DNA from: a virus
Virus record (IMG/VR): IMGVR_UViG_3300021057_000004
Coordinates: 1-49,320 of that record
Reading direction: 5' to 3' (one strand)
Length of the DNA stretch: 49,320 bases
Shown in pieces: positions 1-49,320 of this stretch. A program made the position numbers and the translations under genes. The notes beneath the pieces are model-generated. The model saw only the letters and a program-made list of their open reading frames with translations. It made no database searches and had not been told where the DNA came from. Within the stretch, counting starts at the first letter, position 1. Each line of letters begins with the position of its first letter.

Positions 1-127
1 GCGATCACGCCGGAGCAGCAGGCGGCCTTTGCGAAGTCCGAGTTTGATCGCGCGTCGCGTCTCGGGCCGATCCAAGAAGAACTGCTGCAGAAGCAGCTGG
101 ACCTCATTCGCTCTGGCGGTGCGGCTA
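1..127. repeat. Left copy of 127-bp terminal direct repeat
   Basis: Bases 1-127 are identical to 49194-49320 and stay in the same reading frame across the join. An exact overlap of 127 bp is what a k=127 assembler leaves on a circular contig, so this is more likely an assembly overlap than a biological terminal repeat. It shows the genome is circular or circularly permuted, with a true length of 49,193 bp. Confidence 0.95.
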
Positions 128-693
128 CCCCAGAGCAGGAAGCCAGGATCAAGGCCGGGACGGATGCGGCCATATCGGCAGGATCGTCCGACATCGACGC
201 GAGCACTCAGAGGGGGCTTGGCCTCATTGCCGATGAACTCGCGAATGCCCGCGGCCTGCGACTGTCCGACTCCCCGATCAAGGGCGAGGCAGCATTGCTT
301 GCGCGTGAGGGAGAGATCCAGAAGGGTTCCCTCGTCAAGAACCTACGTGCGGCCGAGGCTTCGGCGAAGCTCAACTACCCGCTTGCGGTGCAGCAGTTGC
401 AGAGCGGCATCAACCTGAGTACGCAGAACGTGGCGGATGCGGCGAAGCAGTTCCAGGCCGAACTTCGGCAGCGTGCGTTCAACAACCGCTTGCTGCTCAG
501 TGGGCAAACGAGCAGCACCGGGCTTGGGCTGGCGAGCGTCGGTAGTGGCGCTGGGGTCGGCACCTTGAGTGCGTTGTCCGGCGTGCGATCCGCGAACACG
601 ACCAGAACAGGCACGTCATTCGACCCGGCTGCGTACCTCCAAGGAATAGGCAGTTTGGCGCGCGGGATCGGCATGGCCGGGCGGGGGTGGTAA
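1..693 (+). CDS. Virion internal/ejection-type protein, 3' part (5' part at 48963-49320)
   Basis: The frame is open from base 1 to the TAA at 691-693 and continues the frame that starts at ATG 48963. Joined across the circle it encodes 307 residues. The N-terminal part is Gln/Glu/Ala-rich and predicted helical, with coiled-coil character. The C-terminal third is rich in Gly, Ser and Ala and ends with a glycine-rich tail. It precedes two larger helical proteins and follows the fibre genes, which is where short-tailed phages keep internal virion or DNA-ejection proteins. No domain is recognised, so the role is inferred from position and composition only. The smaller frames inside it are shadows. 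Confidence 0.8.
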   Translation, partial: AITPEQQAAFAKSEFDRASRLGPIQEELLQKQLDLIRSGGAATPEQEARIKAGTDAAISAGSSDIDASTQRGLGLIADELANARGLRLSDSPIKGEAALLAREGEIQKGSLVKNLRAAEASAKLNYPLAVQQLQSGINLSTQNVADAAKQFQAELRQRAFNNRLLLSGQTSSTGLGLASVGSGAGVGTLSALSGVRSANTTRTGTSFDPAAYLQGIGSLARGIGMAGRGW

Positions 694-2255
694 TGACAGT
701 CCTATACGACGAGAAGCAACTATTCCCTGGCGAGAGTGCATCTTCGGGTTCGCTTCTGACCGCGCCCGCATCCCAGACAGGTATCGGCATGGCGCCAGCA
801 CAGCCCGACCCGGTCAAGGATGCCTATTCGAAGATGTCCGGTTCCCAAGAGTTCTTCACGCGCCTTGCCGAATTCGGCGCTGGCGTGACCGGGCAACCCT
901 CGCCGCTCGTTGCCGAGATCGAGACCAAGCGCAAGGCGAAGCTCACGCAACTGCAGGAGCTCAAGGAAACTGTGAGCGCCCTGGAGCACGGTATCGAGAT
1001 GCGCAAGGGCATGAGCGCGGAGGACGCCGCAGCCTTCGACGAGGCCTACGGCAACAAGCTGGAGGCCATTCAGCCCGGCATGAAGCAGACGTTCACGGCT
1101 CTCGCGAAGAAGCCGGACATGCTCACGCAGTTCAAGGAATACGCCCAATACCTGCCAGAACCGATCCAAGTGATGATGAAGTCGAACTCGAAAGAGTTCC
1201 TGCGCTTCGCAGGCACCGCGGAAGGCATGAAAGTGCTGGTCGACGCCAAGGACAAGTCCGACCTTCGATTGGCAACGAAGAAAGTGCAGACCGCGCTGCT
1301 CGGACTGGACCAGTTCGTGCCGGCCGACAAGCTGAAGGCCATCAAGGCGGACAACGTCATCACTGCCTCCGAGGTGCTGGAAATCCAGCAGTACCTCCCG
1401 GACCAGGTGAAGCTCTCCGAGGCGCAGGTCGACTCGATCAAGCGCAACGACAGGGTGTTCTGGGAAGGCCTCGGCGTGCTGCACGGGCCGAAGGAGCAGG
1501 AATTGCTGGTCGATCGCGCGAAGCGAGCAGGCAGGCCGCCCGATGAGCCGAAAACTCAGACGATCGCCGGGAAGGTCTACCAGTGGGATCCAGACAAGAC
1601 GATCACCGGCACGCGGCTCGGCACCGACACGCGGTATGTCGAGCTCGGCCCGGTCAAGGAACCAGGGAAGCCCGGCGGCATCGACCCGCAGATCGTCAAC
1701 GTGGAGCTCAAGGTCTCGGACGACTACAGGCAGGACTCGAAGAAGTTCTCGGAGCGTCGACCGCTCTTCGAATCCACGACCGACTACATGGCGAACCGGG
1801 ATAAGGACAAGACGTCGGCCGGCGATGCGGCGCTCATGTTCGCCTACGCGAAGATGCGCGACCCGAACGACCGGATCGCTGTGTCCGACATCAAGGACCT
1901 GCACAAGCTCGGCAACATCTTCGAGCGCATCGGGGTCAGCGTCGCCGGAGTCCTCGACAAAGGTCAGACGATTCCCGACCGCGTGGCGCAGGATATGTAC
2001 GCCGAGATCCGGCGCAACTTCACCGAGCTCAACCGTGCGCAAGGCAAGCTGGAGAAGACGTACCGCAACAAGATCAAGGCCTACGGCGGGGACGAGAGTA
2101 GGGTGCTCGGCGAAGGTCTGCATGTTCGCGACCTGGAGCGCCGCGGTTCTGCCAAGGCGGCGCTTGGGACCGTCATTCAGCGTGGCGGCAAGTCTTGGAA
2201 GGTGGTCGGCCACGACAAGGACGGTGAGCCGCTGGTGGAGGAGGTCCGGCAATAA
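693..2255 (+). CDS. Putative internal virion protein (520 aa)
   Basis: ATG 693 overlaps the preceding TAA by one base (TAATG) and follows a G-rich stretch. A GTG at 687 is possible but less likely. The product is Lys/Glu/Gln-rich and mostly helical, with a middle coiled-coil region around residues 70-110. A segment near residues 370-395 reading AGDAALMFAYAKMRDP resembles a motif found in many phage structural proteins of unknown role. It overlaps the next gene by 3 bp and sits between two other putative ejection proteins. I infer a virion protein released with DNA. No catalytic domain is visible. Confidence 0.75.
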   Translation: MTVLYDEKQLFPGESASSGSLLTAPASQTGIGMAPAQPDPVKDAYSKMSGSQEFFTRLAEFGAGVTGQPSPLVAEIETKRKAKLTQLQELKETVSALEHGIEMRKGMSAEDAAAFDEAYGNKLEAIQPGMKQTFTALAKKPDMLTQFKEYAQYLPEPIQVMMKSNSKEFLRFAGTAEGMKVLVDAKDKSDLRLATKKVQTALLGLDQFVPADKLKAIKADNVITASEVLEIQQYLPDQVKLSEAQVDSIKRNDRVFWEGLGVLHGPKEQELLVDRAKRAGRPPDEPKTQTIAGKVYQWDPDKTITGTRLGTDTRYVELGPVKEPGKPGGIDPQIVNVELKVSDDYRQDSKKFSERRPLFESTTDYMANRDKDKTSAGDAALMFAYAKMRDPNDRIAVSDIKDLHKLGNIFERIGVSVAGVLDKGQTIPDRVAQDMYAEIRRNFTELNRAQGKLEKTYRNKIKAYGGDESRVLGEGLHVRDLERRGSAKAALGTVIQRGGKSWKVVGHDKDGEPLVEEVRQ

Positions 2256-4921
2256 TGGCTGGCGTTCGCCTCGACTCCATCCCTGACAGCACTGGCGCCA
2301 TGCGGCTTTCGGACATCCCGGGAACTCCGGCCGAGTCATCGCTCGCCTCGAACCTAGCGAAGATCGACGCGCAGGAGAGTGGGGGCAAGGTCGAGGAACC
2401 GAGCACCATCGCCTACCTCTACAACCGGCTCAAGAAGGGCGTAGCCGGGTTCATGGGGCTGCCCGGGGACGTCTACCAGTTGATGCGCCCTACGCCGAAA
2501 TCCATGTTCGAGCGGGCGAACCGGGAGGTCATGACCGAGGAGGAACGGGCAGCGCTGCGGGAGGAAGCCGGCCTGCGGGCAATCCGCCCTCCGTCCTTCG
2601 CGGACAAGCCGATCGCCACGACCGAGGACTACCGCGGGGTCCTGAACTACGACCCGGCCATGCGGACTTCCAGCGATCTCAAGCGCTATGCCGGCGGTGT
2701 CTTGGAGATGGCTGGCGCTGGCGGACCCTTCGGACTGACCATGCGGGCGAAGAACATCCCGTCGCTCATCGCTTCGACAGGAGGCTCAGGAATAGGCCTG
2801 GAGGCAGGCGGCGACGTGGCAACGGGGATGGGCTTGGACAGGCAGGCCGGCGAGGCTGTGGGCGCTCTGGCGGGCGGCGTGACCACGGCACTGACCCCGA
2901 ACGCCGTGACCGGGGTAAGCGGTGCCGTTAAGCGCCGGTTCAGCGCTGACGCGAACAGGGTCGCCGGGGAGGAGCAGGCGGCGGCCGAGATCGCCAAGCA
3001 GCTTGAGACCTACCCGCGGGCCAAGGAAAACATTCAGCGCAGTGTCGAGATTTCGGACGAAGTCCCGGGGTTCAGCCCGTCCCTGCCAGCCCGCAGCAAT
3101 GCGCCGGGCCTGCTCGCCGAGGAGCGCCGGATGGCCGCAGCGTCGACCGAATCCCTGAACCGCCAGGTCACGAACATCGAGTCGAACCTGAAGGCGATCT
3201 CGGAGTACGTCGACACGAAGTTCCCGATGGGCACGGGGGAGCCAGCCGTAACCCGGGTGAAGCGCCTGCAGGGCATGTCCATGCAGCGCCTTGAGGGAAT
3301 GAAAACCGCCGTCGACGAGAAGCTCGACGACGCTGTGCGGGTGTTCGAATCCAACCCATCGAACTTCGAAAACGGCAACCGACTCAGGGACCTGTTCTTC
3401 AAGCAAAAGGAAGTCTATTCCGGCATCCGGTCGCAGAAGTACCAGGAAGTGTACGAGGCGGCAGCGAAAGCCGGGGTCAGGGCGAACATCGACGACGCGG
3501 TGAGCTACGTCGACGACGTGCTCAAGTCGGAGATGAACGCCTATCAGCAGTCGGACATCCCGGCTGTTTTCCGCCAGATCAAGCAGAAGTTCGCCAAGGA
3601 GGCGAGCGATGAGCCACGCATCAAGACGACTCCGACAGGCAAGAAAATCAAGCTCTACGACACGGGCGGGAAAAAAGAACCGGCCGACATCTCGTTCGAA
3701 GAGCTCCACTCCCTTTATAAGCGGGCTAATTCGGATCTGGCTTCACTTCGCGGGTCGACTGCGCCGGACAAGGATTTCCGCATCAAGCTCCTCGAAGACC
3801 TGAAAACGATCCTGCGCAGCAAGATCGAGGGGTTCGAGCAGTCCGGGTTCGGGGAGGTCGCGGTGAAGCTGAAAGAGGCGAATCGCTTCCACGCCGATGA
3901 GTATGTGCCGCGCTTCAAGCAAGGCTTCGGCTCGGACATCGCAGCCAAGTACGCATCCGGCGAGTTTCGGACCCCGGACCAGCTGGTCACTTCGCTCATC
4001 ACCAAGGCCAACAACACCCAGGCGGCCAAGGACTTCAAGCTCCTCTTCGACGAGACGCCGGAAGCATGGAACGCGCTGCGTGCGGGGTATCTGGACGAGC
4101 TCTATCGCAACGGCAACGTCATCGGCAAGGACGGCCGCATCAATCAGAAAGCCCTCGATACGTTCATGCGCAAGCATGAGCCGACGCTCGCCGAGTTCCC
4201 CCAAGTCAAGAGCGAACTGCAGCGCCTTGCCGTGGACAACGAGGCGCTTCTCGCCCGCAGAGCCCAGATCGTCGCTGCCGAGAAGAAGCGTGCTGCGGGC
4301 GACCTGTTTCGCCTGTTCCAGGGACGCGAGCCGGTCGAGGTGCTGGGCGAGGCGACGACCAACCCGAACGCCATGCGGGTGCTTTCAATGATCGCAAAGC
4401 GCGACACGGGCATGTCGAACGGCCTGGCGCGCGGGATCGCCGAGCACGTGGTTTCGCAGCCCGATCCGGCAGCGTTCCTGGCCCAGAACTACGCAGCCAT
4501 CGAGGCCGGCCTGAAGCCGCTCGGCAAGGGCCACATGCGCAACCTCCAGACGGCCGTGGAGGCTATGGCGATCAACAGCCGGAGCGTCCCGCCGACGAAC
4601 ATCAACGCTGCCAGCGTGCTCCCCGACTCTGTGGCAGCGAAGCTGGGGAGCTCCCCGCGGGCGATCATCAGCCACGCCCTGAACGTGGAGCGCGGACGCA
4701 GCGGGCCGATGCAGGAGGGCGCCGCCTTCCTCGGGCGCTGGTTCGACAAGCTGCGACGTGAGCACAAGGCTGTGGCGATGGAAGCGGCCTTCTACGACCC
4801 GGAAGTCGCGCGAACGATGGCGCTGGTTGTCGCGAACCCTGGCAACGAGAAGGCACGGATGGATTTTGTGCAGCAGATGACCGCTCTTGGAGTTCGGGCG
4901 GAAGTCGCTGGGCAGCAATGA
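2255..4921 (+). CDS. Large putative DNA-ejection/internal virion protein (888 aa)
   Basis: This is the largest protein of the genome. Its start overlaps the previous stop (TAATG) and its TGA overlaps the next ATG (ATGA). Residues about 145-220 form a glycine/alanine-rich segment of alternating hydrophobic runs (GAGGPFGLTM, GSGIGLEAGGD, GALAGGVTTAL) that could insert into or cross a membrane. The rest is charged and helical. Large proteins with an amphipathic or membrane-active stretch at this map position are typical ejection proteins forming a channel across the envelope of Gram-negative hosts. I see no lysozyme or transglycosylase motif, so the assignment is by size, position and composition. 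Confidence 0.7.
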   Translation: MAGVRLDSIPDSTGAMRLSDIPGTPAESSLASNLAKIDAQESGGKVEEPSTIAYLYNRLKKGVAGFMGLPGDVYQLMRPTPKSMFERANREVMTEEERAALREEAGLRAIRPPSFADKPIATTEDYRGVLNYDPAMRTSSDLKRYAGGVLEMAGAGGPFGLTMRAKNIPSLIASTGGSGIGLEAGGDVATGMGLDRQAGEAVGALAGGVTTALTPNAVTGVSGAVKRRFSADANRVAGEEQAAAEIAKQLETYPRAKENIQRSVEISDEVPGFSPSLPARSNAPGLLAEERRMAAASTESLNRQVTNIESNLKAISEYVDTKFPMGTGEPAVTRVKRLQGMSMQRLEGMKTAVDEKLDDAVRVFESNPSNFENGNRLRDLFFKQKEVYSGIRSQKYQEVYEAAAKAGVRANIDDAVSYVDDVLKSEMNAYQQSDIPAVFRQIKQKFAKEASDEPRIKTTPTGKKIKLYDTGGKKEPADISFEELHSLYKRANSDLASLRGSTAPDKDFRIKLLEDLKTILRSKIEGFEQSGFGEVAVKLKEANRFHADEYVPRFKQGFGSDIAAKYASGEFRTPDQLVTSLITKANNTQAAKDFKLLFDETPEAWNALRAGYLDELYRNGNVIGKDGRINQKALDTFMRKHEPTLAEFPQVKSELQRLAVDNEALLARRAQIVAAEKKRAAGDLFRLFQGREPVEVLGEATTNPNAMRVLSMIAKRDTGMSNGLARGIAEHVVSQPDPAAFLAQNYAAIEAGLKPLGKGHMRNLQTAVEAMAINSRSVPPTNINAASVLPDSVAAKLGSSPRAIISHALNVERGRSGPMQEGAAFLGRWFDKLRREHKAVAMEAAFYDPEVARTMALVVANPGNEKARMDFVQQMTALGVRAEVAGQQ

Positions 4922-5184
4922 GCGTCGACAACGATCCTTCCTTCTGGAAATGGGTCGCTGGCGCGCTCCTATCCGCAGGAGGCGCCGTGTGGGGATTCCT
5001 GAAATATCTGGACGGACGGTTCGACAAAAAGGCCGACAAGCACACCGTCAACAACCAACTCAGCGCGATCACGAACGAAATCGGAGTCCTGCGCGGGACT
5101 CAGGCAAAAATCTTCGACCAGATCCGCGAGAACGAGCAACGTGCCCAGGACAGATACGAGCGCTTGATGGAGCAACTGAAATGA
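4918..5184 (+). CDS. Small membrane-anchored coiled-coil protein, candidate inner-membrane spanin
   Basis: Eighty-eight residues. One hydrophobic segment (about residues 10-30, starting WKWVAGALLSAGG) is followed by a charged helical domain with heptad-like spacing (NNQLSAITNEIGVLRGTQ). It overlaps its neighbours by 4 bp on both sides (ATGA) and directly precedes a tiny lipoprotein, a holin-like gene and an endolysin. A membrane anchor plus coiled coil followed by a lipoprotein is the layout of an i-spanin/o-spanin pair. At 88 aa it is short for an i-spanin, and a class III holin-like role is an alternative. Confidence 0.6.
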   Translation: MSVDNDPSFWKWVAGALLSAGGAVWGFLKYLDGRFDKKADKHTVNNQLSAITNEIGVLRGTQAKIFDQIRENEQRAQDRYERLMEQLK

Positions 5185-5330
5185 AACTTCTCCTGGTGTT
5201 TGCGGCGTTGGTGGTCCTGACCGGCTGTGCTTCGGCAGGCGGGTTCAACGGTCTGTGCGCCTTCATGATGGTGGGTCAGAACGAGCAGGGCGCCACCTTC
5301 GTCCGCGTGCAGTGCAAGGGGAGCGAGTAA
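5181..5330 (+). CDS. Tiny outer-membrane lipoprotein, candidate o-spanin
   Basis: Forty-nine codons. The N-terminus is a short signal peptide ending in a lipobox (LTGC, acylated Cys at residue 15), leaving a mature part of about 35 residues with two more cysteines. It starts inside the stop of the coiled-coil gene (ATGA) and its TAA overlaps the next ATG. Together with the 4918 gene it would span the periplasm in the last step of lysis. It lacks the proline richness common in o-spanins, so the function is inferred from pairing and position. Confidence 0.6.
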   Translation: MKLLLVFAALVVLTGCASAGGFNGLCAFMMVGQNEQGATFVRVQCKGSE

Positions 5331-5869
5331 TGGCACCGCTTGCGCCTCTTTTCGCTGGGGTACTTGCCGAGCTCGCGAAGAACGGCCTTGGCGTGCTCGC
5401 CAAGGCGATCGAGGCCAAGGGAAAGGAAGTCGTCGAGGAGAAGCTGGGCGTCAAGATCCCGGACGACCCAGCGAAGCTATCCCCGGAGCTCCTGCAGCAG
5501 CTTCAGATAAAGCAGATGGAGCACGAGGAGTTTCTGGTCGACGCAGCGCTGGAGGAAACGAAGGCGTTTCTGGAGGATCGCAAGGACGCCAGAGCCCGGG
5601 ACGTCGAGTTCATCAAGGCGGGGAAGAATAACGTCCGCGGCGATTTCCTGGCCTATGGAGCGATCGGCTCGCTATTCGTCACCATCCTGCTCCTCTTTCT
5701 CGTGAAGGTCCCAGCCGAGTCTCGTGACATCCTGCTCATCGTCCTAGGCGGTCTCATCGTGATCGTGAAGGACGTCTACGGATTCGAGTTCGGGTCTAGC
5801 AAGGATTCAGCGCGGCAGCAGCAGGCGATCGTCGACACGCTGCGCAATGGCAATGGCGCTGGTCACTGA
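5330..5869 (+). CDS. Holin-like membrane protein (179 aa)
   Basis: ATG 5330 shares its A with the preceding TAA, so I prefer it to earlier in-frame codons. The N-terminal 100 residues are amphipathic and charged. Two adjacent hydrophobic segments (about 108-128 and 134-153, joined by a short VPAESRD turn) form a membrane hairpin, followed by DVYGFEFGSS and a polar tail. A soluble helical part before a membrane hairpin, immediately before an endolysin, matches phage holins of the 3TM/GTA-release type in general design. It overlaps the endolysin gene by 23 bp. Confidence 0.65.
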   Translation: MAPLAPLFAGVLAELAKNGLGVLAKAIEAKGKEVVEEKLGVKIPDDPAKLSPELLQQLQIKQMEHEEFLVDAALEETKAFLEDRKDARARDVEFIKAGKNNVRGDFLAYGAIGSLFVTILLLFLVKVPAESRDILLIVLGGLIVIVKDVYGFEFGSSKDSARQQQAIVDTLRNGNGAGH

Positions 5870-6191
5870 GCAAGCCGCCTTCCTGCAGGACGTCGCCAGG
5901 CTAATCCAGTACGCCGCAGACATAGGCTGGACCGTCACGGCCGGCGAGCTCTACCGGACCCCGGAGCAGCAGGCCATCTACGTCAAGACCGGGCGCTCGA
6001 AGACGATGAACTCCTTCCACCTCAAGCGCCTGGCGGTCGATCTCAACTTTTTCAAGGATGGGAAGCTGGTCTACGATGTGACGGCGCTGAAGCCGCTCGG
6101 CACCTTTTGGGAAAGCCTTAGCGAGAAGAACAGCTGGGGCGGAAACTGGAACAGCTTCAAGGACGTCCCGCACTTCGAAAGACGAGCATGA
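5847..6191 (+). CDS. Endolysin, M15-family (VanY-like) metallopeptidase
   Basis: One hundred and fourteen residues, the full length of minimal phage M15 peptidases that cleave peptidoglycan stem peptides. Conserved features are GELYRTPEQQ (33-42), SFHLKRLAVDLNFF (56-69) giving zinc ligands His58 and Asp65, and DVPHFE near the end with His109 as third ligand and the acidic residue beside it. There is no signal peptide, so export depends on the holin just upstream. A second ATG lies two codons downstream. The following HTH gene overlaps by 4 bp. Confidence 0.88.
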   Translation: MAMALVTEQAAFLQDVARLIQYAADIGWTVTAGELYRTPEQQAIYVKTGRSKTMNSFHLKRLAVDLNFFKDGKLVYDVTALKPLGTFWESLSEKNSWGGNWNSFKDVPHFERRA

Positions 6192-6388
6192 ACGACGAAG
6201 AGGTCATTGCCATGCTCAGGCAAAAGGTGAGCGACGCTGGCGGCATTGCTGCATGGTGCCGTTCGGTGGACGCCGACATCAACCCAAGCACGGTATCCTG
6301 CGCGATTACCGGCGCCTTGAAGCATCCGCCAATCTCGATTCTCAACGCCCTAGGGCTGAAACGGGTCGTCAGCTACGAACCGAAGTAG
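6188..6388 (+). CDS. Small Cro/XRE-like HTH protein at the end of the late operon
   Basis: Sixty-six residues, starting in the endolysin stop codon (ATGA). The layout resembles small phage proteins found after lysis genes: a first helix (EEVIAMLRQKVSDAGG), a degenerate HTH (IAAWCRSVDADINPSTVSCAI) and the tail ISILNALGLKRVVSYEPK, where a phrase of the type ILxALGLxRVVxY recurs in that family. It probably binds DNA; the target is unknown. It is the last gene before the rightward terminator. Confidence 0.75.
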   Translation: MNDEEVIAMLRQKVSDAGGIAAWCRSVDADINPSTVSCAITGALKHPPISILNALGLKRVVSYEPK

Positions 6389-6548
6389 GTTCTAAATTCC
6401 TGCTCGTAGCCCCGCAGTTCGCTGCGGTTGTTTAGAACCAAATCTGCCTTAAACGATTGAGAATGAAGAAAATCAGCACTAACCATTTGCTACCGAGGGC
6501 CATTGATTATTCAAGGAAAATGGCCTGCTGATTTAGAACGGTTCTAAA
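6388..6548. other. Inverted GTTCTAAA motif cluster, candidate attP region
   Basis: Four copies of GTTCTAAA lie within 161 bp: GGTTCTAAA at 6388-6396, its inverse TTTAGAACC at 6431-6439, and a 17-bp palindrome TTTAGAACGGTTCTAAA at 6532-6548 made of two more copies. Between them the DNA is AT-rich for this genome and holds another inverted repeat (GGCCATT 6498-6504 with AATGGCC 6519-6525). The cluster lies between the last late gene and the 3' end of the integrase gene, a common attP position. Arm-type or core integrase sites are the simplest reading, but no host attB is available for comparison. Confidence 0.5.
6412..6433 (+). terminator. Rho-independent terminator of the late operon
   Basis: CCGCAG-TTCG-CTGCGG forms a 6-bp perfect stem closed by a TTCG tetraloop, followed by TTGTTT. 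It stands 24 bp after the last rightward late gene. The flanking inverse motifs GGTTCTAAA and TTTAGAACC could extend the stem in RNA. Confidence 0.8.
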
Positions 6549-6554
6549 AAGCGG

Positions 6555-7538
6555 CTACTCGTGCGGGGCGATTGGCGTGCCCTTAGAGCGGCGGTAGATC
6601 GTGGTGGTGGTTTCCTTCGTGTGCCCGAGCAGCTGCTGTGCTCGGCGGATATCGGGGAGATCCGACGCCGTCTTCGCCCGGATGTCGCGGAACTGCCAGT
6701 CTGCATCGCCGCGGGCTGCCCGGAATCTTGCGTTTAGCTGGGCATAGGTGAGCCGCTGGCCGTTCTCGGTGGCGATGACATAGATGCTCTTGATGCGCCT
6801 CGGACGGGCTAGGGCGCGTTCCAGAACGGTCTTCAGGCGGCGCTGGATAAGGATGGGGACCTTGGCGCCGGTCTTCTCCTGGACGATCAGCAACGTGCCT
6901 TCCCGCATGTCCTGGCGTGTCATCTTGAGCAGATCCCCGGGACGCTGGCCGGTGAGGTAGGCGAGCTCCATAGCGTCTTGGAGGATTGGGTCTGCCCTTG
7001 CCAGCACTTCCTCGAACTCGGCGTCTGTGACGTACCGATCGCGCTTACCGAGTTTCCCTATGACCTTCTTCTCGGCCTGACTGAACTTGATGCCGGCGCA
7101 CGGATTCAGGGCTGTGGTCAGGCCTTCCTCACGCGCCCAATTCCACATCGCCGAAAGGATCCGCTTCTCGAAGATCGCCGCCCCTTTCTTGCTGCGGCGC
7201 CGGATGTACTGCTTCACGTGCTTGGGCTCGATCTGCTCCAGGCGCCCCTTCCCGAAGGCTTGCCGCAGGTTGCGCAGGGCGATCTCGTAGTGGCGCTTCG
7301 AGCTAAGGGAGAACGGCTGCTCGTTGACGTACTTCTCGTAGGCGTCCGATACGGGGATGAAGCCGGAACCGATAGACCCGGCTTCGAGCACGGCCCAGCG
7401 GCGCAATGCCTCGGCTTTGTCGCTCCCCAGCGGCGTCTTCTTCCCCGCCGCCTGGTGGTAGTAGTAGACCTTCTGCCCGGAAACCCGGCCCGTCATGTGG
7501 GGCGGTAAGTCCGGGAATCGGCCCTTCGGCCTCCCCAT
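6555..7538 (-). CDS. int: Tyrosine recombinase integrase
   Basis: 327 residues from ATG 7538; an in-frame TTG at 7565 would overlap the upstream gene by 23 bp. The N-terminus (MGRPKGRFPDLPPHM) resembles the start of arm-binding domains of phage integrases. A core-binding SAM-like domain follows, then the catalytic domain: Arg in TGQRPGD, Lys in EKTGAK, QLLGHTKE with the second conserved His, and Tyr in TTTIYRRS. The usual HxxR box reads FRDIRAKTAS, with the first His replaced by Arg. It is the last gene of the long leftward operon and abuts the inverted-motif cluster, fitting an int gene beside attP. Confidence 0.92.
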   Translation of the reverse strand: MGRPKGRFPDLPPHMTGRVSGQKVYYYHQAAGKKTPLGSDKAEALRRWAVLEAGSIGSGFIPVSDAYEKYVNEQPFSLSSKRHYEIALRNLRQAFGKGRLEQIEPKHVKQYIRRRSKKGAAIFEKRILSAMWNWAREEGLTTALNPCAGIKFSQAEKKVIGKLGKRDRYVTDAEFEEVLARADPILQDAMELAYLTGQRPGDLLKMTRQDMREGTLLIVQEKTGAKVPILIQRRLKTVLERALARPRRIKSIYVIATENGQRLTYAQLNARFRAARGDADWQFRDIRAKTASDLPDIRRAQQLLGHTKETTTTIYRRSKGTPIAPHE

Positions 7539-7542
7539 GCCG

Positions 7543-7728
7543 CTATCGTACAGGTCCGAGCTCAAATTCCGGTAGTGGCTTTTCGACCAGGTTACGACTC
7601 ACGACGAGCTCACCGCGGGCATTCTTGCGGTAGGGAATGCTCTGTCGGCGCAGTTCCTCCTCCTGCTTCGCACGGCGGACGTATCCCGTCAGCCGGCGAA
7701 GATCCTCCTCGGTGAGAAACTCGCTCAT
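7543..7728 (-). CDS. DUF4224-type small protein upstream of integrase, excisionase-like
   Basis: Sixty-one residues. The N-terminus MSEFLTEEDLRRLTGYVRR and the SIPYRKNARGELVVSR segment match the DUF4224 pattern of short winged-HTH-like proteins encoded just before phage integrases. The stop is 4 bp from the integrase ATG, so the two are translated together. By position it is a candidate recombination directionality factor. Longer frames reaching upstream are not needed. Confidence 0.8.
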   Translation of the reverse strand: MSEFLTEEDLRRLTGYVRRAKQEEELRRQSIPYRKNARGELVVSRNLVEKPLPEFELGPVR

Positions 7729-7761
7729 CGTGCTAGGCTGGCCGTTCCGCAAGGAGGAAAC

Positions 7762-7917
7762 ATGGACGTGAAAACACACGCGCAGCAGATATACGCAGCC
7801 CTGATCCAGGGATACATCGCAAACAGCGGGCGACAGCCTGGGCCTGCGGAACTTTCTGGATTTGCAAATCTCGCGTGGCAGGCGGCTAACGTTTTCGCAA
7901 GGACGCCTGCGCAGTAG
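7762..7917 (+). CDS. 51-aa orphan gene on the strand opposite to the operon
   Basis: A perfect AAGGAGG lies four bases before ATG 7762. The 51-codon product begins MDVKTHAQQIYAAL and contains RQPGPAELSGFANLAWQAANVF, a helical Gln/Ala-rich composition seen in very small phage proteins of unknown role. It lies in the only sizeable gap of the leftward operon, between 7728 and 7949, and points the other way. No promoter is obvious. It could be expressed from the integrated prophage or by read-through past the late terminator. Confidence 0.65.
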   Translation: MDVKTHAQQIYAALIQGYIANSGRQPGPAELSGFANLAWQAANVFARTPAQ

Positions 7918-7948
7918 CCGAGATGGGCACGCTGTCCGACACGGCGGA

Positions 7949-8176
7949 TCATGTTTCGGATAGGCACTGTTCAATCCGCTTCGCCATAAGACGAGCCAGC
8001 TTTCGGGGCAACTTGATGCCATAGGAGTGACCATCCCCAGGCTCCACCCAAAGAACTAGATCGCCGTTTAGGTCGCAGGAGACGTGGCCGTTTGGGTAAG
8101 CCCCCACCTTGCGAAGGCCCCAAACAACATTGTCCCCGCGCTTAACCTTCGCTTTTTTCAGGGAACGGTTGATCAT
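7949..8176 (-). CDS. Hypothetical protein (75 aa)
   Basis: ATG 8176 overlaps the stop of the preceding gene (ATGA). A GTG further upstream is in frame but would lie inside that gene. The product is basic at the N-terminus (NRSLKKAKVKRGDNVVWGL), with a beta-rich centre (GHVSCDLNGDLVLWVEPGDG) and a basic C-terminal helix. No family is recognised. Confidence 0.65.
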   Translation of the reverse strand: MINRSLKKAKVKRGDNVVWGLRKVGAYPNGHVSCDLNGDLVLWVEPGDGHSYGIKLPRKLARLMAKRIEQCLSET

Positions 8177-8352
8177 GGGTAATAGCCCTTGCTCTCGTAC
8201 CCGCACGTTTTGCACTCAAGCACCTGAGCCTTTGGATCGGCGCTTGGCACCTCCTGAAAGTCGTGCCCGCTGATGGATGCGCCGTAGCGAATCGTCCACC
8301 AGAAACCACGCAGGAAGCAGAGAGGGTGTCGCAGTTCGTCTAGGTCGATCAT
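8173..8352 (-). CDS. Small protein with C-terminal CxxC (59 aa)
   Basis: Fifty-nine codons, overlapping both neighbours by 4 bp (ATGA). It reads MIDLDELRHPLCFLRGFWW at the start and ends with VLECKTCGYESKGYYP. A single CxxC near the end suggests half a zinc site or metal-mediated dimerisation. Function unknown. Confidence 0.7.
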   Translation of the reverse strand: MIDLDELRHPLCFLRGFWWTIRYGASISGHDFQEVPSADPKAQVLECKTCGYESKGYYP

Positions 8353-8492
8353 TTGCGCCGCTGCCGCCTTCTCATGGCCTGAATGATTTGCTGCTCGGCA
8401 AGTAGCCGCGTGGTCTCTACGGGCGCTTGGCGTGCTGGCCGTTTCCTGCGCTTGGTCTTCTTAGCGCCACTATCCAGAGCATTCACGCTCAT
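8349..8492 (-). CDS. Very basic 47-aa protein
   Basis: ATG 8492 overlaps the preceding TGA, and its own TGA overlaps the next ATG. The sequence has two strongly basic clusters (AKKTKRRKRPARQ and AMRRRQRRK), so nucleic-acid binding is plausible. Coupling at both ends is the main evidence that it is translated. Confidence 0.6.
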   Translation of the reverse strand: MSVNALDSGAKKTKRRKRPARQAPVETTRLLAEQQIIQAMRRRQRRK

Positions 8493-8695
8493 TTACGTCT
8501 CCACTTGGCTGAAATGCATCCACGATCAGGCTCGTATTGCTCTACTAGGCCAAGCAGCGCTAGGGCTTTAACGTCAAGCAACGCGCGGTGGTATGACCTG
8601 CCTGTTCGCGTGGCGACAGCCCGGACGGTCTGGCATTCGTCGATCACGGCCAGAACTTCCTGAAGGTGCGGCAGGTGTACAACGTCACGGGTCAT
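8489..8695 (-). CDS. Winged-helix-like DNA-binding protein (68 aa)
   Basis: Sixty-eight residues with helices EVLAVIDECQ, VRAVATRTG and YHRALLDVKALALLGLVEQY followed by a basic tail. The pattern (repeated testing of a helix-turn-helix followed by LxxLGLV and a beta wing) resembles small phage winged-HTH proteins. It overlaps neighbours by 4 bp on each side. Confidence 0.65.
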   Translation of the reverse strand: MTRDVVHLPHLQEVLAVIDECQTVRAVATRTGRSYHRALLDVKALALLGLVEQYEPDRGCISAKWRRK

Positions 8696-8805
8696 TCGCG
8701 GTTCGATGCGGCGTCGGGCCGCTTACGTCGTTCGTCAAGCCACATCCCGAGTAGCACCGGGATCACCACTGCTCCAATGACCACGGCAATGATCCATTCC
8801 ATCAT
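8692..8805 (-). CDS. 37-aa single-pass membrane protein
   Basis: MMEWIIAVVIGAVVIPVLLG forms one membrane segment, followed by a short basic tail (DERRKRPDAASNRE). Start and stop overlap adjacent genes (ATGA on both sides). The second ATG (8802) is an equal alternative start. Too small for domain assignment. Confidence 0.6.
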   Translation of the reverse strand: MMEWIIAVVIGAVVIPVLLGMWLDERRKRPDAASNRE

Positions 8806-9002
8806 CGGTCCTGTTGAGGTGGTGGCGCATCACGTAGCGCACGAACGATATCCAGCGCATGCTCCACGAGGAAGGCTTCTAGCTCCGCCATGGCACGTTG
8901 CCGCCACGGCAGGAGTATCCCTCCAGCGCTAGCGTCTGGCGCTTGGTCGAGTGCCTTGACCCGCTTCTCGATCTCGTCAGCGAGATTCACCGTTATCTCC
9001 AT
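8802..9002 (-). CDS. Hypothetical protein (66 aa)
   Basis: MEITVNLADEIEKRVKALD opens a short helical protein ending in PPPQQDR. ATG 9002 gives a 26-bp overlap with the preceding gene; upstream in-frame starts would overlap more. No strong ribosome site is present, so translation is probably coupled. Confidence 0.6.
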   Translation of the reverse strand: MEITVNLADEIEKRVKALDQAPDASAGGILLPWRQRAMAELEAFLVEHALDIVRALRDAPPPQQDR

Positions 9003-9240
9003 CGTGGCGCGAAGTGAGCATGGCGGAATCCACGCAGGTATCGAACGGAATAGTTGGCTCATCGTTAATACCGCAGTCAAAGCTGCGGATCGTCGTCCAG
9101 AATCGCTCCGTACCGCGCTTCGTCACAACCGCCCCCTCTTCGTACAGGCTGCGCAGGAAGCGGTAACGCTCGGCATCCTTTTGCAACACCTGAAGCTCTT
9201 TGATGATGTTGTCTGCGACCTTCTGATATGGGTTAGCCAT
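8977..9240 (-). CDS. Hypothetical protein with DAERYRFLR motif (87 aa)
   Basis: Begins MANPYQKVADNIIKELQVLQ (coiled-coil-like) and continues DAERYRFLRSLYEEG. A DAERYRxLR phrase recurs in many small phage early proteins of unknown function. The C-terminus is acidic and ends near FDTCVDSAML. It overlaps the upstream gene by 8 bp. Confidence 0.7.
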   Translation of the reverse strand: MANPYQKVADNIIKELQVLQKDAERYRFLRSLYEEGAVVTKRGTERFWTTIRSFDCGINDEPTIPFDTCVDSAMLTSRHDGDNGESR

Positions 9241-9376
9241 GAGTTCCGCCGTGTATGTCGAAAAGCGAATGTTTGGTGGGGCGCGTCTGCCTGACTTCGT
9301 TGGCTAAACCCAACGATTCAATGCGGATGGCAGATACCGTCGATACAGATAACTGTAGTCCGGCCCCATTGTTCAT
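9233..9376 (-). CDS. Hypothetical protein (47 aa)
   Basis: ATG 9376 overlaps the TGA of the preceding gene. The frame ends 8 bp inside the next gene. The sequence begins MNNGAGLQLSVSTV and has no recognisable motif. It fills what would otherwise be the only uncoupled gap in this part of the operon, which supports it, but the composition is not decisive. Confidence 0.5.
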   Translation of the reverse strand: MNNGAGLQLSVSTVSAIRIESLGLANEVRQTRPTKHSLFDIHGGTHG

Positions 9377-9600
9377 TTATCCGCCGTCCTAGTGGAAGGA
9401 GTGCCGATCTTTTCGAGATAGGGGCGGTGAAGATGGATGAACTCGGCCAGCTCACGCGCTAGCATCTCGGCGGCAATAGCCCGTCCGCTGTCGTTGTAGT
9501 ACTGGCCTAGCAGCTTCACGCAGTCGATAGGCGCTTCCGGCGCATCCGGTGACAGGCCGATGATCCGATTGCAGCGCATGCGCATTTCTTCGTAGGTCAC
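9373..9600 (-). CDS. Hypothetical protein (75 aa)
   Basis: GTG 9600 is preceded by GGAGG at good spacing and overlaps an upstream TGA (GTGA). The protein begins MTYEEMRMRCNRIIGL and is predicted all-helical. No family is recognised. Confidence 0.65.
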   Translation of the reverse strand: MTYEEMRMRCNRIIGLSPDAPEAPIDCVKLLGQYYNDSGRAIAAEMLARELAEFIHLHRPYLEKIGTPSTRTADK

Positions 9601-9628
9601 TTAGCGCCTCCGTTTGGAGTAGAGCTGT

Positions 9629-9841
9629 TCATGGCTCGATTTCCTCTCTCTTGACCGGAATCCACATAACCGCGTCTTTCATCGGCCAAGTGCGGCGGCG
9701 AATATTCCACGAGCGAGACAAGATTCCGTTGATTACTCGAACTTCGCCGTCTCGAACGCCGTTCTCGTAGCTGCGCCAGCCGTTTTCGTACATGAAGCTT
9801 TCGCGCTCGTAGAAATCGTTGAGGATTGTCTTGGTGCTCAT
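9629..9841 (-). CDS. Hypothetical acidic protein (70 aa)
   Basis: ATG 9841 follows AAGGAGA and overlaps the stop of the transporter gene (ATGA). It contains repeated aromatic/charged segments (YERESFMYENGWRSYENG) and a C-terminal WPMKDAVMWIPVKREE. The overlapping 108-aa Arg-rich frame in another phase is a shadow. It is the gene directly after the 7-deazaguanine cassette. Confidence 0.65.
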   Translation of the reverse strand: MSTKTILNDFYERESFMYENGWRSYENGVRDGEVRVINGILSRSWNIRRRTWPMKDAVMWIPVKREEIEP

Positions 9842-10335
9842 TTGTTCTCCTTATTCGCCGTGCTAGGAACGAAGCCCCGAAGCACCATCGACCAAATCGC
9901 CCCACCACCGACCTTGGCAGCAAACTGCATGGCGACGATGTGCGGCAGCAGGGCTCCGAAAGCGAGGGTCGGAAAGATCAGGCTGTCCACCGCTGCCCCG
10001 ACGACGTTCGACCCGTTTGCCCTGACGAGCCACGGACGGTTACGGAGGTACGAGTAGGCCAGCCAGTCGGCCAGTGCGGAGGCCGTAAAGGCGGTAGCGG
10101 AGGCAATGGCGATCTTCGCAGCTGCCGGATTCAGGCCCCAGGTAATCGCCCCGCCGGCCAGCACCACGGCGAGCATCTGCCAGCGTGTGAGCTTGTCGTG
10201 CATCACGTCCCGCAGGGTCAGATCCAGACCGATCAGGCAGAAGGCGATAAACGGAGAGGCCCAAGGCCCGAGCCACCATACGAGCAGGTTTGCCGCCACC
10301 ATCGCGGCGATGTAGAGGCCGATCAGCATTCGCAT
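9838..10335 (-). CDS. VUT/YhhQ-family transporter, probable 7-deazaguanine precursor importer
   Basis: 165 residues with five or six hydrophobic segments and the VUT-family layout. Conserved features include GLDLTLRDVMHDKLT after the second segment, ALADWLAYSYLRNRPW and the hallmark SNVVGAAVDSLIF near the C-terminus. The family includes E. coli YhhQ, which imports preQ0 and preQ1 for queuosine synthesis. ATG 10335 overlaps the upstream gene and has GGGAG about 13 bases before it. It lies two genes after a TGT/DpdA-like enzyme, so I infer that it feeds free 7-deazaguanine bases to that enzyme. A general role in host queuosine salvage is the alternative. Confidence 0.8.
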   Translation of the reverse strand: MRMLIGLYIAAMVAANLLVWWLGPWASPFIAFCLIGLDLTLRDVMHDKLTRWQMLAVVLAGGAITWGLNPAAAKIAIASATAFTASALADWLAYSYLRNRPWLVRANGSNVVGAAVDSLIFPTLAFGALLPHIVAMQFAAKVGGGAIWSMVLRGFVPSTANKENK

Positions 10336-10568
10336 ACGGTTTTTACTCCCGAGTGGTAGCCCGTCGTTGTGACCTTCGCGCCGAGCGTGCGGGCAAGCTC
10401 CTGCGTTAGTTCTTCCTGAAATACCTTGCGGTCCCTCAACTGCTGCACGGCGGCGAGGATGTCTTCCACCTTGACTACGCGGACGCATTCCACAACTGCC
10501 TCGTAATGGTCTGGCTTCCCGTCCACGGGGCAGGATGCGGTGATGGTGAGGCTATGCCTGACTAGCAA
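10323..10568 (-). CDS. Small QueF-like/T-fold protein of the 7-deazaguanine cassette
   Basis: 81 residues from TTG 10568, supported by AGGAG seven bases upstream; no ATG or suitable GTG is in frame. Residues 13-20 read CPVDGKPD, with the same spacing of Cys and Asp as the CPxTGQPD active-site signature of QueF nitrile reductases, and FQEE (50-53) falls where QueF has FHED. The protein is half the length of a QueF, so it may be a minimal T-fold unit acting as an oligomer. QueF reduces preQ0 to preQ1. Another T-fold reaction on a pterin-like or deazapurine substrate is possible. Its genetic neighbours support a deazaguanine role. Confidence 0.45.
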   Translation of the reverse strand: MLVRHSLTITASCPVDGKPDHYEAVVECVRVVKVEDILAAVQQLRDRKVFQEELTQELARTLGAKVTTTGYHSGVKTVCEC

Positions 10569-11157
10569 AGAGCTTCTCCTGGGTGTCTCGCTTGCTGATG
10601 GCTTTCCTCATGTGGCTGTAGCGGGAAAGACCTGTTCCGTCGATGGAGTCAGCCCCCATCTCCTCGAAGTATTCAAAACGGGACGGATCGTTGACCCTTC
10701 CGACGTGCGCCCACTTCCCTAAAACCTTGGCGGCCTTGACCACGGCAGCTGCATCCTTGGATAGCTTGAACTCCGTGGACCCGCCGATGAATACCGCGTC
10801 GATCTCTTCCCACGGAATCGGCAGATCCCCCTGACCGTCCTGAATGGCGAGGGCGAGCTTCCAACCCTGAAGTCGTCCCTTCCACCGCTCGAAGACCTCC
10901 AGCGTCCTGCGGGCTGACCCCACGATGTCAGGGACGGTGACGAAGATGCAGTTTTCCTTGTGATGAGACTCACGCTCCAGGAGGGCCAGAAACGCCTTCT
11001 CCTCGAAGCGAGCAAACGCCCCGTTGTCGATAGCCCACGGCCTCTCAGGCTCACGCAGGCGGTATCGAGTCAGCGGGGTTAGCAACGTCCCCACCTCGCA
11101 GCCAAGCTCTGCGGCGCAGGTGTTCAGGTCGTGGCTGGTATCAAGCAAGACTAGCAA
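10552..11157 (-). CDS. DpdA/TGT-like DNA guanine transglycosylase
   Basis: 201 residues. Several segments align with tRNA-guanine transglycosylases and phage DpdA proteins: AIDNGAF (42-48), VPDIVG (75-80), LAIQDGQ (103-109, like the VQGG loop), FIGGSTEFK (123-131, like the GG substrate loop), HVGRVN (151-156) and GADSIDGT (168-175), where Asp173 corresponds to the nucleophile in TGT's GVDMFDC. There is no C-terminal zinc site, as in short phage DpdA forms. DpdA enzymes swap guanine in DNA for 7-deazaguanine derivatives, blocking restriction. TTG 11157 overlaps the previous gene by 17 bp; no ATG lies nearby. Confidence 0.75.
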   Translation of the reverse strand: MLVLLDTSHDLNTCAAELGCEVGTLLTPLTRYRLREPERPWAIDNGAFARFEEKAFLALLERESHHKENCIFVTVPDIVGSARRTLEVFERWKGRLQGWKLALAIQDGQGDLPIPWEEIDAVFIGGSTEFKLSKDAAAVVKAAKVLGKWAHVGRVNDPSRFEYFEEMGADSIDGTGLSRYSHMRKAISKRDTQEKLFASQA

Positions 11158-11515
11158 TGGCCTCGTCCAGCGACTTGTGTACTTCGTGGGAGTGGTACAT
11201 CAGCCACGGGGAAAGAGGCTTGCCGGACTTGTCCACGAGAACGATCCGCTTCCCCATGCCGTGCGCCATGTAGACCTCCATGCTGGTTCCTACGCTCGGC
11301 TTGTCGTAGAAGACGAGCAAGGCGTCCGACTGTTGGATGTCTAGCTTGTCGTTCTCGACAATCTCCTTCGCGATTCCCGGCTCCAGCTCGCGGCCACGGT
11401 AGTCCCGGTCCATCGGGTCAAGGGTGTCGGGGAGCCTTTCCTTGGCGTACTCACGCCAGCCCTTGCAGTCGTCGTCGGATCGCCCGTTGATCGGGCCGCA
11501 CAGATAGACCTTCAT
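11141..11515 (-). CDS. Nucleoside 2-deoxyribosyltransferase-like protein
   Basis: 124 residues. MKVYLCGPINGRSDDD is the N-terminal nucleotide-binding signature of the superfamily that includes nucleoside 2-deoxyribosyltransferases and DNPH1/Rcl deoxynucleotide N-hydrolases. DPMDRDYRG and ENDKLDIQQSDALLVF follow, then SVGTSMEVYMAHGMGK with the conserved Glu, then a short SPWLMYHSHE tail. Members cleave or transfer the base of 2'-deoxynucleosides. It overlaps the DpdA-like gene by 17 bp, so a link to modified or free deoxyguanine metabolism is plausible but not shown. Confidence 0.75.
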   Translation of the reverse strand: MKVYLCGPINGRSDDDCKGWREYAKERLPDTLDPMDRDYRGRELEPGIAKEIVENDKLDIQQSDALLVFYDKPSVGTSMEVYMAHGMGKRIVLVDKSGKPLSPWLMYHSHEVHKSLDEAIASLA

Positions 11516-11700
11516 TTGCTCCCTTTCGTCGTAGTGTTATGACTCGTGCCGCTATATTCGGGGCGGCGTCCGATTTCCATGTTCACGCGGTCCAGTTCGC
11601 TCAAGGCATCTTCAGCGTGCGCCCAAAGCTTGTTGTCCTTCGCCCATTCCAAGCGACCGGAAAGCCTTGTCCTGTACTCCTTTAACTGCGTGTAGGTCAT
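11512..11700 (-). CDS. Hypothetical helical protein (62 aa)
   Basis: MTYTQLKEYRTRLSGRLEWA opens a short charged helical protein. I take ATG 11700; a GTG at 11712 would add MIER and is equally possible because neither has a strong ribosome site. Its TGA overlaps the next gene (ATGA). Confidence 0.6.
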   Translation of the reverse strand: MTYTQLKEYRTRLSGRLEWAKDNKLWAHAEDALSELDRVNMEIGRRPEYSGTSHNTTTKGSK

Positions 11701-11727
11701 GCGCTCGATCACTTGGGCGTCGCCGTT

Positions 11728-12060
11728 CTATCTACGGTGGCGCTGATCCAGCGTGCGCCATCCGTCAGAAGGTTTCTCGCCATCGCCCTCGCCAGTCATC
11801 CAACGGTGGGCGTCCAGAGCGTGCTCCAGCTTGTGCTCGCTCGTATCCTCGCGGTTGTCGTCACGCGGTTCGTAACGGTCGTAAAGCTCGTCGTTGTCCA
11901 TGCGCTGCTCAAGGACGTAGATTTGCGCGCCGATGGCCTCCTGGTTGTCGTCCCCGAAGGCATTCGTCCTGCGGACGTGCGGCTGTAGCTCCCGCAACGC
12001 TTTGATCTCCGCTTTGATCTCGGCATCAGTCGGTGGAACGATCTTCTTCCTCTTAGCCAT
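11728..12060 (-). CDS. Hypothetical protein (110 aa)
   Basis: ATG 12060 is 11 bases after AGGAGG; the GTG at 12069 would be too close to that site. The N-terminus is basic (MAKRKKIVPPTDAEIKAEI) and the rest charged and helical, with many Asp/Glu/Arg residues (YEPRDDNREDTSEHKLEHAL). No known family is recognised. Confidence 0.65.
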   Translation of the reverse strand: MAKRKKIVPPTDAEIKAEIKALRELQPHVRRTNAFGDDNQEAIGAQIYVLEQRMDNDELYDRYEPRDDNREDTSEHKLEHALDAHRWMTGEGDGEKPSDGWRTLDQRHRR

Positions 12061-12265
12061 GATCGACACGACCTCCTACTTTGCGCATCACGCGGCGATT
12101 CAGAGCGGCGTCTTGCCACGCTGCCGCCGCAGACCATCCGCCGCCGAGCGGGCTATTTCCGCGCAGAACGCTGCAACGTGGCCTCGGCCAAACGGTGAAC
12201 CTGAATGCGCCGCGCTTGCAGTACGCCTCGGGAAACGCCTTCAGGACTCGTTTCTTCGGGCTCAT
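12053..12265 (-). CDS. Basic hypothetical protein (70 aa)
   Basis: Starts within the TGA of the preceding gene and overlaps the next start by 8 bp. The sequence MSPKKRVLKAFPEAYCKRG then FTVWPRPRCSVL resembles small phage proteins with a KxFPxAyCxR phrase, function unknown. The C-terminus WQDAALNRRVMRKV is basic. Confidence 0.65.
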   Translation of the reverse strand: MSPKKRVLKAFPEAYCKRGAFRFTVWPRPRCSVLRGNSPLGGGWSAAAAWQDAALNRRVMRKVGGRVDHG

Positions 12266-12936
12266 GGCTTCGCCGTTCCGTCTGTCGGGGCGCTCCCGCA
12301 GCAGCACTGCCCCTGCGCCGCGATGCCGCACTCACAACGCCCGCGCAGCTTGTTGATGATCTTGGCGACAGGGAGCCTGCCGCCCTCGGTGCGGCGCACG
12401 CCGGCCGCTTCGCAGATACGGTCGCCGTCCTTCAGTTCCTCCTCAGCCCAGGTTGGTACTCTTGCGGACGGCTGCGCTCTGACCAACGCCCGAACAGCCG
12501 CGAGGCAATCGACGCGAAACATGCAGGCGTTGTGTGGGCTGGTGAGGTTCTGGACGTGCTCGGTCAGGTCGCCGGCTTGGTTGGCGACCATCACGCAATC
12601 CGTCTGCGTCCTGCTACATGGCTTCTCCGGGAAGCCGCACGAGCAGCGCGGCAGTGTGGAGGATCGAGCCGATGGATGTTGGCAGCCCTTGGCTTGGAAA
12701 ACCGTGTTGGTCGCACCAGGGCAGGCATCGATGGCAGATCGGGCCTTGCGTTCGGCAACAAGGGCGAGGATGACTTGCGCGACCGCCTCGGCGCACTCGG
12801 CGCTGATGACGGTGGTAGGCCCGTTGTCGACGGTCTCCTCGGCGAACTCGACTGCCGCATCCAGCCAGGTAATCCCAAAGCTGCCGTATTTGCGGTTCAG
12901 AACGTCGTCCTTCTTATCGCTTTCGCGCTCTGTCAT
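12262..12936 (-). CDS. Hypothetical protein with Cys-rich regions (224 aa)
   Basis: ATG 12936 follows AGAGG and overlaps the previous TGA. Residues about 5-60 are helical and acidic. A middle segment contains several cysteines (RCSCGFPEKPCSRTQTDC), and the C-terminus carries RGRCECGIAAQGQCCCG, so two metal- or disulfide-binding knots are likely. ITWLDAAVEFAEETVDNG resembles a phrase from phage early proteins of unknown role. The large plus-strand frames antisense to this gene are shadows. Confidence 0.65.
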   Translation of the reverse strand: MTERESDKKDDVLNRKYGSFGITWLDAAVEFAEETVDNGPTTVISAECAEAVAQVILALVAERKARSAIDACPGATNTVFQAKGCQHPSARSSTLPRCSCGFPEKPCSRTQTDCVMVANQAGDLTEHVQNLTSPHNACMFRVDCLAAVRALVRAQPSARVPTWAEEELKDGDRICEAAGVRRTEGGRLPVAKIINKLRGRCECGIAAQGQCCCGSAPTDGTAKP

Positions 12937-13271
12937 TCTTGCCTCTTGAAGTAGGCGTCGCATTGAGACTCGCGCTTCTGAGCGTCCCTGCACCACGCCG
13001 GTTTCGGTGCCATGCACTTACCCGGCTCGCAGTAACAACCGTTCGGCAAGGTTGGCTTCGTCTCCGACAGCGTTGATCTGGCGGTCGCCTCGCGCAGCAG
13101 TCTCGCGGCGAGTCGGTAGTTCGCCGGGATCGGGATTGCTTTGTGACCATCGCGGTCGCACTTGTCGGCGTGCTTCTCCAGCCAGTCGGCCATGTCTGCC
13201 CGCGCCTCCTCGGGGGATTGGTACTCGTCGCCGTTGCGCGATAATTGCGACGAAGCGTTTTGGTCGCTCAT
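12933..13271 (-). CDS. Hypothetical protein with C-terminal Cys cluster (112 aa)
   Basis: ATG 13271 has GGAG nine bases upstream and overlaps the preceding TGA. The middle (SPEEARADMADWLEKHADKC) resembles a repeated helical element of phage early proteins. The end holds NGCYCEPGKCMAPKPAWC, a probable small zinc site. Function unknown. Confidence 0.65.
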   Translation of the reverse strand: MSDQNASSQLSRNGDEYQSPEEARADMADWLEKHADKCDRDGHKAIPIPANYRLAARLLREATARSTLSETKPTLPNGCYCEPGKCMAPKPAWCRDAQKRESQCDAYFKRQE

Positions 13272-13540
13272 TTCGTTCTCCAGATGCGCCACTTCTTCGG
13301 GCCGAGCTGGCGCTGGGTGTAGCTCCGGCCTGCGGTCTTGGGGTTCTTGCGGCGGTAGAAGCGCGCCGTATGCTCGAACGACTCCCCCACCTCCAGGGCT
13401 TCCAGAACCGCCTGAATGCGTCCTACGCGATCCTTGGAGGGCGGGATCGGGATGCCCTTGTCGATGCGGATGCCGTTGACCTCGCGGCTCTCCGAGCGTT
13501 CGTCCAGGCGGCGGATCGTGCGGACCGAAAGGACGGTCAC
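13268..13540 (-). CDS. Small basic protein, possibly DNA-binding (90 aa)
   Basis: The GTG start at 13540 overlaps the preceding TGA (GTGA) and follows GGAGAG at proper spacing. The C-terminal part (ARFYRRKNPKTAGRSYTQRQ then KKWRIWRTK) has the layout of short basic phage proteins with a helix followed by a WRxWR-type strand. A role in nucleic-acid binding is inferred from charge only. Confidence 0.65.
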   Translation of the reverse strand: MTVLSVRTIRRLDERSESREVNGIRIDKGIPIPPSKDRVGRIQAVLEALEVGESFEHTARFYRRKNPKTAGRSYTQRQLGPKKWRIWRTK

Positions 13541-13734
13541 GCGGCTCTCCGGGTCAGCATGTAGACCTCCTCGCCCTCGCACTTGTAACCGGGGCGGCTG
13601 ATGCCTAGAAGCTGGCGGCTCGGGGTTTCCCACATGGAGCAATCCGGCTCAGCCCTTGGGTGTACGTTCTGCGGCCCCATGAATGCGTAGAACTCCTCCT
13701 TGGACACGACCACCATGCCTTCGGGGGCGTTCAA
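13537..13734 (-). CDS. Hypothetical protein (65 aa)
   Basis: TTG 13734 is preceded by GGGAG at six bases and overlaps the upstream TGA (TTGA); the in-frame ATG 13716 has no good ribosome site. The product contains VVVSKEEFYAFMGPQNVHPR, a fold-like strand-helix phrase, but no known motif. Confidence 0.6.
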   Translation of the reverse strand: MNAPEGMVVVSKEEFYAFMGPQNVHPRAEPDCSMWETPSRQLLGISRPGYKCEGEEVYMLTRRAA

Positions 13735-14360
13735 GAAGAACTCCCGTTTGTGGCATCGAGGCGCTGACGCACTTCCATCAGGTCGAGGGCTACACGCATC
13801 TCGCGGAAGTAGTCGTCGGCCTTCTCAAGCTGGAAGTTCGACGTGTTGCGCGCCCGGTAGGCTAGGAAGTTCTTGCAGACCGTCGCCAGCAGGTCAGAAC
13901 GGCTCGACTCCGGTCTGTGACCATCGCGCAGCCGGATCGCGATGCGCCCCATCTCAGTCACGTCGTCAAGCTCGGCGTTCCCGATGCCGCCAGCCCACGC
14001 ATCAAGGCACTTGTTGGACAGGTCGATGATGCGCTGCAACTCGTCCCGGTAGCTGTTGCCGCGCTCCGGTCTTAGCGAATCAAGAGCCTCGCGCAGGGCG
14101 GTCGGCGTGGAGTACGGGCGCGCAGCCGTCCACCATTCGCTGCACTTCTGCGCGGCGGCTTCCTGCTCCTTGCTCCACCGCTCGCGCCAGTGGTTCGCCT
14201 CGGCAAGCTCGCGCTCAAGCTGGCGGGCGTGTTCGTATGCCTCCTCCAACTCGTCGCCGTCCATGCCGCCGCCCTCCACTCCGGGCAGGGCCGCCCACTT
14301 CTCTTGCAGGGCATCGGTGCGCGGCGTCTTAGCGCCTTCGTAGCTGTGGGGAGCGCTCAT
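13731..14360 (-). CDS. Coiled-coil phage early protein (209 aa)
   Basis: ATG 14360 overlaps the previous TGA. The start, with KTPRTDALQEKW, and the central ELEEAYEHARQLERELAEAN resemble the TPRTD-type phage proteins with a long coiled coil found in early regions of proteobacterial phages. The C-terminal domain (ADDYFREMRVALDLMEVRQR) is helical. Function unknown. Confidence 0.7.
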   Translation of the reverse strand: MSAPHSYEGAKTPRTDALQEKWAALPGVEGGGMDGDELEEAYEHARQLERELAEANHWRERWSKEQEAAAQKCSEWWTAARPYSTPTALREALDSLRPERGNSYRDELQRIIDLSNKCLDAWAGGIGNAELDDVTEMGRIAIRLRDGHRPESSRSDLLATVCKNFLAYRARNTSNFQLEKADDYFREMRVALDLMEVRQRLDATNGSSS

Positions 14361-14545
14361 GACTTCGCCCCCGTTTCGTGGCACTTGGCTTGCGCCTTTG
14401 TTCTGCCGTTCCACATCATTTTCCCGTCCCAAAACTGAGCGGCTTTCTCGCAGGCCGTGGCTGTTGCAAAGGGGATGTGCCGAATGGCAACGCCGCCGTC
14501 GTAGCTGCTCATAGTCATGGCGATTACCAGCACGTAAGGGCTCAC
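14357..14545 (-). CDS. Hypothetical protein (62 aa)
   Basis: GTG 14545 follows GAGGG at eight bases and overlaps the preceding TGA. The product is one or two beta strands (PYVLVIAMTMSSYDGGVA) and a helix (ATACEKAAQFWDGKM), a compact layout seen in many small phage proteins with an ExAAQFW-like helix. Function unknown. Confidence 0.65.
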   Translation of the reverse strand: MSPYVLVIAMTMSSYDGGVAIRHIPFATATACEKAAQFWDGKMMWNGRTKAQAKCHETGAKS

Positions 14546-14652
14546 AGCGTCACCCTCACGCCTTGGCAACGTGCGCACTGACGGCAAACCAAGCCGTGCC
14601 AACGCCAGTAGCTTCCGTAGCGGTGCAAGCCGATTCGACAGAGCGCTCTCAT
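14542..14652 (-). CDS. 36-aa zinc-ribbon-like mini-protein
   Basis: MRALCRIGLHRYGSYWRW followed by LVCRQCARCQGVRVTL matches the pattern of very small phage proteins with LLCxxGxHR at the start and CRxCxxC after an aromatic strand. Cys5, His10 and the CxxCxxC probably bind one zinc ion. Start and stop overlap neighbours by 4 bp. Confidence 0.7.
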   Translation of the reverse strand: MRALCRIGLHRYGSYWRWHGLVCRQCARCQGVRVTL

Positions 14653-15077
14653 CCCATCACCGCCTTGTAGCCAAAGGGGGTCAGCCTGTAGCCGCCTTCA
14701 TCCGTCTTGCAGATGAAGTTCCGGCGCTCAAGGGCCTGGAACACCTTGTCCAGCGCGGCACCCTGAAGACCGGTGCCGGTGGAAATCTCGATCCGAGAGA
14801 ACGTCTGGAAGGCCATTAGCTCGGCTAGGACGGCCTTCTGTGATGGCGTCAAAGATTTGTCCACTGGCGACCCTCCCCAACGGTGTCCCTCGTTCCACGG
14901 GCCGACGCCTTTAAGCATGAAGGGAATGTCTTTGCTGGCACGGTAGGCGTCCCCGACGAGTAAGAGAGCAGACATGAAAGCGACCATTCGGCCATCCACC
15001 CACAACTCGCGCTGCATGCTGTGCGGGTTGTCGTAGAGGTACGAGTCATGCGTCGCCGTGTTTCCGTTCGAGCCCAT
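14649..15077 (-). CDS. Protein with C-terminal winged-helix domain (142 aa)
   Basis: ATG 15077 follows AAGGG at eight bases. Residues 1-60 have no known fold. The C-terminal 75 residues (TPSQKAVLAELMAFQTFSRI, then a recognition helix around GAALDKVFQALERR and the wing YRLTPFGYKAVMG) form a clear winged helix. Role in transcription control or replication unknown. Confidence 0.7.
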   Translation of the reverse strand: MGSNGNTATHDSYLYDNPHSMQRELWVDGRMVAFMSALLLVGDAYRASKDIPFMLKGVGPWNEGHRWGGSPVDKSLTPSQKAVLAELMAFQTFSRIEISTGTGLQGAALDKVFQALERRNFICKTDEGGYRLTPFGYKAVMG

Positions 15078-15217
15078 CAGTGCCCTTTCTGGATTCCGTG
15101 AAGCCCGCCGCACTTGACCTTGCTCATGTCGGTTCGCCGAAACATGCTCCAGAGCAGCTTTGCCGCGACCGAGTACCACGCTTCAGGCTTCGTCCCCTTC
15201 GTATCGGTGGCGCTCAT
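15077..15217 (-). CDS. Small basic protein (46 aa)
   Basis: Begins MSATDTKGTKPEAWYSVAAK, continues with a basic helix (LLWSMFRRTDMSKVKCGG) and ends HGIQKGH. TGATG junction with the next gene. No family is recognised. Confidence 0.55.
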   Translation of the reverse strand: MSATDTKGTKPEAWYSVAAKLLWSMFRRTDMSKVKCGGLHGIQKGH

Positions 15218-15408
15218 ACCGTTTGTTCCCTGTCCTTCTTGTGCATGCGGGCTCGGATGTAAGGCCGAACTTCGGCCAGCAGTACCGCCACCTGCTTCCA
15301 GTGCTTTTCCTTCTGATTTGCGGCGCGGCACACGAGGCGATAAAGCTCGCAATCAAGCCTGTCTGCGAACTTCTCCTCCTTCGTTCTGTCGTGTTCTGTG
15401 GCGCTCAT
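15214..15408 (-). CDS. Charged helical protein (64 aa)
   Basis: I use ATG 15408, preceded by GGAAGGG at seven bases; ATG 15423 would add five residues. The sequence shares the opening MSAT with its downstream neighbour and contains DRLDCELYRLVCRAANQKEK. ATGA overlap with the next gene. Function unknown. Confidence 0.6.
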   Translation of the reverse strand: MSATEHDRTKEEKFADRLDCELYRLVCRAANQKEKHWKQVAVLLAEVRPYIRARMHKKDREQTV

Positions 15409-15503
15409 AGCAGGCCCTTCCATTTGTAGTACGCGAGCAGCAGTAGGACGCCCAAGGCGATCCCTCCGAAGCCTGCAATGGCCTGAATCAGTAGGTCGCT
15501 CAC
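15405..15503 (-). CDS. 32-aa single-pass membrane peptide
   Basis: GTG 15503 overlaps the preceding TGA (GTGA). The peptide is almost entirely one membrane segment (IAGFGGIALGVLLLLAYY) followed by KWKGLL. Its stop overlaps the next ATG. Existence rests on double coupling and on the coherent hydrophobic segment. Confidence 0.55.
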   Translation of the reverse strand: MSDLLIQAIAGFGGIALGVLLLLAYYKWKGLL

Positions 15504-15658
15504 GAGCCGTTAACCTTCCCGGTGCCGGCCTTCAGGCCGAGCTTCTTAAACATCGCGATCCCCGATTCGTTGCGCTTCTTCCGTAGGGCGCGAACCTGCT
15601 TGCGCGTGCGTTCCCGCTCGCTCATGGGCTTCTTCGCCCCATCCGTGCTCGCTGCCAT
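15500..15658 (-). CDS. Basic 52-aa protein
   Basis: MAASTDGAKKPMSERERTRK begins a very basic helix (QVRALRKKRNESGIAMFKKL) ending TGKVNGS. The much longer Arg-rich frame that reaches upstream to 16411 is a shadow of the next gene; only this segment has protein-like composition. TGATG junction with the preceding gene. Confidence 0.6.
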   Translation of the reverse strand: MAASTDGAKKPMSERERTRKQVRALRKKRNESGIAMFKKLGLKAGTGKVNGS

Positions 15659-16335
15659 CACGACCTCGCGGCGATCCCGACGTCCTGCACCGCCTTGACG
15701 CCCGGGTAGGCGAGCGTGTCCTTCATCGCCCGCGCCTGGTTGTTCAGGAAGGCCGTATCCGCCTGCAGGGCATTGAGCGGCACGGATCCCGCGGCGACGG
15801 CCTTGACGAGCTCCATGAGGTTCGTGACCTCGGCCCTCCACGTGACCCGAGTGCTCACGCCGGCCAGTTTCGGAGTCGTCGTCGGAATGATCGGCGAGAC
15901 GACTGCAGCCGCAGTGGCCTGCAGGGCGGCGGCTTTCTCGACCTGGCCCTTCTCGGCGGCTTTGGCAGCCCGGGCTTCCAGCTTCTCCTGCGCCTTGCGG
16001 GCCTCTTCCTGTGCCTTGGCCTCGGCCTCCCGGCGCTTCGCCTCCTCGGCAAGCTGGAACGCAAGCATGTGCTTCTTGAGCATGCGCTCGGCTTCTTCGA
16101 GCGGCGCCTCGTGGGTTTTCTTCTCGGCGACGAGGGATCGGTGCGCGTCGAAGGCCCGCTTGATGTGGGGGTCGAACGTCTCGGCGACCTTTTTCTTGAG
16201 GGCCATGATGCCCTTGAGCTTCACGCCGGCCTCTTCGTACTGCGCCGTGGTTGTCACCCTGAACTCCTTGGCGACCGTGAGCGTGCTGGCGGACTCGCGC
16301 TGGAGCTCGGCGGTTTCGACCATCACTGCGCTCAT
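15658..16335 (-). CDS. Conserved phage coiled-coil protein of the recombination module (225 aa)
   Basis: Residues about 40-140 are a long coiled coil rich in Ala, Lys and Glu (EEAKRREAEAKAQEEARKA). The C-terminal domain (VTWRAEVTNLMELVKAVAAG then LNNQARAMKDTL and PGVKAV) matches a C-terminal segment common in phage proteins encoded beside exonuclease and annealing genes. It probably assists recombination or DNA end processing, by context. ATG overlaps the stop of the small HTH gene. Confidence 0.75.
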   Translation of the reverse strand: MSAVMVETAELQRESASTLTVAKEFRVTTTAQYEEAGVKLKGIMALKKKVAETFDPHIKRAFDAHRSLVAEKKTHEAPLEEAERMLKKHMLAFQLAEEAKRREAEAKAQEEARKAQEKLEARAAKAAEKGQVEKAAALQATAAAVVSPIIPTTTPKLAGVSTRVTWRAEVTNLMELVKAVAAGSVPLNALQADTAFLNNQARAMKDTLAYPGVKAVQDVGIAARS

Positions 16336-16487
16336 ACGTGTCTCCAGTTGAGCCCTTTGACGATCGCGTTGATCGTTCGGAAATTGACCTTGTACTCCTT
16401 AGCGACCGCACGCTGCACTGCGCCAGCCGCTACCTTGAAACGTATTTCCTTCACTTCGTCGGCGGTGAGCTTCAGACTAGTTTCCAT
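16332..16487 (-). CDS. Small HTH protein (51 aa)
   Basis: GGAGG stands eight bases before ATG 16487. The product METSLKLTADEVKEIRFKVA continues GAVQRAVAKEYKVNFRTINA and ends with a NWRHV tail, the pattern of minimal resolvase/HTH_23-like DNA-binding proteins. It overlaps the exonuclease gene by 11 bp and the next gene by 4 bp. Confidence 0.7.
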   Translation of the reverse strand: METSLKLTADEVKEIRFKVAAGAVQRAVAKEYKVNFRTINAIVKGLNWRHV

Positions 16488-17157
16488 TGTTGCGCCTCCA
16501 CGCTGCTATAGAGAGGCATGCACGGAAGACATGCAAATCCATCTCGTCGCGATACGGATGAAAGCGGTACGAACCGTCGCGAAGTAGTTGAAGACCGCCG
16601 CGCCGCTTGATCTGCAAGCCAAGCGATTCCTGAGCGGCTATTGCGTACCCCGCGGTTTGAATCGCTGTCGCTGGGTCGATCGCCCAAACGCATTTCGTGT
16701 CGACGAGCTCGTCGGGGGTCGGACCTTCCGAGCGCGTGCCCATCATGTCCGGGGTGCCGGCGAAGCGCAGCTTGCGGCTGTAGACGATCTGCTGGTTGAT
16801 GAGGACCCGAAACCCGGTCTCCCGCTTGAACTTCAGCCACGCTTGCAGGAACGGCACGAGCGCTGGGTCGAGCGAGTCCTCGTCGATTTCCTCTCCGCGC
16901 TCCAGGATCATGATTGCCGAGTCGAGCGCCTTGCCGATCTGGCGCTTGTAGTCCCGGACCTCCTCCGACCCGCCGAGCTCGCGCTGCACCGGCTTGATGA
17001 TCTCGGTCACGGAGGGAACCCGGGCGCCGTCGATACGGTACTCGTGCCGATCCGCGTCGAACGTCACGCCTTCCATGTCGTCCCTGCGCTGCTCGTACTC
17101 ATAGTCGCTGTTCCCCGGGCCATAGGGCACTTCGTCTGGGTGGACGTAGCACGCCAT
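16477..17157 (-). CDS. PD-(D/E)XK exonuclease, phage recombination
   Basis: 226 residues. A beta-rich N-terminus (FDADRHEYRIDGARVPSVTE) leads to the nuclease core: LRFAGTPDMMG supplies the catalytic Asp, LVDTKC (E/D-x-K box) the second acid and Lys, and TAIQTAGYAIAAQ the conserved Gln motif IV. This is the RecB/lambda-exonuclease-like fold of phage recombination nucleases. The ATG sits in the TGA of the gene for a probable annealing or recombination partner (TGATG), forming a classic exonuclease plus partner pair. Confidence 0.82.
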   Translation of the reverse strand: MACYVHPDEVPYGPGNSDYEYEQRRDDMEGVTFDADRHEYRIDGARVPSVTEIIKPVQRELGGSEEVRDYKRQIGKALDSAIMILERGEEIDEDSLDPALVPFLQAWLKFKRETGFRVLINQQIVYSRKLRFAGTPDMMGTRSEGPTPDELVDTKCVWAIDPATAIQTAGYAIAAQESLGLQIKRRGGLQLLRDGSYRFHPYRDEMDLHVFRACLSIAAWRRNNGN

Positions 17158-18035
17158 CACGACGCGCTGCCCTCATCAGCCTGGTCGGAAATCCACTTCA
17201 GAGCATCGTTGACCTTCACGAACGGCAGGTCGGGGATGGACTCGATGCCGAACTGCTGGCAGAAAGTCTCGGAGGCAACTTTTCCTTCCGTGCGCTCGAT
17301 CGCCTTCTGGATGACCTTGACCTGGCCGGCCGCGATCTTCTTATTCGGGTCGATCTGCTGCTGCTCGGCTTTCGGACGTTCGGCCGAAGGCTCTGCCTGC
17401 GCCCGCGGCTTGGGTTGGCGAACCTGCCGCTTCTGCTCTTCGTGCCCGGAATCCCGGATGTCCTCGTCCATGTCTTCGAGGTCTTGGTTGAAGCAGTCCG
17501 AGGCGGCTAGGGCGGTCAGGGTGAAGTCGACCAGCGCCCGCTTCTTCGCCATCTTGAGCACCGTGTTCGCCACGTCGGCCGGCTCGGTGCGGACTTGCTT
17601 CACCTCGTACTCCTGCCGCTTCTGCTTGTCCCAGCCGTACTTGATGCGTCGGCGGTCCTCCGGGGCACGCTCGAACTCACGGTCGTTCGAGCGCTTCCAC
17701 TTGTACTTTTCCTCGTTCGAGGAGCATTCCCCGATGCCGGCACCCATGACTACGCCGGAGGTTTGGTGCGTGCCGACGCAGCGAACCCGGTAGCGAATCT
17801 CGTCCTGGCTGGAAAGGTCTTCGATCTGCGGGTCGACCGCGATGCGGAAGGTGGTCATCAGCACTTCGGCACCCGCCTTCAGCAGCGATGGCTTGTCGGT
17901 GCCCGGGATGGTCCCGTAGTGCACGCCGTCCTTCATCACGGCTTCCATGACCTGCTGCACAAGCTGGACTTGCCCCCTTACCTGCGCCGCGGTGAGCGTC
18001 GGGGCTCGGCTCTCAAACACTGCGACTTCGTTCAT
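17157..18035 (-). CDS. Putative recombination/annealing-associated protein (292 aa)
   Basis: The N-terminal two thirds carry a conserved phage pattern: VQQVMEAVMKDGVHYGTIPG, SLLKAGAEVLMTTFRI, then a beta-rich part with CVGTHQTSGVVMGAGIGECS, and DVANTVLKMAKKRALVDFTL. The remainder is a charged Gln/Lys/Pro linker and a small C-terminal helical domain. Proteins with the DGVHYGxIPG phrase occur next to phage exonucleases, and I infer a role in single-strand annealing or binding. No biochemical family name can be assigned with certainty. The ATG overlaps the TGA of the upstream membrane-protein gene by 4 bp. Confidence 0.75.
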   Translation of the reverse strand: MNEVAVFESRAPTLTAAQVRGQVQLVQQVMEAVMKDGVHYGTIPGTDKPSLLKAGAEVLMTTFRIAVDPQIEDLSSQDEIRYRVRCVGTHQTSGVVMGAGIGECSSNEEKYKWKRSNDREFERAPEDRRRIKYGWDKQKRQEYEVKQVRTEPADVANTVLKMAKKRALVDFTLTALAASDCFNQDLEDMDEDIRDSGHEEQKRQVRQPKPRAQAEPSAERPKAEQQQIDPNKKIAAGQVKVIQKAIERTEGKVASETFCQQFGIESIPDLPFVKVNDALKWISDQADEGSAS

Positions 18036-18373
18036 CGGATCTCCGTTTCGGAAAGGATTACGTACTGCAGGGTGTTGTTCTTGCGCCCGGTGTAGCGCTG
18101 CACGGTGACGGTAAGGACCACTTCGCCCTCGATCACCGCCCACTCAACAACCCGGCGCTCGTCGTGGGCTGGCTTACAGGCTTCGGCCACGCGGGCGTTT
18201 TGCTCGGCCTGAGCGATCTGGCGCATTCGGTCGGCGTCGTCGCAGCCGGCGAGCATGGCGATGACGGCGATGAACACGCATGCGGCTAGTGCCGCGGTAG
18301 CGCCGTCGCGGAACCCGGTGCGGTAGGCCTCGCCCGGGGTATCGAGAGCACGCCCTGGCAGGATGGCGCTCAT
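18032..18373 (-). CDS. Membrane-anchored protein with lipobox-like end of TM segment (113 aa)
   Basis: The first 27 residues are polar, then a membrane segment (AALAACVFIAVIAMLAGC) ends in LAGC like a lipobox, which would be unusual so far from the N-terminus. The C-terminal domain is charged with a beta pair (EVVLTVTVQRYTG). ATGA overlaps on both sides. It is the second gene of the PL operon. Confidence 0.65.
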   Translation of the reverse strand: MSAILPGRALDTPGEAYRTGFRDGATAALAACVFIAVIAMLAGCDDADRMRQIAQAEQNARVAEACKPAHDERRVVEWAVIEGEVVLTVTVQRYTGRKNNTLQYVILSETEIR

Positions 18374-18627
18374 CGGCTGGCTTCAGCCATTCGCACCGCG
18401 GCCTCTAGGGCGAATTCATGCGCCGCGCCGATGCGGATGTCGCTTTCGCGGATCTTGGCGAGGGCGGCTTTGCCAGCGACAAGCAGGGCGTTGCGCTCCT
18501 GCTCCAACTGCTCGGCGACGCCAGGCCGAACCGCGCGGCTGCCGACGTCAAGCTGCGTGATGGTGAAGGTGGACCGCTCGGTCAGCGACCCATTTTTCTC
18601 TCGGAGAAAATCGGCTGCGGCGTCCAT
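18370..18627 (-). CDS. First gene of the PL operon, hypothetical (85 aa)
   Basis: GGGAGGGAG precedes ATG 18627, about 25 bases after the predicted PL start. The N-terminus is MDAAADFLREKNGSLTERST and the rest a long helix (EQLEQERNALLVAGKAALAK). As the first product after PL it is made early and could be a regulator or host-takeover protein, but no motif supports this. Confidence 0.7.
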   Translation of the reverse strand: MDAAADFLREKNGSLTERSTFTITQLDVGSRAVRPGVAEQLEQERNALLVAGKAALAKIRESDIRIGAAHEFALEAAVRMAEASR

Positions 18628-18658
18628 GCGCTCCCTCCCGTGGGGATGTCTGGAGCGC

Positions 18659-18696
18659 AGTTAAGCATACTTCTATTCAGGTCGTCAAGTATGCTT
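18659..18696 (-). promoter_or_regulatory. Promoter PL with twin repressor operators
   Basis: On the minus strand TTGACG (18683-18688) and TTAACT (18659-18664) are separated by 18 bp. Operator AAGCATACTT (minus strand, 18687-18696) touches the -35 box and AAGTATGCTT (18663-18672) covers the -10 box; the operators are 24 bp apart. The same architecture, base for base in the key elements, is found at PR. Confidence 0.85.
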
Positions 18697-18716
18697 CAGC
18701 GAGATTGCTCCACGTG

Positions 18717-18726
18717 AAACATACTT
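18717..18726. promoter_or_regulatory. Third, weaker operator near PL
   Basis: AAACATACTT differs from the operator consensus AAGCATACTT at one base and lies 30 bp from the PL -35 operator, overlapping the end of the lipoprotein frame. It could serve as an auxiliary site for cooperative repressor binding. Confidence 0.55.
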
Positions 18727-18920
18727 CAGTCGGCCTTCGAGAATCCCTTGGACTGCATGCAGCGGCGGAAGAACCCGCGGCCGGCGTCGACGAGCAAAGC
18801 GTCCTTCTCGCAAGCGTAGAGGGCCGCCTGCACGTCCTGGTCGGTGGCGCCTGGCTTGGACCATCCCTCACGGACGGATGCGCAGCCTGCGAGCGCTACG
18901 CAGGCGATGGCGGCAACTAG
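18726..18920 (-). CDS. Lipoprotein frame downstream of the repressor, start codon missing
   Basis: The frame encodes a clear lipoprotein: hydrophobic run LVAAIACVALAGC with the lipidated Cys, then WSKPGATDQDVQAALYACEK and FRRCMQSKGFSKAD, a layout shared with small phage lipoproteins that carry paired cysteines. No ATG, GTG or TTG occurs in frame before the lipobox; the frame overlaps the stop of the upstream gene. Coordinates begin at the in-frame CTA 18920. Non-AUG initiation, a frameshift from the upstream gene, or a base error are the options. Its place in the lysogenic transcript suggests a role in prophage-expressed envelope change. Confidence 0.6.
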   Translation of the reverse strand, partial: LVAAIACVALAGCASVREGWSKPGATDQDVQAALYACEKDALLVDAGRGFFRRCMQSKGFSKAD

Positions 18921-19138
18921 AGCTCGTCCTTGAGCTCGTCCAGCATGCCGCGGGTGAGGATCGGGCGTTCCTTCGCGTAGCCGGTCAGAAAGCCGGCGTA
19001 CTCCTGACCGTGATAGGTCGCGACCAGCGCGACGCCAGATAAGCGGCCAGCTTCGGCGTCCGCTAGCAACTCGCGCAGCACTTGGATGGTTTCCCGGTCC
19101 TTCTTGTCCGGCACCACCAGCGCTATCACCGCTCCCAT
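18917..19138 (-). CDS. Conserved small phage protein with own promoter (73 aa)
   Basis: MGAVIALVVPDKKDRETIQV opens the protein; GVALVATYHGQEYAGFLTGY and RGMLDELKDEL follow. The last part resembles the TRGMLxxLxDEL end of small phage proteins found near repressors. A sigma70-like promoter ends six bases before the ATG and no ribosome site is present, so the mRNA is probably leaderless. Function unknown; expressed with or next to the repressor in lysogens. Confidence 0.7.
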   Translation of the reverse strand: MGAVIALVVPDKKDRETIQVLRELLADAEAGRLSGVALVATYHGQEYAGFLTGYAKERPILTRGMLDELKDEL

Positions 19139-19144
19139 GTAGCG

Positions 19145-19174
19145 ATAGTAACGACCACGCGGTAGCTATTTCAA
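19145..19174 (-). promoter_or_regulatory. Promoter giving a probable leaderless mRNA
   Basis: Minus-strand TTGAAA (19169-19174) and TACTAT (19145-19150) are 18 bp apart. The -10 box ends six bases before the ATG at 19138, so transcription should begin at or next to the start codon. No operator copy overlaps it, so it should be active in the lysogen. Confidence 0.6.
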
Positions 19175-19197
19175 CTACACGCCAAGTATTTCTCATT

Positions 19198-19509
19198 TCA
19201 TCCACCTCGCCGCTTCTTCTTTGATTCATAGAGCTTTGTATTTTTTACCGAACGCCTGAACACCGCCGCAGTGCCAGTGCCCCGTCCGTCCTTATCTCCC
19301 TGTCCGAGCCCGAGCCACCTGGGGTTGCAGCGCAGGAAGTCGCAAATCGCGAAGAAGTTGGCGATCTTCAGGTTCTTCGACTTGCCGCGCTCGACCTGCG
19401 ACAGGGCGGACTCGCTCACCCCGGCCGCGGTGGCGACGTCCTTGAGCGTGTACCCCAACTCCAAGCGGCGATCCTTCAGCCGCCCCCCCAGCTTCGAGTC
19501 TTCCCCCAT
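19198..19509 (-). CDS. CI-like XRE-family repressor (103 aa)
   Basis: 103 residues from ATG 19509. The helix-turn-helix lies at about residues 20-60 (YTLKDVATAAGVSESALSQV then ERGKSKNLKIANFF), followed by ICDFLRCNPRWLGLGQG, a common XRE dimerisation tail, and a basic C-terminus. There is no S24/LexA-like peptidase domain, so RecA-stimulated self-cleavage is unlikely and induction must work otherwise. It faces the Cro-like gene across an operator-containing region, the standard immunity arrangement. It probably binds the AAGCATACTT sites. An ATG with no ribosome site and a -10 box six bases upstream suggest leaderless expression. Confidence 0.88.
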   Translation of the reverse strand: MGEDSKLGGRLKDRRLELGYTLKDVATAAGVSESALSQVERGKSKNLKIANFFAICDFLRCNPRWLGLGQGDKDGRGTGTAAVFRRSVKNTKLYESKKKRRGG

Positions 19510-19576
19510 GCGCCTAAAGTAATCTTTTCCTTGGGCTGAAGCATGCTTGACGGAATGCCCGGAAGTATGCTTAAGT
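19510..19576. promoter_or_regulatory. Immunity region: PR, repressor promoter and twin operators
   Basis: Rightward PR is TTGACG (19547-19552) and TTAAGT (19571-19576), 18 bp apart. Palindromic operator AAGCATGCTT (19539-19548) touches the -35 box and AAGTATGCTT (19563-19572) covers the -10 box, centres 24 bp apart, exactly as at PL. Leftward, TACTTT (plus-strand complement at 19516-19521) ends six bases before the repressor ATG and is its likely -10 box, with no good -35, so the promoter may need activation by operator-bound repressor. Confidence 0.8.
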
Positions 19577-19584
19577 GCTGCCTC

Positions 19585-19800
19585 ATGACTCCTGAGCAAC
19601 TGATTCGGCACTACGGCAGCAGGCCCGACGTCGCGGCGAAAGCCCAAGTCAGCGAGACGGCGGTCGGGTTGTGGGTGAAGCAAGGCTGGATCCCTTTCGA
19701 TAAGCAAGAGTTTTTCGAGCACGATTCGGCCGGCGTTCTCAAGGCGAACTGGATGGATCTACCGGCGAAGAAGCGACCGCTGCATCTCCAGGCTGCATGA
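19585..19800 (+). CDS. Cro-like HTH protein (71 aa)
   Basis: ATG 19585 is nine bases after the PR -10 box; upstream in-frame ATG codons would fall inside the promoter. The protein MTPEQLIRHYGSRPDVAAKA then QVSETAVGLWVKQGWIPFDK has the YdaS/Cro-type pattern: a helix, a short HTH and GWIPxxKQ, followed by a segment contacting the C-terminus (LPAKKRPLHL). It is the first gene under PR and the likely antagonist of the repressor. Confidence 0.82.
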   Translation: MTPEQLIRHYGSRPDVAAKAQVSETAVGLWVKQGWIPFDKQEFFEHDSAGVLKANWMDLPAKKRPLHLQAA

Positions 19801-19857
19801 CACCGTCTTCCCCTGAGAGTGGGGCTCCCTCCCTTAGCCTCGCTCTCTCCCCCCTGG

Positions 19858-19887
19858 CCCCGGAGCTCATCCCGGGGTCTTTTTTTA
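19858..19887 (+). terminator. Strong terminator just after cro
   Basis: CCCCGG and CCGGGG (19858-19863, 19872-19877) form a 6-bp GC stem with an 8-base loop, followed by TCTTTTTTTT. It lies 58 bp after the cro stop and before the replication genes, in the position of lambda tR1. Another short hairpin (CCCC/GGGG, 19810-19824) lies between cro and the terminator. Confidence 0.85.
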
Positions 19888-19939
19888 CCTACGCGCCGAC
19901 GTGTACGTCGACCCGTAATCGACAAAGCGACCTGTAATC

Positions 19940-20314
19940 GTGGCGTCAGAACTGCCGTTGATCGGGCTTTTACGTGTCCCTGATCCGATAAGGGACGACG
20001 TGCTGCGCTCCTTCGGTGACGACGAGGAACCAGCTACGAAATTCGCAGTGAAGTGGGCGTGGTTGCATCGCCGCGTGAAAGGCATGGACCAGCGCACCGC
20101 GGCGAGCTACATGGGCATCCCGGCGCCGCATCTATCGAACATCCTGAACGGGAAGAAGCATCTCCCGCCGCACAAGATCAACTCGTTCGAGTGGGTGTGC
20201 GGGAATCGGGCCGTTTCCATGACGATCGAGCGCTTTCGCCAGATCAGGCAAGAAGAGCAGGCGCTCCTCGTCGCAAAAGCAATCGTCGGCGCGCAAGGGA
20301 GTCGAGCGGCGTAG
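19940..20314 (+). CDS. HTH regulator of the early rightward operon (124 aa)
   Basis: GTG 19940 starts a protein whose N-terminus (LLRVPDPIRDDVLRSFG) precedes WAWLHRRVKGMDQRTAASYM and an HTH recognition region (GIPAPHLSNILNGKKHLPPH). A further helix (FRQIRQEEQALLVAKAI) ends the protein. The order cro, HTH regulator, O-like, DnaB suggests a CII-like or replication-control role, but this is inferred from position. The ribosome site is weak and the start is uncertain. Confidence 0.7.
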   Translation: MASELPLIGLLRVPDPIRDDVLRSFGDDEEPATKFAVKWAWLHRRVKGMDQRTAASYMGIPAPHLSNILNGKKHLPPHKINSFEWVCGNRAVSMTIERFRQIRQEEQALLVAKAIVGAQGSRAA

Positions 20315-20338
20315 CCGATAGCAAAGGGGGAAGGGGTA

Positions 20339-21088
20339 GTGGCTCGCATTCGATCGCTGAAGCCCGAGTTCTGGACCGACGAGAAGGTCGTCTCCATCTC
20401 GCCGCTTGCCAGGCTGCTTTTCATGGGCCTGTGGAACTTCGCCGACGACGAAGGGCGGATGGTCTATTCCCCAGTTCGCATCAAGCTCCAGATACTTCCA
20501 TCCGATTCCGCCGACATTTCGGAGTTACTCGGGGAAATTCGGGGGAAGGACATGGTGAAGGTGTATGAGGTTGATGGGATTGAGTATTTGCAGATACTCA
20601 ACTTCGGCAAGCACCAGAAGGTCGACAAGCGCACGCCTTCAAAGCACCCGCCATACATCAACGGCACGCCGAAGTCCCCCGAATTACCCGGAATCCCCCC
20701 GCCGGAAGGGAAGGGAAGGGATCAAGGAAGGGAAGGGATCAAGGAAGATACTTCTAGCGAAAAGCCTTCGGCTTTGTCGCCCCCGTGTCCCCACGAGGAG
20801 ATCATCGACCTGTACCACGAGATCCTGCCGATGGGCCGACAGGTTCGGAAGAACTTGTGGAAGGGCAGCGCCCGAGAGAAGAACCTGCAGGCAAGGTGGC
20901 GGGAGGATAAAGAGCGGCAAAGCACGCTCTGGTGGGGAAAGTTCTTTCATCACATCGCGCAGTCCCCGTTCCTGACCGGCCAAGTGCCTCCGCGACGCCC
21001 AGGCGACAAGCCATTCGAAATCTCCCTCGACTGGATAGTCGAGAAGGGGAACTTCATCAAAATCGTCGAGGGTAAGTACGACGAGTGA
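20339..21088 (+). CDS. O-like replication initiator protein
   Basis: GTG 20339 follows GGGGGAAGGGG. The N-terminal domain (MARIRSLKPEFWTDEKVVSI, LLFMGLWNFADDEGRM, EYLQILNFGKHQKVDK) is the winged-helix origin-binding domain typical of phage O/DnaD-like initiators. A Gly/Arg/Lys-rich linker encoded by purine-rich direct repeats (20704-20749) follows. The C-terminal domain (EIIDLYHEILPMGRQVRKN, STLWWGKFFHHIAQSPFLTG) would contact the helicase. The DnaB gene overlaps its stop (GTGA), as expected for an initiator-helicase pair. As in lambda, the origin may lie inside this gene. Confidence 0.85.
   Translation: MARIRSLKPEFWTDEKVVSISPLARLLFMGLWNFADDEGRMVYSPVRIKLQILPSDSADISELLGEIRGKDMVKVYEVDGIEYLQILNFGKHQKVDKRTPSKHPPYINGTPKSPELPGIPPPEGKGRDQGREGIKEDTSSEKPSALSPPCPHEEIIDLYHEILPMGRQVRKNLWKGSAREKNLQARWREDKERQSTLWWGKFFHHIAQSPFLTGQVPPRRPGDKPFEISLDWIVEKGNFIKIVEGKYDE
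20704..20749 (+). repeat. Purine-rich tandem repeats, candidate replication origin
   Basis: A 17-bp unit AAGGGAAGGGATCAAGG occurs twice in tandem (20711-20727 and 20728-20744), preceded by another GGAAGGG. The stretch is all purine except for two TC pairs and holds five GGG runs, enough for a G-quadruplex. It falls in the linker region of the initiator gene, where lambda-like phages place iterons. Confidence 0.6.
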
Positions 21089-22524
21089 CCGCCCGCGACG
21101 ACGTCATCCTGAGGGAACCGCCGCATTCGATGGAGGCCGAGCAGTCGCTCCTCGGGGCGCTGCTGCTCGACAACCAAGCTTGGGAGAGAGTCGCAGACGT
21201 CGTGACGTCCCGGGACTTCTACAAGGGCAACCATCGGGTGATCTACGAGCACATCGAGCTCGTGCTCGCCGCGGACCAGCCAGCCGACGTCGTGACCGTA
21301 GCGCAATCCATGCAGGAGGCCGGAGTCCTAGAACGCTCTGGCGGGCCGGCGTACTTGGGCTCCATTGCTCAAAACACTCCCAGCGCCTTGAACGTGCGGC
21401 GCTATGCAGCGCTCGTCAGAGAGAAGGCGATCCAGCGCAACCTCGTGCGCGTGGGCAGCGAAATCGTCGAACGTGCTCTGCAACCCGGGGTGCAGTCGAT
21501 CGACGAATTGCTGGAGGAGGCCGAGCGCAAACTGTTCGAGCTCAGGCAGAGGCGCATCGTTCGGGAGCCGCGGCAGTTCAAGCAGGTGCTTGCGAAGGTA
21601 TTCGAGCAGATCGACCACCGCTATCACTCCGACAATCGGACGATCACCGGCATCGCCACTGGCTTCACGAAGCTCGACGAAATGACTGCCGGACTGCAGG
21701 ACGGGGACCTCGTGGTCATCGCCGGCAGGCCTTCGATGGGGAAAACGGCAATCGCCATGAACATTGCCGAGCATGTGGCGATCTACGCCAAGCGCCCGGT
21801 CGCCATCTTCTCGATAGAAATGTCCGACGAGCAGCTTGCGCAACGCCTGCTCGGGTCCGTGGGGCGCGTCGACCAGCACAAGCTGCGCACCGGGCAGCTT
21901 ACGGACCCCGACTGGAGCAAGCTCGGCGAGGCGATGGAGAAGCTGCACCAGGCGCCCTTCCTTGTCGAAGAGTCGACGTCGCTGTCGATCATCGAATTGC
22001 GTGCGAGGGCGAGGCGGCTTGCGCGCGAAAACCCAGGCATGGCGCTCATCGTCATCGACTACCTGCAGTTGATGGCATCCCAGGCGAAGACGCAGAGCGA
22101 GCGCACGCAGGAGATCGGGGACATCTCACGCGGACTCAAGGCGCTCGCCAAGGAATTGCGCATTCCGGTCGTGGCGCTATCCCAGCTTAACCGCGGGGTA
22201 GAGCAGCGCATGAACAAGCGGCCGATGATGTCCGACCTTAAGGACTCTGGCTCCATCGAGCAGGACGCGGACCTCGTCGTGATGATGTACCGCGACGACT
22301 ACTACCACGAGAACTCATCGGCTGCCGGCTATGCCGAAGCGATTGTCGGCAAGCAGCGCAACGGCGCCACCGGCACGGTGCACCTTCGGTTTGTGAAGGA
22401 AGAAACCCGGTTTGAGGACACCGACTGGAGACCGCCGAAAAAGGAGCGCAAGTCGAAGAAGGGTTTCGTCGCCCGGATGGAGAAGGACGCGACCGGGCGA
22501 TCCACTGAGGAGAACGACGAATGA
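21085..22524 (+). CDS. dnaB: Replicative DNA helicase, DnaB family
   Basis: 479 residues, full length for DnaB. The N-terminal domain (PPHSMEAEQSLLGALLLD) binds primase or initiator. The RecA-like motor carries Walker A GRPSMGKTA (about 215), the H1a acidic pair in FSIEMSDEQ, Walker B LIVIDYLQLM (about 323), the DnaB-specific ALSQLNRGVEQR and LKDSGSIEQDADLV. GTG start overlaps the initiator stop. It unwinds the phage origin after loading by the O-like protein. The lysine-rich tail after residue 450 is not part of the core fold. Confidence 0.95.
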   Translation: MTARDDVILREPPHSMEAEQSLLGALLLDNQAWERVADVVTSRDFYKGNHRVIYEHIELVLAADQPADVVTVAQSMQEAGVLERSGGPAYLGSIAQNTPSALNVRRYAALVREKAIQRNLVRVGSEIVERALQPGVQSIDELLEEAERKLFELRQRRIVREPRQFKQVLAKVFEQIDHRYHSDNRTITGIATGFTKLDEMTAGLQDGDLVVIAGRPSMGKTAIAMNIAEHVAIYAKRPVAIFSIEMSDEQLAQRLLGSVGRVDQHKLRTGQLTDPDWSKLGEAMEKLHQAPFLVEESTSLSIIELRARARRLARENPGMALIVIDYLQLMASQAKTQSERTQEIGDISRGLKALAKELRIPVVALSQLNRGVEQRMNKRPMMSDLKDSGSIEQDADLVVMMYRDDYYHENSSAAGYAEAIVGKQRNGATGTVHLRFVKEETRFEDTDWRPPKKERKSKKGFVARMEKDATGRSTEENDE

Positions 22525-23459
22525 GGAACGTATCGGTACTGCAGCAACGCAGCGAAAGCAACACGCTCAAGGACATCATCTACCGGCACATCCGGGAAGT
22601 GAACATGAGCCGCATCATGGGCCACAGCCAGTTCTACACCCTGCGCTCAATGGCCGAGTCGAAGTTCGGGCAAATCTGGCTCCCGAACCTGCAGGCGAAC
22701 GACATCGTCGAATACGCCAAGCATCGCAAGGAAGTCGACGGCATCAAGCCGCAGACGTTCATGCAGGACTTCACGTTCCTGCACTGCGCCTTGGAGAACA
22801 CGCGTCTGTGGAAGTCCGAGGGCAGCGACCGCTGGGAAGCGGAGTTGGAGGAGGCGAAGCTGTGGCTGGAGAAGCTCAACCTCATCGGCAAGTCGCGCCC
22901 GAGAACCCGGCGCCCCACTGAGGTAGAGATCGACAGGCTGCTCGCCTACTTCGCCGAGCAGAACGAGCATCCCAGGACGGACTGCGACATGGTGGTGATG
23001 GTCAAGTTCGCCATCGCGTCGTGCCGCAGGCAGTCTGAGATCACGCGCATCAAGTGGGAAGACCTGGACTACGACAAGAAGATGTATTGGGTCCGCGACG
23101 TCAAGGACCCGAAGATGAAGAAGGGCAACGACATCTTCTTCCCGGCTCTGGGCGATGCGTGGGCGCTGATGATGGCGCAGGAGATGACCTCCGAGTTCGT
23201 CTTCCCCTACAACGCGAAGACGGCGAGCGCCAGGTTCACGCAGGCAAAGCACAAGCTCAACATCGAAAACCTGCGCTTCCACGACCTGCGCAGGGAAGGG
23301 GCAACGCGGCTGCTGGAAGCCGGCTACAGCCCTGCCGAGGTGCGGCTCGTGACCGGCCACAAGACGACCGCAATTCTCGACCGCGTGTACTCGGCGCCAA
23401 ACCCGGAGCTACTGCACCAGGGGCCGGCAGCGGTGAGGAGCCTACGTGCTTCCGCCTGA
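22521..23459 (+). CDS. Second tyrosine recombinase (312 aa)
   Basis: ATG overlaps the helicase stop (ATGA). The catalytic set is complete: Arg in CRRQSEITRI, Lys in the beta hairpin VKDPKMKKGND, HDLRREGATRLLE (HxxR), VTGHKTT (second His) and Tyr in DRVYSAPN. The N-terminal core-binding domain (IMGHSQFYTLRSMAESKFGQ) is present but no arm-binding domain. Sitting in the early replication operon, away from attP, it is more likely to resolve multimers, act on another site or help packaging substrates than to be the integrase. It is clearly different from the 6555-7538 protein. Confidence 0.88.
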   Translation: MRNVSVLQQRSESNTLKDIIYRHIREVNMSRIMGHSQFYTLRSMAESKFGQIWLPNLQANDIVEYAKHRKEVDGIKPQTFMQDFTFLHCALENTRLWKSEGSDRWEAELEEAKLWLEKLNLIGKSRPRTRRPTEVEIDRLLAYFAEQNEHPRTDCDMVVMVKFAIASCRRQSEITRIKWEDLDYDKKMYWVRDVKDPKMKKGNDIFFPALGDAWALMMAQEMTSEFVFPYNAKTASARFTQAKHKLNIENLRFHDLRREGATRLLEAGYSPAEVRLVTGHKTTAILDRVYSAPNPELLHQGPAAVRSLRASA

Positions 23460-23949
23460 AGAAGTGCTGGAGCTAATAGCGCAGCTTCGACCGTACCTCA
23501 CGGAGATATGCGAGGTGAGCCTAGCCGACTGGCAGGACAACCCTAACAGCGGTGCGTGGGTGAAGTTCCGCTTACCGGACGAAACGCACCTTGAGATTTT
23601 TCGCGGTAAGAATCGCGCAGGTCGGACGCACAAGTGGGGCCAGCGCTATCACCTCATGCTGATCGAAATCGACGACGACGAGACCCCTATGCAAGCTGAA
23701 GAACAGAAACGACCGATGAAGCTATCGCAGCAGGCCGGCGCCCTGTGCCACGACGCGAACTTCCGGGCATGGTGCGAAGTGACCTACGGGGATCCATGCC
23801 GGGATGACGCAGCAGCGGCGCAGTTGATACGCGACCTGTGCGGCGTGGAGAGCAGGGCGCACCTCGATACAAACCCGGATGCGGCGGCGCTCTTCAGGGA
23901 GTTGCTGGGCGACTACGATGCGAGCAAGAGGGACGTTCCGCAGTCCTAA
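23446..23949 (+). CDS. Hypothetical early protein (167 aa)
   Basis: GTG 23446 has GAGGAG five bases before it and overlaps the recombinase gene by 14 bp. Residues 1-85 form a small alpha/beta domain. The C-terminal part (QQAGALCHDANFRAWCEVTY then AAAAQLIRDLCGVESRAHLD) matches a phage pattern of unknown role (an AGxLCxDxxFxxW helix followed by a short zinc-less motif) found near nin-like genes. Confidence 0.7.
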   Translation: MLPPEEVLELIAQLRPYLTEICEVSLADWQDNPNSGAWVKFRLPDETHLEIFRGKNRAGRTHKWGQRYHLMLIEIDDDETPMQAEEQKRPMKLSQQAGALCHDANFRAWCEVTYGDPCRDDAAAAQLIRDLCGVESRAHLDTNPDAAALFRELLGDYDASKRDVPQS

Positions 23950-24214
23950 GCTGCTCAAGGCGGCGAACGGCGAGCCATGCGTGCTGTGCCGTTCCGAGGG
24001 CACCACGGTAGCGGCGCACTCGAATGCGCTGGAGCACGGCCGCGGGGCTTACCACAAGGCGCCGGACTACTTTGTGGCCTACGTATGCCAGAGGTGCCAC
24101 GACCTCATTGACGGCCGCAATGGTGGCTTGAGCCAGGAAGAGAAGCGCGAGCTCTGGCTTCGCGCCTTCGTTCGCACGGTGGCGCTGTGGTTCGAGCGTG
24201 GGGTTGTGCGATGA
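23918..24214 (+). CDS. YbcO-family nuclease (DUF1364)
   Basis: I use ATG 23918, which gives GTFRSPKLLKAANGEPCVLC as the N-terminus. The remaining family signatures are AAHSNALEHGRG, KAPDYFVAYVCQRCHDLIDG and the Trp-rich C-terminal helix (ELWLRAFVRTVALWFERG). CVLC and CQRC bind zinc, and the H-containing strands resemble the HNH-like metal site of E. coli YbcO, a DLP12 prophage nuclease. Overlaps its neighbours, including ATGA with the next nuclease. Such nin-region nucleases process recombination intermediates. Confidence 0.85.
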   Translation: MRARGTFRSPKLLKAANGEPCVLCRSEGTTVAAHSNALEHGRGAYHKAPDYFVAYVCQRCHDLIDGRNGGLSQEEKRELWLRAFVRTVALWFERGVVR

Positions 24215-24660
24215 GGCTCACGGAAGCCGAGTACGCCGAACTGATGGCGAAAAGGCGCAAGCCCCAGGAACGGGTTTCCGAAGTGCCGAAGCAAATTGGC
24301 AAATCGGGGGAAAGCAAAATCGAGCGGCGCTTCTCGCAGCAGCTTGCGGAGCATCCCGAGATCCCGGCAGCCCAGCGCAATTATTTCTTCCTCCCGGATC
24401 GCGACCTGGAGCTCGACTATGCGTGGCCGGCGCTGCGCGTAGGCGTGGAAATTCAGGGCCAAGCGCACCGCATCAAGGGGAAATTCAGGCGGGACATTGA
24501 GAAGCGCGCACTGGCAATGCTCGCAGGCTGGCGCGTGCTTGAGCTAGATGGGCACTCGATACGCTCGGGCCGCGGCTTGGAGTGGCTGAAGGCGCTGCTA
24601 GGGCAGGTAGGCGCCCTGCCGGGCCTTGCAAACCCGGCAGGACTTCCCCCGCAGCGATAG
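24211..24660 (+). CDS. Vsr/DUF559-like PD-(D/E)XK endonuclease (149 aa)
   Basis: ATG 24211 overlaps the YbcO stop. After an N-terminal Lys/Arg-rich segment, the core SKIERRFSQQL, DRDLELDYAWPALRVGVEIQ (Asp and the ExQ/K motif) and RRDIEKRALAMLAGWRVLEL match the very-short-patch repair / DUF559 endonuclease fold. The pairing with a YbcO nuclease suggests branched-DNA resolution. The final 45 bases contain a perfect 9-bp hairpin. Confidence 0.75.
   Translation: MRLTEAEYAELMAKRRKPQERVSEVPKQIGKSGESKIERRFSQQLAEHPEIPAAQRNYFFLPDRDLELDYAWPALRVGVEIQGQAHRIKGKFRRDIEKRALAMLAGWRVLELDGHSIRSGRGLEWLKALLGQVGALPGLANPAGLPPQR
24615..24641. terminator. Strong hairpin at the convergent operon ends
   Basis: CCTGCCGGG (24615-24623) pairs perfectly with CCCGGCAGG (24633-24641) around a 9-base loop. 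It lies within the last codons of the nuclease gene, where rightward and leftward operons meet with 2 bp between stops. There is no U-run on either strand, so it may act as a rho-dependent pause, mRNA end stabiliser or bidirectional barrier. Confidence 0.5.
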
Positions 24661-24662
24661 GA

Positions 24663-24917
24663 CTACGGGGGCGTTAAGGCGCGCAGGTACTTGATAAATC
24701 CGTTGTCAACCTGCTCGCGTGGAATGCCGAGCTCTACAAAGAAGTCTTCGACCTCTTTAGCAAACATGGCCGGCGTAGGATCGTTTGGATGCGTCTTTGC
24801 GGCGTCCAGAGCGTGATCCTGCAGCGCTGGCAGGGCCAAGAGCAGGTAGTCGATAGCCCGCTCCAGGTCAGCCTGCGCGATTTTCTTGCCGCGCAGGTAC
24901 GATTGCACTAGGTCCAT
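24663..24917 (-). CDS. Hypothetical protein (84 aa)
   Basis: AGGAGGG precedes ATG 24917. The product is helical (MDLVQSYLRGKKIAQADLER then LLLALPALQDHALDAAKTHP) and ends YLRALTPP. Last gene of the accessory leftward operon. Function unknown. Confidence 0.65.
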   Translation of the reverse strand: MDLVQSYLRGKKIAQADLERAIDYLLLALPALQDHALDAAKTHPNDPTPAMFAKEVEDFFVELGIPREQVDNGFIKYLRALTPP

Positions 24918-24937
24918 GATTCCCTCCTGAGCGTATG

Positions 24938-25414
24938 TTACGCGGCCTTGCGTAGCTCGCGGGCCAGTTGCATCAGGCGCGAGACAGGGCGTTGAGGTTT
25001 TCGTATCCGGTCCAGTTCCTTCTCCCGTTTGCGGGCAGCCTGCTCGGCCAGCTTCACCATAGCTCGGTAATCGTCGCGCTTCTCCAATTTCTCTAGCGTC
25101 AAGTAGTTGTTTTGCGCGATGAAGGCTTCGACGTAGGCCGCCGTGCTCGTCCATCCCTGCCGCCCGTCCGGGTGTTGCGGGTATGTCCTATCCAAGCCCG
25201 GATCGCGCTGGCGTGGCGCCACGTAGCGCAATGGGCCGGTCGGAACACCGCCAGGGAATTCCGGTACGCGGTCCTTGCCCCATTGCTGCCCGTACCTCAC
25301 ATGGCCGGCATACTCGGCGCGTGCCTTGCGGCCTGTAGGATTGCCACGCGGCCACGCAGCGAAGCCTTTGTCTTTGAAGTCGTCCGTGTAACTGCAGCTT
25401 GCGCATGTGCACAT
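24938..25414 (-). CDS. Hypothetical basic protein with N-terminal CxC..C (158 aa)
   Basis: GGGGAGG stands seven bases before ATG 25414. MCTCASCSYTDDF begins with three closely spaced cysteines. The middle is Arg/Gly/Pro-rich and the C-terminus is a long basic helix (KREKELDRIRKPQRPVSRLM). Metal or nucleic-acid binding is possible. No family recognised. Confidence 0.65.
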   Translation of the reverse strand: MCTCASCSYTDDFKDKGFAAWPRGNPTGRKARAEYAGHVRYGQQWGKDRVPEFPGGVPTGPLRYVAPRQRDPGLDRTYPQHPDGRQGWTSTAAYVEAFIAQNNYLTLEKLEKRDDYRAMVKLAEQAARKREKELDRIRKPQRPVSRLMQLARELRKAA

Positions 25415-25416
25415 GG

Positions 25417-25566
25417 TCAGCCTCCCCAGGCGTGACGCAGGTTGAGACGCGAAGCCCAGGCGCGAGCGGCCGATTCTGACAACCCGGCCGCGACTACCTC
25501 GCAATTCCTGAGCGTATCCAGGACAAGCCAGCGCCCGGCATTGGATGGTGCGATTAGGTAGCGCAT
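25417..25566 (-). CDS. Small hypothetical protein (49 aa)
   Basis: MRYLIAPSNAGRWLVLDTLR then SESAARAWASRLNLRHAWGG: an alpha/beta mini-protein with a strand and one helix, ending close to the next gene's ribosome site. The ATG falls one base before the TGA of the upstream gene. Supported by coupling; function unknown. Confidence 0.6.
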   Translation of the reverse strand: MRYLIAPSNAGRWLVLDTLRNCEVVAAGLSESAARAWASRLNLRHAWGG

Positions 25567-25794
25567 TCAGAAAACCCCGACCGTTTCTTTTTCGATCTCG
25601 GCCCAGGTCTTGCCGTCTAGCTCCTGCCGTTCGAATTCCTCATCCGTCAATGTCTCGCCGTCGTCGTTGACTTCGCAGTTGTTGTCGTAGTCGACGACCC
25701 GGCAGTCGTAACCGTCTGAGCGGTGCGGCTGCTTAGTGGCGCGCACGCCTTGAACGACACCGCCACTGACCGCGATATAGATGCGTGTGTTCAT
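25567..25794 (-). CDS. Acidic hypothetical protein (75 aa)
   Basis: GGAGG lies five bases before ATG 25794. The N-terminal strand-turn-strand (RIYIAVSGGVVQGVRAT) is followed by a very acidic region (DYDNNCEVNDDGETLTDEEF) and a Trp-containing C-terminus. Highly acidic small phage proteins can mimic DNA (anti-restriction or anti-nucleoid types), but nothing specific supports that here. Confidence 0.65.
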   Translation of the reverse strand: MNTRIYIAVSGGVVQGVRATKQPHRSDGYDCRVVDYDNNCEVNDDGETLTDEEFERQELDGKTWAEIEKETVGVF

Positions 25795-25979
25795 ACTGCC
25801 TCCAATGCGAATTGCTCGGTTAGCTTGCGCAAAGCCCGGACGGTAAGCAGCGTGTCTCCAGGTAGCTGCCAGTCCTCCGCGATCTCTGCGGCCCTTTGTG
25901 CATCCTGGGCGGCGAATGTCATGCCGCGAACCCGGGGTGTGCCGTCGTGCGGCTGGTATACGGCGCGGTAGAGGGTCAT
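25791..25979 (-). CDS. Hypothetical protein (62 aa)
   Basis: MTLYRAVYQPHDGTPRVRGM, then a helix (FAAQDAQRAAEIAEDWQLPG) and strand (DTLLTVRALR): a compact alpha/beta phage mini-protein. ATGA overlaps on both sides. No family assigned. Confidence 0.65.
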   Translation of the reverse strand: MTLYRAVYQPHDGTPRVRGMTFAAQDAQRAAEIAEDWQLPGDTLLTVRALRKLTEQFALEAV

Positions 25980-26494
25980 GCGGCCCTCCTACGCTTCTGA
26001 ACTTCGGGCTTCGTGTACTCCCAGGGTGCATTCTCGTAACCCGGCAGGGCTCGAATCGCCGCGTCCTTAATGCGCTGGATTAGTCGATAGGCAAGCGTCT
26101 TTTGCCAGTCGTTCGTTTCGCAGGACTGGTATTCCAGGCATGAGCACATACTCAGAATGTGCAGGGGAGGCACGGCGAAACGAATGTCTGTGAACTGGTC
26201 CCAGAACTCACTTGCCGTTACCGTCAGGAAATCCGGTTTGTTAATCTCCCCGGGTAGATCGTCGAGAGTCTTGTCCTGCGGGTAGCGATGCTGAACGCTG
26301 CGAATGTTCTCGCAGTAAAGGATATTCGCGTAATACGTCGCGAGCTCTTCGTCCGGCCTGCCGCACATCCTTTCGTCGCCGCCGTCGTACTTGAAGTAAC
26401 GAGGGTCGACGTTCGGCCCATGACCGGGAGTGCGATGCGCCGCGAAGATTGCAAGCGCCTTGATGTGATCCTGACTACAAACGAAAGCGGACAT
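25976..26494 (-). CDS. Conserved phage/plasmid protein of unknown function (172 aa)
   Basis: AGGAGGT stands eight bases before ATG 26494. The sequence has a recurrent accessory-gene pattern: MSAFVCSQDHIKALAIFAA, ENIRSVQHRYP, LHILSMCSCLEYQSCETNDW and AIRALPGYENAPW. Proteins with the QSCEtddW and LPGYxxAPW phrases are found in phages and plasmids of Proteobacteria without a known function. It is the longest gene of the repressor-controlled accessory operon. An effect on host defence is conceivable from context only. Confidence 0.72.
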   Translation of the reverse strand: MSAFVCSQDHIKALAIFAAHRTPGHGPNVDPRYFKYDGGDERMCGRPDEELATYYANILYCENIRSVQHRYPQDKTLDDLPGEINKPDFLTVTASEFWDQFTDIRFAVPPLHILSMCSCLEYQSCETNDWQKTLAYRLIQRIKDAAIRALPGYENAPWEYTKPEVQKRRRAA

Positions 26495-26502
26495 TGCTGT
26501 TA

Positions 26503-26516
26503 CCTCCTATCAGGTT
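26503..26516 (-). repeat. Repeated leader element, copy 1
   Basis: Minus-strand AACCTGATAGGAGG occurs here and again at 26842-26855, each 8-9 bases before an ATG. The duplicated leader around two strong ribosome sites suggests a recent duplication or shared translational control. Confidence 0.7.
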
Positions 26517-26551
26517 GCCCGGTGCAAGCCGGGTAGTGCGGGGCGCACTGG

Positions 26552-26576
26552 AAAAGGCCAAGAAACCCGGCCTTTT
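26552..26576. terminator. Bidirectional hairpin terminator in the accessory operon
   Basis: AAAAGGCC and GGCCTTTT (26552-26559, 26569-26576) form a perfect 8-bp stem around AAGAAACCC, ending with U on both strands. It separates the two small leader genes from the 172-aa gene and may limit expression of the distal genes. Confidence 0.7.
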
Positions 26577-26589
26577 GCGCTGCGTCCTG

Positions 26590-26718
26590 TTAGGCGATTC
26601 GCTCGAATACCTGCACTCCGGCATTGCCGGCGCCGACATGCTTAAAAACGAGATCACGCACTCGGACGGTATAGCCGCGCGACATGCGAACGTCGCTAGG
26701 CGCAGTGCGGCCAGTCAT
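26590..26718 (-). CDS. Small basic protein (42 aa)
   Basis: ATG 26718 overlaps the TGA of the preceding gene (ATGA). The sequence MTGRTAPSDVRMSRGYTVRV continues with RDLVFKHVGAGNAGVQVFER, a probable small beta-rich fold. It is followed by a terminator. Function unknown. Confidence 0.6.
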   Translation of the reverse strand: MTGRTAPSDVRMSRGYTVRVRDLVFKHVGAGNAGVQVFERIA

Positions 26719-26834
26719 TGCAAGGTGCGCCCCGAGCTCATGCGCGTACCAGGCTGGCGAAGAAAAAGGTGCGGGTTCCGATCGCCTTGAAACCCGGCCA
26801 TTGCGTAGACAGTTAAATCGTTTGCCTTTGCCAT
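26715..26834 (-). CDS. First gene of the accessory operon (39 aa)
   Basis: AGGAGG stands eight bases before ATG 26834, within the leader repeat. The product MAKANDLTVYAMAGFQGDRN is too short for a domain assignment. It lies about 40 bases after the predicted third promoter start, so it should be the first product when the repressor is removed. Confidence 0.65.
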   Translation of the reverse strand: MAKANDLTVYAMAGFQGDRNPHLFLRQPGTRMSSGRTLQ

Positions 26835-26841
26835 GCGTTTT

Positions 26842-26855
26842 CCTCCTATCAGGTT
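26842..26855 (-). repeat. Repeated leader element, copy 2
   Basis: Second copy of minus-strand AACCTGATAGGAGG (first at 26503-26516), here upstream of ATG 26834. Confidence 0.7.
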
Positions 26856-26881
26856 AGGCGCCATTGCAAGTAGCGCGACAT

Positions 26882-26920
26882 AAGCATACTTCAGGAATGT
26901 AGCCCGTGTCAAGTATGCTT
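26882..26920 (-). promoter_or_regulatory. Third repressor-controlled promoter, leftward
   Basis: Minus-strand TTGACA (26907-26912) and TATGCT (26883-26888) are 18 bp apart, the best sigma70 match of the three operator-bearing promoters. Operator AAGCATACTT (minus strand, 26911-26920) touches the -35 box and AAGTATGCTT (26882-26891) covers the -10 box, as at PL and PR, but their spacing is 29 bp instead of 24. It should drive the eight-gene accessory operon to 24663. Confidence 0.8.
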
Positions 26921-26995
26921 TAGTCGTATCCCGCAACCCGGGCCGTTAGGGGTGCGCCGTAGTTGACTTCGCTATGGGTTGTAGTAGGTTCGCTG

Positions 26996-27005
26996 CAGCA
27001 TACTT
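26996..27005. promoter_or_regulatory. Degenerate operator before the rightward late region
   Basis: CAGCATACTT differs from the operator consensus at one base and lies two bases before ATG 27008. It may allow repressor to affect transcription entering the late region; no clear promoter overlaps it. Confidence 0.45.
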
Positions 27006-27007
27006 CA

Positions 27008-27334
27008 ATGAAGGCGCGCAGCTTGGACCAGGCCCAGCAAGAAGGCCGGCAGCAGCAAATCACGCCGCGAAACCCGGCGCCTTCACGCATCGTTCGCTGG
27101 ACTCGATACGGCCGCTGGACCGACGACGGCCGCGAGGTGCACAACGCGCTCGGGCAGGCGATCTACATAGACGCGCCGCTCAGGAAAGCACGCCAGGCGC
27201 CGCGGATCATTCCGCCAAACCCGGACGTTGCCTCCTCCCGCCTCTCTCTCTTCTCCTTACCAACACCGTCAACCACCAAGGCCAATACCTCCAGCACCGC
27301 ATCCCAACACCTCCACATTCCGGTGCTCCGGTGA
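27008..27334 (+). CDS. Hypothetical basic protein, first rightward late gene (108 aa)
   Basis: ATG 27008 starts MKARSLDQAQQEGRQQQITP; a central part (RIVRWTRYGRWTDDGREVHN and QAIYIDAPLRKARQAP) looks protein-like, while the C-terminal 35 residues are Ser/Thr/Pro-rich. No ribosome site is seen. The stop is coupled to the next gene (GTGA). An earlier in-frame start (26963) lies in operator DNA and is less likely. Confidence 0.55.
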   Translation: MKARSLDQAQQEGRQQQITPRNPAPSRIVRWTRYGRWTDDGREVHNALGQAIYIDAPLRKARQAPRIIPPNPDVASSRLSLFSLPTPSTTKANTSSTASQHLHIPVLR

Positions 27335-27705
27335 CGAATCCACGACACCTGACAGGCGGGGGGACGGGTCAAAGAGTCGAATTACGTTCGCGTGCGCGCA
27401 CTGTCGAAAATCCGACAGGCACGGCATCGGGCACGCTCGGCAATGGGCGTGAGCTCGGATCGGCCGGCATGGGCACGCACGCAGCGCAGCAATATGGGCA
27501 TTCCGGCCAGGCAAGGCAGGAACGCAGCGCTAAGGCCTTGATGCATAGGCTCATCGTTCCTGACGTAGATAGAAGCGCGAAGCCAAACGCGGACCAGCTG
27601 CAGGCGATCGAAGGCCAGGCAAGGCGAATCGGTGCACCCCCCGGGGCGAGCTCACGTCGTCCCATCCCTCTCTCTCACCTTGGGGCAGGAGCCGCACCCG
27701 CATGA
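27331..27705 (+). CDS. Hypothetical Gly/Arg/Ala-rich protein (124 aa)
   Basis: GTG 27331 overlaps the preceding TGA, and the TGA at 27703-27705 overlaps the next ATG. Composition is low in hydrophobic residues (TGGGTGQRVELRSRARTVEN), suggesting disorder. The longer open frame upstream is a shadow. Supported mainly by coupling. Confidence 0.5.
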   Translation: MTNPRHLTGGGTGQRVELRSRARTVENPTGTASGTLGNGRELGSAGMGTHAAQQYGHSGQARQERSAKALMHRLIVPDVDRSAKPNADQLQAIEGQARRIGAPPGASSRRPIPLSHLGAGAAPA

Positions 27706-27992
27706 AGCCGCCGAAGTGTCGGACGTGCGGTGAGGAGGAGTGGAGGCACGTCTGTTTCCCAGTTTCTGATTCTTCGCCCTCGCGTGTGACTTCGGTGGTG
27801 GGGAAGCAGGCTGCCGCGCATGCGGCGAAGGCGGCGGCGCCCGGTCAAGCATCGCCGCTCAAGCAGAGGATGAGGAGCCTTGGGAGCCGCGGCGGGCGGG
27901 TTGGCGGCGTGGTGCGGGCTGCTAGGTTGTCCCCTGAGCGTCGGGCGGAAATCGCTCGGTCTGGTGCTCGGGCTCGTTGGGGACGGGCATGA
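27702..27992 (+). CDS. Protein with N-terminal zinc site and basic C-terminus (96 aa)
   Basis: MKPPKCRTCGEEEWRHVCFP has CxxC plus a further Cys and His, a likely zinc ribbon. The C-terminal half is basic and ends SPERRAEIARSGARARWGRA, a SPERRxEIAR-type DNA-binding tail known from small phage proteins. ATGA overlaps with both neighbours. Confidence 0.65.
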   Translation: MKPPKCRTCGEEEWRHVCFPVSDSSPSRVTSVVGKQAAAHAAKAAAPGQASPLKQRMRSLGSRGGRVGGVVRAARLSPERRAEIARSGARARWGRA

Positions 27993-28291
27993 AGATTTGC
28001 GTCGTTTGCCGCAAGCGCGAGACGAGGACGCCGCGGGCCGCGTATTGCGACGAGTGCTTTTCTGGCGGGAAGCCGTGCAGCGTCGAGTACGCCGTAAGGC
28101 GAGCAATTCGGTTGGGGCAGCTTCGCCCTATTTCTGAGTGCGCCTGCGTCGACTGCGGTCGGCAAGCGAAGCATTACGACCATCGCGACTACAACAAGCC
28201 GACCGACGTCGACCCGGTGTGCATCTCGTGCAACCTGAAGCGAGGGCCGGCCATTCCCTACGGCAGAACGGCAACTGGAGATCTGGCATGA
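27989..28291 (+). CDS. HNH-like/zinc-ribbon protein upstream of terminase (100 aa)
   Basis: Contains two zinc-binding sets (CVVCRKR..YCDEC and CACVDC..CISC) and the segment KHYDHRDYNKPTDVDPVCIS then CNLKRGPA, which resembles an HNH nuclease core (DH, Asn, CxxCN). Many phages encode HNH proteins just before the terminase genes, where they support DNA packaging. Whether the catalytic His and Asn set is complete is not certain. Coupled on both sides (ATGA). Confidence 0.65.
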   Translation: MKICVVCRKRETRTPRAAYCDECFSGGKPCSVEYAVRRAIRLGQLRPISECACVDCGRQAKHYDHRDYNKPTDVDPVCISCNLKRGPAIPYGRTATGDLA

Positions 28292-28494
28292 CCTGCGCGG
28301 TGTCTCCTGGTCAGGTGTGTTTTACGTGCGCCGTGGGCGGGCTTGCGCGCTGTCCCTTCAAGGCTGGTGCGGTGTTGCCGCTGGTCGCTGGTGAGCGGCC
28401 GAAGGTTGTGTACTCGGGTGTTCGGATGTGGTTGTCGAGCGGTCGGGTTGTGTGGTCGGGTCTGCAGGATCCGACGAAGTGGGGGCCGAATTGA
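28288..28494 (+). CDS. Hypothetical Cys-containing protein (68 aa)
   Basis: MTCAVSPGQVCFTCAVGGLA has four cysteines in the first 25 residues, followed by a beta-rich remainder (KVVYSGVRMWLSSGRVVWSG). ATG overlaps the preceding TGA. Function unknown. Confidence 0.6.
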   Translation: MTCAVSPGQVCFTCAVGGLARCPFKAGAVLPLVAGERPKVVYSGVRMWLSSGRVVWSGLQDPTKWGPN

Positions 28495-28724
28495 TGCATG
28501 GCCGGCGAGCCCCGTACACGAACCGCGGCATATCGCGCGTGCCCTGCATACGGTGCGGGCGCCCTTCGTTTCACCAGTGGCAGATTTGCTCCGACAAGCG
28601 CCTTTTCCGGCCGCTGTGTTCGGGATGCGACGTGAAGCTGAACGAACTCGTGCTGCGCTGGGCGGGCTTCAAGGACTGGAAGCGAAAGATTCTTGCCTAC
28701 AAGCGGCTGTGGGGGTTGGCGTGA
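28494..28724 (+). CDS. Zinc-finger-like protein (76 aa)
   Basis: GISRVPCIRCGRPSFHQWQI then CSDKRLFRPLCSGC forms two CxxC pairs with a His between, the pattern of HNH/zinc-ribbon phage proteins with PCxRCG and LCxxCD. The C-terminal helix (ELVLRWAGFKDWKRKILAYK) is basic. TGATG junction with the preceding gene. It may act with the 27989 protein. Confidence 0.65.
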   Translation: MHGRRAPYTNRGISRVPCIRCGRPSFHQWQICSDKRLFRPLCSGCDVKLNELVLRWAGFKDWKRKILAYKRLWGLA

Positions 28725-28781
28725 GCGCCGCGGCGAACGCAGCCGGGTGGCTGTATGCCTCTGGACGTCTTGGGAGGAAGC

Positions 28782-28973
28782 GTGAGTCCAAAAATCTGCA
28801 TTCGAAAGAAGGACAGGCAGTGGGGGTGGCTGACGCTCGACTTCAGGGACGACCAGGAGATCGAGCGGATCGTGGTCGTACCGACTTACGGGCCGAACCA
28901 CAACGCGCTGCACGACTGCTGGTGCGGTCCCAAGGACGTAGAGGGCGTGATCGTGCATAACGAGGTGCACTGA
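28782..28973 (+). CDS. Hypothetical beta-rich protein (63 aa)
   Basis: GTG 28782 has GGGAGG four bases before it, which I prefer to ATG 28755. The product MSPKICIRKKDRQWGWLTLD continues DDQEIERIVVVPTYGPNHNA and ends HNEVH. No family is recognised. A GTG at 28721 in another frame gives an Arg-rich shadow. Confidence 0.6.
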   Translation: MSPKICIRKKDRQWGWLTLDFRDDQEIERIVVVPTYGPNHNALHDCWCGPKDVEGVIVHNEVH

Positions 28974-29239
28974 TGCGTAAATGGCTGCGCTGGTGGTTTT
29001 TCGGAGTGATTGAGACCCCGGTTGTAACGCTGCCGCAAGTGGGCTCTCCAACCGAGATTGCCGAAGCTGAGTGGCGTAACCAGATCGACATTGCCCGGAT
29101 GGTGGCCTACCAGCAAGGGCTTGCGGTAGGGGAGTACCGCGGACGTCTGGCGCTTGCGAGGGAGGTCGAAGCCGAGTTCGCAGCCAAACCGATCACGGAA
29201 GAAGACGCAAAACGAATCGTGCTGAAGCAGACGCACTGA
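28973..29239 (+). CDS. Hypothetical protein (88 aa)
   Basis: TGATG junctions at both ends. An N-terminal aromatic/basic segment (MRKWLRWWFFGVIETPVVTL) could associate with the membrane; the rest is helical and charged (AEAEWRNQIDIARMVAYQQG). No domain recognised. Immediately upstream of the small terminase. Confidence 0.6.
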   Translation: MRKWLRWWFFGVIETPVVTLPQVGSPTEIAEAEWRNQIDIARMVAYQQGLAVGEYRGRLALAREVEAEFAAKPITEEDAKRIVLKQTH

Positions 29240-29964
29240 TGGACCAGGCCGCGCAGACCCCCGCCCCGGAACACCCCTCCTCCTCTTCTGGGGATGGGTC
29301 TGCGCCGGCCGACCGCAGGAAGCTCACCGAGAAGCAGCAGCGCATCTTCGACATGAAGATGGCCGGGAAAACCAGGGCCGAGATCGCCGCGGAGTGCGGT
29401 ATCTCTCAGCCGGTCGTGTCGAAGACGCTGCAGGCGTGCTACCGCAAGCTCGGGATGAAGAAAGGAGAGCGCCCCGGTATCGGCGCCGAGTTCAGGCAGC
29501 CGGAAGTGGCCGCTGCGGCGATCATGGCGGCTTCTGACCCGTGGCTCGATCGCAAGAAAGAGGCGATCGACGCGGTCAACAAGCAGCTGCAGGCTGCCGG
29601 GCTTCCGGCGAAGGTAAGCGAGTCCCTGGTGAAGCGCTTGGCGTCCAAGTATGCGGGCGCCGTGTACGCGACGAAGGAACTGCGCACCGCCGAGATTCTG
29701 GAGATGCTGGGCAAGAAGATCGACCTTGCCGCCTTCTACCTGGACGACAAGGTGATGGGCGAGGCTTCCGCCCGCGACATTATGCTCGGCATGACTGCGC
29801 TCATCGAGAAGCGCAACCTCCTGCGCGGTGAGCCGACGCAGATCATATCGGACGCCGATCGCAAGAAACTGCACGAACTCATGCCGGCGTTGCTCGCCGA
29901 GGCGAAGCGGCGCGAGGCGGTGACGGTGGACTCGAAGACGGGAGAAGTCGTTGAACCTCGCTGA
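29239..29964 (+). CDS. terS: Small terminase subunit (TerS)
   Basis: 241 residues. After a disordered N-terminus, residues 30-70 form an HTH (RKLTEKQQRIFDMKMAGKTR then AEIAAECGISQPVVSKTL), followed by a coiled-coil oligomerisation region and a charged tail. This matches TerS function: recognising the packaging site and regulating the ATPase. The large terminase gene overlaps by 14 bp. Identification rests on fold and position directly before TerL; sequence family is not certain. Confidence 0.78.
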   Translation: MDQAAQTPAPEHPSSSSGDGSAPADRRKLTEKQQRIFDMKMAGKTRAEIAAECGISQPVVSKTLQACYRKLGMKKGERPGIGAEFRQPEVAAAAIMAASDPWLDRKKEAIDAVNKQLQAAGLPAKVSESLVKRLASKYAGAVYATKELRTAEILEMLGKKIDLAAFYLDDKVMGEASARDIMLGMTALIEKRNLLRGEPTQIISDADRKKLHELMPALLAEAKRREAVTVDSKTGEVVEPR

Positions 29965-31603
29965 ACTCGACAGCGCCGACCTGCAAGGACTGCCTCAAGA
30001 GCAGTTCGAGCAGCTTTTCCGCACGGCGCTGAAGATTTCAGAGCAGGACCGCAAGGAAAACCAGCTTCTCTTCTACAAGCCGAACAGCCCGAAGGTACAG
30101 GCCTTTCACGACACCGCGGCCAAAGTCGCCGGTATCGGTGGCGGCAACGGCTCGGGGAAGTCAGAGGCGATGATCGTGGACACGGTGATGTGCATGACCG
30201 GCGTCTTCCCCTACTCGCAGCGACACCTCATCAAGCAGAAGTTCCGCGGGCCGGTGAACTGCCGGCTCGTCATCGAATCTCTCACGAACACCCTCGACAA
30301 CGTCATCCTGCCCAAGCTGCAGTGGTGGAAGTGGACCGGAGTCGATCGGCCCGGCGGCGAGAGAGGCCATTGGGGCTGGGTGCCGAAGATGTGCTTGATC
30401 GACGGGGAGTGGGAACGCTCCTGGTCTTCGAAGACGCGGACGCTGCGGGTGCTGTGCAGGGATCCCTTCGACCCGGAGCGAATCGTCGGTGAGTCGACTT
30501 ACCAGATCATGTCGAAGGACATGGACCCGACCGACTTTGCCTCTGGCGACTTTCACATCATCGACCACGACGAGCCGCCGATCCTGCCGCAGTGGCGGGA
30601 GAACGAGGCGCGGACGATGCGCGTCAACGGGCGCCTGAAGCTTGCGATGACTTGGCCGGACGACCCGAGCATTCCGGTGGACTGGCTCTACAACGAGGTC
30701 TACGAACCCGGGCTGCAGGCCTCCGACCCGAACATCCAGTGGTTCGAGCTCTGGACGACGGAGAACCCGCACCTTAACCAGGAGGCGGTGTCGGCGCAGG
30801 CTGAGAAGTGGTCGACGGAGATGCGCAACGTTCGCATCTACGGGCGTCCGATTCGCTTCTCGAACCGCATACACCCGGACTTTACCGACAGCACGAAGAC
30901 CTGGTGCTTCCCGTGCGGGAAGTCGGTCGTCAAGGTCCCTGGTCAGACGATCAAGCCGATGTGCGGTATCTGCGGGTCCGAGCACATCGTCGACTACAGC
31001 CACGTGCAGGAATTCGATGCATCCTCGACGTGGCCGAGCGTTTTCCTGCTCGACCCCCATCCGCGAAAGCCGCATATGTGGCTGCACGTGCAAATCGACC
31101 CTAAGGACGACTGGTGGGTCGTGTCTGACGGGAAGCTCGAAGGCGATTGCGTCGAGGTGCGCGAGGCCGTGCACCGCATCGAGAAGGACCTAGGGATCAC
31201 GGTTGCGCAACGCTGGATGGACCCGAACATGGGGGCCTCACCTTCCGGGCAGCGCCGCGAAGTCTCGTGGCAGGACGAGTTCACCGCGGCTGGCCTGCAC
31301 TGCGACCTTGCGAGCGATGTTGACGTCGGGCGCTCCAGGATCAACCAGTACCTGAAACCGGATCCGAGCACGCTGGCGCCACGCATCCGCATTCATCCGC
31401 GATGCAAGGACACGATCTACCAGATGAACCGCTATGTCTGGGCAGAGTTCTCTAAAAACGTCGATCGCGACATCAAGCAAGCGCCGAAGGACACCAACGA
31501 TGATTTCCCGACGCTTTTGAAATATCTCGCGAACGCGGACCCGGTGTTTTCGTTCCTTCGGCAAGGCGCCCCGGTCGTGCGGCGCTACAAGGGGAGGCGC
31601 TAG
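29951..31603 (+). CDS. terL: Large terminase subunit (TerL) with internal zinc ribbon
   Basis: 550 residues from TTG 29951, which has GGGAGAA upstream. Walker A is GIGGGNGSGKSEA (61-73), and Walker B is IIDHDEPP near residue 202. The C-terminal nuclease part includes FLLDPHPRKPHMWLH and the acidic WMDPNMG region. Between the two domains, Cys319, Cys322, Cys338 and Cys341 form a treble zinc-ribbon pattern (CFPC, CGIC) within a segment that is often plain loop in other terminases. The protein drives DNA into the prohead and cuts it. Packaging type (cos or pac) cannot be read from this sequence. Confidence 0.9.
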   Translation: MNLAELDSADLQGLPQEQFEQLFRTALKISEQDRKENQLLFYKPNSPKVQAFHDTAAKVAGIGGGNGSGKSEAMIVDTVMCMTGVFPYSQRHLIKQKFRGPVNCRLVIESLTNTLDNVILPKLQWWKWTGVDRPGGERGHWGWVPKMCLIDGEWERSWSSKTRTLRVLCRDPFDPERIVGESTYQIMSKDMDPTDFASGDFHIIDHDEPPILPQWRENEARTMRVNGRLKLAMTWPDDPSIPVDWLYNEVYEPGLQASDPNIQWFELWTTENPHLNQEAVSAQAEKWSTEMRNVRIYGRPIRFSNRIHPDFTDSTKTWCFPCGKSVVKVPGQTIKPMCGICGSEHIVDYSHVQEFDASSTWPSVFLLDPHPRKPHMWLHVQIDPKDDWWVVSDGKLEGDCVEVREAVHRIEKDLGITVAQRWMDPNMGASPSGQRREVSWQDEFTAAGLHCDLASDVDVGRSRINQYLKPDPSTLAPRIRIHPRCKDTIYQMNRYVWAEFSKNVDRDIKQAPKDTNDDFPTLLKYLANADPVFSFLRQGAPVVRRYKGRR

Positions 31604-31839
31604 TGGCGGTTTCTTACTCCTGCGATGGCTGCGGCTGCGCGATCAAGGAAGCGAAGGTTGTCGGCATGGTCATCAAACGTGACTACTGCGAGGCATGCGA
31701 GAAGGTCGCGAATGCATTCCAGGAAGCCGAGGAAGCGGAGCGGCTGTCTGTTGCCACGGTGTTCAAAGGCAAGCGCGAGAAGCTGATCGAGCAGTACGGC
31801 CAAAGCGGCTTCAAGTTACCGGACGTCCCAGATGCCTGA
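31603..31839 (+). CDS. Small zinc-ribbon protein (78 aa)
   Basis: GTG 31603 shares a base with the terminase TAG and follows GGGGAGG. CDGCGCAIKEAKVV and YCEACEKVANAF give two CxxC pairs, a typical zinc ribbon; the rest is a coiled helix. Phage packaging modules often carry such small proteins, role unknown. Confidence 0.7.
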   Translation: MAVSYSCDGCGCAIKEAKVVGMVIKRDYCEACEKVANAFQEAEEAERLSVATVFKGKREKLIEQYGQSGFKLPDVPDA

Positions 31840-31996
31840 GCTAGAAGCTAAGGTCTGGTGCCCCCGCTGCAGGGAGGAGAAGGGCGAGATCCTGCGCATT
31901 CCTACCGGAAGCGAGGGAGCCTACGTGCACAAGACGAACCCGGATCCACTACCGAAGACGTGCGCCTGCGGCACGAACTTAGAGCGTAAGCCGTGA
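31832..31996 (+). CDS. Small zinc-ribbon protein (54 aa)
   Basis: Overlaps the previous gene by 8 bp. [20 protein letters not shown] and [13 protein letters not shown] provide CxxC and CxC pairs for one zinc. It ends in GTGA with the collagen-like gene. Below 60 codons but well supported by composition. Confidence 0.65.
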
Positions 31997-32853
31997 ACAC
32001 GAAGCCGAGAACGTGGTTCATCGACGTGGCGAAGGACGGGGTGAGGCTCGGGCAGGAGGTGAGCACGCTCAACTTTGTCGGGCCTGCGGTGACGCTTACT
32101 CGCAGCACGACGTCTGACCAGGCGGAAGTCACGGTGACGATCGAGGCCGGCCCGCCAGGACAAGATGGGGAACAGGGGCCGCAAGGACTTCAGGGCGCCG
32201 CTGGGCCGCAAGGACCGCAGGGAGAACCTGGGCCGGCTGGTGCCGATGGCGCTCCGGGGGCGGCGGGCGCCCAAGGTCCGCAAGGCCCAGCTGGTGCTGA
32301 CGGTCAGGACGGGCAGGGAGTCCCGGCCGGCGGAACCACCGGGCAGATTCTCGCGAAGAGTTCCGATGCCGACTACGCGACCCATTGGACCAGCCCGCAG
32401 TCCGGTGATGGATGGATTTATGCCCGCCTGACAAGCGATTTTTCCACTGCGCTGACCGCTGCGGTTGACGTGATCGGGCTTGGATTCATGCCATCGGCCA
32501 ACACGCGCTACGAGTTCGAGGGACAGATCAGGCTGAGAACCGCCACAGCGTCCGCGAATCCGCGATTGGGTCTCGCATGGGCCGCAGGACTCACGGATGG
32601 CTGCGCGAACATCGAGGAGGCCCAGAGCGCGACGGCGGTCCTGAACGCGAGAGGAAACATTGGTGCCTCGCTCCTCATCCCGGTCGGCGGACTGCCGAAC
32701 ACGACGCAGTCTTGGCCGACGACGGTATGGGGCAACTGCGATGCCGGTGCCGCGCCTGTCGGCAGCGTCAGGATTCAGCTTGCGAGTGAGACCGCCGGCA
32801 CGGCAGTTACGGCAAAGGCGGGCTCGTTCCTTCGTTGGAGGGTTGTGCCGTGA
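31993..32853 (+). CDS. Collagen-like repeat protein of the head/packaging region (286 aa)
   Basis: N-terminal 50 residues form a beta domain ([20 protein letters not shown]). Residues about 53-108 are Gly-X-Y collagen repeats ([16 protein letters not shown] and similar). [20 protein letters not shown] is the linker motif found in many phage fibres, followed by a C-terminal beta domain (about 135-286), ending SFLRWRVVP. It should trimerise as a short fibre or head decoration. Its location between terminase and portal, not beside the tail fibre, is unusual. GTG start overlaps the preceding TGA. Confidence 0.8.
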
Positions 32854-33206
32854 CGCACAAGATTCCGGGCTGCTGCTCCATTTGCGACGAGCCCTGCTTT
32901 GAGGTTCTGCAGCGATGGGATGAAGGCGAAAAGCGGGCGGGCGAGCCGAAGCGCCTTGGTCCTCCGAACGAAGATGCCGTGCGCGTGACTTTCATTCTCA
33001 TAGACGGTCGGCGCGCGGATTTCACCTTTTGCGGTCGTTGCGCACAGACGCTAAACCCGTCGCAGTACACGGTTCTGTGGCGTCGGAACCTCGCAGGCTA
33101 CATGCGCGAGCAGGACGGGAAGGTAGACAAGTTCCGCGACGAATTCGCGAATGGCCTGCTCTGCGAGATGGGGCGGCGTAGCTGGATGGAGATGGCGAAT
33201 GGCTGA
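32850..33206 (+). CDS. Hypothetical protein with N-terminal Cys motifs (118 aa)
   Basis: GTG 32850 overlaps the previous stop and follows [26 protein letters not shown] provides four cysteines and a later FCGRCAQTL two more, so two zinc sites are likely. The C-terminus is a charged helix. Overlaps the portal gene by 8 bp. Role in packaging or head assembly inferred only from location. Confidence 0.65.
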
Positions 33207-35553
33207 CCTCATGAAGCGAGAAAGACCTCGAATCAGTTCGATCAGCGTCGACAGGGGAAAGATCGTAGAACGCATCAAGCGGTTCTATCAGGACGACAAC
33301 ACGAACCGCTCGCAGGACATAGACGCGCGACTGCAGCGCTATGCGAAGTACCGCATGTGGACCGAGGGGCGAGACTGGCCTTGGGAGAACGCGACCGATG
33401 CGGCGATCCCGGACATGATGACCGCGTCGATGCGACTGCAGGACACGCTGCACAACGCTGTCATGTCGTCGCGCCCGTGCGTGATGGCGAAGGCGACCAA
33501 AAAACACGACGAGCCGAAAACGGAGGACGTGGACCATCTGATCGACTACCAAGTCTTCGTCGAGCAGCCAGGGGAAGAAATCATCGGCACGCTTGCGCAT
33601 GACTTCGTGAACGAAGGCGTCTACACCGCATACGTGCCGTGGGTGAAGGAGACACGCCAGGTCATCGACCTCTTCGCGATCGGCGCGTTGCCGGCCGAGG
33701 GCTACCCGGCGGACTTCTTCCGCATGTGGCTTGAGGGCAAGTTTCCGAAGGCCGATCTCGACCCCGGCAAGGATGGCTGGGATTGGGTCATCAAGGAAGG
33801 CAAGCAGAAGCACCGCGCGTCGTTCTTCACGCGGGACGACGGCGAGGTCGAGGTGGAGATCGAGCGCGAAGCGGTTCGCTATGAAGGTCCGCGGATCATT
33901 CCGAAGGACTACCAGGATGTCGGGCATCCGGCGCGTTGCGAAAACCTGCAGATCCCCGGGCCATCGAACCCGATGGGCGCCGCGCACGTGTGGTTGCGCG
34001 ATTTCCCCTCGATCGACGAGATCAAGCGCCTCGCCTCTGGGGACAAGCCCTTCTACGACCTGCTGACGCCGGAGGATCGCGAAAAGCTCGGCGTTGCGAA
34101 GATGGACGAGTCGTACCAGGAGCAGGCGCAGCAGAAGGACGTCATGCAGGGGCACCAGGAGCAGAAGTCGAAGGAAAAGGACGTACAGAGCCACGAGACG
34201 CTGACGCGGCTCATGGTCTTCGACTGCTACGACGTGGACAAGGACGGCAAGGACGAGGACGTCATCTGGTGGTACATCGTCGAAACCGAGACGCTGCTGC
34301 GTGCGCGCTATCTCACGCAGATGTTCCCGGCCGAAACCCCGACGCGGCCGTTCGCGGAAGCGCATCTCTTCCCGGTTCCAGGGCGCAGGGCGTCGATCGG
34401 ATTGCTGGAGATGATGGAGGGGCTGCACGACCTGTCGAAGATGTTCTTCGACCTCATGGGCGATTCGGGGACGATGTCGACAACGCCGTTCGGCTTCTAC
34501 CGTGCGACCTCGAACATGCGCCCGGAGGTGATTCGGATGTGGCCCGGCGAGATGTACCCGCTGAACGACCCGCAGAAGGATGTCAGTTTCCCGAGCATCG
34601 GGAACCAGAACCAGGCCTTCGGCTTCAACATGGTCACGCTGCTGCAGCAAATGGAGGAGCGCCTGACGACGATCGGCGAGCTCCAGCTGGGGCGCGTGCC
34701 GCAGGGGAAGGCCTCGGCACTTCGTACCGTGAGCGGGATGCAGACCGTGCTAGCACAGGGCGACGCGCGGCCCGAGCGTGTGCTTCGCCGGTTCTTCATC
34801 GGTCTCACGCAAATCTGGCGCCTCGTCCACAACCACAACCAGGCATTCCTGCCGAAAGGAAAGCAGTTCCTCATCAACGGCTACAAGGATGCGGTGAACG
34901 ACCCGTACCGCTCGATCGAGGACCGGACGACCATTCAAGGCGCCTTCATGTTCGACTTCTCTGCGAACGCCCTGAACACCTCGAAGGAGGCGATGCAGCA
35001 GAACCTCGACCAGATCATCGCCATGTACGTCACGCCGCTCGCCATCCAGCTTGGCATCCTGCAGCCGGACGGCATGTTCCGCCTGTTCCGCGACAAGGGA
35101 AAGGCGCACGGCCTGGACCCCGACAGATACCTGACGCCTCCGACCGCTGGTGCCTTCACGCCGAAGATCCTCGTCGAGGACGCCATCGCAATGATGCTGG
35201 ACGGGCAGATGCCTGTCGGCGATCCGGCAGAAGGTGCGGCCCAGCACCTTGCGAAGCTGCAGGAGTTCACGCAGTCCGACGAGTTCGGGCTGGTCCCGGA
35301 GGAGTTCGTGCAGACGATATTCTTCCCGTACCTGCAGAAATTGGCCCAGCAGGCGGTGCTGGAGCAGCAGCAGGCGGCAATGCTCGCCGCGGCACAGCAG
35401 TTCGGGCAGCAAACCCAGAAGCCCGGCATGCCCGGTCCTGCCGGCGCCCCGCAACCCGGCGGTCAGGCCATGCCTGCGGTGCAGGGCGGTGAACTGCTCG
35501 ATGAGACCTTGCCCTCCGCTGGCGGTGGGGCAAATGCGATGGTGGCCGCTTGA
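33199..35553 (+). CDS. Portal protein (784 aa)
   Basis: Follows the terminases and is the only large acidic-basic mixed protein here. Segments such as WPWENATDAAIPDMMTASMR, GTLAHDFVNEGVYTAYVPW and the long C-terminal helix region (QKLAQQAVLEQQQAAMLAAA) match the layout of large podovirus-type portals: wing and stem domains with a Gln/Ala-rich C-terminus ending in a Gly/Pro-rich tail. It forms the dodecameric DNA entry ring. I use ATG 33199, which overlaps the previous gene by 8 bp, rather than an earlier in-frame start. The long antisense frame (33022-34650) and the long plus frame inside are shadows. Confidence 0.85.
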   Translation: MADLMKRERPRISSISVDRGKIVERIKRFYQDDNTNRSQDIDARLQRYAKYRMWTEGRDWPWENATDAAIPDMMTASMRLQDTLHNAVMSSRPCVMAKATKKHDEPKTEDVDHLIDYQVFVEQPGEEIIGTLAHDFVNEGVYTAYVPWVKETRQVIDLFAIGALPAEGYPADFFRMWLEGKFPKADLDPGKDGWDWVIKEGKQKHRASFFTRDDGEVEVEIEREAVRYEGPRIIPKDYQDVGHPARCENLQIPGPSNPMGAAHVWLRDFPSIDEIKRLASGDKPFYDLLTPEDREKLGVAKMDESYQEQAQQKDVMQGHQEQKSKEKDVQSHETLTRLMVFDCYDVDKDGKDEDVIWWYIVETETLLRARYLTQMFPAETPTRPFAEAHLFPVPGRRASIGLLEMMEGLHDLSKMFFDLMGDSGTMSTTPFGFYRATSNMRPEVIRMWPGEMYPLNDPQKDVSFPSIGNQNQAFGFNMVTLLQQMEERLTTIGELQLGRVPQGKASALRTVSGMQTVLAQGDARPERVLRRFFIGLTQIWRLVHNHNQAFLPKGKQFLINGYKDAVNDPYRSIEDRTTIQGAFMFDFSANALNTSKEAMQQNLDQIIAMYVTPLAIQLGILQPDGMFRLFRDKGKAHGLDPDRYLTPPTAGAFTPKILVEDAIAMMLDGQMPVGDPAEGAAQHLAKLQEFTQSDEFGLVPEEFVQTIFFPYLQKLAQQAVLEQQQAAMLAAAQQFGQQTQKPGMPGPAGAPQPGGQAMPAVQGGELLDETLPSAGGGANAMVAA

Positions 35554-36374
35554 AGGTCGTCGTCGTCGGCTGCGGAAAGATGGGCGAGCGCCACGCCAGA
35601 ACTCTGCACCGCATGGGCCTCGAAGTCGGGCTAGTGGACGTGGACCAAGTGCGGCTGGAGCGCCTTGCGACCGAGCTTGGCAACAGCCAAGGGCCGTTCC
35701 GGGCTGCCATTGTTGCCGTCCCTACCACGCAGCACTTCGATCTAGCCTACGGGCTGATTTCCAAGGGCATGCATGTACTGGTGGAGAAGCCGGTGGCTCA
35801 GTACGCGAGTGAAGCCATCGACCTGGTAGAGCGGGCGAGGTGGATGGGGACGGTGCTGCATGTCGGCCACATCGAGCGCTTCAATCCGGCGTTTCGTCGG
35901 CTCGCGGCTGCGGTGAAGGCGCCGGTGATCGCCGAGATCAGCCGGTGCTCGGTAGAGAACGGGCGGTGCCTAGACGTGCACGTGGTCCACGACCTCATGA
36001 TCCACGACCTAGACCTGCTGATCTCGATGCTGGGCATGCCGTTGTGGCAGAAAGCCAAAGGCTCCGCGGACGATGCTGAAGCGCATCTGCACTTCCCCTG
36101 CGGCAGCGATGCGTATCTGCGCGCAAGCCGTGTCCACGACGAGAACGTGCGAGAGTGGCACACCATCTACGTCGACTCACCGCATGCCGAGGACGGCTAC
36201 CTGCGGGCTGACCTCCTCGCCGAAAAGGCGCCATTGGAGGACGAACTGGCCCATTTCCTTGATGCGGTGCAACAGCGCCGTCTCGACTACGAAGGGGCCA
36301 TACAGGCCGCCGATTCAGTATTCCTGGCCGAGGACATCGTGCGCCAGGTTAGCCAAATCAGGATGGCCGCATGA
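35550..36374 (+). CDS. Gfo/Idh/MocA-family oxidoreductase, UDP-GlcNAc 3-dehydrogenase-like
   Basis: 274 residues from TTG 35550, overlapping the portal TGA. The NAD(P)-binding Rossmann motif is VVGCGKMGERHARTL (6-20), with EKP at 79-81, VGHIERFNPAFR at 105-116 and DVHVVHDLMIHDLDLL around 142-157. These match nucleotide-sugar 3-dehydrogenases of the GnnA/WlbA type, in which the EKP Lys and the C-terminal His act in catalysis. Such enzymes start the conversion of UDP-GlcNAc to 3-amino sugars. Position between portal and scaffold is unusual. A transferase and an acyltransferase of matching pathways lie 5-6 kb downstream. Confidence 0.85.
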   Translation: MKVVVVGCGKMGERHARTLHRMGLEVGLVDVDQVRLERLATELGNSQGPFRAAIVAVPTTQHFDLAYGLISKGMHVLVEKPVAQYASEAIDLVERARWMGTVLHVGHIERFNPAFRRLAAAVKAPVIAEISRCSVENGRCLDVHVVHDLMIHDLDLLISMLGMPLWQKAKGSADDAEAHLHFPCGSDAYLRASRVHDENVREWHTIYVDSPHAEDGYLRADLLAEKAPLEDELAHFLDAVQQRRLDYEGAIQAADSVFLAEDIVRQVSQIRMAA

Positions 36375-36775
36375 TCGTAGACCGCAAGGACGTTCAGCAG
36401 TCGTTGACCCAGCGCCATGCGCGTGCACAGCAAAGCATGCTTCCGATGGCGAGGATACTGGCCGGCGCAGCCCCTCTCATGGACAGCCTGCAGCGAACCG
36501 ACGAGTGGGGGCGGTACTGCACCTACCTGCAGGGCATCGCCGAGAACTACACCAAGGCGAAGCAGAAGGCGCATGACCGCCTTGGCGACCCATCGGTGCT
36601 GGACGACGCCGAGGTGCGCAAGCTGCGCCACGACATCTTCCAGGCGAACGTCGCCATTGAAACCCTGCGCTTCGCAATCGAGCTCCCGGCCTACATCCTG
36701 AAGGGCGGGAAGGAAGCCGACGAGTTCATCGTGCAATTCGAGAAGAAAAATGAGACTACCCAACCGTCCTCTTAG
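36371..36775 (+). CDS. Helical protein of the head module (134 aa)
   Basis: Coupled to the oxidoreductase stop (ATGA). The sequence is predicted entirely helical (ARAQQSMLPMARILAGAAPL, EVRKLRHDIFQANVAIETLR) with a C-terminal polar tail. No family recognised. Possibly a head or portal-associated protein by position. Confidence 0.65.
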   Translation: MIVDRKDVQQSLTQRHARAQQSMLPMARILAGAAPLMDSLQRTDEWGRYCTYLQGIAENYTKAKQKAHDRLGDPSVLDDAEVRKLRHDIFQANVAIETLRFAIELPAYILKGGKEADEFIVQFEKKNETTQPSS

Positions 36776-37028
36776 CCGCCGAGCCGTCAAGCAGTTCTTC
36801 GTCAAGATCAACGAGGCGAAGTGGGAATACTGGTTCAGGCACGAGAAGGAAAACGGGCTCTTTGAACTCCGGGTGAAGGGTCCTTTCGACAAGGCCTATT
36901 ACAGCCCGGCTGGCCTGCGCGATTGGCTGCTCGCCGAGGGCGTATACCGCCCTGAGGACTTTCACGACTCCCCCCCTGACACCGGGGGATGGCTCGGCCC
37001 TGTTCGGCGCCACGCCCTTGCGGCGTAG
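36750..37028 (+). CDS. Hypothetical protein (92 aa)
   Basis: Overlaps the previous gene by 26 bp. MRLPNRPLSRRAVKQFFVKI is basic; a Trp/Tyr-rich centre (KWEYWFRHEKENGLFELRVK) and a Pro-rich tail follow. Function unknown. A 109-bp gap without recognisable signals follows. Confidence 0.6.
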   Translation: MRLPNRPLSRRAVKQFFVKINEAKWEYWFRHEKENGLFELRVKGPFDKAYYSPAGLRDWLLAEGVYRPEDFHDSPPDTGGWLGPVRRHALAA

Positions 37029-37137
37029 ACCCGCAGAAACCCCCGCAAAAACCTCGTCTTCCAATAGCGCCCCGTAGGTTCGGCCGCAACGGTCGTACTT
37101 GCCCGGTCGACGCGGGCTGGCAACGCGGGAAGGCGCG

Positions 37138-37953
37138 ATGACTCAAGAACACGCTGACGTGGACAACGTCGAAAACGGCGAGGGTGGCGCTTCGTCAGGC
37201 GGATCATCGAACGGTGGTTCGGATAACGACGACAAGCCGATTACGGCAAAGCAGCTGAAGGCGGCGCTTGCAAGCCAGCGAGCCCATTACGAGGGCCAGC
37301 TGGAAGCCCAGGCGCGCGAGTTCGAGGCGTTCAAGTCAGGCGCAGCGTCAAGGAAGGACGACGATCGCCAGGCTCCGAAGAGATTCACCAGGGCCGAGTT
37401 GAAGGCCGCGGTGGACGCCGGCCAGATCACGCAGGAGCAGGCCGACGACAGGTGGGCCTCGCAGGTGCGTGAGGAGGCCATCGAGCACGCGAACGCTACA
37501 GCGAATGCTGCCGTAGACGCACGGACGAAGAAGGAACGCATCGACGCGGACATTTCCGCGTACAAGCGGCTCAAGCCCGAGATCATGGAATCGGGCTCGG
37601 AAACACGGAAAAAGGTGCAGGAGGAGTTCAACTACCTCACCAGTATCGGGCAACCGAAATCCGTGGAAACCGAGCTCGCCGCGATCCGGTCGGTGCTGGG
37701 TCCACTGGACAAGCTGCAGAAGGCTGCCAATTCGCGTCGCGTGGAAGACCACGACGAGCAGGGCGGCTCAAGCGGCGATAGCGGCGGCGGAAAGCCGACC
37801 GGCAAGAAGCTAGTGGACGCGCTGAAGGGAGAACACAAGGACTTCTATCAGCGCGGCATCAAGAGCGGCAGGTACAAGGATTGGGAAGACGTCGAGAAGG
37901 AGCTTTCCTACGCATCGCCGAACGTTCGTCGTCGACTAGGGCTTCCGGCCTAG
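37138..37953 (+). CDS. Scaffolding protein (271 aa)
   Basis: Ser/Gly/Asn-rich disordered N-terminus with an acidic opening (MTQEHADVDNVENGEGG), a long coiled coil (KQLKAALASQRAHYEGQLEA to QEQADDRWASQVREEAIEHA) and a basic, folded C-terminus (EVEKELSYASPNVRRRLGLPA-type end). The composition and position directly before the head decoration and capsid genes are typical of phage scaffolds, which guide prohead assembly and leave before packaging. A TTG upstream at 37099 is in frame; I prefer the ATG. Confidence 0.8.
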   Translation: MTQEHADVDNVENGEGGASSGGSSNGGSDNDDKPITAKQLKAALASQRAHYEGQLEAQAREFEAFKSGAASRKDDDRQAPKRFTRAELKAAVDAGQITQEQADDRWASQVREEAIEHANATANAAVDARTKKERIDADISAYKRLKPEIMESGSETRKKVQEEFNYLTSIGQPKSVETELAAIRSVLGPLDKLQKAANSRRVEDHDEQGGSSGDSGGGKPTGKKLVDALKGEHKDFYQRGIKSGRYKDWEDVEKELSYASPNVRRRLGLPA

Positions 37954-38009
37954 TGCGTTATCCAAACCGCCGATCGAGGTCCAAACCCCGCAAACGCAGG
38001 GGCTAGGCC

Positions 38010-38369
38010 GTGCTCGAAATCGTCATTCCCGGGAAGTACACGCCGCGGCAGATCAAGCGGGCGGAACTGAAACGGGACGAGTTCAGGAAGAACCGCTACA
38101 CCAGTGGTAGCGCGAACCTGGACGACATGATCGCTCTCGGGAAGGCCGTAATCCTCTGCGCTACGCACGCCCGCAAGTTTCAGCCGGCCAAGGCGCACTA
38201 CCGCCTTCACCCCGACAGGAACCTTCGGCGCGTTAGGGGCAACTGCGACGTATGCCAGCAGTTCGGTTTCGCGTCCCTTTTCTTGAACGAGAAGGATGCG
38301 GAGGCCGAGCACCGCAAGGTGGAGAACTACCGGCGGGCCGCTGAGTACGGGCGCATGTTCAGAGGATAG
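38010..38369 (+). CDS. Head-module protein with CxxC (119 aa)
   Basis: GTG 38010 opens a basic protein (KYTPRQIKRAELKRDEFRKN). Near the end GNCDVCQQFGFASLFLNEKD holds a CxxC, with His and other polar residues before it, suggesting zinc binding. Function unknown; position between scaffold and decoration protein suggests a head role. Confidence 0.65.
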   Translation: MLEIVIPGKYTPRQIKRAELKRDEFRKNRYTSGSANLDDMIALGKAVILCATHARKFQPAKAHYRLHPDRNLRRVRGNCDVCQQFGFASLFLNEKDAEAEHRKVENYRRAAEYGRMFRG

Positions 38370-38373
38370 GAAC

Positions 38374-39096
38374 ATGGAATTCGCATACGACCTGTCCGGC
38401 GGTTCGACGGCCATCGTCAAGAAGTACCAAGTCGCGGCCACGAACACCGTTATCGGCAGGCCTTACCTGAAGGTGGCATCGAACGGCTCTGGCGTCGTGC
38501 TCGGCACGACTGGCGGCGCCGTGGACTTCGTCGGAGTGAACGTCGACGCAGCCGGGACCTACGTCACGGCCCAGCAGTCGGACAACTCCGACACGGCGCG
38601 GCTCACGTCGCTCATCATCAACCCCACGGCGGTTTTCCGCGCCCGGCTCTCCGGTGGCGCGGCGGACGGCACCGCGCTTACGGCCGCGACCGTAACCACG
38701 GCTTCCACGGATGGCCTTTCGGTGACGACCTCAGGGTTCGACCCGAACAGCCCGGACCTGGACGAGGGGATTATCTGGGGATACAGCGGCGCCAACGCTG
38801 GCAAAGCCCGGAAGATCACGTCGACTGCGGCGAACGCGGCGACCGTTACGGTGGCGTTCCCATACGACACGGCGGTCGGCGATCAATTCCTGTACGCCGG
38901 AGTGTCGCCTCTTAGCACGATCACGGCCCAGCTGACGACCAACTGCACGGAAGTCGACGCCACGGTAGCGATCTCCGGCGACGCGACGATCGTCGTGGTC
39001 GAGATGGTGCTCAACGACATCGCCAACGAGGGCACGACGAAGAGCTACGCGCTCATCCAGTTCGTCGACCACCTCCTCGGCGCGACCGTGACCTAA
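38374..39096 (+). CDS. Head decoration/stabilisation protein candidate (240 aa)
   Basis: ATG 38374 follows AGAGGATAGG. Product is rich in Thr, Ala, Gly and Val with regular beta strands (TNTVIGRPYLKVASNGSGVV), typical of head-decoration proteins. It directly precedes the capsid gene. A longer upstream frame is a shadow. No family name can be assigned. Confidence 0.72.
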   Translation: MEFAYDLSGGSTAIVKKYQVAATNTVIGRPYLKVASNGSGVVLGTTGGAVDFVGVNVDAAGTYVTAQQSDNSDTARLTSLIINPTAVFRARLSGGAADGTALTAATVTTASTDGLSVTTSGFDPNSPDLDEGIIWGYSGANAGKARKITSTAANAATVTVAFPYDTAVGDQFLYAGVSPLSTITAQLTTNCTEVDATVAISGDATIVVVEMVLNDIANEGTTKSYALIQFVDHLLGATVT

Positions 39097-39118
39097 CCGA
39101 GAGTCCAGGAGAACAGAC

Positions 39119-40036
39119 ATGGCAACCCCAATGCAGTCCACCGCGTTTGCGGACCTCCTCGACCCGCGGTTTCAGCGCATCTTCCACGAGGAGAAAAACC
39201 AGATCCCGTCGATGATCGGGGAGATTTACAGCACCGTTCCCCACAGCGGCCGTCAGAACATGACGTGGTCCGAAGTCGGGACCATCGGCGGCTGGGACGA
39301 GTTCACCGGCACGGTGTCTTACGGTTCGCTGAACCAGGGCTACGACGTGACGATGACCTTCGTCGAGTTCACGAAGGGCATTCAGGCGGAACGCAAGCTC
39401 GTCGACGACGAGCAGTTCCACATCCTCGACCAGCGGCCCAAGGCGCTCGCGTCGTCCTACGCGAGAACCCGGGAGCAGCACGCGCATCGCATCTTCAACA
39501 ACGCCTTCAGCGTGGACACGTTCTTCTACAGCCACTCCGAAGGCGTCGCGCTGTGCTCGAACAGCCACACGACCACCTCCGGCGCCTCGACGTCGGCCGG
39601 CTTCGACAACCTCATCACCGCATCGCTGACAGCGACCGCGGTGGCGGCGGCTCGGATCCAGATGGTCGGCTTCCGCGGCGACCAGGCCGAGAAGATCGAC
39701 GTGACCCCGGACGAGCTCTGGTATCCGCCGGACCTCTACGAGCAGGCCTACGAGATCATGAAGGCCAGCGGCAAGGTCGACACAGCGAACAACAACCCGA
39801 ACGTGCACCAGGGCCAGTACAAGGGCTACGAGTGCCGCTACTTCACCGACACGAACAACTGGTTCATGTGCGATTCGCGCATGCGCAAGATGTACGTGAT
39901 GTGGGCCGACCGCGTGCCGGTCGAGTTCGCGATGGTGGAGGACTTCGACACGCTGGTCGGCAAGTGGCGCGGCTACGCCCGCTACGCCAACGTGTACACG
40001 AACTGGCGCTGGGTTCTCGGCGCACAGGTGACGTGA
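39119..40036 (+). CDS. Major capsid protein
   Basis: 305 residues after a strong AGGAGA ribosome site. The layout FADLLDPRFQRIFHEEKNQI, TWSEVGTIGGWDEFTG, VTMTFVEFTKGIQAERKLVD and ARTREQHAHRIFNNAF resembles capsid proteins of the Mu gpT-like group within the HK97 fold, with an N-terminal arm, E-loop and A-domain. The C-terminal YARYANVYTNWRWVLGAQVT is conserved among relatives. Position after scaffold and decoration protein fits. It builds the icosahedral shell. Confidence 0.88.
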   Translation: MATPMQSTAFADLLDPRFQRIFHEEKNQIPSMIGEIYSTVPHSGRQNMTWSEVGTIGGWDEFTGTVSYGSLNQGYDVTMTFVEFTKGIQAERKLVDDEQFHILDQRPKALASSYARTREQHAHRIFNNAFSVDTFFYSHSEGVALCSNSHTTTSGASTSAGFDNLITASLTATAVAAARIQMVGFRGDQAEKIDVTPDELWYPPDLYEQAYEIMKASGKVDTANNNPNVHQGQYKGYECRYFTDTNNWFMCDSRMRKMYVMWADRVPVEFAMVEDFDTLVGKWRGYARYANVYTNWRWVLGAQVT

Positions 40037-40218
40037 TGGCGAACCCGTACTGGAACAACCAGCACGGGGCGAACCGCAAGGGGGCCGGCGGGCACGGCAA
40101 CACGCCCAAAGGCTCCCCTGCGAGTCCGAACCTCGGCTCGAAGCAAAAGGACCGTTCTGGCGGCACCCCGAAAACCGGATGGTTCGGGAAATTTTTCGTC
40201 AAGAGCGAAGGCATTTAA
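40036..40218 (+). CDS. Gly/Asn/Lys-rich small protein (60 aa)
   Basis: ATG shares a base with the capsid TGA. MANPYWNNQHGANRKGAGGH then SPASPNLGSKQKDRSGG is disordered and basic, ending TGWFGKFFVKSEGI. It could be a capsid-associated tail or minor head protein. No family recognised. Confidence 0.6.
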   Translation: MANPYWNNQHGANRKGAGGHGNTPKGSPASPNLGSKQKDRSGGTPKTGWFGKFFVKSEGI

Positions 40219-40288
40219 CCGCTGGTCCAGACTTGAGGCCACGCAAGCGGACGGGTAGGGCGGAAATCGTGGCGAAGGAGAAGTACAG

Positions 40289-41233
40289 ATGAGTTACCTG
40301 ACCACGTACGGCACCCTCTGGGGCGCCATTCCGATCACGACCGGCCGCGTGTTCTTCGTGGCCCCATCAGCGAGCTACACCGTAGAGGGACGCAGCTACG
40401 TTGCCTCGGACAACAACGACGGCCTCTCCCCAGAGCGTGCGCTTCTGACCGTGAACCAGGCAGTGACGAACGCGACCGCAGATGTGGGAGACGTCATCAT
40501 GCTCCTGCCTGGCTCGCATTCATGGAGCGCGACGCAGACCATCAACAAGGCTGGCCTGAAGGTGCTCGGCGTGCCCGGCGGTCCTATCGACCCGCACGAG
40601 CATGGCACGCGCACGACCAGGTACGACGCGGCAGTGACGACCACGGCTTCTGCCGCCGTCTTCACGGTGTCCTCGGCGAGAACCGAGATTGCCTACGTGC
40701 ACATCGTCCCGGCTTCGGCGCAGGCTGGCATCAGCCTCGCTGCCGCGGACGCGAACTTCCATGACATCACGTGGAACATCACCACCGCAGCGAATACCGC
40801 TACTTTCGGCATCAGCGTGACCGGCGCTTCGGCCCGTCCGCGCCTGTCGAATCACTACGTCTACGTAGAGGACAACCAAGGGCCGTTCCTGCGTTGCGCT
40901 GCGGCGACTGGCGGGATGGACGGCGGGGTCCTGCAGAGGAGCCTAGTGGTGCTGGCTGGCTCGACGGCCTGGGATGACGTGGTGGAGATCACGACCGGCG
41001 TCGACAACTTCACCATCCGGGACTGCGACTTCATCCACAGTTCCGGCGCCATCATGACGGACGTCATCGACGTCACTGGCAACACGAACGATCACGCGGT
41101 GATGGTGATGCGCTGCATGCACGCGGTGGCTGGCGACCTTACGGAAGCTACGGCGACCAGCGACATCGTGCTCTGCAACAACTACATCGCGACGATTCAG
41201 GGCGGCACGGGCGGCACGCTGTCCACCGGCTGA
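40289..41233 (+). CDS. Right-handed beta-helix protein, pectate-lyase-like fold (314 aa)
   Basis: AAGGAG precedes the ATG. Repeating strands of about 20-25 residues with stacked hydrophobics (ERALLTVNQAVTNATADVGD, VIMLLPGSHSWSATQTI, KAGLKVLGVPGGPIDPHEHG, EIAYVHIVPASAQAGISLAA) form a beta-helix; TVNQAV and GDVIMLLPG echo the start of tailspike and polysaccharide-lyase folds. No catalytic Asp/Arg set is recognised. It could be a virion surface protein or a polysaccharide-binding decoration, and it precedes two sugar-active genes. Confidence 0.75.
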   Translation: MSYLTTYGTLWGAIPITTGRVFFVAPSASYTVEGRSYVASDNNDGLSPERALLTVNQAVTNATADVGDVIMLLPGSHSWSATQTINKAGLKVLGVPGGPIDPHEHGTRTTRYDAAVTTTASAAVFTVSSARTEIAYVHIVPASAQAGISLAAADANFHDITWNITTAANTATFGISVTGASARPRLSNHYVYVEDNQGPFLRCAAATGGMDGGVLQRSLVVLAGSTAWDDVVEITTGVDNFTIRDCDFIHSSGAIMTDVIDVTGNTNDHAVMVMRCMHAVAGDLTEATATSDIVLCNNYIATIQGGTGGTLSTG

Positions 41234-41946
41234 TGCAGCACGTTTCCTCCCAGCACGCTCCGGGGACGGTCGTCGTTACGGCGGCCTCCCTGGCGCGATA
41301 TGCGGAGTTCTGGCTGTCGATCGAGGCGCTGCAGGTTCCGCACGGCACGCGCCTCATCGCCGCCAGAGGCGCGGACATCCCGCACCAGTTGAACGAAGGC
41401 GTGCGCCGGATGACCGGAGCATGGTGCTGGTTCCTCGGCGACGACCATACCTTCGAGGCAGACCTGCTTCTCAGGCTGCTCGACCGCGAACTCGACTTCG
41501 TGCTGCCGGTCGTTCCGCGCCGGGACTCGCCGTTCGTCCCATGCCTGATGCACGGGCCGATTGCCGAGAAGATGCGGCGCTACTCGTGGCTGGATCTTCC
41601 GACGCAGGGGCTATTCAAGCTTCCGAAGGGCGACTCGGCTGGGCAGGCTGGGGCGCTGGTCAGGAAACCCGTGCTCGACCGCCTTGGCGATCCGTGGTTC
41701 GAGGGCGGGAAGCTCACGCCTGGGCGGCTCATGGAGGATATGTACTTCATCCAGCGCATGCACGACTTCGGTGTAGACGTCTGGGTGGACTGCGACCGGG
41801 TGATGCCGCACATCGCGAACGTGACCATCACGCCCCAGCGCTATCAGGGCCGCTGGTACGCCGGCCACATTACCCCGCAAGGGCCGGTGCTCTGGGACGA
41901 GCCAGAAGAGGTCGGCTGGGGCAACAACATCCGGCGGGTCGCGTGA
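41233..41946 (+). CDS. GT-A-like glycosyltransferase (237 aa)
   Basis: The start shares a base with the preceding TGA. VVVTAASLARYAEFWLSIEA is a Rossmann-like opening, and WCWFLGDDHTFEADLLLRLL carries a metal-binding GDDH (69-72) in place of the canonical DxD. RLMEDMYFIQRMHDFGVDVW resembles the acceptor-side ED motif of GT2-like enzymes, and the C-terminus ends PEEVGWGNNIRRV. It probably transfers a sugar onto a phage structural protein or surface polymer. Donor and acceptor are unknown. Followed by an overlapping acyltransferase gene. Confidence 0.75.
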   Translation: MQHVSSQHAPGTVVVTAASLARYAEFWLSIEALQVPHGTRLIAARGADIPHQLNEGVRRMTGAWCWFLGDDHTFEADLLLRLLDRELDFVLPVVPRRDSPFVPCLMHGPIAEKMRRYSWLDLPTQGLFKLPKGDSAGQAGALVRKPVLDRLGDPWFEGGKLTPGRLMEDMYFIQRMHDFGVDVWVDCDRVMPHIANVTITPQRYQGRWYAGHITPQGPVLWDEPEEVGWGNNIRRVA

Positions 41947-42374
41947 TAGCCGACACTGCCCGCATCGCCGAAAGCACGAAGGTATGGCAGTACGCCTCGG
42001 TCGGCGAGGGCACGATCATCGGTCCCGGTGGCGTGGTCGGCAGTTGCGCCTACGTCGGCAAGAACTGCCGCATCGGCTCCAACGTCCGCATTCAGCACGG
42101 CGCGTTCATCCCGAACGGCACTGTGATCGAGGACAACGTCTTCATCGGCCCGAACGTCACGATGACGGACGACAAGTACCCGAAAGCGGGAAACCACGGC
42201 TATGTGCCCCAGCCCCCGCGCATCCTCAAAGGCGCTTCCATAGGCGCCGGGGCAGTCATTCTTCCAGGGGTGGTCATTGGCGTCGACGCGATGGTCGCGG
42301 CCGGTGCTGTCGTCACCCACGACGTCAACTACGGCGAGAAGGTCGTCGGCATCCCAGCCAGAAAGGCAGCCTGA
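41943..42374 (+). CDS. Hexapeptide-repeat (LbH) acyltransferase, WlbB/WxcM-N-like
   Basis: 143 residues from GTG 41943, overlapping the glycosyltransferase TGA. Repeats of the [LIV]-G-x-x hexapeptide type run from IADTARIAESTKVWQYASVG through CRIGSNVRIQHGAFIPNGTV, then IEDNVFIGPNVTMTDDKYPK (a family loop) and ASIGAGAVILPGVVIGVDAM. The DDKYP phrase and length match N-acetyltransferases acting on UDP-linked 3-amino sugars (WlbB/WbpD, WxcM N-terminal). With the dehydrogenase at 35550 it could belong to an amino-sugar pathway, although no aminotransferase is present. Trimer with active sites between subunits is expected. Confidence 0.82.
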   Translation: MIADTARIAESTKVWQYASVGEGTIIGPGGVVGSCAYVGKNCRIGSNVRIQHGAFIPNGTVIEDNVFIGPNVTMTDDKYPKAGNHGYVPQPPRILKGASIGAGAVILPGVVIGVDAMVAAGAVVTHDVNYGEKVVGIPARKAA

Positions 42375-42376
42375 AC

Positions 42377-43093
42377 ATGGACACGCAAGTCTTCGACACG
42401 AAACCGCTCCTTCGCCCGGATCAGGCCCAAGCCGCCCGGGAGGAAATCGCCTCGCTGGAGGCCAAGATGACCAGCCCGCACATCCAGGACAAGGGTGAGG
42501 TCTATCGGCAACTGCAGCGCTCGAAAAAGCTGTACGAGCAGCAGATCCCGAAACCCCCTGCGAACGCCGATGAGGAAGGCCGCATGGTGGCGAGGAGCAG
42601 ACAGTTGCTCAACGAAATCCTCACGGGGATGCCCTCGCAGGAGGAGATGCGCAAGGCTCCTCCGGGCGCGGTCGACAAGCATCGGAGTTGGGAAGGCCGA
42701 AACAAGGCGAGGATTCTGGAGTGGAAGAACCTGCAGTTGCGTCTGCGGCCCGGCGAGCGCGACGCGGCGAATCTGGAGAAGCACCGCCCGACTGCGTCGA
42801 CCCTGAACATGGACAACGCGCAGATCCAAGGGAAGCAGTTCTTCATGCCGGCCACCAATGGCCCCGCGGTCGTCTTCAGCCAAGAGCAGATCGAATACCT
42901 CAAGTCCCTTGGGTTCGAGCCCAGCCTCATGTCGAACGATCAGCGCTCGGCGGTGAAGGACCACATCGAGAACGGAATCGGCTTGGCGAACGCGAAGCAA
43001 GGGAAACCAAAGCGCACCATGAGCCCGGAGCAGAAGGCGGCCATGAAGGCAGGACGCCAGCGCAAAGCGGCCGAGAAGGCTGCGAAGGAGTGA
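42377..43093 (+). CDS. Helical, basic structural-type protein (238 aa)
   Basis: ATG 42377 is two bases after the acyltransferase stop; AAAGG precedes it. Helical throughout with charged segments (QAAREEIASLEAKMTSPHIQ, SRQLLNEILTGMPSQEEMRK), and a basic C-terminus (RTMSPEQKAAMKAGRQRKAA). Possibly a head or connector-associated protein. No family recognised. Confidence 0.65.
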   Translation: MDTQVFDTKPLLRPDQAQAAREEIASLEAKMTSPHIQDKGEVYRQLQRSKKLYEQQIPKPPANADEEGRMVARSRQLLNEILTGMPSQEEMRKAPPGAVDKHRSWEGRNKARILEWKNLQLRLRPGERDAANLEKHRPTASTLNMDNAQIQGKQFFMPATNGPAVVFSQEQIEYLKSLGFEPSLMSNDQRSAVKDHIENGIGLANAKQGKPKRTMSPEQKAAMKAGRQRKAAEKAAKE

Positions 43094-43097
43094 GCCA

Positions 43098-44126
43098 ATG
43101 GCCTTTCCCTGGCTTTTCGAGGAAGGTTTCGAAGACGGGACGCGGGGAGCTTTCAACAGCGAAACCGACACGGAAACCCGGCTCGATTTTCCTCACTACA
43201 CCACACTCGCTTCGCTCACTGGCCTGGCGATGCCGTTCCGCGGCGCCTACTGCATGCGGGTGAACCTGGCAAATGACGGCACGCCGGCCGACGCCTACGT
43301 GCAGGAGGACGACGGGTTCGATCTTGCGCTCGATGGCGTCGAGCATGTCCGGTTCCAGCTTTTCGTGTCCACGGACATAACGATGGCGGACACCGACGAG
43401 TTCATCATCCTCGCGCTGCAGTCCGCCGGGCCAACGAACGAAGCCGTGGTCGTCATCAACTACACGACGGCAAACGGGTTGCGGATCGGCGTCGGCGAGA
43501 CGTCAGGCAGCCAGTTCCTACCGCTGACGACAGGGGTTTGGCATACGGTGGAACTCGCCGTGACTCTCGACGATGGCGCGAGCAACGACGGTTCTCTCGT
43601 GCTGCGCCTGGACGATGCGGCGGCGACTACTGTCTCATCGCTCGATCAGGCGGCCATTGCCCAAGCAAGGCTCGGCGTGGTTGGTCAGGACGCCGGGACC
43701 ACGAAAGGTTATCTGCTGTTCGATGATGTCATGGTCGACGACGCGCGTCTCGGGCCGAAGGTTGAGCGGTTTCGGCAGGCCGACTACCTGACCAAGTCCG
43801 GTCACGCCTTTGTCGGGCCTGGCGAGATCACCGGCATTTCGATGATCGCGGGCGCCGCCACGGACAACACGGTAACGATCTACGACACCGACACCGGGTA
43901 CACGACCGACGCGACGAATGTTGTCTATGCAGGCGGCGTCGAAGTGGCGAGCGCGACACGTGATCTGCTGCTCAACGAGAAGATTCGAGTGAAGCGCGGT
44001 GCCTACGTGGTGCTGGCTGGCACGAACCCGCGGGCGCAAGTGCGTTTCAGGAATCCGCATAGCCTGGGCGATGGCGCGATGCGGACCTACGCCGCGCGCC
44101 GCAAACCAGGTCCGTTCACTGCATGA
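43098..44126 (+). CDS. Concanavalin/LamG-like beta-sandwich virion protein (342 aa)
   Basis: GAAGGAG precedes ATG 43098. The N-terminal 220 residues have the jelly-roll layout of LamG/concanavalin-like domains: EEGFEDGTRGAFNSE, GAYCMRVNLANDGTPADAYV, VRFQLFVSTDITM, GVWHTVELAVTLDDGA and YLLFDDVMVDDARL. A C-terminal beta domain follows. Such domains on phage virions bind glycans or act as decoration. Position in the structural module supports a virion role. Confidence 0.75.
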   Translation: MAFPWLFEEGFEDGTRGAFNSETDTETRLDFPHYTTLASLTGLAMPFRGAYCMRVNLANDGTPADAYVQEDDGFDLALDGVEHVRFQLFVSTDITMADTDEFIILALQSAGPTNEAVVVINYTTANGLRIGVGETSGSQFLPLTTGVWHTVELAVTLDDGASNDGSLVLRLDDAAATTVSSLDQAAIAQARLGVVGQDAGTTKGYLLFDDVMVDDARLGPKVERFRQADYLTKSGHAFVGPGEITGISMIAGAATDNTVTIYDTDTGYTTDATNVVYAGGVEVASATRDLLLNEKIRVKRGAYVVLAGTNPRAQVRFRNPHSLGDGAMRTYAARRKPGPFTA

Positions 44127-44132
44127 GGACGA

Positions 44133-45155
44133 ATGAGCGCCACATCGCAGCTAACGACGTTCAGTGACCTTTTCACCGATCTTCAGAACCGGACGAGGGA
44201 AGCGACTGGCGTAACGGCCACCGAAAACCAGGCGAAGCGCTACATCAACATAGCACTTCACGACATGCACCTCGGGACGGACTACAAGTTCCCGTGGGCA
44301 GAGCGCAACGCAGTGATCGTCACGCAGGCGCAGTACACGACCGGGACGGTGAGCGTCACGAAGGGCGACACCGCCCTGACTGGCTCCGGGACTGCGTGGA
44401 ACACGAACAACGAATTCACCGTGAAGAACATGCGGGCGAACGGCAAGGTCCGCATCGCCGGGGCGCTCAACCCGTACACGATCTCCTCGGTGAGCAGTGA
44501 CACGGCTGCTGTCCTGTCGAGCAAGTTCACGGAGACAACGGTAAGCGGCGAGACCTACGTCTACTACGAGGACGAGTACGACCTCGCCTCGGACTTCCTG
44601 CGGCCCTTGGACATGCAGCGCTTCTCCGACCAGGTGGCGATAGATCTCATCAGCAGGACGGAGTTTCGCCGACGCTATCCGGCGAACTCGGTGCCCTCGC
44701 GCCCGTCCGTCGCCTGCATCATCGACTACGCGCCAAGCGGCAACACGACGCCGATCCGCAGGGTGAAATTCCACGCCCCGCCGTCGACGAACATGACCAT
44801 CCCGTACTCCTACATCACGGCGAATCTTGCGGTGAGCACGACCGGGACGGCCTTGACGAGCATGTCGGCGACCACGGACGAGCCGATCGTGCCGCTGCGC
44901 TATCGGCACGCCATCCTGTACCACGCGCTCTACAACTGGTATCGGGACAAGAAAGATGATGCCAGAGCGGACTCTGCCAAGTCCGACTACACGGACGTCA
45001 TGCTCAGGGTCATGGGCGACGTCGAGATCGGCGCCAACCGCCCGCAGCTGCGCCCGCGGATGCAGGGGTACGCCAGACGTGCGCAGAGGCCTTGGAGCGG
45101 GTCGCGCGGGCGCAGGTATGACGTGAACGGCCGCTTCGACCGGATGGAGGACTGA
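44133..45155 (+). CDS. Head-tail adaptor protein (340 aa)
   Basis: The opening (TTFSDLFTDLQNRTREATGV, ENQAKRYINIALHDMHLG) matches the helical core of head-tail adaptors of the gp6/gp4 connector type; residues about 65-150 form an inserted Ig-like or beta domain (TGTVSVTKGDTALTGSGTAW). YDLASDFLRPLDMQRF and YRHAILYHALYNWYRDKKDD complete the helical part. It should bind the portal and start tail assembly. The next gene is a beta-propeller hub, as in P22-like tails. Confidence 0.78.
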   Translation: MSATSQLTTFSDLFTDLQNRTREATGVTATENQAKRYINIALHDMHLGTDYKFPWAERNAVIVTQAQYTTGTVSVTKGDTALTGSGTAWNTNNEFTVKNMRANGKVRIAGALNPYTISSVSSDTAAVLSSKFTETTVSGETYVYYEDEYDLASDFLRPLDMQRFSDQVAIDLISRTEFRRRYPANSVPSRPSVACIIDYAPSGNTTPIRRVKFHAPPSTNMTIPYSYITANLAVSTTGTALTSMSATTDEPIVPLRYRHAILYHALYNWYRDKKDDARADSAKSDYTDVMLRVMGDVEIGANRPQLRPRMQGYARRAQRPWSGSRGRRYDVNGRFDRMED

Positions 45156-46760
45156 GTGCCGTCGAACGCGACGCGTGTCCTGCGACACTTCTTCGGCGGT
45201 GGATGGGCTACGGACTTTGGCCCGTCAGTCGACGTCGCCCCGGACCAGTCCGGGAAGGTGGTCATTCCATTTCTGGTCGACGCCGAGGACTGCCTATTCG
45301 AGTTGGACGGCGGCCCGCACAAGATGGGCGGCGCATCCAAGGTCAACTCCTCTGCGCTGGAGTCAGGAGCCGTCGTCACGGGCCTCTTCGACTACTGGCG
45401 GCATGGCACTGCCGGCAGCCCAAGCCGTCGCAGGATCGTGCACTGCGGGACGAAGGCTCTGGCCGACAACGACGACGGGGACTTCGCCACCACGATCGGC
45501 TCTGGGCTCGAAAGCGGGAGGGTTCCTTCCTACTTCACATTCGACGACCTTCTGATCTTCACTTCAGACTCCACCTCGGATGTGCCGAGGTCGTGGGATC
45601 AGAGCACCGCGCAGAACCTCGCCGGCAGCCCGCCGAACTTCGCGTTCGGCTGCGCGCATAAGAACCGCGCCTGGGCAGCTGGCGTCGTGTCAGCCCCGTC
45701 CAGGCTCTACTACAGCGCGAATACCGACCCGGAGGATTGGACCGGATCAGGATCTGGGTCTATCGACATCGACCCGAACGACGGGGACATCATCACTGGT
45801 CTCGTGAGCCACAAGGACGAGCTCTGGGTTCATAAGGGGCCGAACAAGGGCTCTATCCATCGAATCACGGGAAGTTCGCCGACAGGCTCCGATGCCTTCG
45901 CGCGCAAGCCGTTCGTCTCTGGGCTTGGTGCGTGCTGGCACAACGCCATCTTCCGGTTCGGCGATGACATCGGATTCGTCAGCCAGTTCGGGTCGGTGCA
46001 CAGCTTGTCCGCCACGTCCGCGTTCGGCGACTTCTTCGAGGCGAGCCTTTCCAGGCCGATCAACGTCGGCGGCATCAGGTCGTATCTGAACTACAACCGT
46101 CTGCGGAACATCTGGGCGGCCACCGACCAGCTGGCCGGCATGGTGCTGGTCACGGCCTCGTGGGATGCGAGCAGCACGAACAACAGGTGCCTCCTCATGG
46201 ATTTCCGCGGAGCGCCGGACGTCATTCGCTGGGCGAAGCTCAAGGCCTACGCTGCCGCGAGCCTCGCCACGTTCGTAGACACGAACGGGCTGCGCAGGAT
46301 TCTGGCTGGCGGCAATGATGGGTTCGTGCGGCGGCTGAATGTGTCTGACCGCTCGATCGACGGCAGCACCGGCCTTTCCTACAAAATCACTACCCCGACC
46401 ATGAGCTACGGGAACCCGCTGCTCATGAAGCAGTTGTCACACGGGGCTATCGGCCTTGCCCCGAAGGGCAACTTCAACTTTACGTTCGGCTGGACGCGGG
46501 ACAACAACGCGCAGCAGACACTCACGGTGGCGCAGAGTGGCGCCGACGTGCTTGGCAGCGCCTCGTCGAATCAGTTCACGCTGGATACCTCGACGCTTGG
46601 CGGATCGCAATTCGTAGACCGATACCACCGTTTCGGCGAGGAGGGTGGTGAGTTCCGCACCGTGACTTACCAGATCACGGACAGCGCAAACAACCAGGAC
46701 ATCGAAGTGCATAGCATCACAGCGGCCGTAACCCCGGGCGCGGAAAGCGTGGAGAACTAA
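45156..46760 (+). CDS. Beta-propeller tail hub/stabilisation protein, P22 gp10-like
   Basis: 534 residues from GTG 45156 with GGAGG five bases before it. Repeated blades contain GTKALADNDDGDFATT, YFTFDDLLIFTSDSTS, NRAWAAGVVSAPSRLYYSAN and NRLRNIWAATDQLAGM. The long C-terminal beta part ends VTPGAESVEN. A propeller protein after the adaptor and before the fibre is the P22 gp10 hub arrangement, closing the DNA channel of short-tailed phages. Family identity with gp10 is by fold-type and position, not certain sequence match. Confidence 0.72.
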   Translation: MPSNATRVLRHFFGGGWATDFGPSVDVAPDQSGKVVIPFLVDAEDCLFELDGGPHKMGGASKVNSSALESGAVVTGLFDYWRHGTAGSPSRRRIVHCGTKALADNDDGDFATTIGSGLESGRVPSYFTFDDLLIFTSDSTSDVPRSWDQSTAQNLAGSPPNFAFGCAHKNRAWAAGVVSAPSRLYYSANTDPEDWTGSGSGSIDIDPNDGDIITGLVSHKDELWVHKGPNKGSIHRITGSSPTGSDAFARKPFVSGLGACWHNAIFRFGDDIGFVSQFGSVHSLSATSAFGDFFEASLSRPINVGGIRSYLNYNRLRNIWAATDQLAGMVLVTASWDASSTNNRCLLMDFRGAPDVIRWAKLKAYAAASLATFVDTNGLRRILAGGNDGFVRRLNVSDRSIDGSTGLSYKITTPTMSYGNPLLMKQLSHGAIGLAPKGNFNFTFGWTRDNNAQQTLTVAQSGADVLGSASSNQFTLDTSTLGGSQFVDRYHRFGEEGGEFRTVTYQITDSANNQDIEVHSITAAVTPGAESVEN

Positions 46761-46763
46761 GCA

Positions 46764-48260
46764 ATGGCGCTCTCCAGGGTCAAAACGTGGGTGTCCGGCG
46801 AAGTGCTCACGGCCTCGGACCTGAATGCCGAGTTCAACAACATCCTCAACAATGCCCGGTCGCTGATTTCCCCGCTGACAGGCACGCTCGACATGGATGG
46901 CTACGAGCTGATCCTTGACGGCGATGCGGACACGTCGCTGACGGCAGATACCGACGACCGGGTTGATGTGAGACTCGGCGGGGTCGACCTATTCAGGTTC
47001 GACGGGACGGCGGCGTCACTTGTAAACGGCATCGACTTCATCGGCGCGGCAACCTCTGCCCGTCCGCGCGTGGTCGTTGTGGGTTCCGACACGAACGTCG
47101 GGCTTGCGCTTCGTCCGAAGGGAACGGGCAGTGGCGCCTCGGTCGTGATCGAAGACGGTAACGGAAACGAGGTACTGATCGGCGATGTTGCCACGGCCAG
47201 CGCGGTGAACGAGCTCACTGCTACGAACGCCGCAACCGGCAACCGCCCTGTGCTGAAGGCAAGTGGCGGGGACACTAACGTAGGGCTCGGGGTTCGGCCT
47301 AAAGGAACAGGGGCCGGCGCCTCTGTCGTGATCGAGGATGGCAATGGCAACGAAGTTCTGATCGCCGACGTTGCTACGGCATCCGCGGTGAACGAAGTAA
47401 CGATCACAAATGCGGCAACCGGGGCTGGGCCAACGCTCGCCGCGACTGGCGGCGACACGAACATCCCCGTCACGCTCAAGGGCAAGGGCACCGGCAAGGT
47501 GGTACTCGGCCAGGCCACCAGCACGGAGGTCCAACACGCCGCGGATCAGCCGATCACGGATTCAAGCGGCAATGAGCTTCTGAAGTTCGTTAAGACGGCA
47601 AGCGCCGTTAACGAAGTAACCGTCACGAACAATTCCACCGGCAATGCTCCGTCTCTGAGTGCGACTGGCGGCGACACGAACATCAGCCTGAACCTGGTCC
47701 CGAAGGGAACTGGGACGGTGCAGGCCAATGGCAAGACGCTTGCTCTGGAATTGATTCAGCCGCAGACCGTGAGCGGCGTCGCCACCGTGGACTTCACAAC
47801 TGGCATCGACAGCACCTACGACAACTACATAATCCTGATGCACGACGTTGTTCCTGCGACGGACAACGTGGATCTGTGGCTGCGCATGGACACGAACGGC
47901 GGCGCGTCGTTCGATGCCGGAGCGTCCGACTACGCTTGGACGAACGTAGGCAATACGGACGCAGGTGGTACTGCTGGAGCATCCGGTGACATCGCAGACG
48001 CACAGATACGCCTTGCTTTGGGCCTAGACAACGGGGCAACCGCCTCACTAGTGGGGCGCGTTGAAATCTACGGAGTTAATTCCAGCCGCCATAAGTGGAC
48101 CAATAATCATTGCACATGGTTTCGCGACGCCAGCACCATTGCGGCGTTCCACGTCGGCGGGCGATACCTCAACACGTCGGCGGTGAATGCTTTCCGCATT
48201 CTCACCTCCAGTGGAAACATAAGCGGCACGTTCATCCTCTACGGAGTCAGGAAATCATGA
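46764..48260 (+). CDS. Tail fibre/receptor-binding protein with tandem repeats (498 aa)
   Basis: The N-terminal 60 residues (MALSRVKTWVSGEVLTASDL, NAEFNNILNNARSLISPL) match the virion-anchor region of phage fibres. Residues about 95-325 consist of four related units with GGDTNVGLxxRPKGTG and TASAVNExTxTNAATG, a beta-rich shaft. The C-terminal domain (FTTGIDSTYDNYIILMHDVV to FILYGVRKS) resembles the receptor-binding tip of many short fibres. A chaperone-like gene follows directly. It should decide host range. Confidence 0.85.
   Translation: MALSRVKTWVSGEVLTASDLNAEFNNILNNARSLISPLTGTLDMDGYELILDGDADTSLTADTDDRVDVRLGGVDLFRFDGTAASLVNGIDFIGAATSARPRVVVVGSDTNVGLALRPKGTGSGASVVIEDGNGNEVLIGDVATASAVNELTATNAATGNRPVLKASGGDTNVGLGVRPKGTGAGASVVIEDGNGNEVLIADVATASAVNEVTITNAATGAGPTLAATGGDTNIPVTLKGKGTGKVVLGQATSTEVQHAADQPITDSSGNELLKFVKTASAVNEVTVTNNSTGNAPSLSATGGDTNISLNLVPKGTGTVQANGKTLALELIQPQTVSGVATVDFTTGIDSTYDNYIILMHDVVPATDNVDLWLRMDTNGGASFDAGASDYAWTNVGNTDAGGTAGASGDIADAQIRLALGLDNGATASLVGRVEIYGVNSSRHKWTNNHCTWFRDASTIAAFHVGGRYLNTSAVNAFRILTSSGNISGTFILYGVRKS
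47088..47730 (+). repeat. Tandem repeat region in the fibre gene
   Basis: The GACAC-AACGT/AAC element marking each unit starts at 47088, 47271, 47454 and 47673, giving periods of 183, 183 and 219 bp (61, 61 and 73 codons). Units 1 and 2 are the most similar at DNA level and share long runs around the GNGNEVLI codons, so copy number could change by recombination. Confidence 0.85.
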
Positions 48261-48508
48261 GCTACATGAAATCTGTAGACGGGAAACCCGTTCCCATGAC
48301 GGACGAGGAGGTTGCGCAACGTCAGGCCGAGGAAGCGGCTTGGGAATCAGGCAGGGCATCTCGCGAAGCGGCGGCGCACAACGCGAAGATTGATGCCGAA
48401 CTCGCCGAAAACGATCTGAAGGTTATCCGTGCGCTCATCGAGGGTGACAGCGCGCGGATTGAGGCCCACAAGGCGAAGCAGGCCGAACTTCGAGCGAAAC
48501 GGAAATGA
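48257..48508 (+). CDS. Fibre-associated chaperone-like protein (83 aa)
   Basis: ATG 48257 overlaps the fibre TGA. MSYMKSVDGKPVPMTDEEVA then QRQAEEAAWESGRASREAAA is a short N-terminal segment followed by a long charged helix, the layout of small tail-assembly proteins encoded after fibres. It may help fold the fibre. Coupled to the next gene by 4 bp. Confidence 0.7.
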   Translation: MSYMKSVDGKPVPMTDEEVAQRQAEEAAWESGRASREAAAHNAKIDAELAENDLKVIRALIEGDSARIEAHKAKQAELRAKRK

Positions 48509-48966
48509 CCGTTCAGGCTGCCACTGCACCAACGCATAGAACAAGAGCGCAGATCGTGCGCGACATGGTCGAGATTCGCCTCGCAGTGAATGAGGCCGGC
48601 CAGGACATCGCCACGGTGCTGACCGAAAACGGCGTCGACGTATCGGCCGTCGACTGGACTCAGGTCTTCCCGCACTGGCTCATTGCCTGCGTGGACGAAC
48701 ACGTAATCGGATGCTGCCAGGTAGCCATCTCCAAGCCGTTCGGATACGTGGAGTTCATGTTCGTGCGCCCGGAGGTGCCGGCGAAGCTGAAGGCTGTAGC
48801 CCTGCGCAAGCTCATCATTCAGTCGATGGCGACGCTCCATGCAGCAGGCTGCCAGTACGTCGGCGGCGTGGTGGAGAAGGGGAACCGGAAGTTCTCCAAC
48901 GTGCTTGAGAACCTCAACTTCCGCAGAACCTACACGGCGGACGTGTACGTGAAGAGGCTGAGATGA
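48505..48966 (+). CDS. GNAT-family N-acetyltransferase of the virion module (153 aa)
   Basis: The central region HWLIACVDEHVIGCCQVAIS (core strands), PFGYVEFMFVRPEVPAKLKA and LRKLIIQSMATLHAAGCQYV (acetyl-CoA binding helix) followed by ENLNFRRTYTADVYVKRL matches the GNAT fold. Similar proteins are encoded beside tail genes in several short-tailed phages, where they may acetylate a virion or host protein; the substrate is unknown. ATGA overlaps on both sides. Confidence 0.72.
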   Translation: MTVQAATAPTHRTRAQIVRDMVEIRLAVNEAGQDIATVLTENGVDVSAVDWTQVFPHWLIACVDEHVIGCCQVAISKPFGYVEFMFVRPEVPAKLKAVALRKLIIQSMATLHAAGCQYVGGVVEKGNRKFSNVLENLNFRRTYTADVYVKRLR

Positions 48967-49320
48967 GCGGGCTAGTTGACTCTCTGTTCGGGGGTGGAGG
49001 AAGCACCACGAACGTCGTCACGTCTACGCCAGCACCTACCGCCGAAGAACAGGAGCTAATCAAGCTCAATACGGAGCTCGCGCGCAGGCAACTCGCGCAA
49101 CTGGACACGCTTGCCCCGTTCCAGAAAGAACTCCTAGACATCACTATCGCCGACCTGCGCAGGCAGGGTGCCGAGACGGCAGCGCTTAATGCCGCGATCA
49201 CGCCGGAGCAGCAGGCGGCCTTTGCGAAGTCCGAGTTTGATCGCGCGTCGCGTCTCGGGCCGATCCAAGAAGAACTGCTGCAGAAGCAGCTGGACCTCAT
49301 TCGCTCTGGCGGTGCGGCTA
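48963..49320 (+). CDS. Virion internal/ejection-type protein, 5' part (3' part at 1-693)
   Basis: ATG 48963 overlaps the preceding TGA. The start MSGLVDSLFGGGGSTTNVVT is followed by a helical Gln/Leu-rich region (EEQELIKLNTELARRQLAQL). The frame is open to the end of the window and, because 49194-49320 equals 1-127, continues without interruption to 693. See the entry at 1-693 for the whole 307-residue protein. Confidence 0.8.
   Translation, partial: MSGLVDSLFGGGGSTTNVVTSTPAPTAEEQELIKLNTELARRQLAQLDTLAPFQKELLDITIADLRRQGAETAALNAAITPEQQAAFAKSEFDRASRLGPIQEELLQKQLDLIRSGGAA
49194..49320. repeat. Right copy of 127-bp terminal direct repeat
   Basis: Identical to 1-127; see the left copy. Counting it once gives a 49,193-bp circle. 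Confidence 0.95.

Follow-up and report, generated by a model that had tools for sequence, protein, structure and literature searches.

A compact cassette of four phage genes appears to support the salvage of a 7-deazaguanine base into DNA. In the reading that we favour, at somewhat better than even confidence, preQ0 is imported, inserted into phage DNA and amidinated to 2'-deoxyarchaeosine (dG+), not reduced to dPreQ1. The transporter of the cassette would import preQ0 (7-cyano-7-deazaguanine) or a similar base, and a small DpdA-like guanine transglycosylase (mini-DpdA) would exchange guanines in phage DNA for the imported base after replication, using TGT chemistry. Cys13 of a single-domain QueF-Like protein (mini-QueF-L) would then trap the nitrile of the DNA-inserted preQ0 as a thioimide, which ammonia would attack to give dG+. 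An NDT-family protein probably liberates the base from (deoxy)nucleosides taken up by salvage, or supplies the pool in some other way, and the modified guanines would shield phage DNA from host restriction enzymes.

Cassette layout and genome completeness

The window, the whole 49,320-nt stretch of viral DNA analysed, carries the four genes on the minus strand. The first encodes the NDT-family protein (11141..11515; 124 aa) and overlaps by 17 nt with the gene for mini-DpdA (10552..11157; 201 aa; TTG start). These are followed by mini-QueF-L (10323..10568; 81 aa; TTG start; catalytic Cys13, Asp20, and Glu52) and a VUT/YhhQ-type membrane transporter, a predicted preQ0/7-deazapurine importer (9838..10335; 165 aa). 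All four ORFs are present, and neighbouring ORFs overlap by 13-17 nt, in agreement with an earlier sequence-only reading of this locus that described four overlapping leftward genes. The transporter ORF can be extended to 10488, but this extension is open frame only, and the ATG at 10335 was taken as the start. Comparison with the closest relative gives dN/dS values of 0.16 for the 81-aa gene, 0.13 for the 201-aa gene, and 0.09 for the transporter, so the ORFs are not chance open frames.

The 49.3-kb record closes with an exact 127-nt direct terminal repeat (left copy 1..127, right copy 49194..49320), and the phage genome is therefore probably complete. This completeness makes the absence of preQ0-making genes meaningful. 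Local FolE, QueE, QueC, and QueD profiles found no match in the whole genome, and Pfam matches to QueC, PTPS/QueD, and TGT are likewise absent throughout it, so the earlier statement that FolE, QueD, QueE, and QueC are missing holds.

Mini-QueF-L and the predicted product in DNA

The 81-aa protein contains the motif CPVDGKPD and, in the structure model, folds as one complete T-fold domain (bbaabb); the earlier description of a half-size QueF was rejected on this ground. Its sole sequence-profile match in the PDB is QueF-Like archaeosine synthase (E 1.4e-4), which also accounts for its top 13 fold matches (TM 0.79-0.84). Bacterial QueF appears neither among the top 50 fold matches nor among the PDB profile matches, and the match to NCBIfam QueF-II (E 0.0036, 17.2 bits) is far under the cut-off of 86.9. 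By sequence profile and modelled fold, the best match for the protein is the QueF-Like type, with archaeosine synthase as its nearest relative. Among 45 mini-QueF relatives, the catalytic residues are almost perfectly retained (Cys13 in 45/45, Asp20 in 44/45, and Glu52 in 44/45), and the NADPH-binding motif of QueF, tested as E(S/L)K(S/A)hK(L/Y)(Y/F/W) (PMC5372742), occurs in none (0/45). The motif controls were positive, as both phage QueFs with measured dPreQ1 carry it (ESKSLKLY and ELKSLKYY). A comparison of the mini-QueF profile with these two dPreQ1-making proteins was insignificant.

These results bear on the possibility that the same salvage cassette ends in a reductase, with the small QueF converting preQ0 to preQ1 at the expense of NADPH and phage DNA carrying dPreQ1. 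Mini-QueF and QueF do share the T-fold and the catalytic Cys/Asp/Glu, and the QueF-II match, although weak, points the same way. Moreover, the proteins of phages Dp-1 and HVTV-1 were predicted to be QueF-L by HHpred closeness, yet they make dPreQ1 (PMC6884629). However, the Dp-1 and HVTV-1 proteins carry the QueF motif that the mini-QueF relatives lack, and both the fold and profile rankings and the comparison with the dPreQ1-linked phage QueFs argue against a reductase, leaving this alternative a small chance of being right. The sequence-only reading thus stands in part: the T-fold and the Cys, Asp, and Glu are those of a QueF-like protein, whereas the proposed reduction of preQ0 to preQ1 is not supported, given the missing NADPH motif and a nearest solved relative that is an ammonia-dependent archaeosine synthase.

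A slightly smaller chance is given to a cassette that places a 7-deazaguanine in DNA but in which the small QueF forms a different product, a carboxylate or the amide dADG, or simply binds preQ0 and passes it on. Water can in principle resolve a thioimide, and dADG occurs in the DpdA-only phages 7-11 and MED16 (PMC6884629; PMC8306585). On the other hand, known family members resolve the thioimide by hydride (QueF) or ammonia (QueF-L) (PMC5485725). In addition, QueC was absent from all 14 phage records searched, as a salvage route predicts, and the 13 of these that encode mini-QueF consequently have no QueC of their own to supply ADG.

Mini-DpdA and its genomic neighbourhood

The 201-aa protein belongs to a PHROG family of unknown function (E 1e-38). 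It has no match in Pfam, with TGT (PF01702) absent even at E values up to 1-10, and NCBIfam and PADLOC scans returned nothing useful. Its AlphaFold2 model is confident (pLDDT 94.6), and a Foldseek search with this model placed TGTs at PDB ranks 1-9, with a best E of 1.4e-5 and a TM of only 0.52; other TIM barrels come next, at E values of about 3e-4. The predicted fold is thus TGT-like, the match being moderate. Comparison of the mini-DpdA family with 11 phage DpdAs by hhalign gave an E of 1.1e-7 and a probability of 94%, covering the first barrel half only, and the E value had improved from 0.0046 as the profiles were enlarged with further relatives. Profile searches of the PDB, first with 38 mini-DpdA relatives and later with 63, did not reach TGT, so the case for homology rests on the profile-profile comparison and the fold. 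Together with a strong neighbourhood, described below, these two lines agree with the earlier assignment of the protein as TGT/DpdA-like, for which structure prediction of the region had been proposed as a check.

Across 63 divergent mini-DpdA relatives, the candidates for the catalytic Asp pair and the base-binding Asp/Gln/Gly-Gly (D44, D77, Q106, G125-G126, and D173) are invariant or nearly so, and the hhalign alignment pairs D44, D77, and the GG with phage DpdAs. The GxDxxD motif suggests that D173 may be the equivalent of the TGT nucleophile. The zinc site of tRNA TGTs (CxCx2C...H) is not found in the protein, which has only three cysteines, none so arranged. Mini-DpdA may overlap a subfamily among DpdA3/DpdA4.

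The genomic neighbourhood ties this family to 7-deazaguanines. QueC, QueD, QueE, the transporter, or mini-QueF lies within 1.5 kb of mini-DpdA in 60/88 viral loci, and in 37/61 clusters after dereplication at 80%. Counted by distance, genes of these kinds number 75 in 295 kb near mini-DpdA vs 1 in 526 kb further away. Conversely, a DpdA-type gene adjoins mini-QueF in 42/42 assessed loci that were reached via mini-QueF alone. This partner is either mini-DpdA or a protein of about 228 aa, four tested examples of which match the PHROG 'queuine tRNA-ribosyltransferase' (E 1e-38 or better); beside mini-QueF, mini-DpdA and bona fide DpdA substitute for each other. Fold, profile comparison, and neighbourhood together bear out the general theme of the sequence-only reading, a 7-deazaguanine cassette with an importer and a DpdA-like enzyme that lacks biosynthesis genes.

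The same evidence weighs on whether the proteins might serve tRNA or free-base metabolism, such as queuosine supply or tRNA repair, instead of DNA. TGT is itself a tRNA enzyme, and VUT/YhhQ serves bacterial queuosine salvage, YhhQ being a preQ0 transporter (PMC6884629). Nevertheless, the missing zinc motif speaks against a tRNA TGT, the mini-DpdA profile matches DNA-inserting DpdAs, and bona fide DpdA can take the place of mini-DpdA beside mini-QueF. Mini-DpdA also occurs in bacterial genomes without a TGT match (5 of the 16 searched), two of which have no QueC either. A tRNA-queuosine role is judged unlikely from these sequence comparisons, and the wider tRNA or free-base alternative is improbable. 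That four small phage genes with nothing in common came together by chance, with a superficial DpdA/QueF resemblance, is very improbable: single-sequence matches are weak and shuffling of small phage genes is frequent, but the linkage data already contradict this explanation, and purifying selection and independent fold matches also speak against it.

Accessory genes and relation to known systems

The transporter contains a Pfam Vut_1 domain (E 4.5e-13, 50.3 bits against a cut-off of 27.2), as expected of the VUT/YhhQ type assigned to it earlier. Against the NCBIfam queuosine-precursor transporter its E is 6.4e-8, with both models scoring under their cut-offs (32.6/50.95 and 21.6/252 bits); for this reason, its substrate is a guess, and import of preQ0 or preQ1 is suggested by genomic linkage only. 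Many relatives have the transporter gene directly next to mini-DpdA or the small QueF.

The NDT-family protein matches Pfam PF05014 (Nuc_deoxyrib_tr; E 7.8e-11, 42.6 bits against a cut-off of 28.8) and has a GTSME motif with the expected Glu. The first relatives examined had no NDT gene nearby. However, an NDT-like gene recurs in mini-QueF/DpdA cassettes: the closest relatives (L230, 72%; L231, 66%) come from cassettes that also hold this small QueF and a DpdA, a 51% relative sits in the QueC/FolE/DpdA cluster of Edwardsiella phage ZHS, and a 33% relative lies within the que cluster of Aminobacter phage Erebus. An unrelated passenger was withdrawn as an explanation after these relatives were found, and they strengthen the suspected link between the deoxyribosyltransferase and the pathway. 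The short contigs of fifteen further relatives (L195-L209), which share about 46% identity, show no gene recognised as belonging to 7-deazaguanine metabolism, and the NDT family is therefore not exclusive to the pathway.

DpdA-only phages that use host or imported preQ0 and phages with YhhQ were published in 2019 (PMC6884629), and one predicted phage QueF-L is also already published, gp33 of Sphingomonas phage MMDA13, whose authors predicted dG+ (PMC7472734). Like mini-QueF-L, gp33 belongs to a phage DNA-modification cluster and lacks the QueF motif; it has 98 aa and CPVNHLPD, and is only weakly similar to the mini-QueF profile (E 0.045). Unlike the present phage, MMDA13 carries the whole FolE-QueD-QueE-QueC-DpdA set. 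Pyrobaculum calidifontis QueF-Like (5JYX/5K0P) resembles mini-QueF-L in its single T-fold, Cys-Asp spacing of 7, base-binding Glu, and absence of the QueF motif. The two differ in length (109 vs 81 aa; 26-27% identity) and in substrate, which is tRNA for the Pyrobaculum protein and is expected to be DNA for its phage-borne counterpart.

Mini-DpdA shares with proven phage DpdAs (9g, CAjan, and Rosebush type; PMC6884629) a phage setting, a TGT-like fold, the DNGAF/DSGAF, PD, and GG landmarks, and linkage to queC/D/E and a transporter. In contrast to these proteins of 300-350 aa, it has about 200 aa, falls in its own unknown-function PHROG outside Pfam TGT and NCBIfam, and is related to them at the profile-profile level only. 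GenBank annotates actinophage members of the family as 'DpdA-like'.

In Streptococcus phage Dp-1, DpdA likewise has QueT, a queuosine-precursor transporter, and a protein of the QueF family as neighbours, but this phage has a full biosynthesis set, a genuine QueF with the NADPH motif, and dPreQ1 as product. The DpdA-only phages Salmonella 7-11, Pantoea MED16, and Halorubrum HRTV-29 also lack preQ0 synthesis and use a host or imported precursor; unlike here, no QueF-L or linked transporter is reported for them, and the NDT-family gene of HRTV-29 lies elsewhere in its genome. The modification status of DpdA-only phages has been called hard to predict (PMC6884629), and the amidination proposed here offers concrete, testable chemistry for this large class. 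A widespread and so far undescribed salvage branch is put forward more tentatively, at a little under even confidence. In it, phages without preQ0 synthesis would combine an importer and mini-DpdA (or the ~228-aa DpdA) with a single-T-fold QueF-L of about 80 aa, which would convert DNA-borne preQ0 to dG+ by amidination; some would also have an NDT-family protein that supplies the base. It would link an undescribed mini-QueF-L family, annotated as hypothetical, with a PHROG of unknown function. If this is correct, mini-QueF-L would rank as the smallest QueF-family enzyme and as the first QueF-L to act on DNA, editing a nitrile there with about 80 aa, and an imported base could protect the DNA of phages whose hosts have no queuosine pathway.

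Arthrobacter phage Aoka (gp38-gp40) and Rhizobium phage RHph_X2_30 carry transporter, mini-QueF-type, and DpdA-type genes in consecutive or nearly consecutive order; both lack the NDT gene, and RHph_X2_30 has the DpdA type of about 229 aa. Mycobacterium phage GreaseLightnin has the transporter and mini-DpdA, and no mini-QueF was found in it. As Aoka is cultured and has this three-gene core, the question is directly testable. The mini-QueF proteins of both phages are annotated 'hypothetical'.

Gene content of the cassette and its genome

The cassette consists of four consecutively overlapping ORFs, all leftward, which confirms the sequence-only reading. They encode a nucleoside 2-deoxyribosyltransferase-family (NDT) protein (11141-11515; 124 aa; Pfam nucleoside 2-deoxyribosyltransferase, E 7.8e-11), a small DpdA-like guanine transglycosylase, mini-DpdA (10552-11157; 201 aa, TTG start), a predicted QueF-Like protein, mini-QueF (10323-10568; 81 aa, TTG start), and a VUT/YhhQ-type transporter (9838-10335; 165 aa, ATG start; Pfam Vut_1, E 4.5e-13). 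Neither mini-DpdA nor mini-QueF has a Pfam family, and NCBIfam QueF-II matches mini-QueF far below cut-off (E 0.0036). Because dN/dS against the nearest relative, locus L011, is 0.16 for mini-QueF, 0.13 for mini-DpdA and 0.09 for the transporter, all three genes are real.

An identical 127 nt stands at both ends of the record, and the phage genome is therefore probably complete. The phage is probably temperate and tailed, since it encodes two tyrosine integrases (6555-7565 and 22521-23459, on opposite strands), a replication initiation protein and a DnaB-like helicase and gives weak matches to terminase and portal proteins. Across the whole genome, Pfam gave no match for QueC, PTPS/QueD or TGT, nor did profiles of FolE, QueE, QueC and QueD, upholding the claim that these biosynthesis genes are absent. 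A Gfo/Idh/MocA-type NAD-binding oxidoreductase (35550-36374; Pfam E 6.8e-17) lies directly downstream of the portal-like gene.

Mini-QueF and the predicted product

In a model built from 11 relatives (pLDDT 93.5), mini-QueF is one complete T-fold, arranged strand-strand-helix-helix-strand-strand, and its earlier description as a half-size QueF was dropped. Its only PDB sequence-profile match is the P. calidifontis QueF-Like (QueF-L) archaeosine synthase (E 1.4e-4), which also supplies the 13 best PDB folds (TM 0.79-0.84), followed by GTP cyclohydrolase I; no bacterial QueF occurs among the top 50 fold matches.

QueF is defined by Cys55, Asp62 and Glu97 together with the NADPH-binding motif E(S/L)K(S/A)hK(L/Y)(Y/F/W) (PMC5372742). 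Among 45 distinct mini-QueF relatives, the Cys is present in 45 and the Asp and Glu in 44 each, and the NADPH-binding motif in none. Both control phage QueFs, from Dp-1 and HVTV-1, have this motif, and these viruses contain dPreQ1 (PMC6884629). QueF-L acts on preQ0 within nucleic acid, forming the same thioimide as QueF but resolving it with ammonia (PMC5485725). Since the motif is missing from mini-QueF and kept in the QueFs of dPreQ1 phages, and QueF-L resolves the thioimide with ammonia, amidination to 2'-deoxyarchaeosine (dG+) appears more likely than the preQ0 reduction proposed earlier.

Scanning with mini-QueF alone yielded 43 loci, and in all 42 assessable ones (L217 and L224 scored by eye) it directly adjoins a DpdA-type gene, either mini-DpdA or a type of ~228 aa, four proteins of which match the PHROG 'queuine tRNA-ribosyltransferase' (E 7e-39 to 1e-58). 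This interchange of two distinct DpdA types beside the same mini-QueF strongly supports the prediction that mini-DpdA performs DpdA's job. When loci reached other ways were added, a DpdA-type gene was found at 47 of 50 by profile and at the remaining 3 by eye; a transporter was present in 19, QueD or QueE in 8 and QueC in none. QueC was also missing throughout 14 phage records, several of which may be fragments (mini-QueF is carried by 13; the remaining one, Moorella phage MTATph1, was taken in for its NDT gene). This combination of a DpdA-type neighbour and no QueC is, judged by gene content, a salvage signature. Many mini-QueF loci (L227-L229, L234-L243) pair it with divergent mini-DpdA variants or QueE, in freely shuffled order.

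The most likely reading, and a fairly probable one, is that the cassette is a salvage route to dG+ in phage DNA. The interpretation that the phage imports a precursor, may reduce it and places it in its DNA is thus partly supported, dG+ salvage being preferred over dPreQ1. As the main rivals, dPreQ1 is an improbable product and other products are slightly less probable still.

Mini-DpdA as a probable transglycosylase

Of the 24 phage records that tblastn reached with mini-DpdA, several bear the annotation 'DpdA-like tRNA-guanine transglycosylase'. Its AlphaFold2 model is confident (pLDDT 94.6), and TGTs are its best nine PDB fold matches (top E 1.4e-5, TM 0.52), ahead of other TIM barrels, in line with the predicted TGT fold. 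Sequence profiles of the family alone did not reach TGT. Profile-profile comparison of 63 mini-DpdA relatives with 11 phage DpdAs, including Dp-1, TA17A (Rosebush genus), PAJD-1 and HRTV-29, gave E 1.1e-7 (probability 94%) over the first barrel half, pairing DNGAF with DSGAF and PD with LD, plus an IGG turn. P76, D77, Q106, F123, G125, G126, K131, H151 and D173 are invariant in these relatives (identity down to 26%), and D44/N45 nearly so. We take D44, D77, Q106, G125-G126 and D173 to correspond to Asp102, Asp156, Gln203, Gly229-230 and Asp280 of Zymomonas TGT, the last by motif only.

The top viral fold match, BFVD A0A0F7L9Z1 (uncultured marine virus, 499 aa; E 1.8e-11, TM 0.74), is apparently a mini-DpdA domain fused to something else. 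Full-size and small DpdA occur together in Sonali, Vibrio phage R29Z and Escherichia phage phiG7; in phiG7 the small relative (L003:5836-6482) is broken into a pair of overlapping ORFs (phiG7_20/21) through decay, frameshifting or sequencing error, and the SHIN8 match is likewise in two pieces.

QueC, QueD, QueE, a VUT transporter or a small QueF lies within 1.5 kb of 60 of 88 IMG/VR mini-DpdA loci, and such genes number 75 in 295 kb near mini-DpdA versus 1 in 526 kb farther off. Such a neighbour is kept in 37 of the 61 viral clusters that remain when the loci are dereplicated at 80% identity. Bacterial contigs also carry mini-DpdA; of 16 bacterial genomes searched, 5 gave no TGT match, 4 no QueC match and 2 (Microbacterium, Nonomuraea) neither, which argues against a queuosine-tRNA role. 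In Microbacterium, the transporter adjoining mini-DpdA argues for import.

A large group of mini-DpdA relatives in genomes of Paraburkholderia, Caballeronia (Burkholderiales) and Nonomuraea (L129-L175) has no recognised 7-deazaguanine neighbour. Degenerate or shortened QueD-like proteins adjoin mini-DpdA at L016:5619-6017, L017:2626-3021, L033:2798-3109 and L038:4521-4931. In the first, the KCxRLHGH region reads KQGVHRHNY, the catalytic Cys gone and His retained, suggesting a T-fold protein with a different function. PAPS-reductase-like genes, possibly unrelated to the DpdA-type gene in each phage, occur in Aoka (L005:2562-3596), R6L (L008:6343-7386) and HRTV-29 (L190:7689-8507).

Precedents and the NDT gene

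Phages with DpdA alone have been described, as has YhhQ in some phages, with a host or exogenous precursor suggested (Hutinet et al., 2019; PMC6884629). DpdA-only phages 7-11 and MED16 contain dADG (PMC6884629, PMC8306585); HRTV-29 has DpdA only, and HCTV-1/-16 carry YhhQ (PMC8651126). Dp-1, in which QueT adjoins DpdA, resembles the transporter-DpdA cassette. MMDA13 gp33, predicted as QueF-L in 2020 (PMC7472734), is a 98-aa protein that, like mini-QueF, has no QueF motif; unlike the present cassette, that phage encodes full biosynthesis. What appears new is the mini-DpdA family with its linkage (in a comparison set that excludes DpdA3/DpdA4, named in 2023), the ~80-aa mini-QueF family, which is completely linked to DpdA and consistently missing from phages that encode QueC, and the association with NDT.

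An initial impression of the NDT gene as a passenger was dropped, its closest relatives sitting in 7-deazaguanine cassettes. The proposed tie to this pathway is supported, although the NDT family is not exclusive to it. The closest relative (L230, 72%) lies with DpdA and mini-QueF, the second (L231, 66%) has the same four parts in a different order (transporter, NDT, mini-QueF, DpdA), and the third, in Edwardsiella phage ZHS (51%), falls within a QueC-FolE-DpdA cluster. At ~46% identity, 15 relatives (L195-L209) lack a recognised 7-deazaguanine gene on the short contigs that hold them. Further relatives overlap a DpdA-type ORF (L210, 40%) or lie between QueD and FolE (Aminobacter phage Erebus, 33%). 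For scale, 9g-type DpdA occurs in 227 of 50,697 phage records (about 0.45%). The NDT protein may plausibly free or supply the base.
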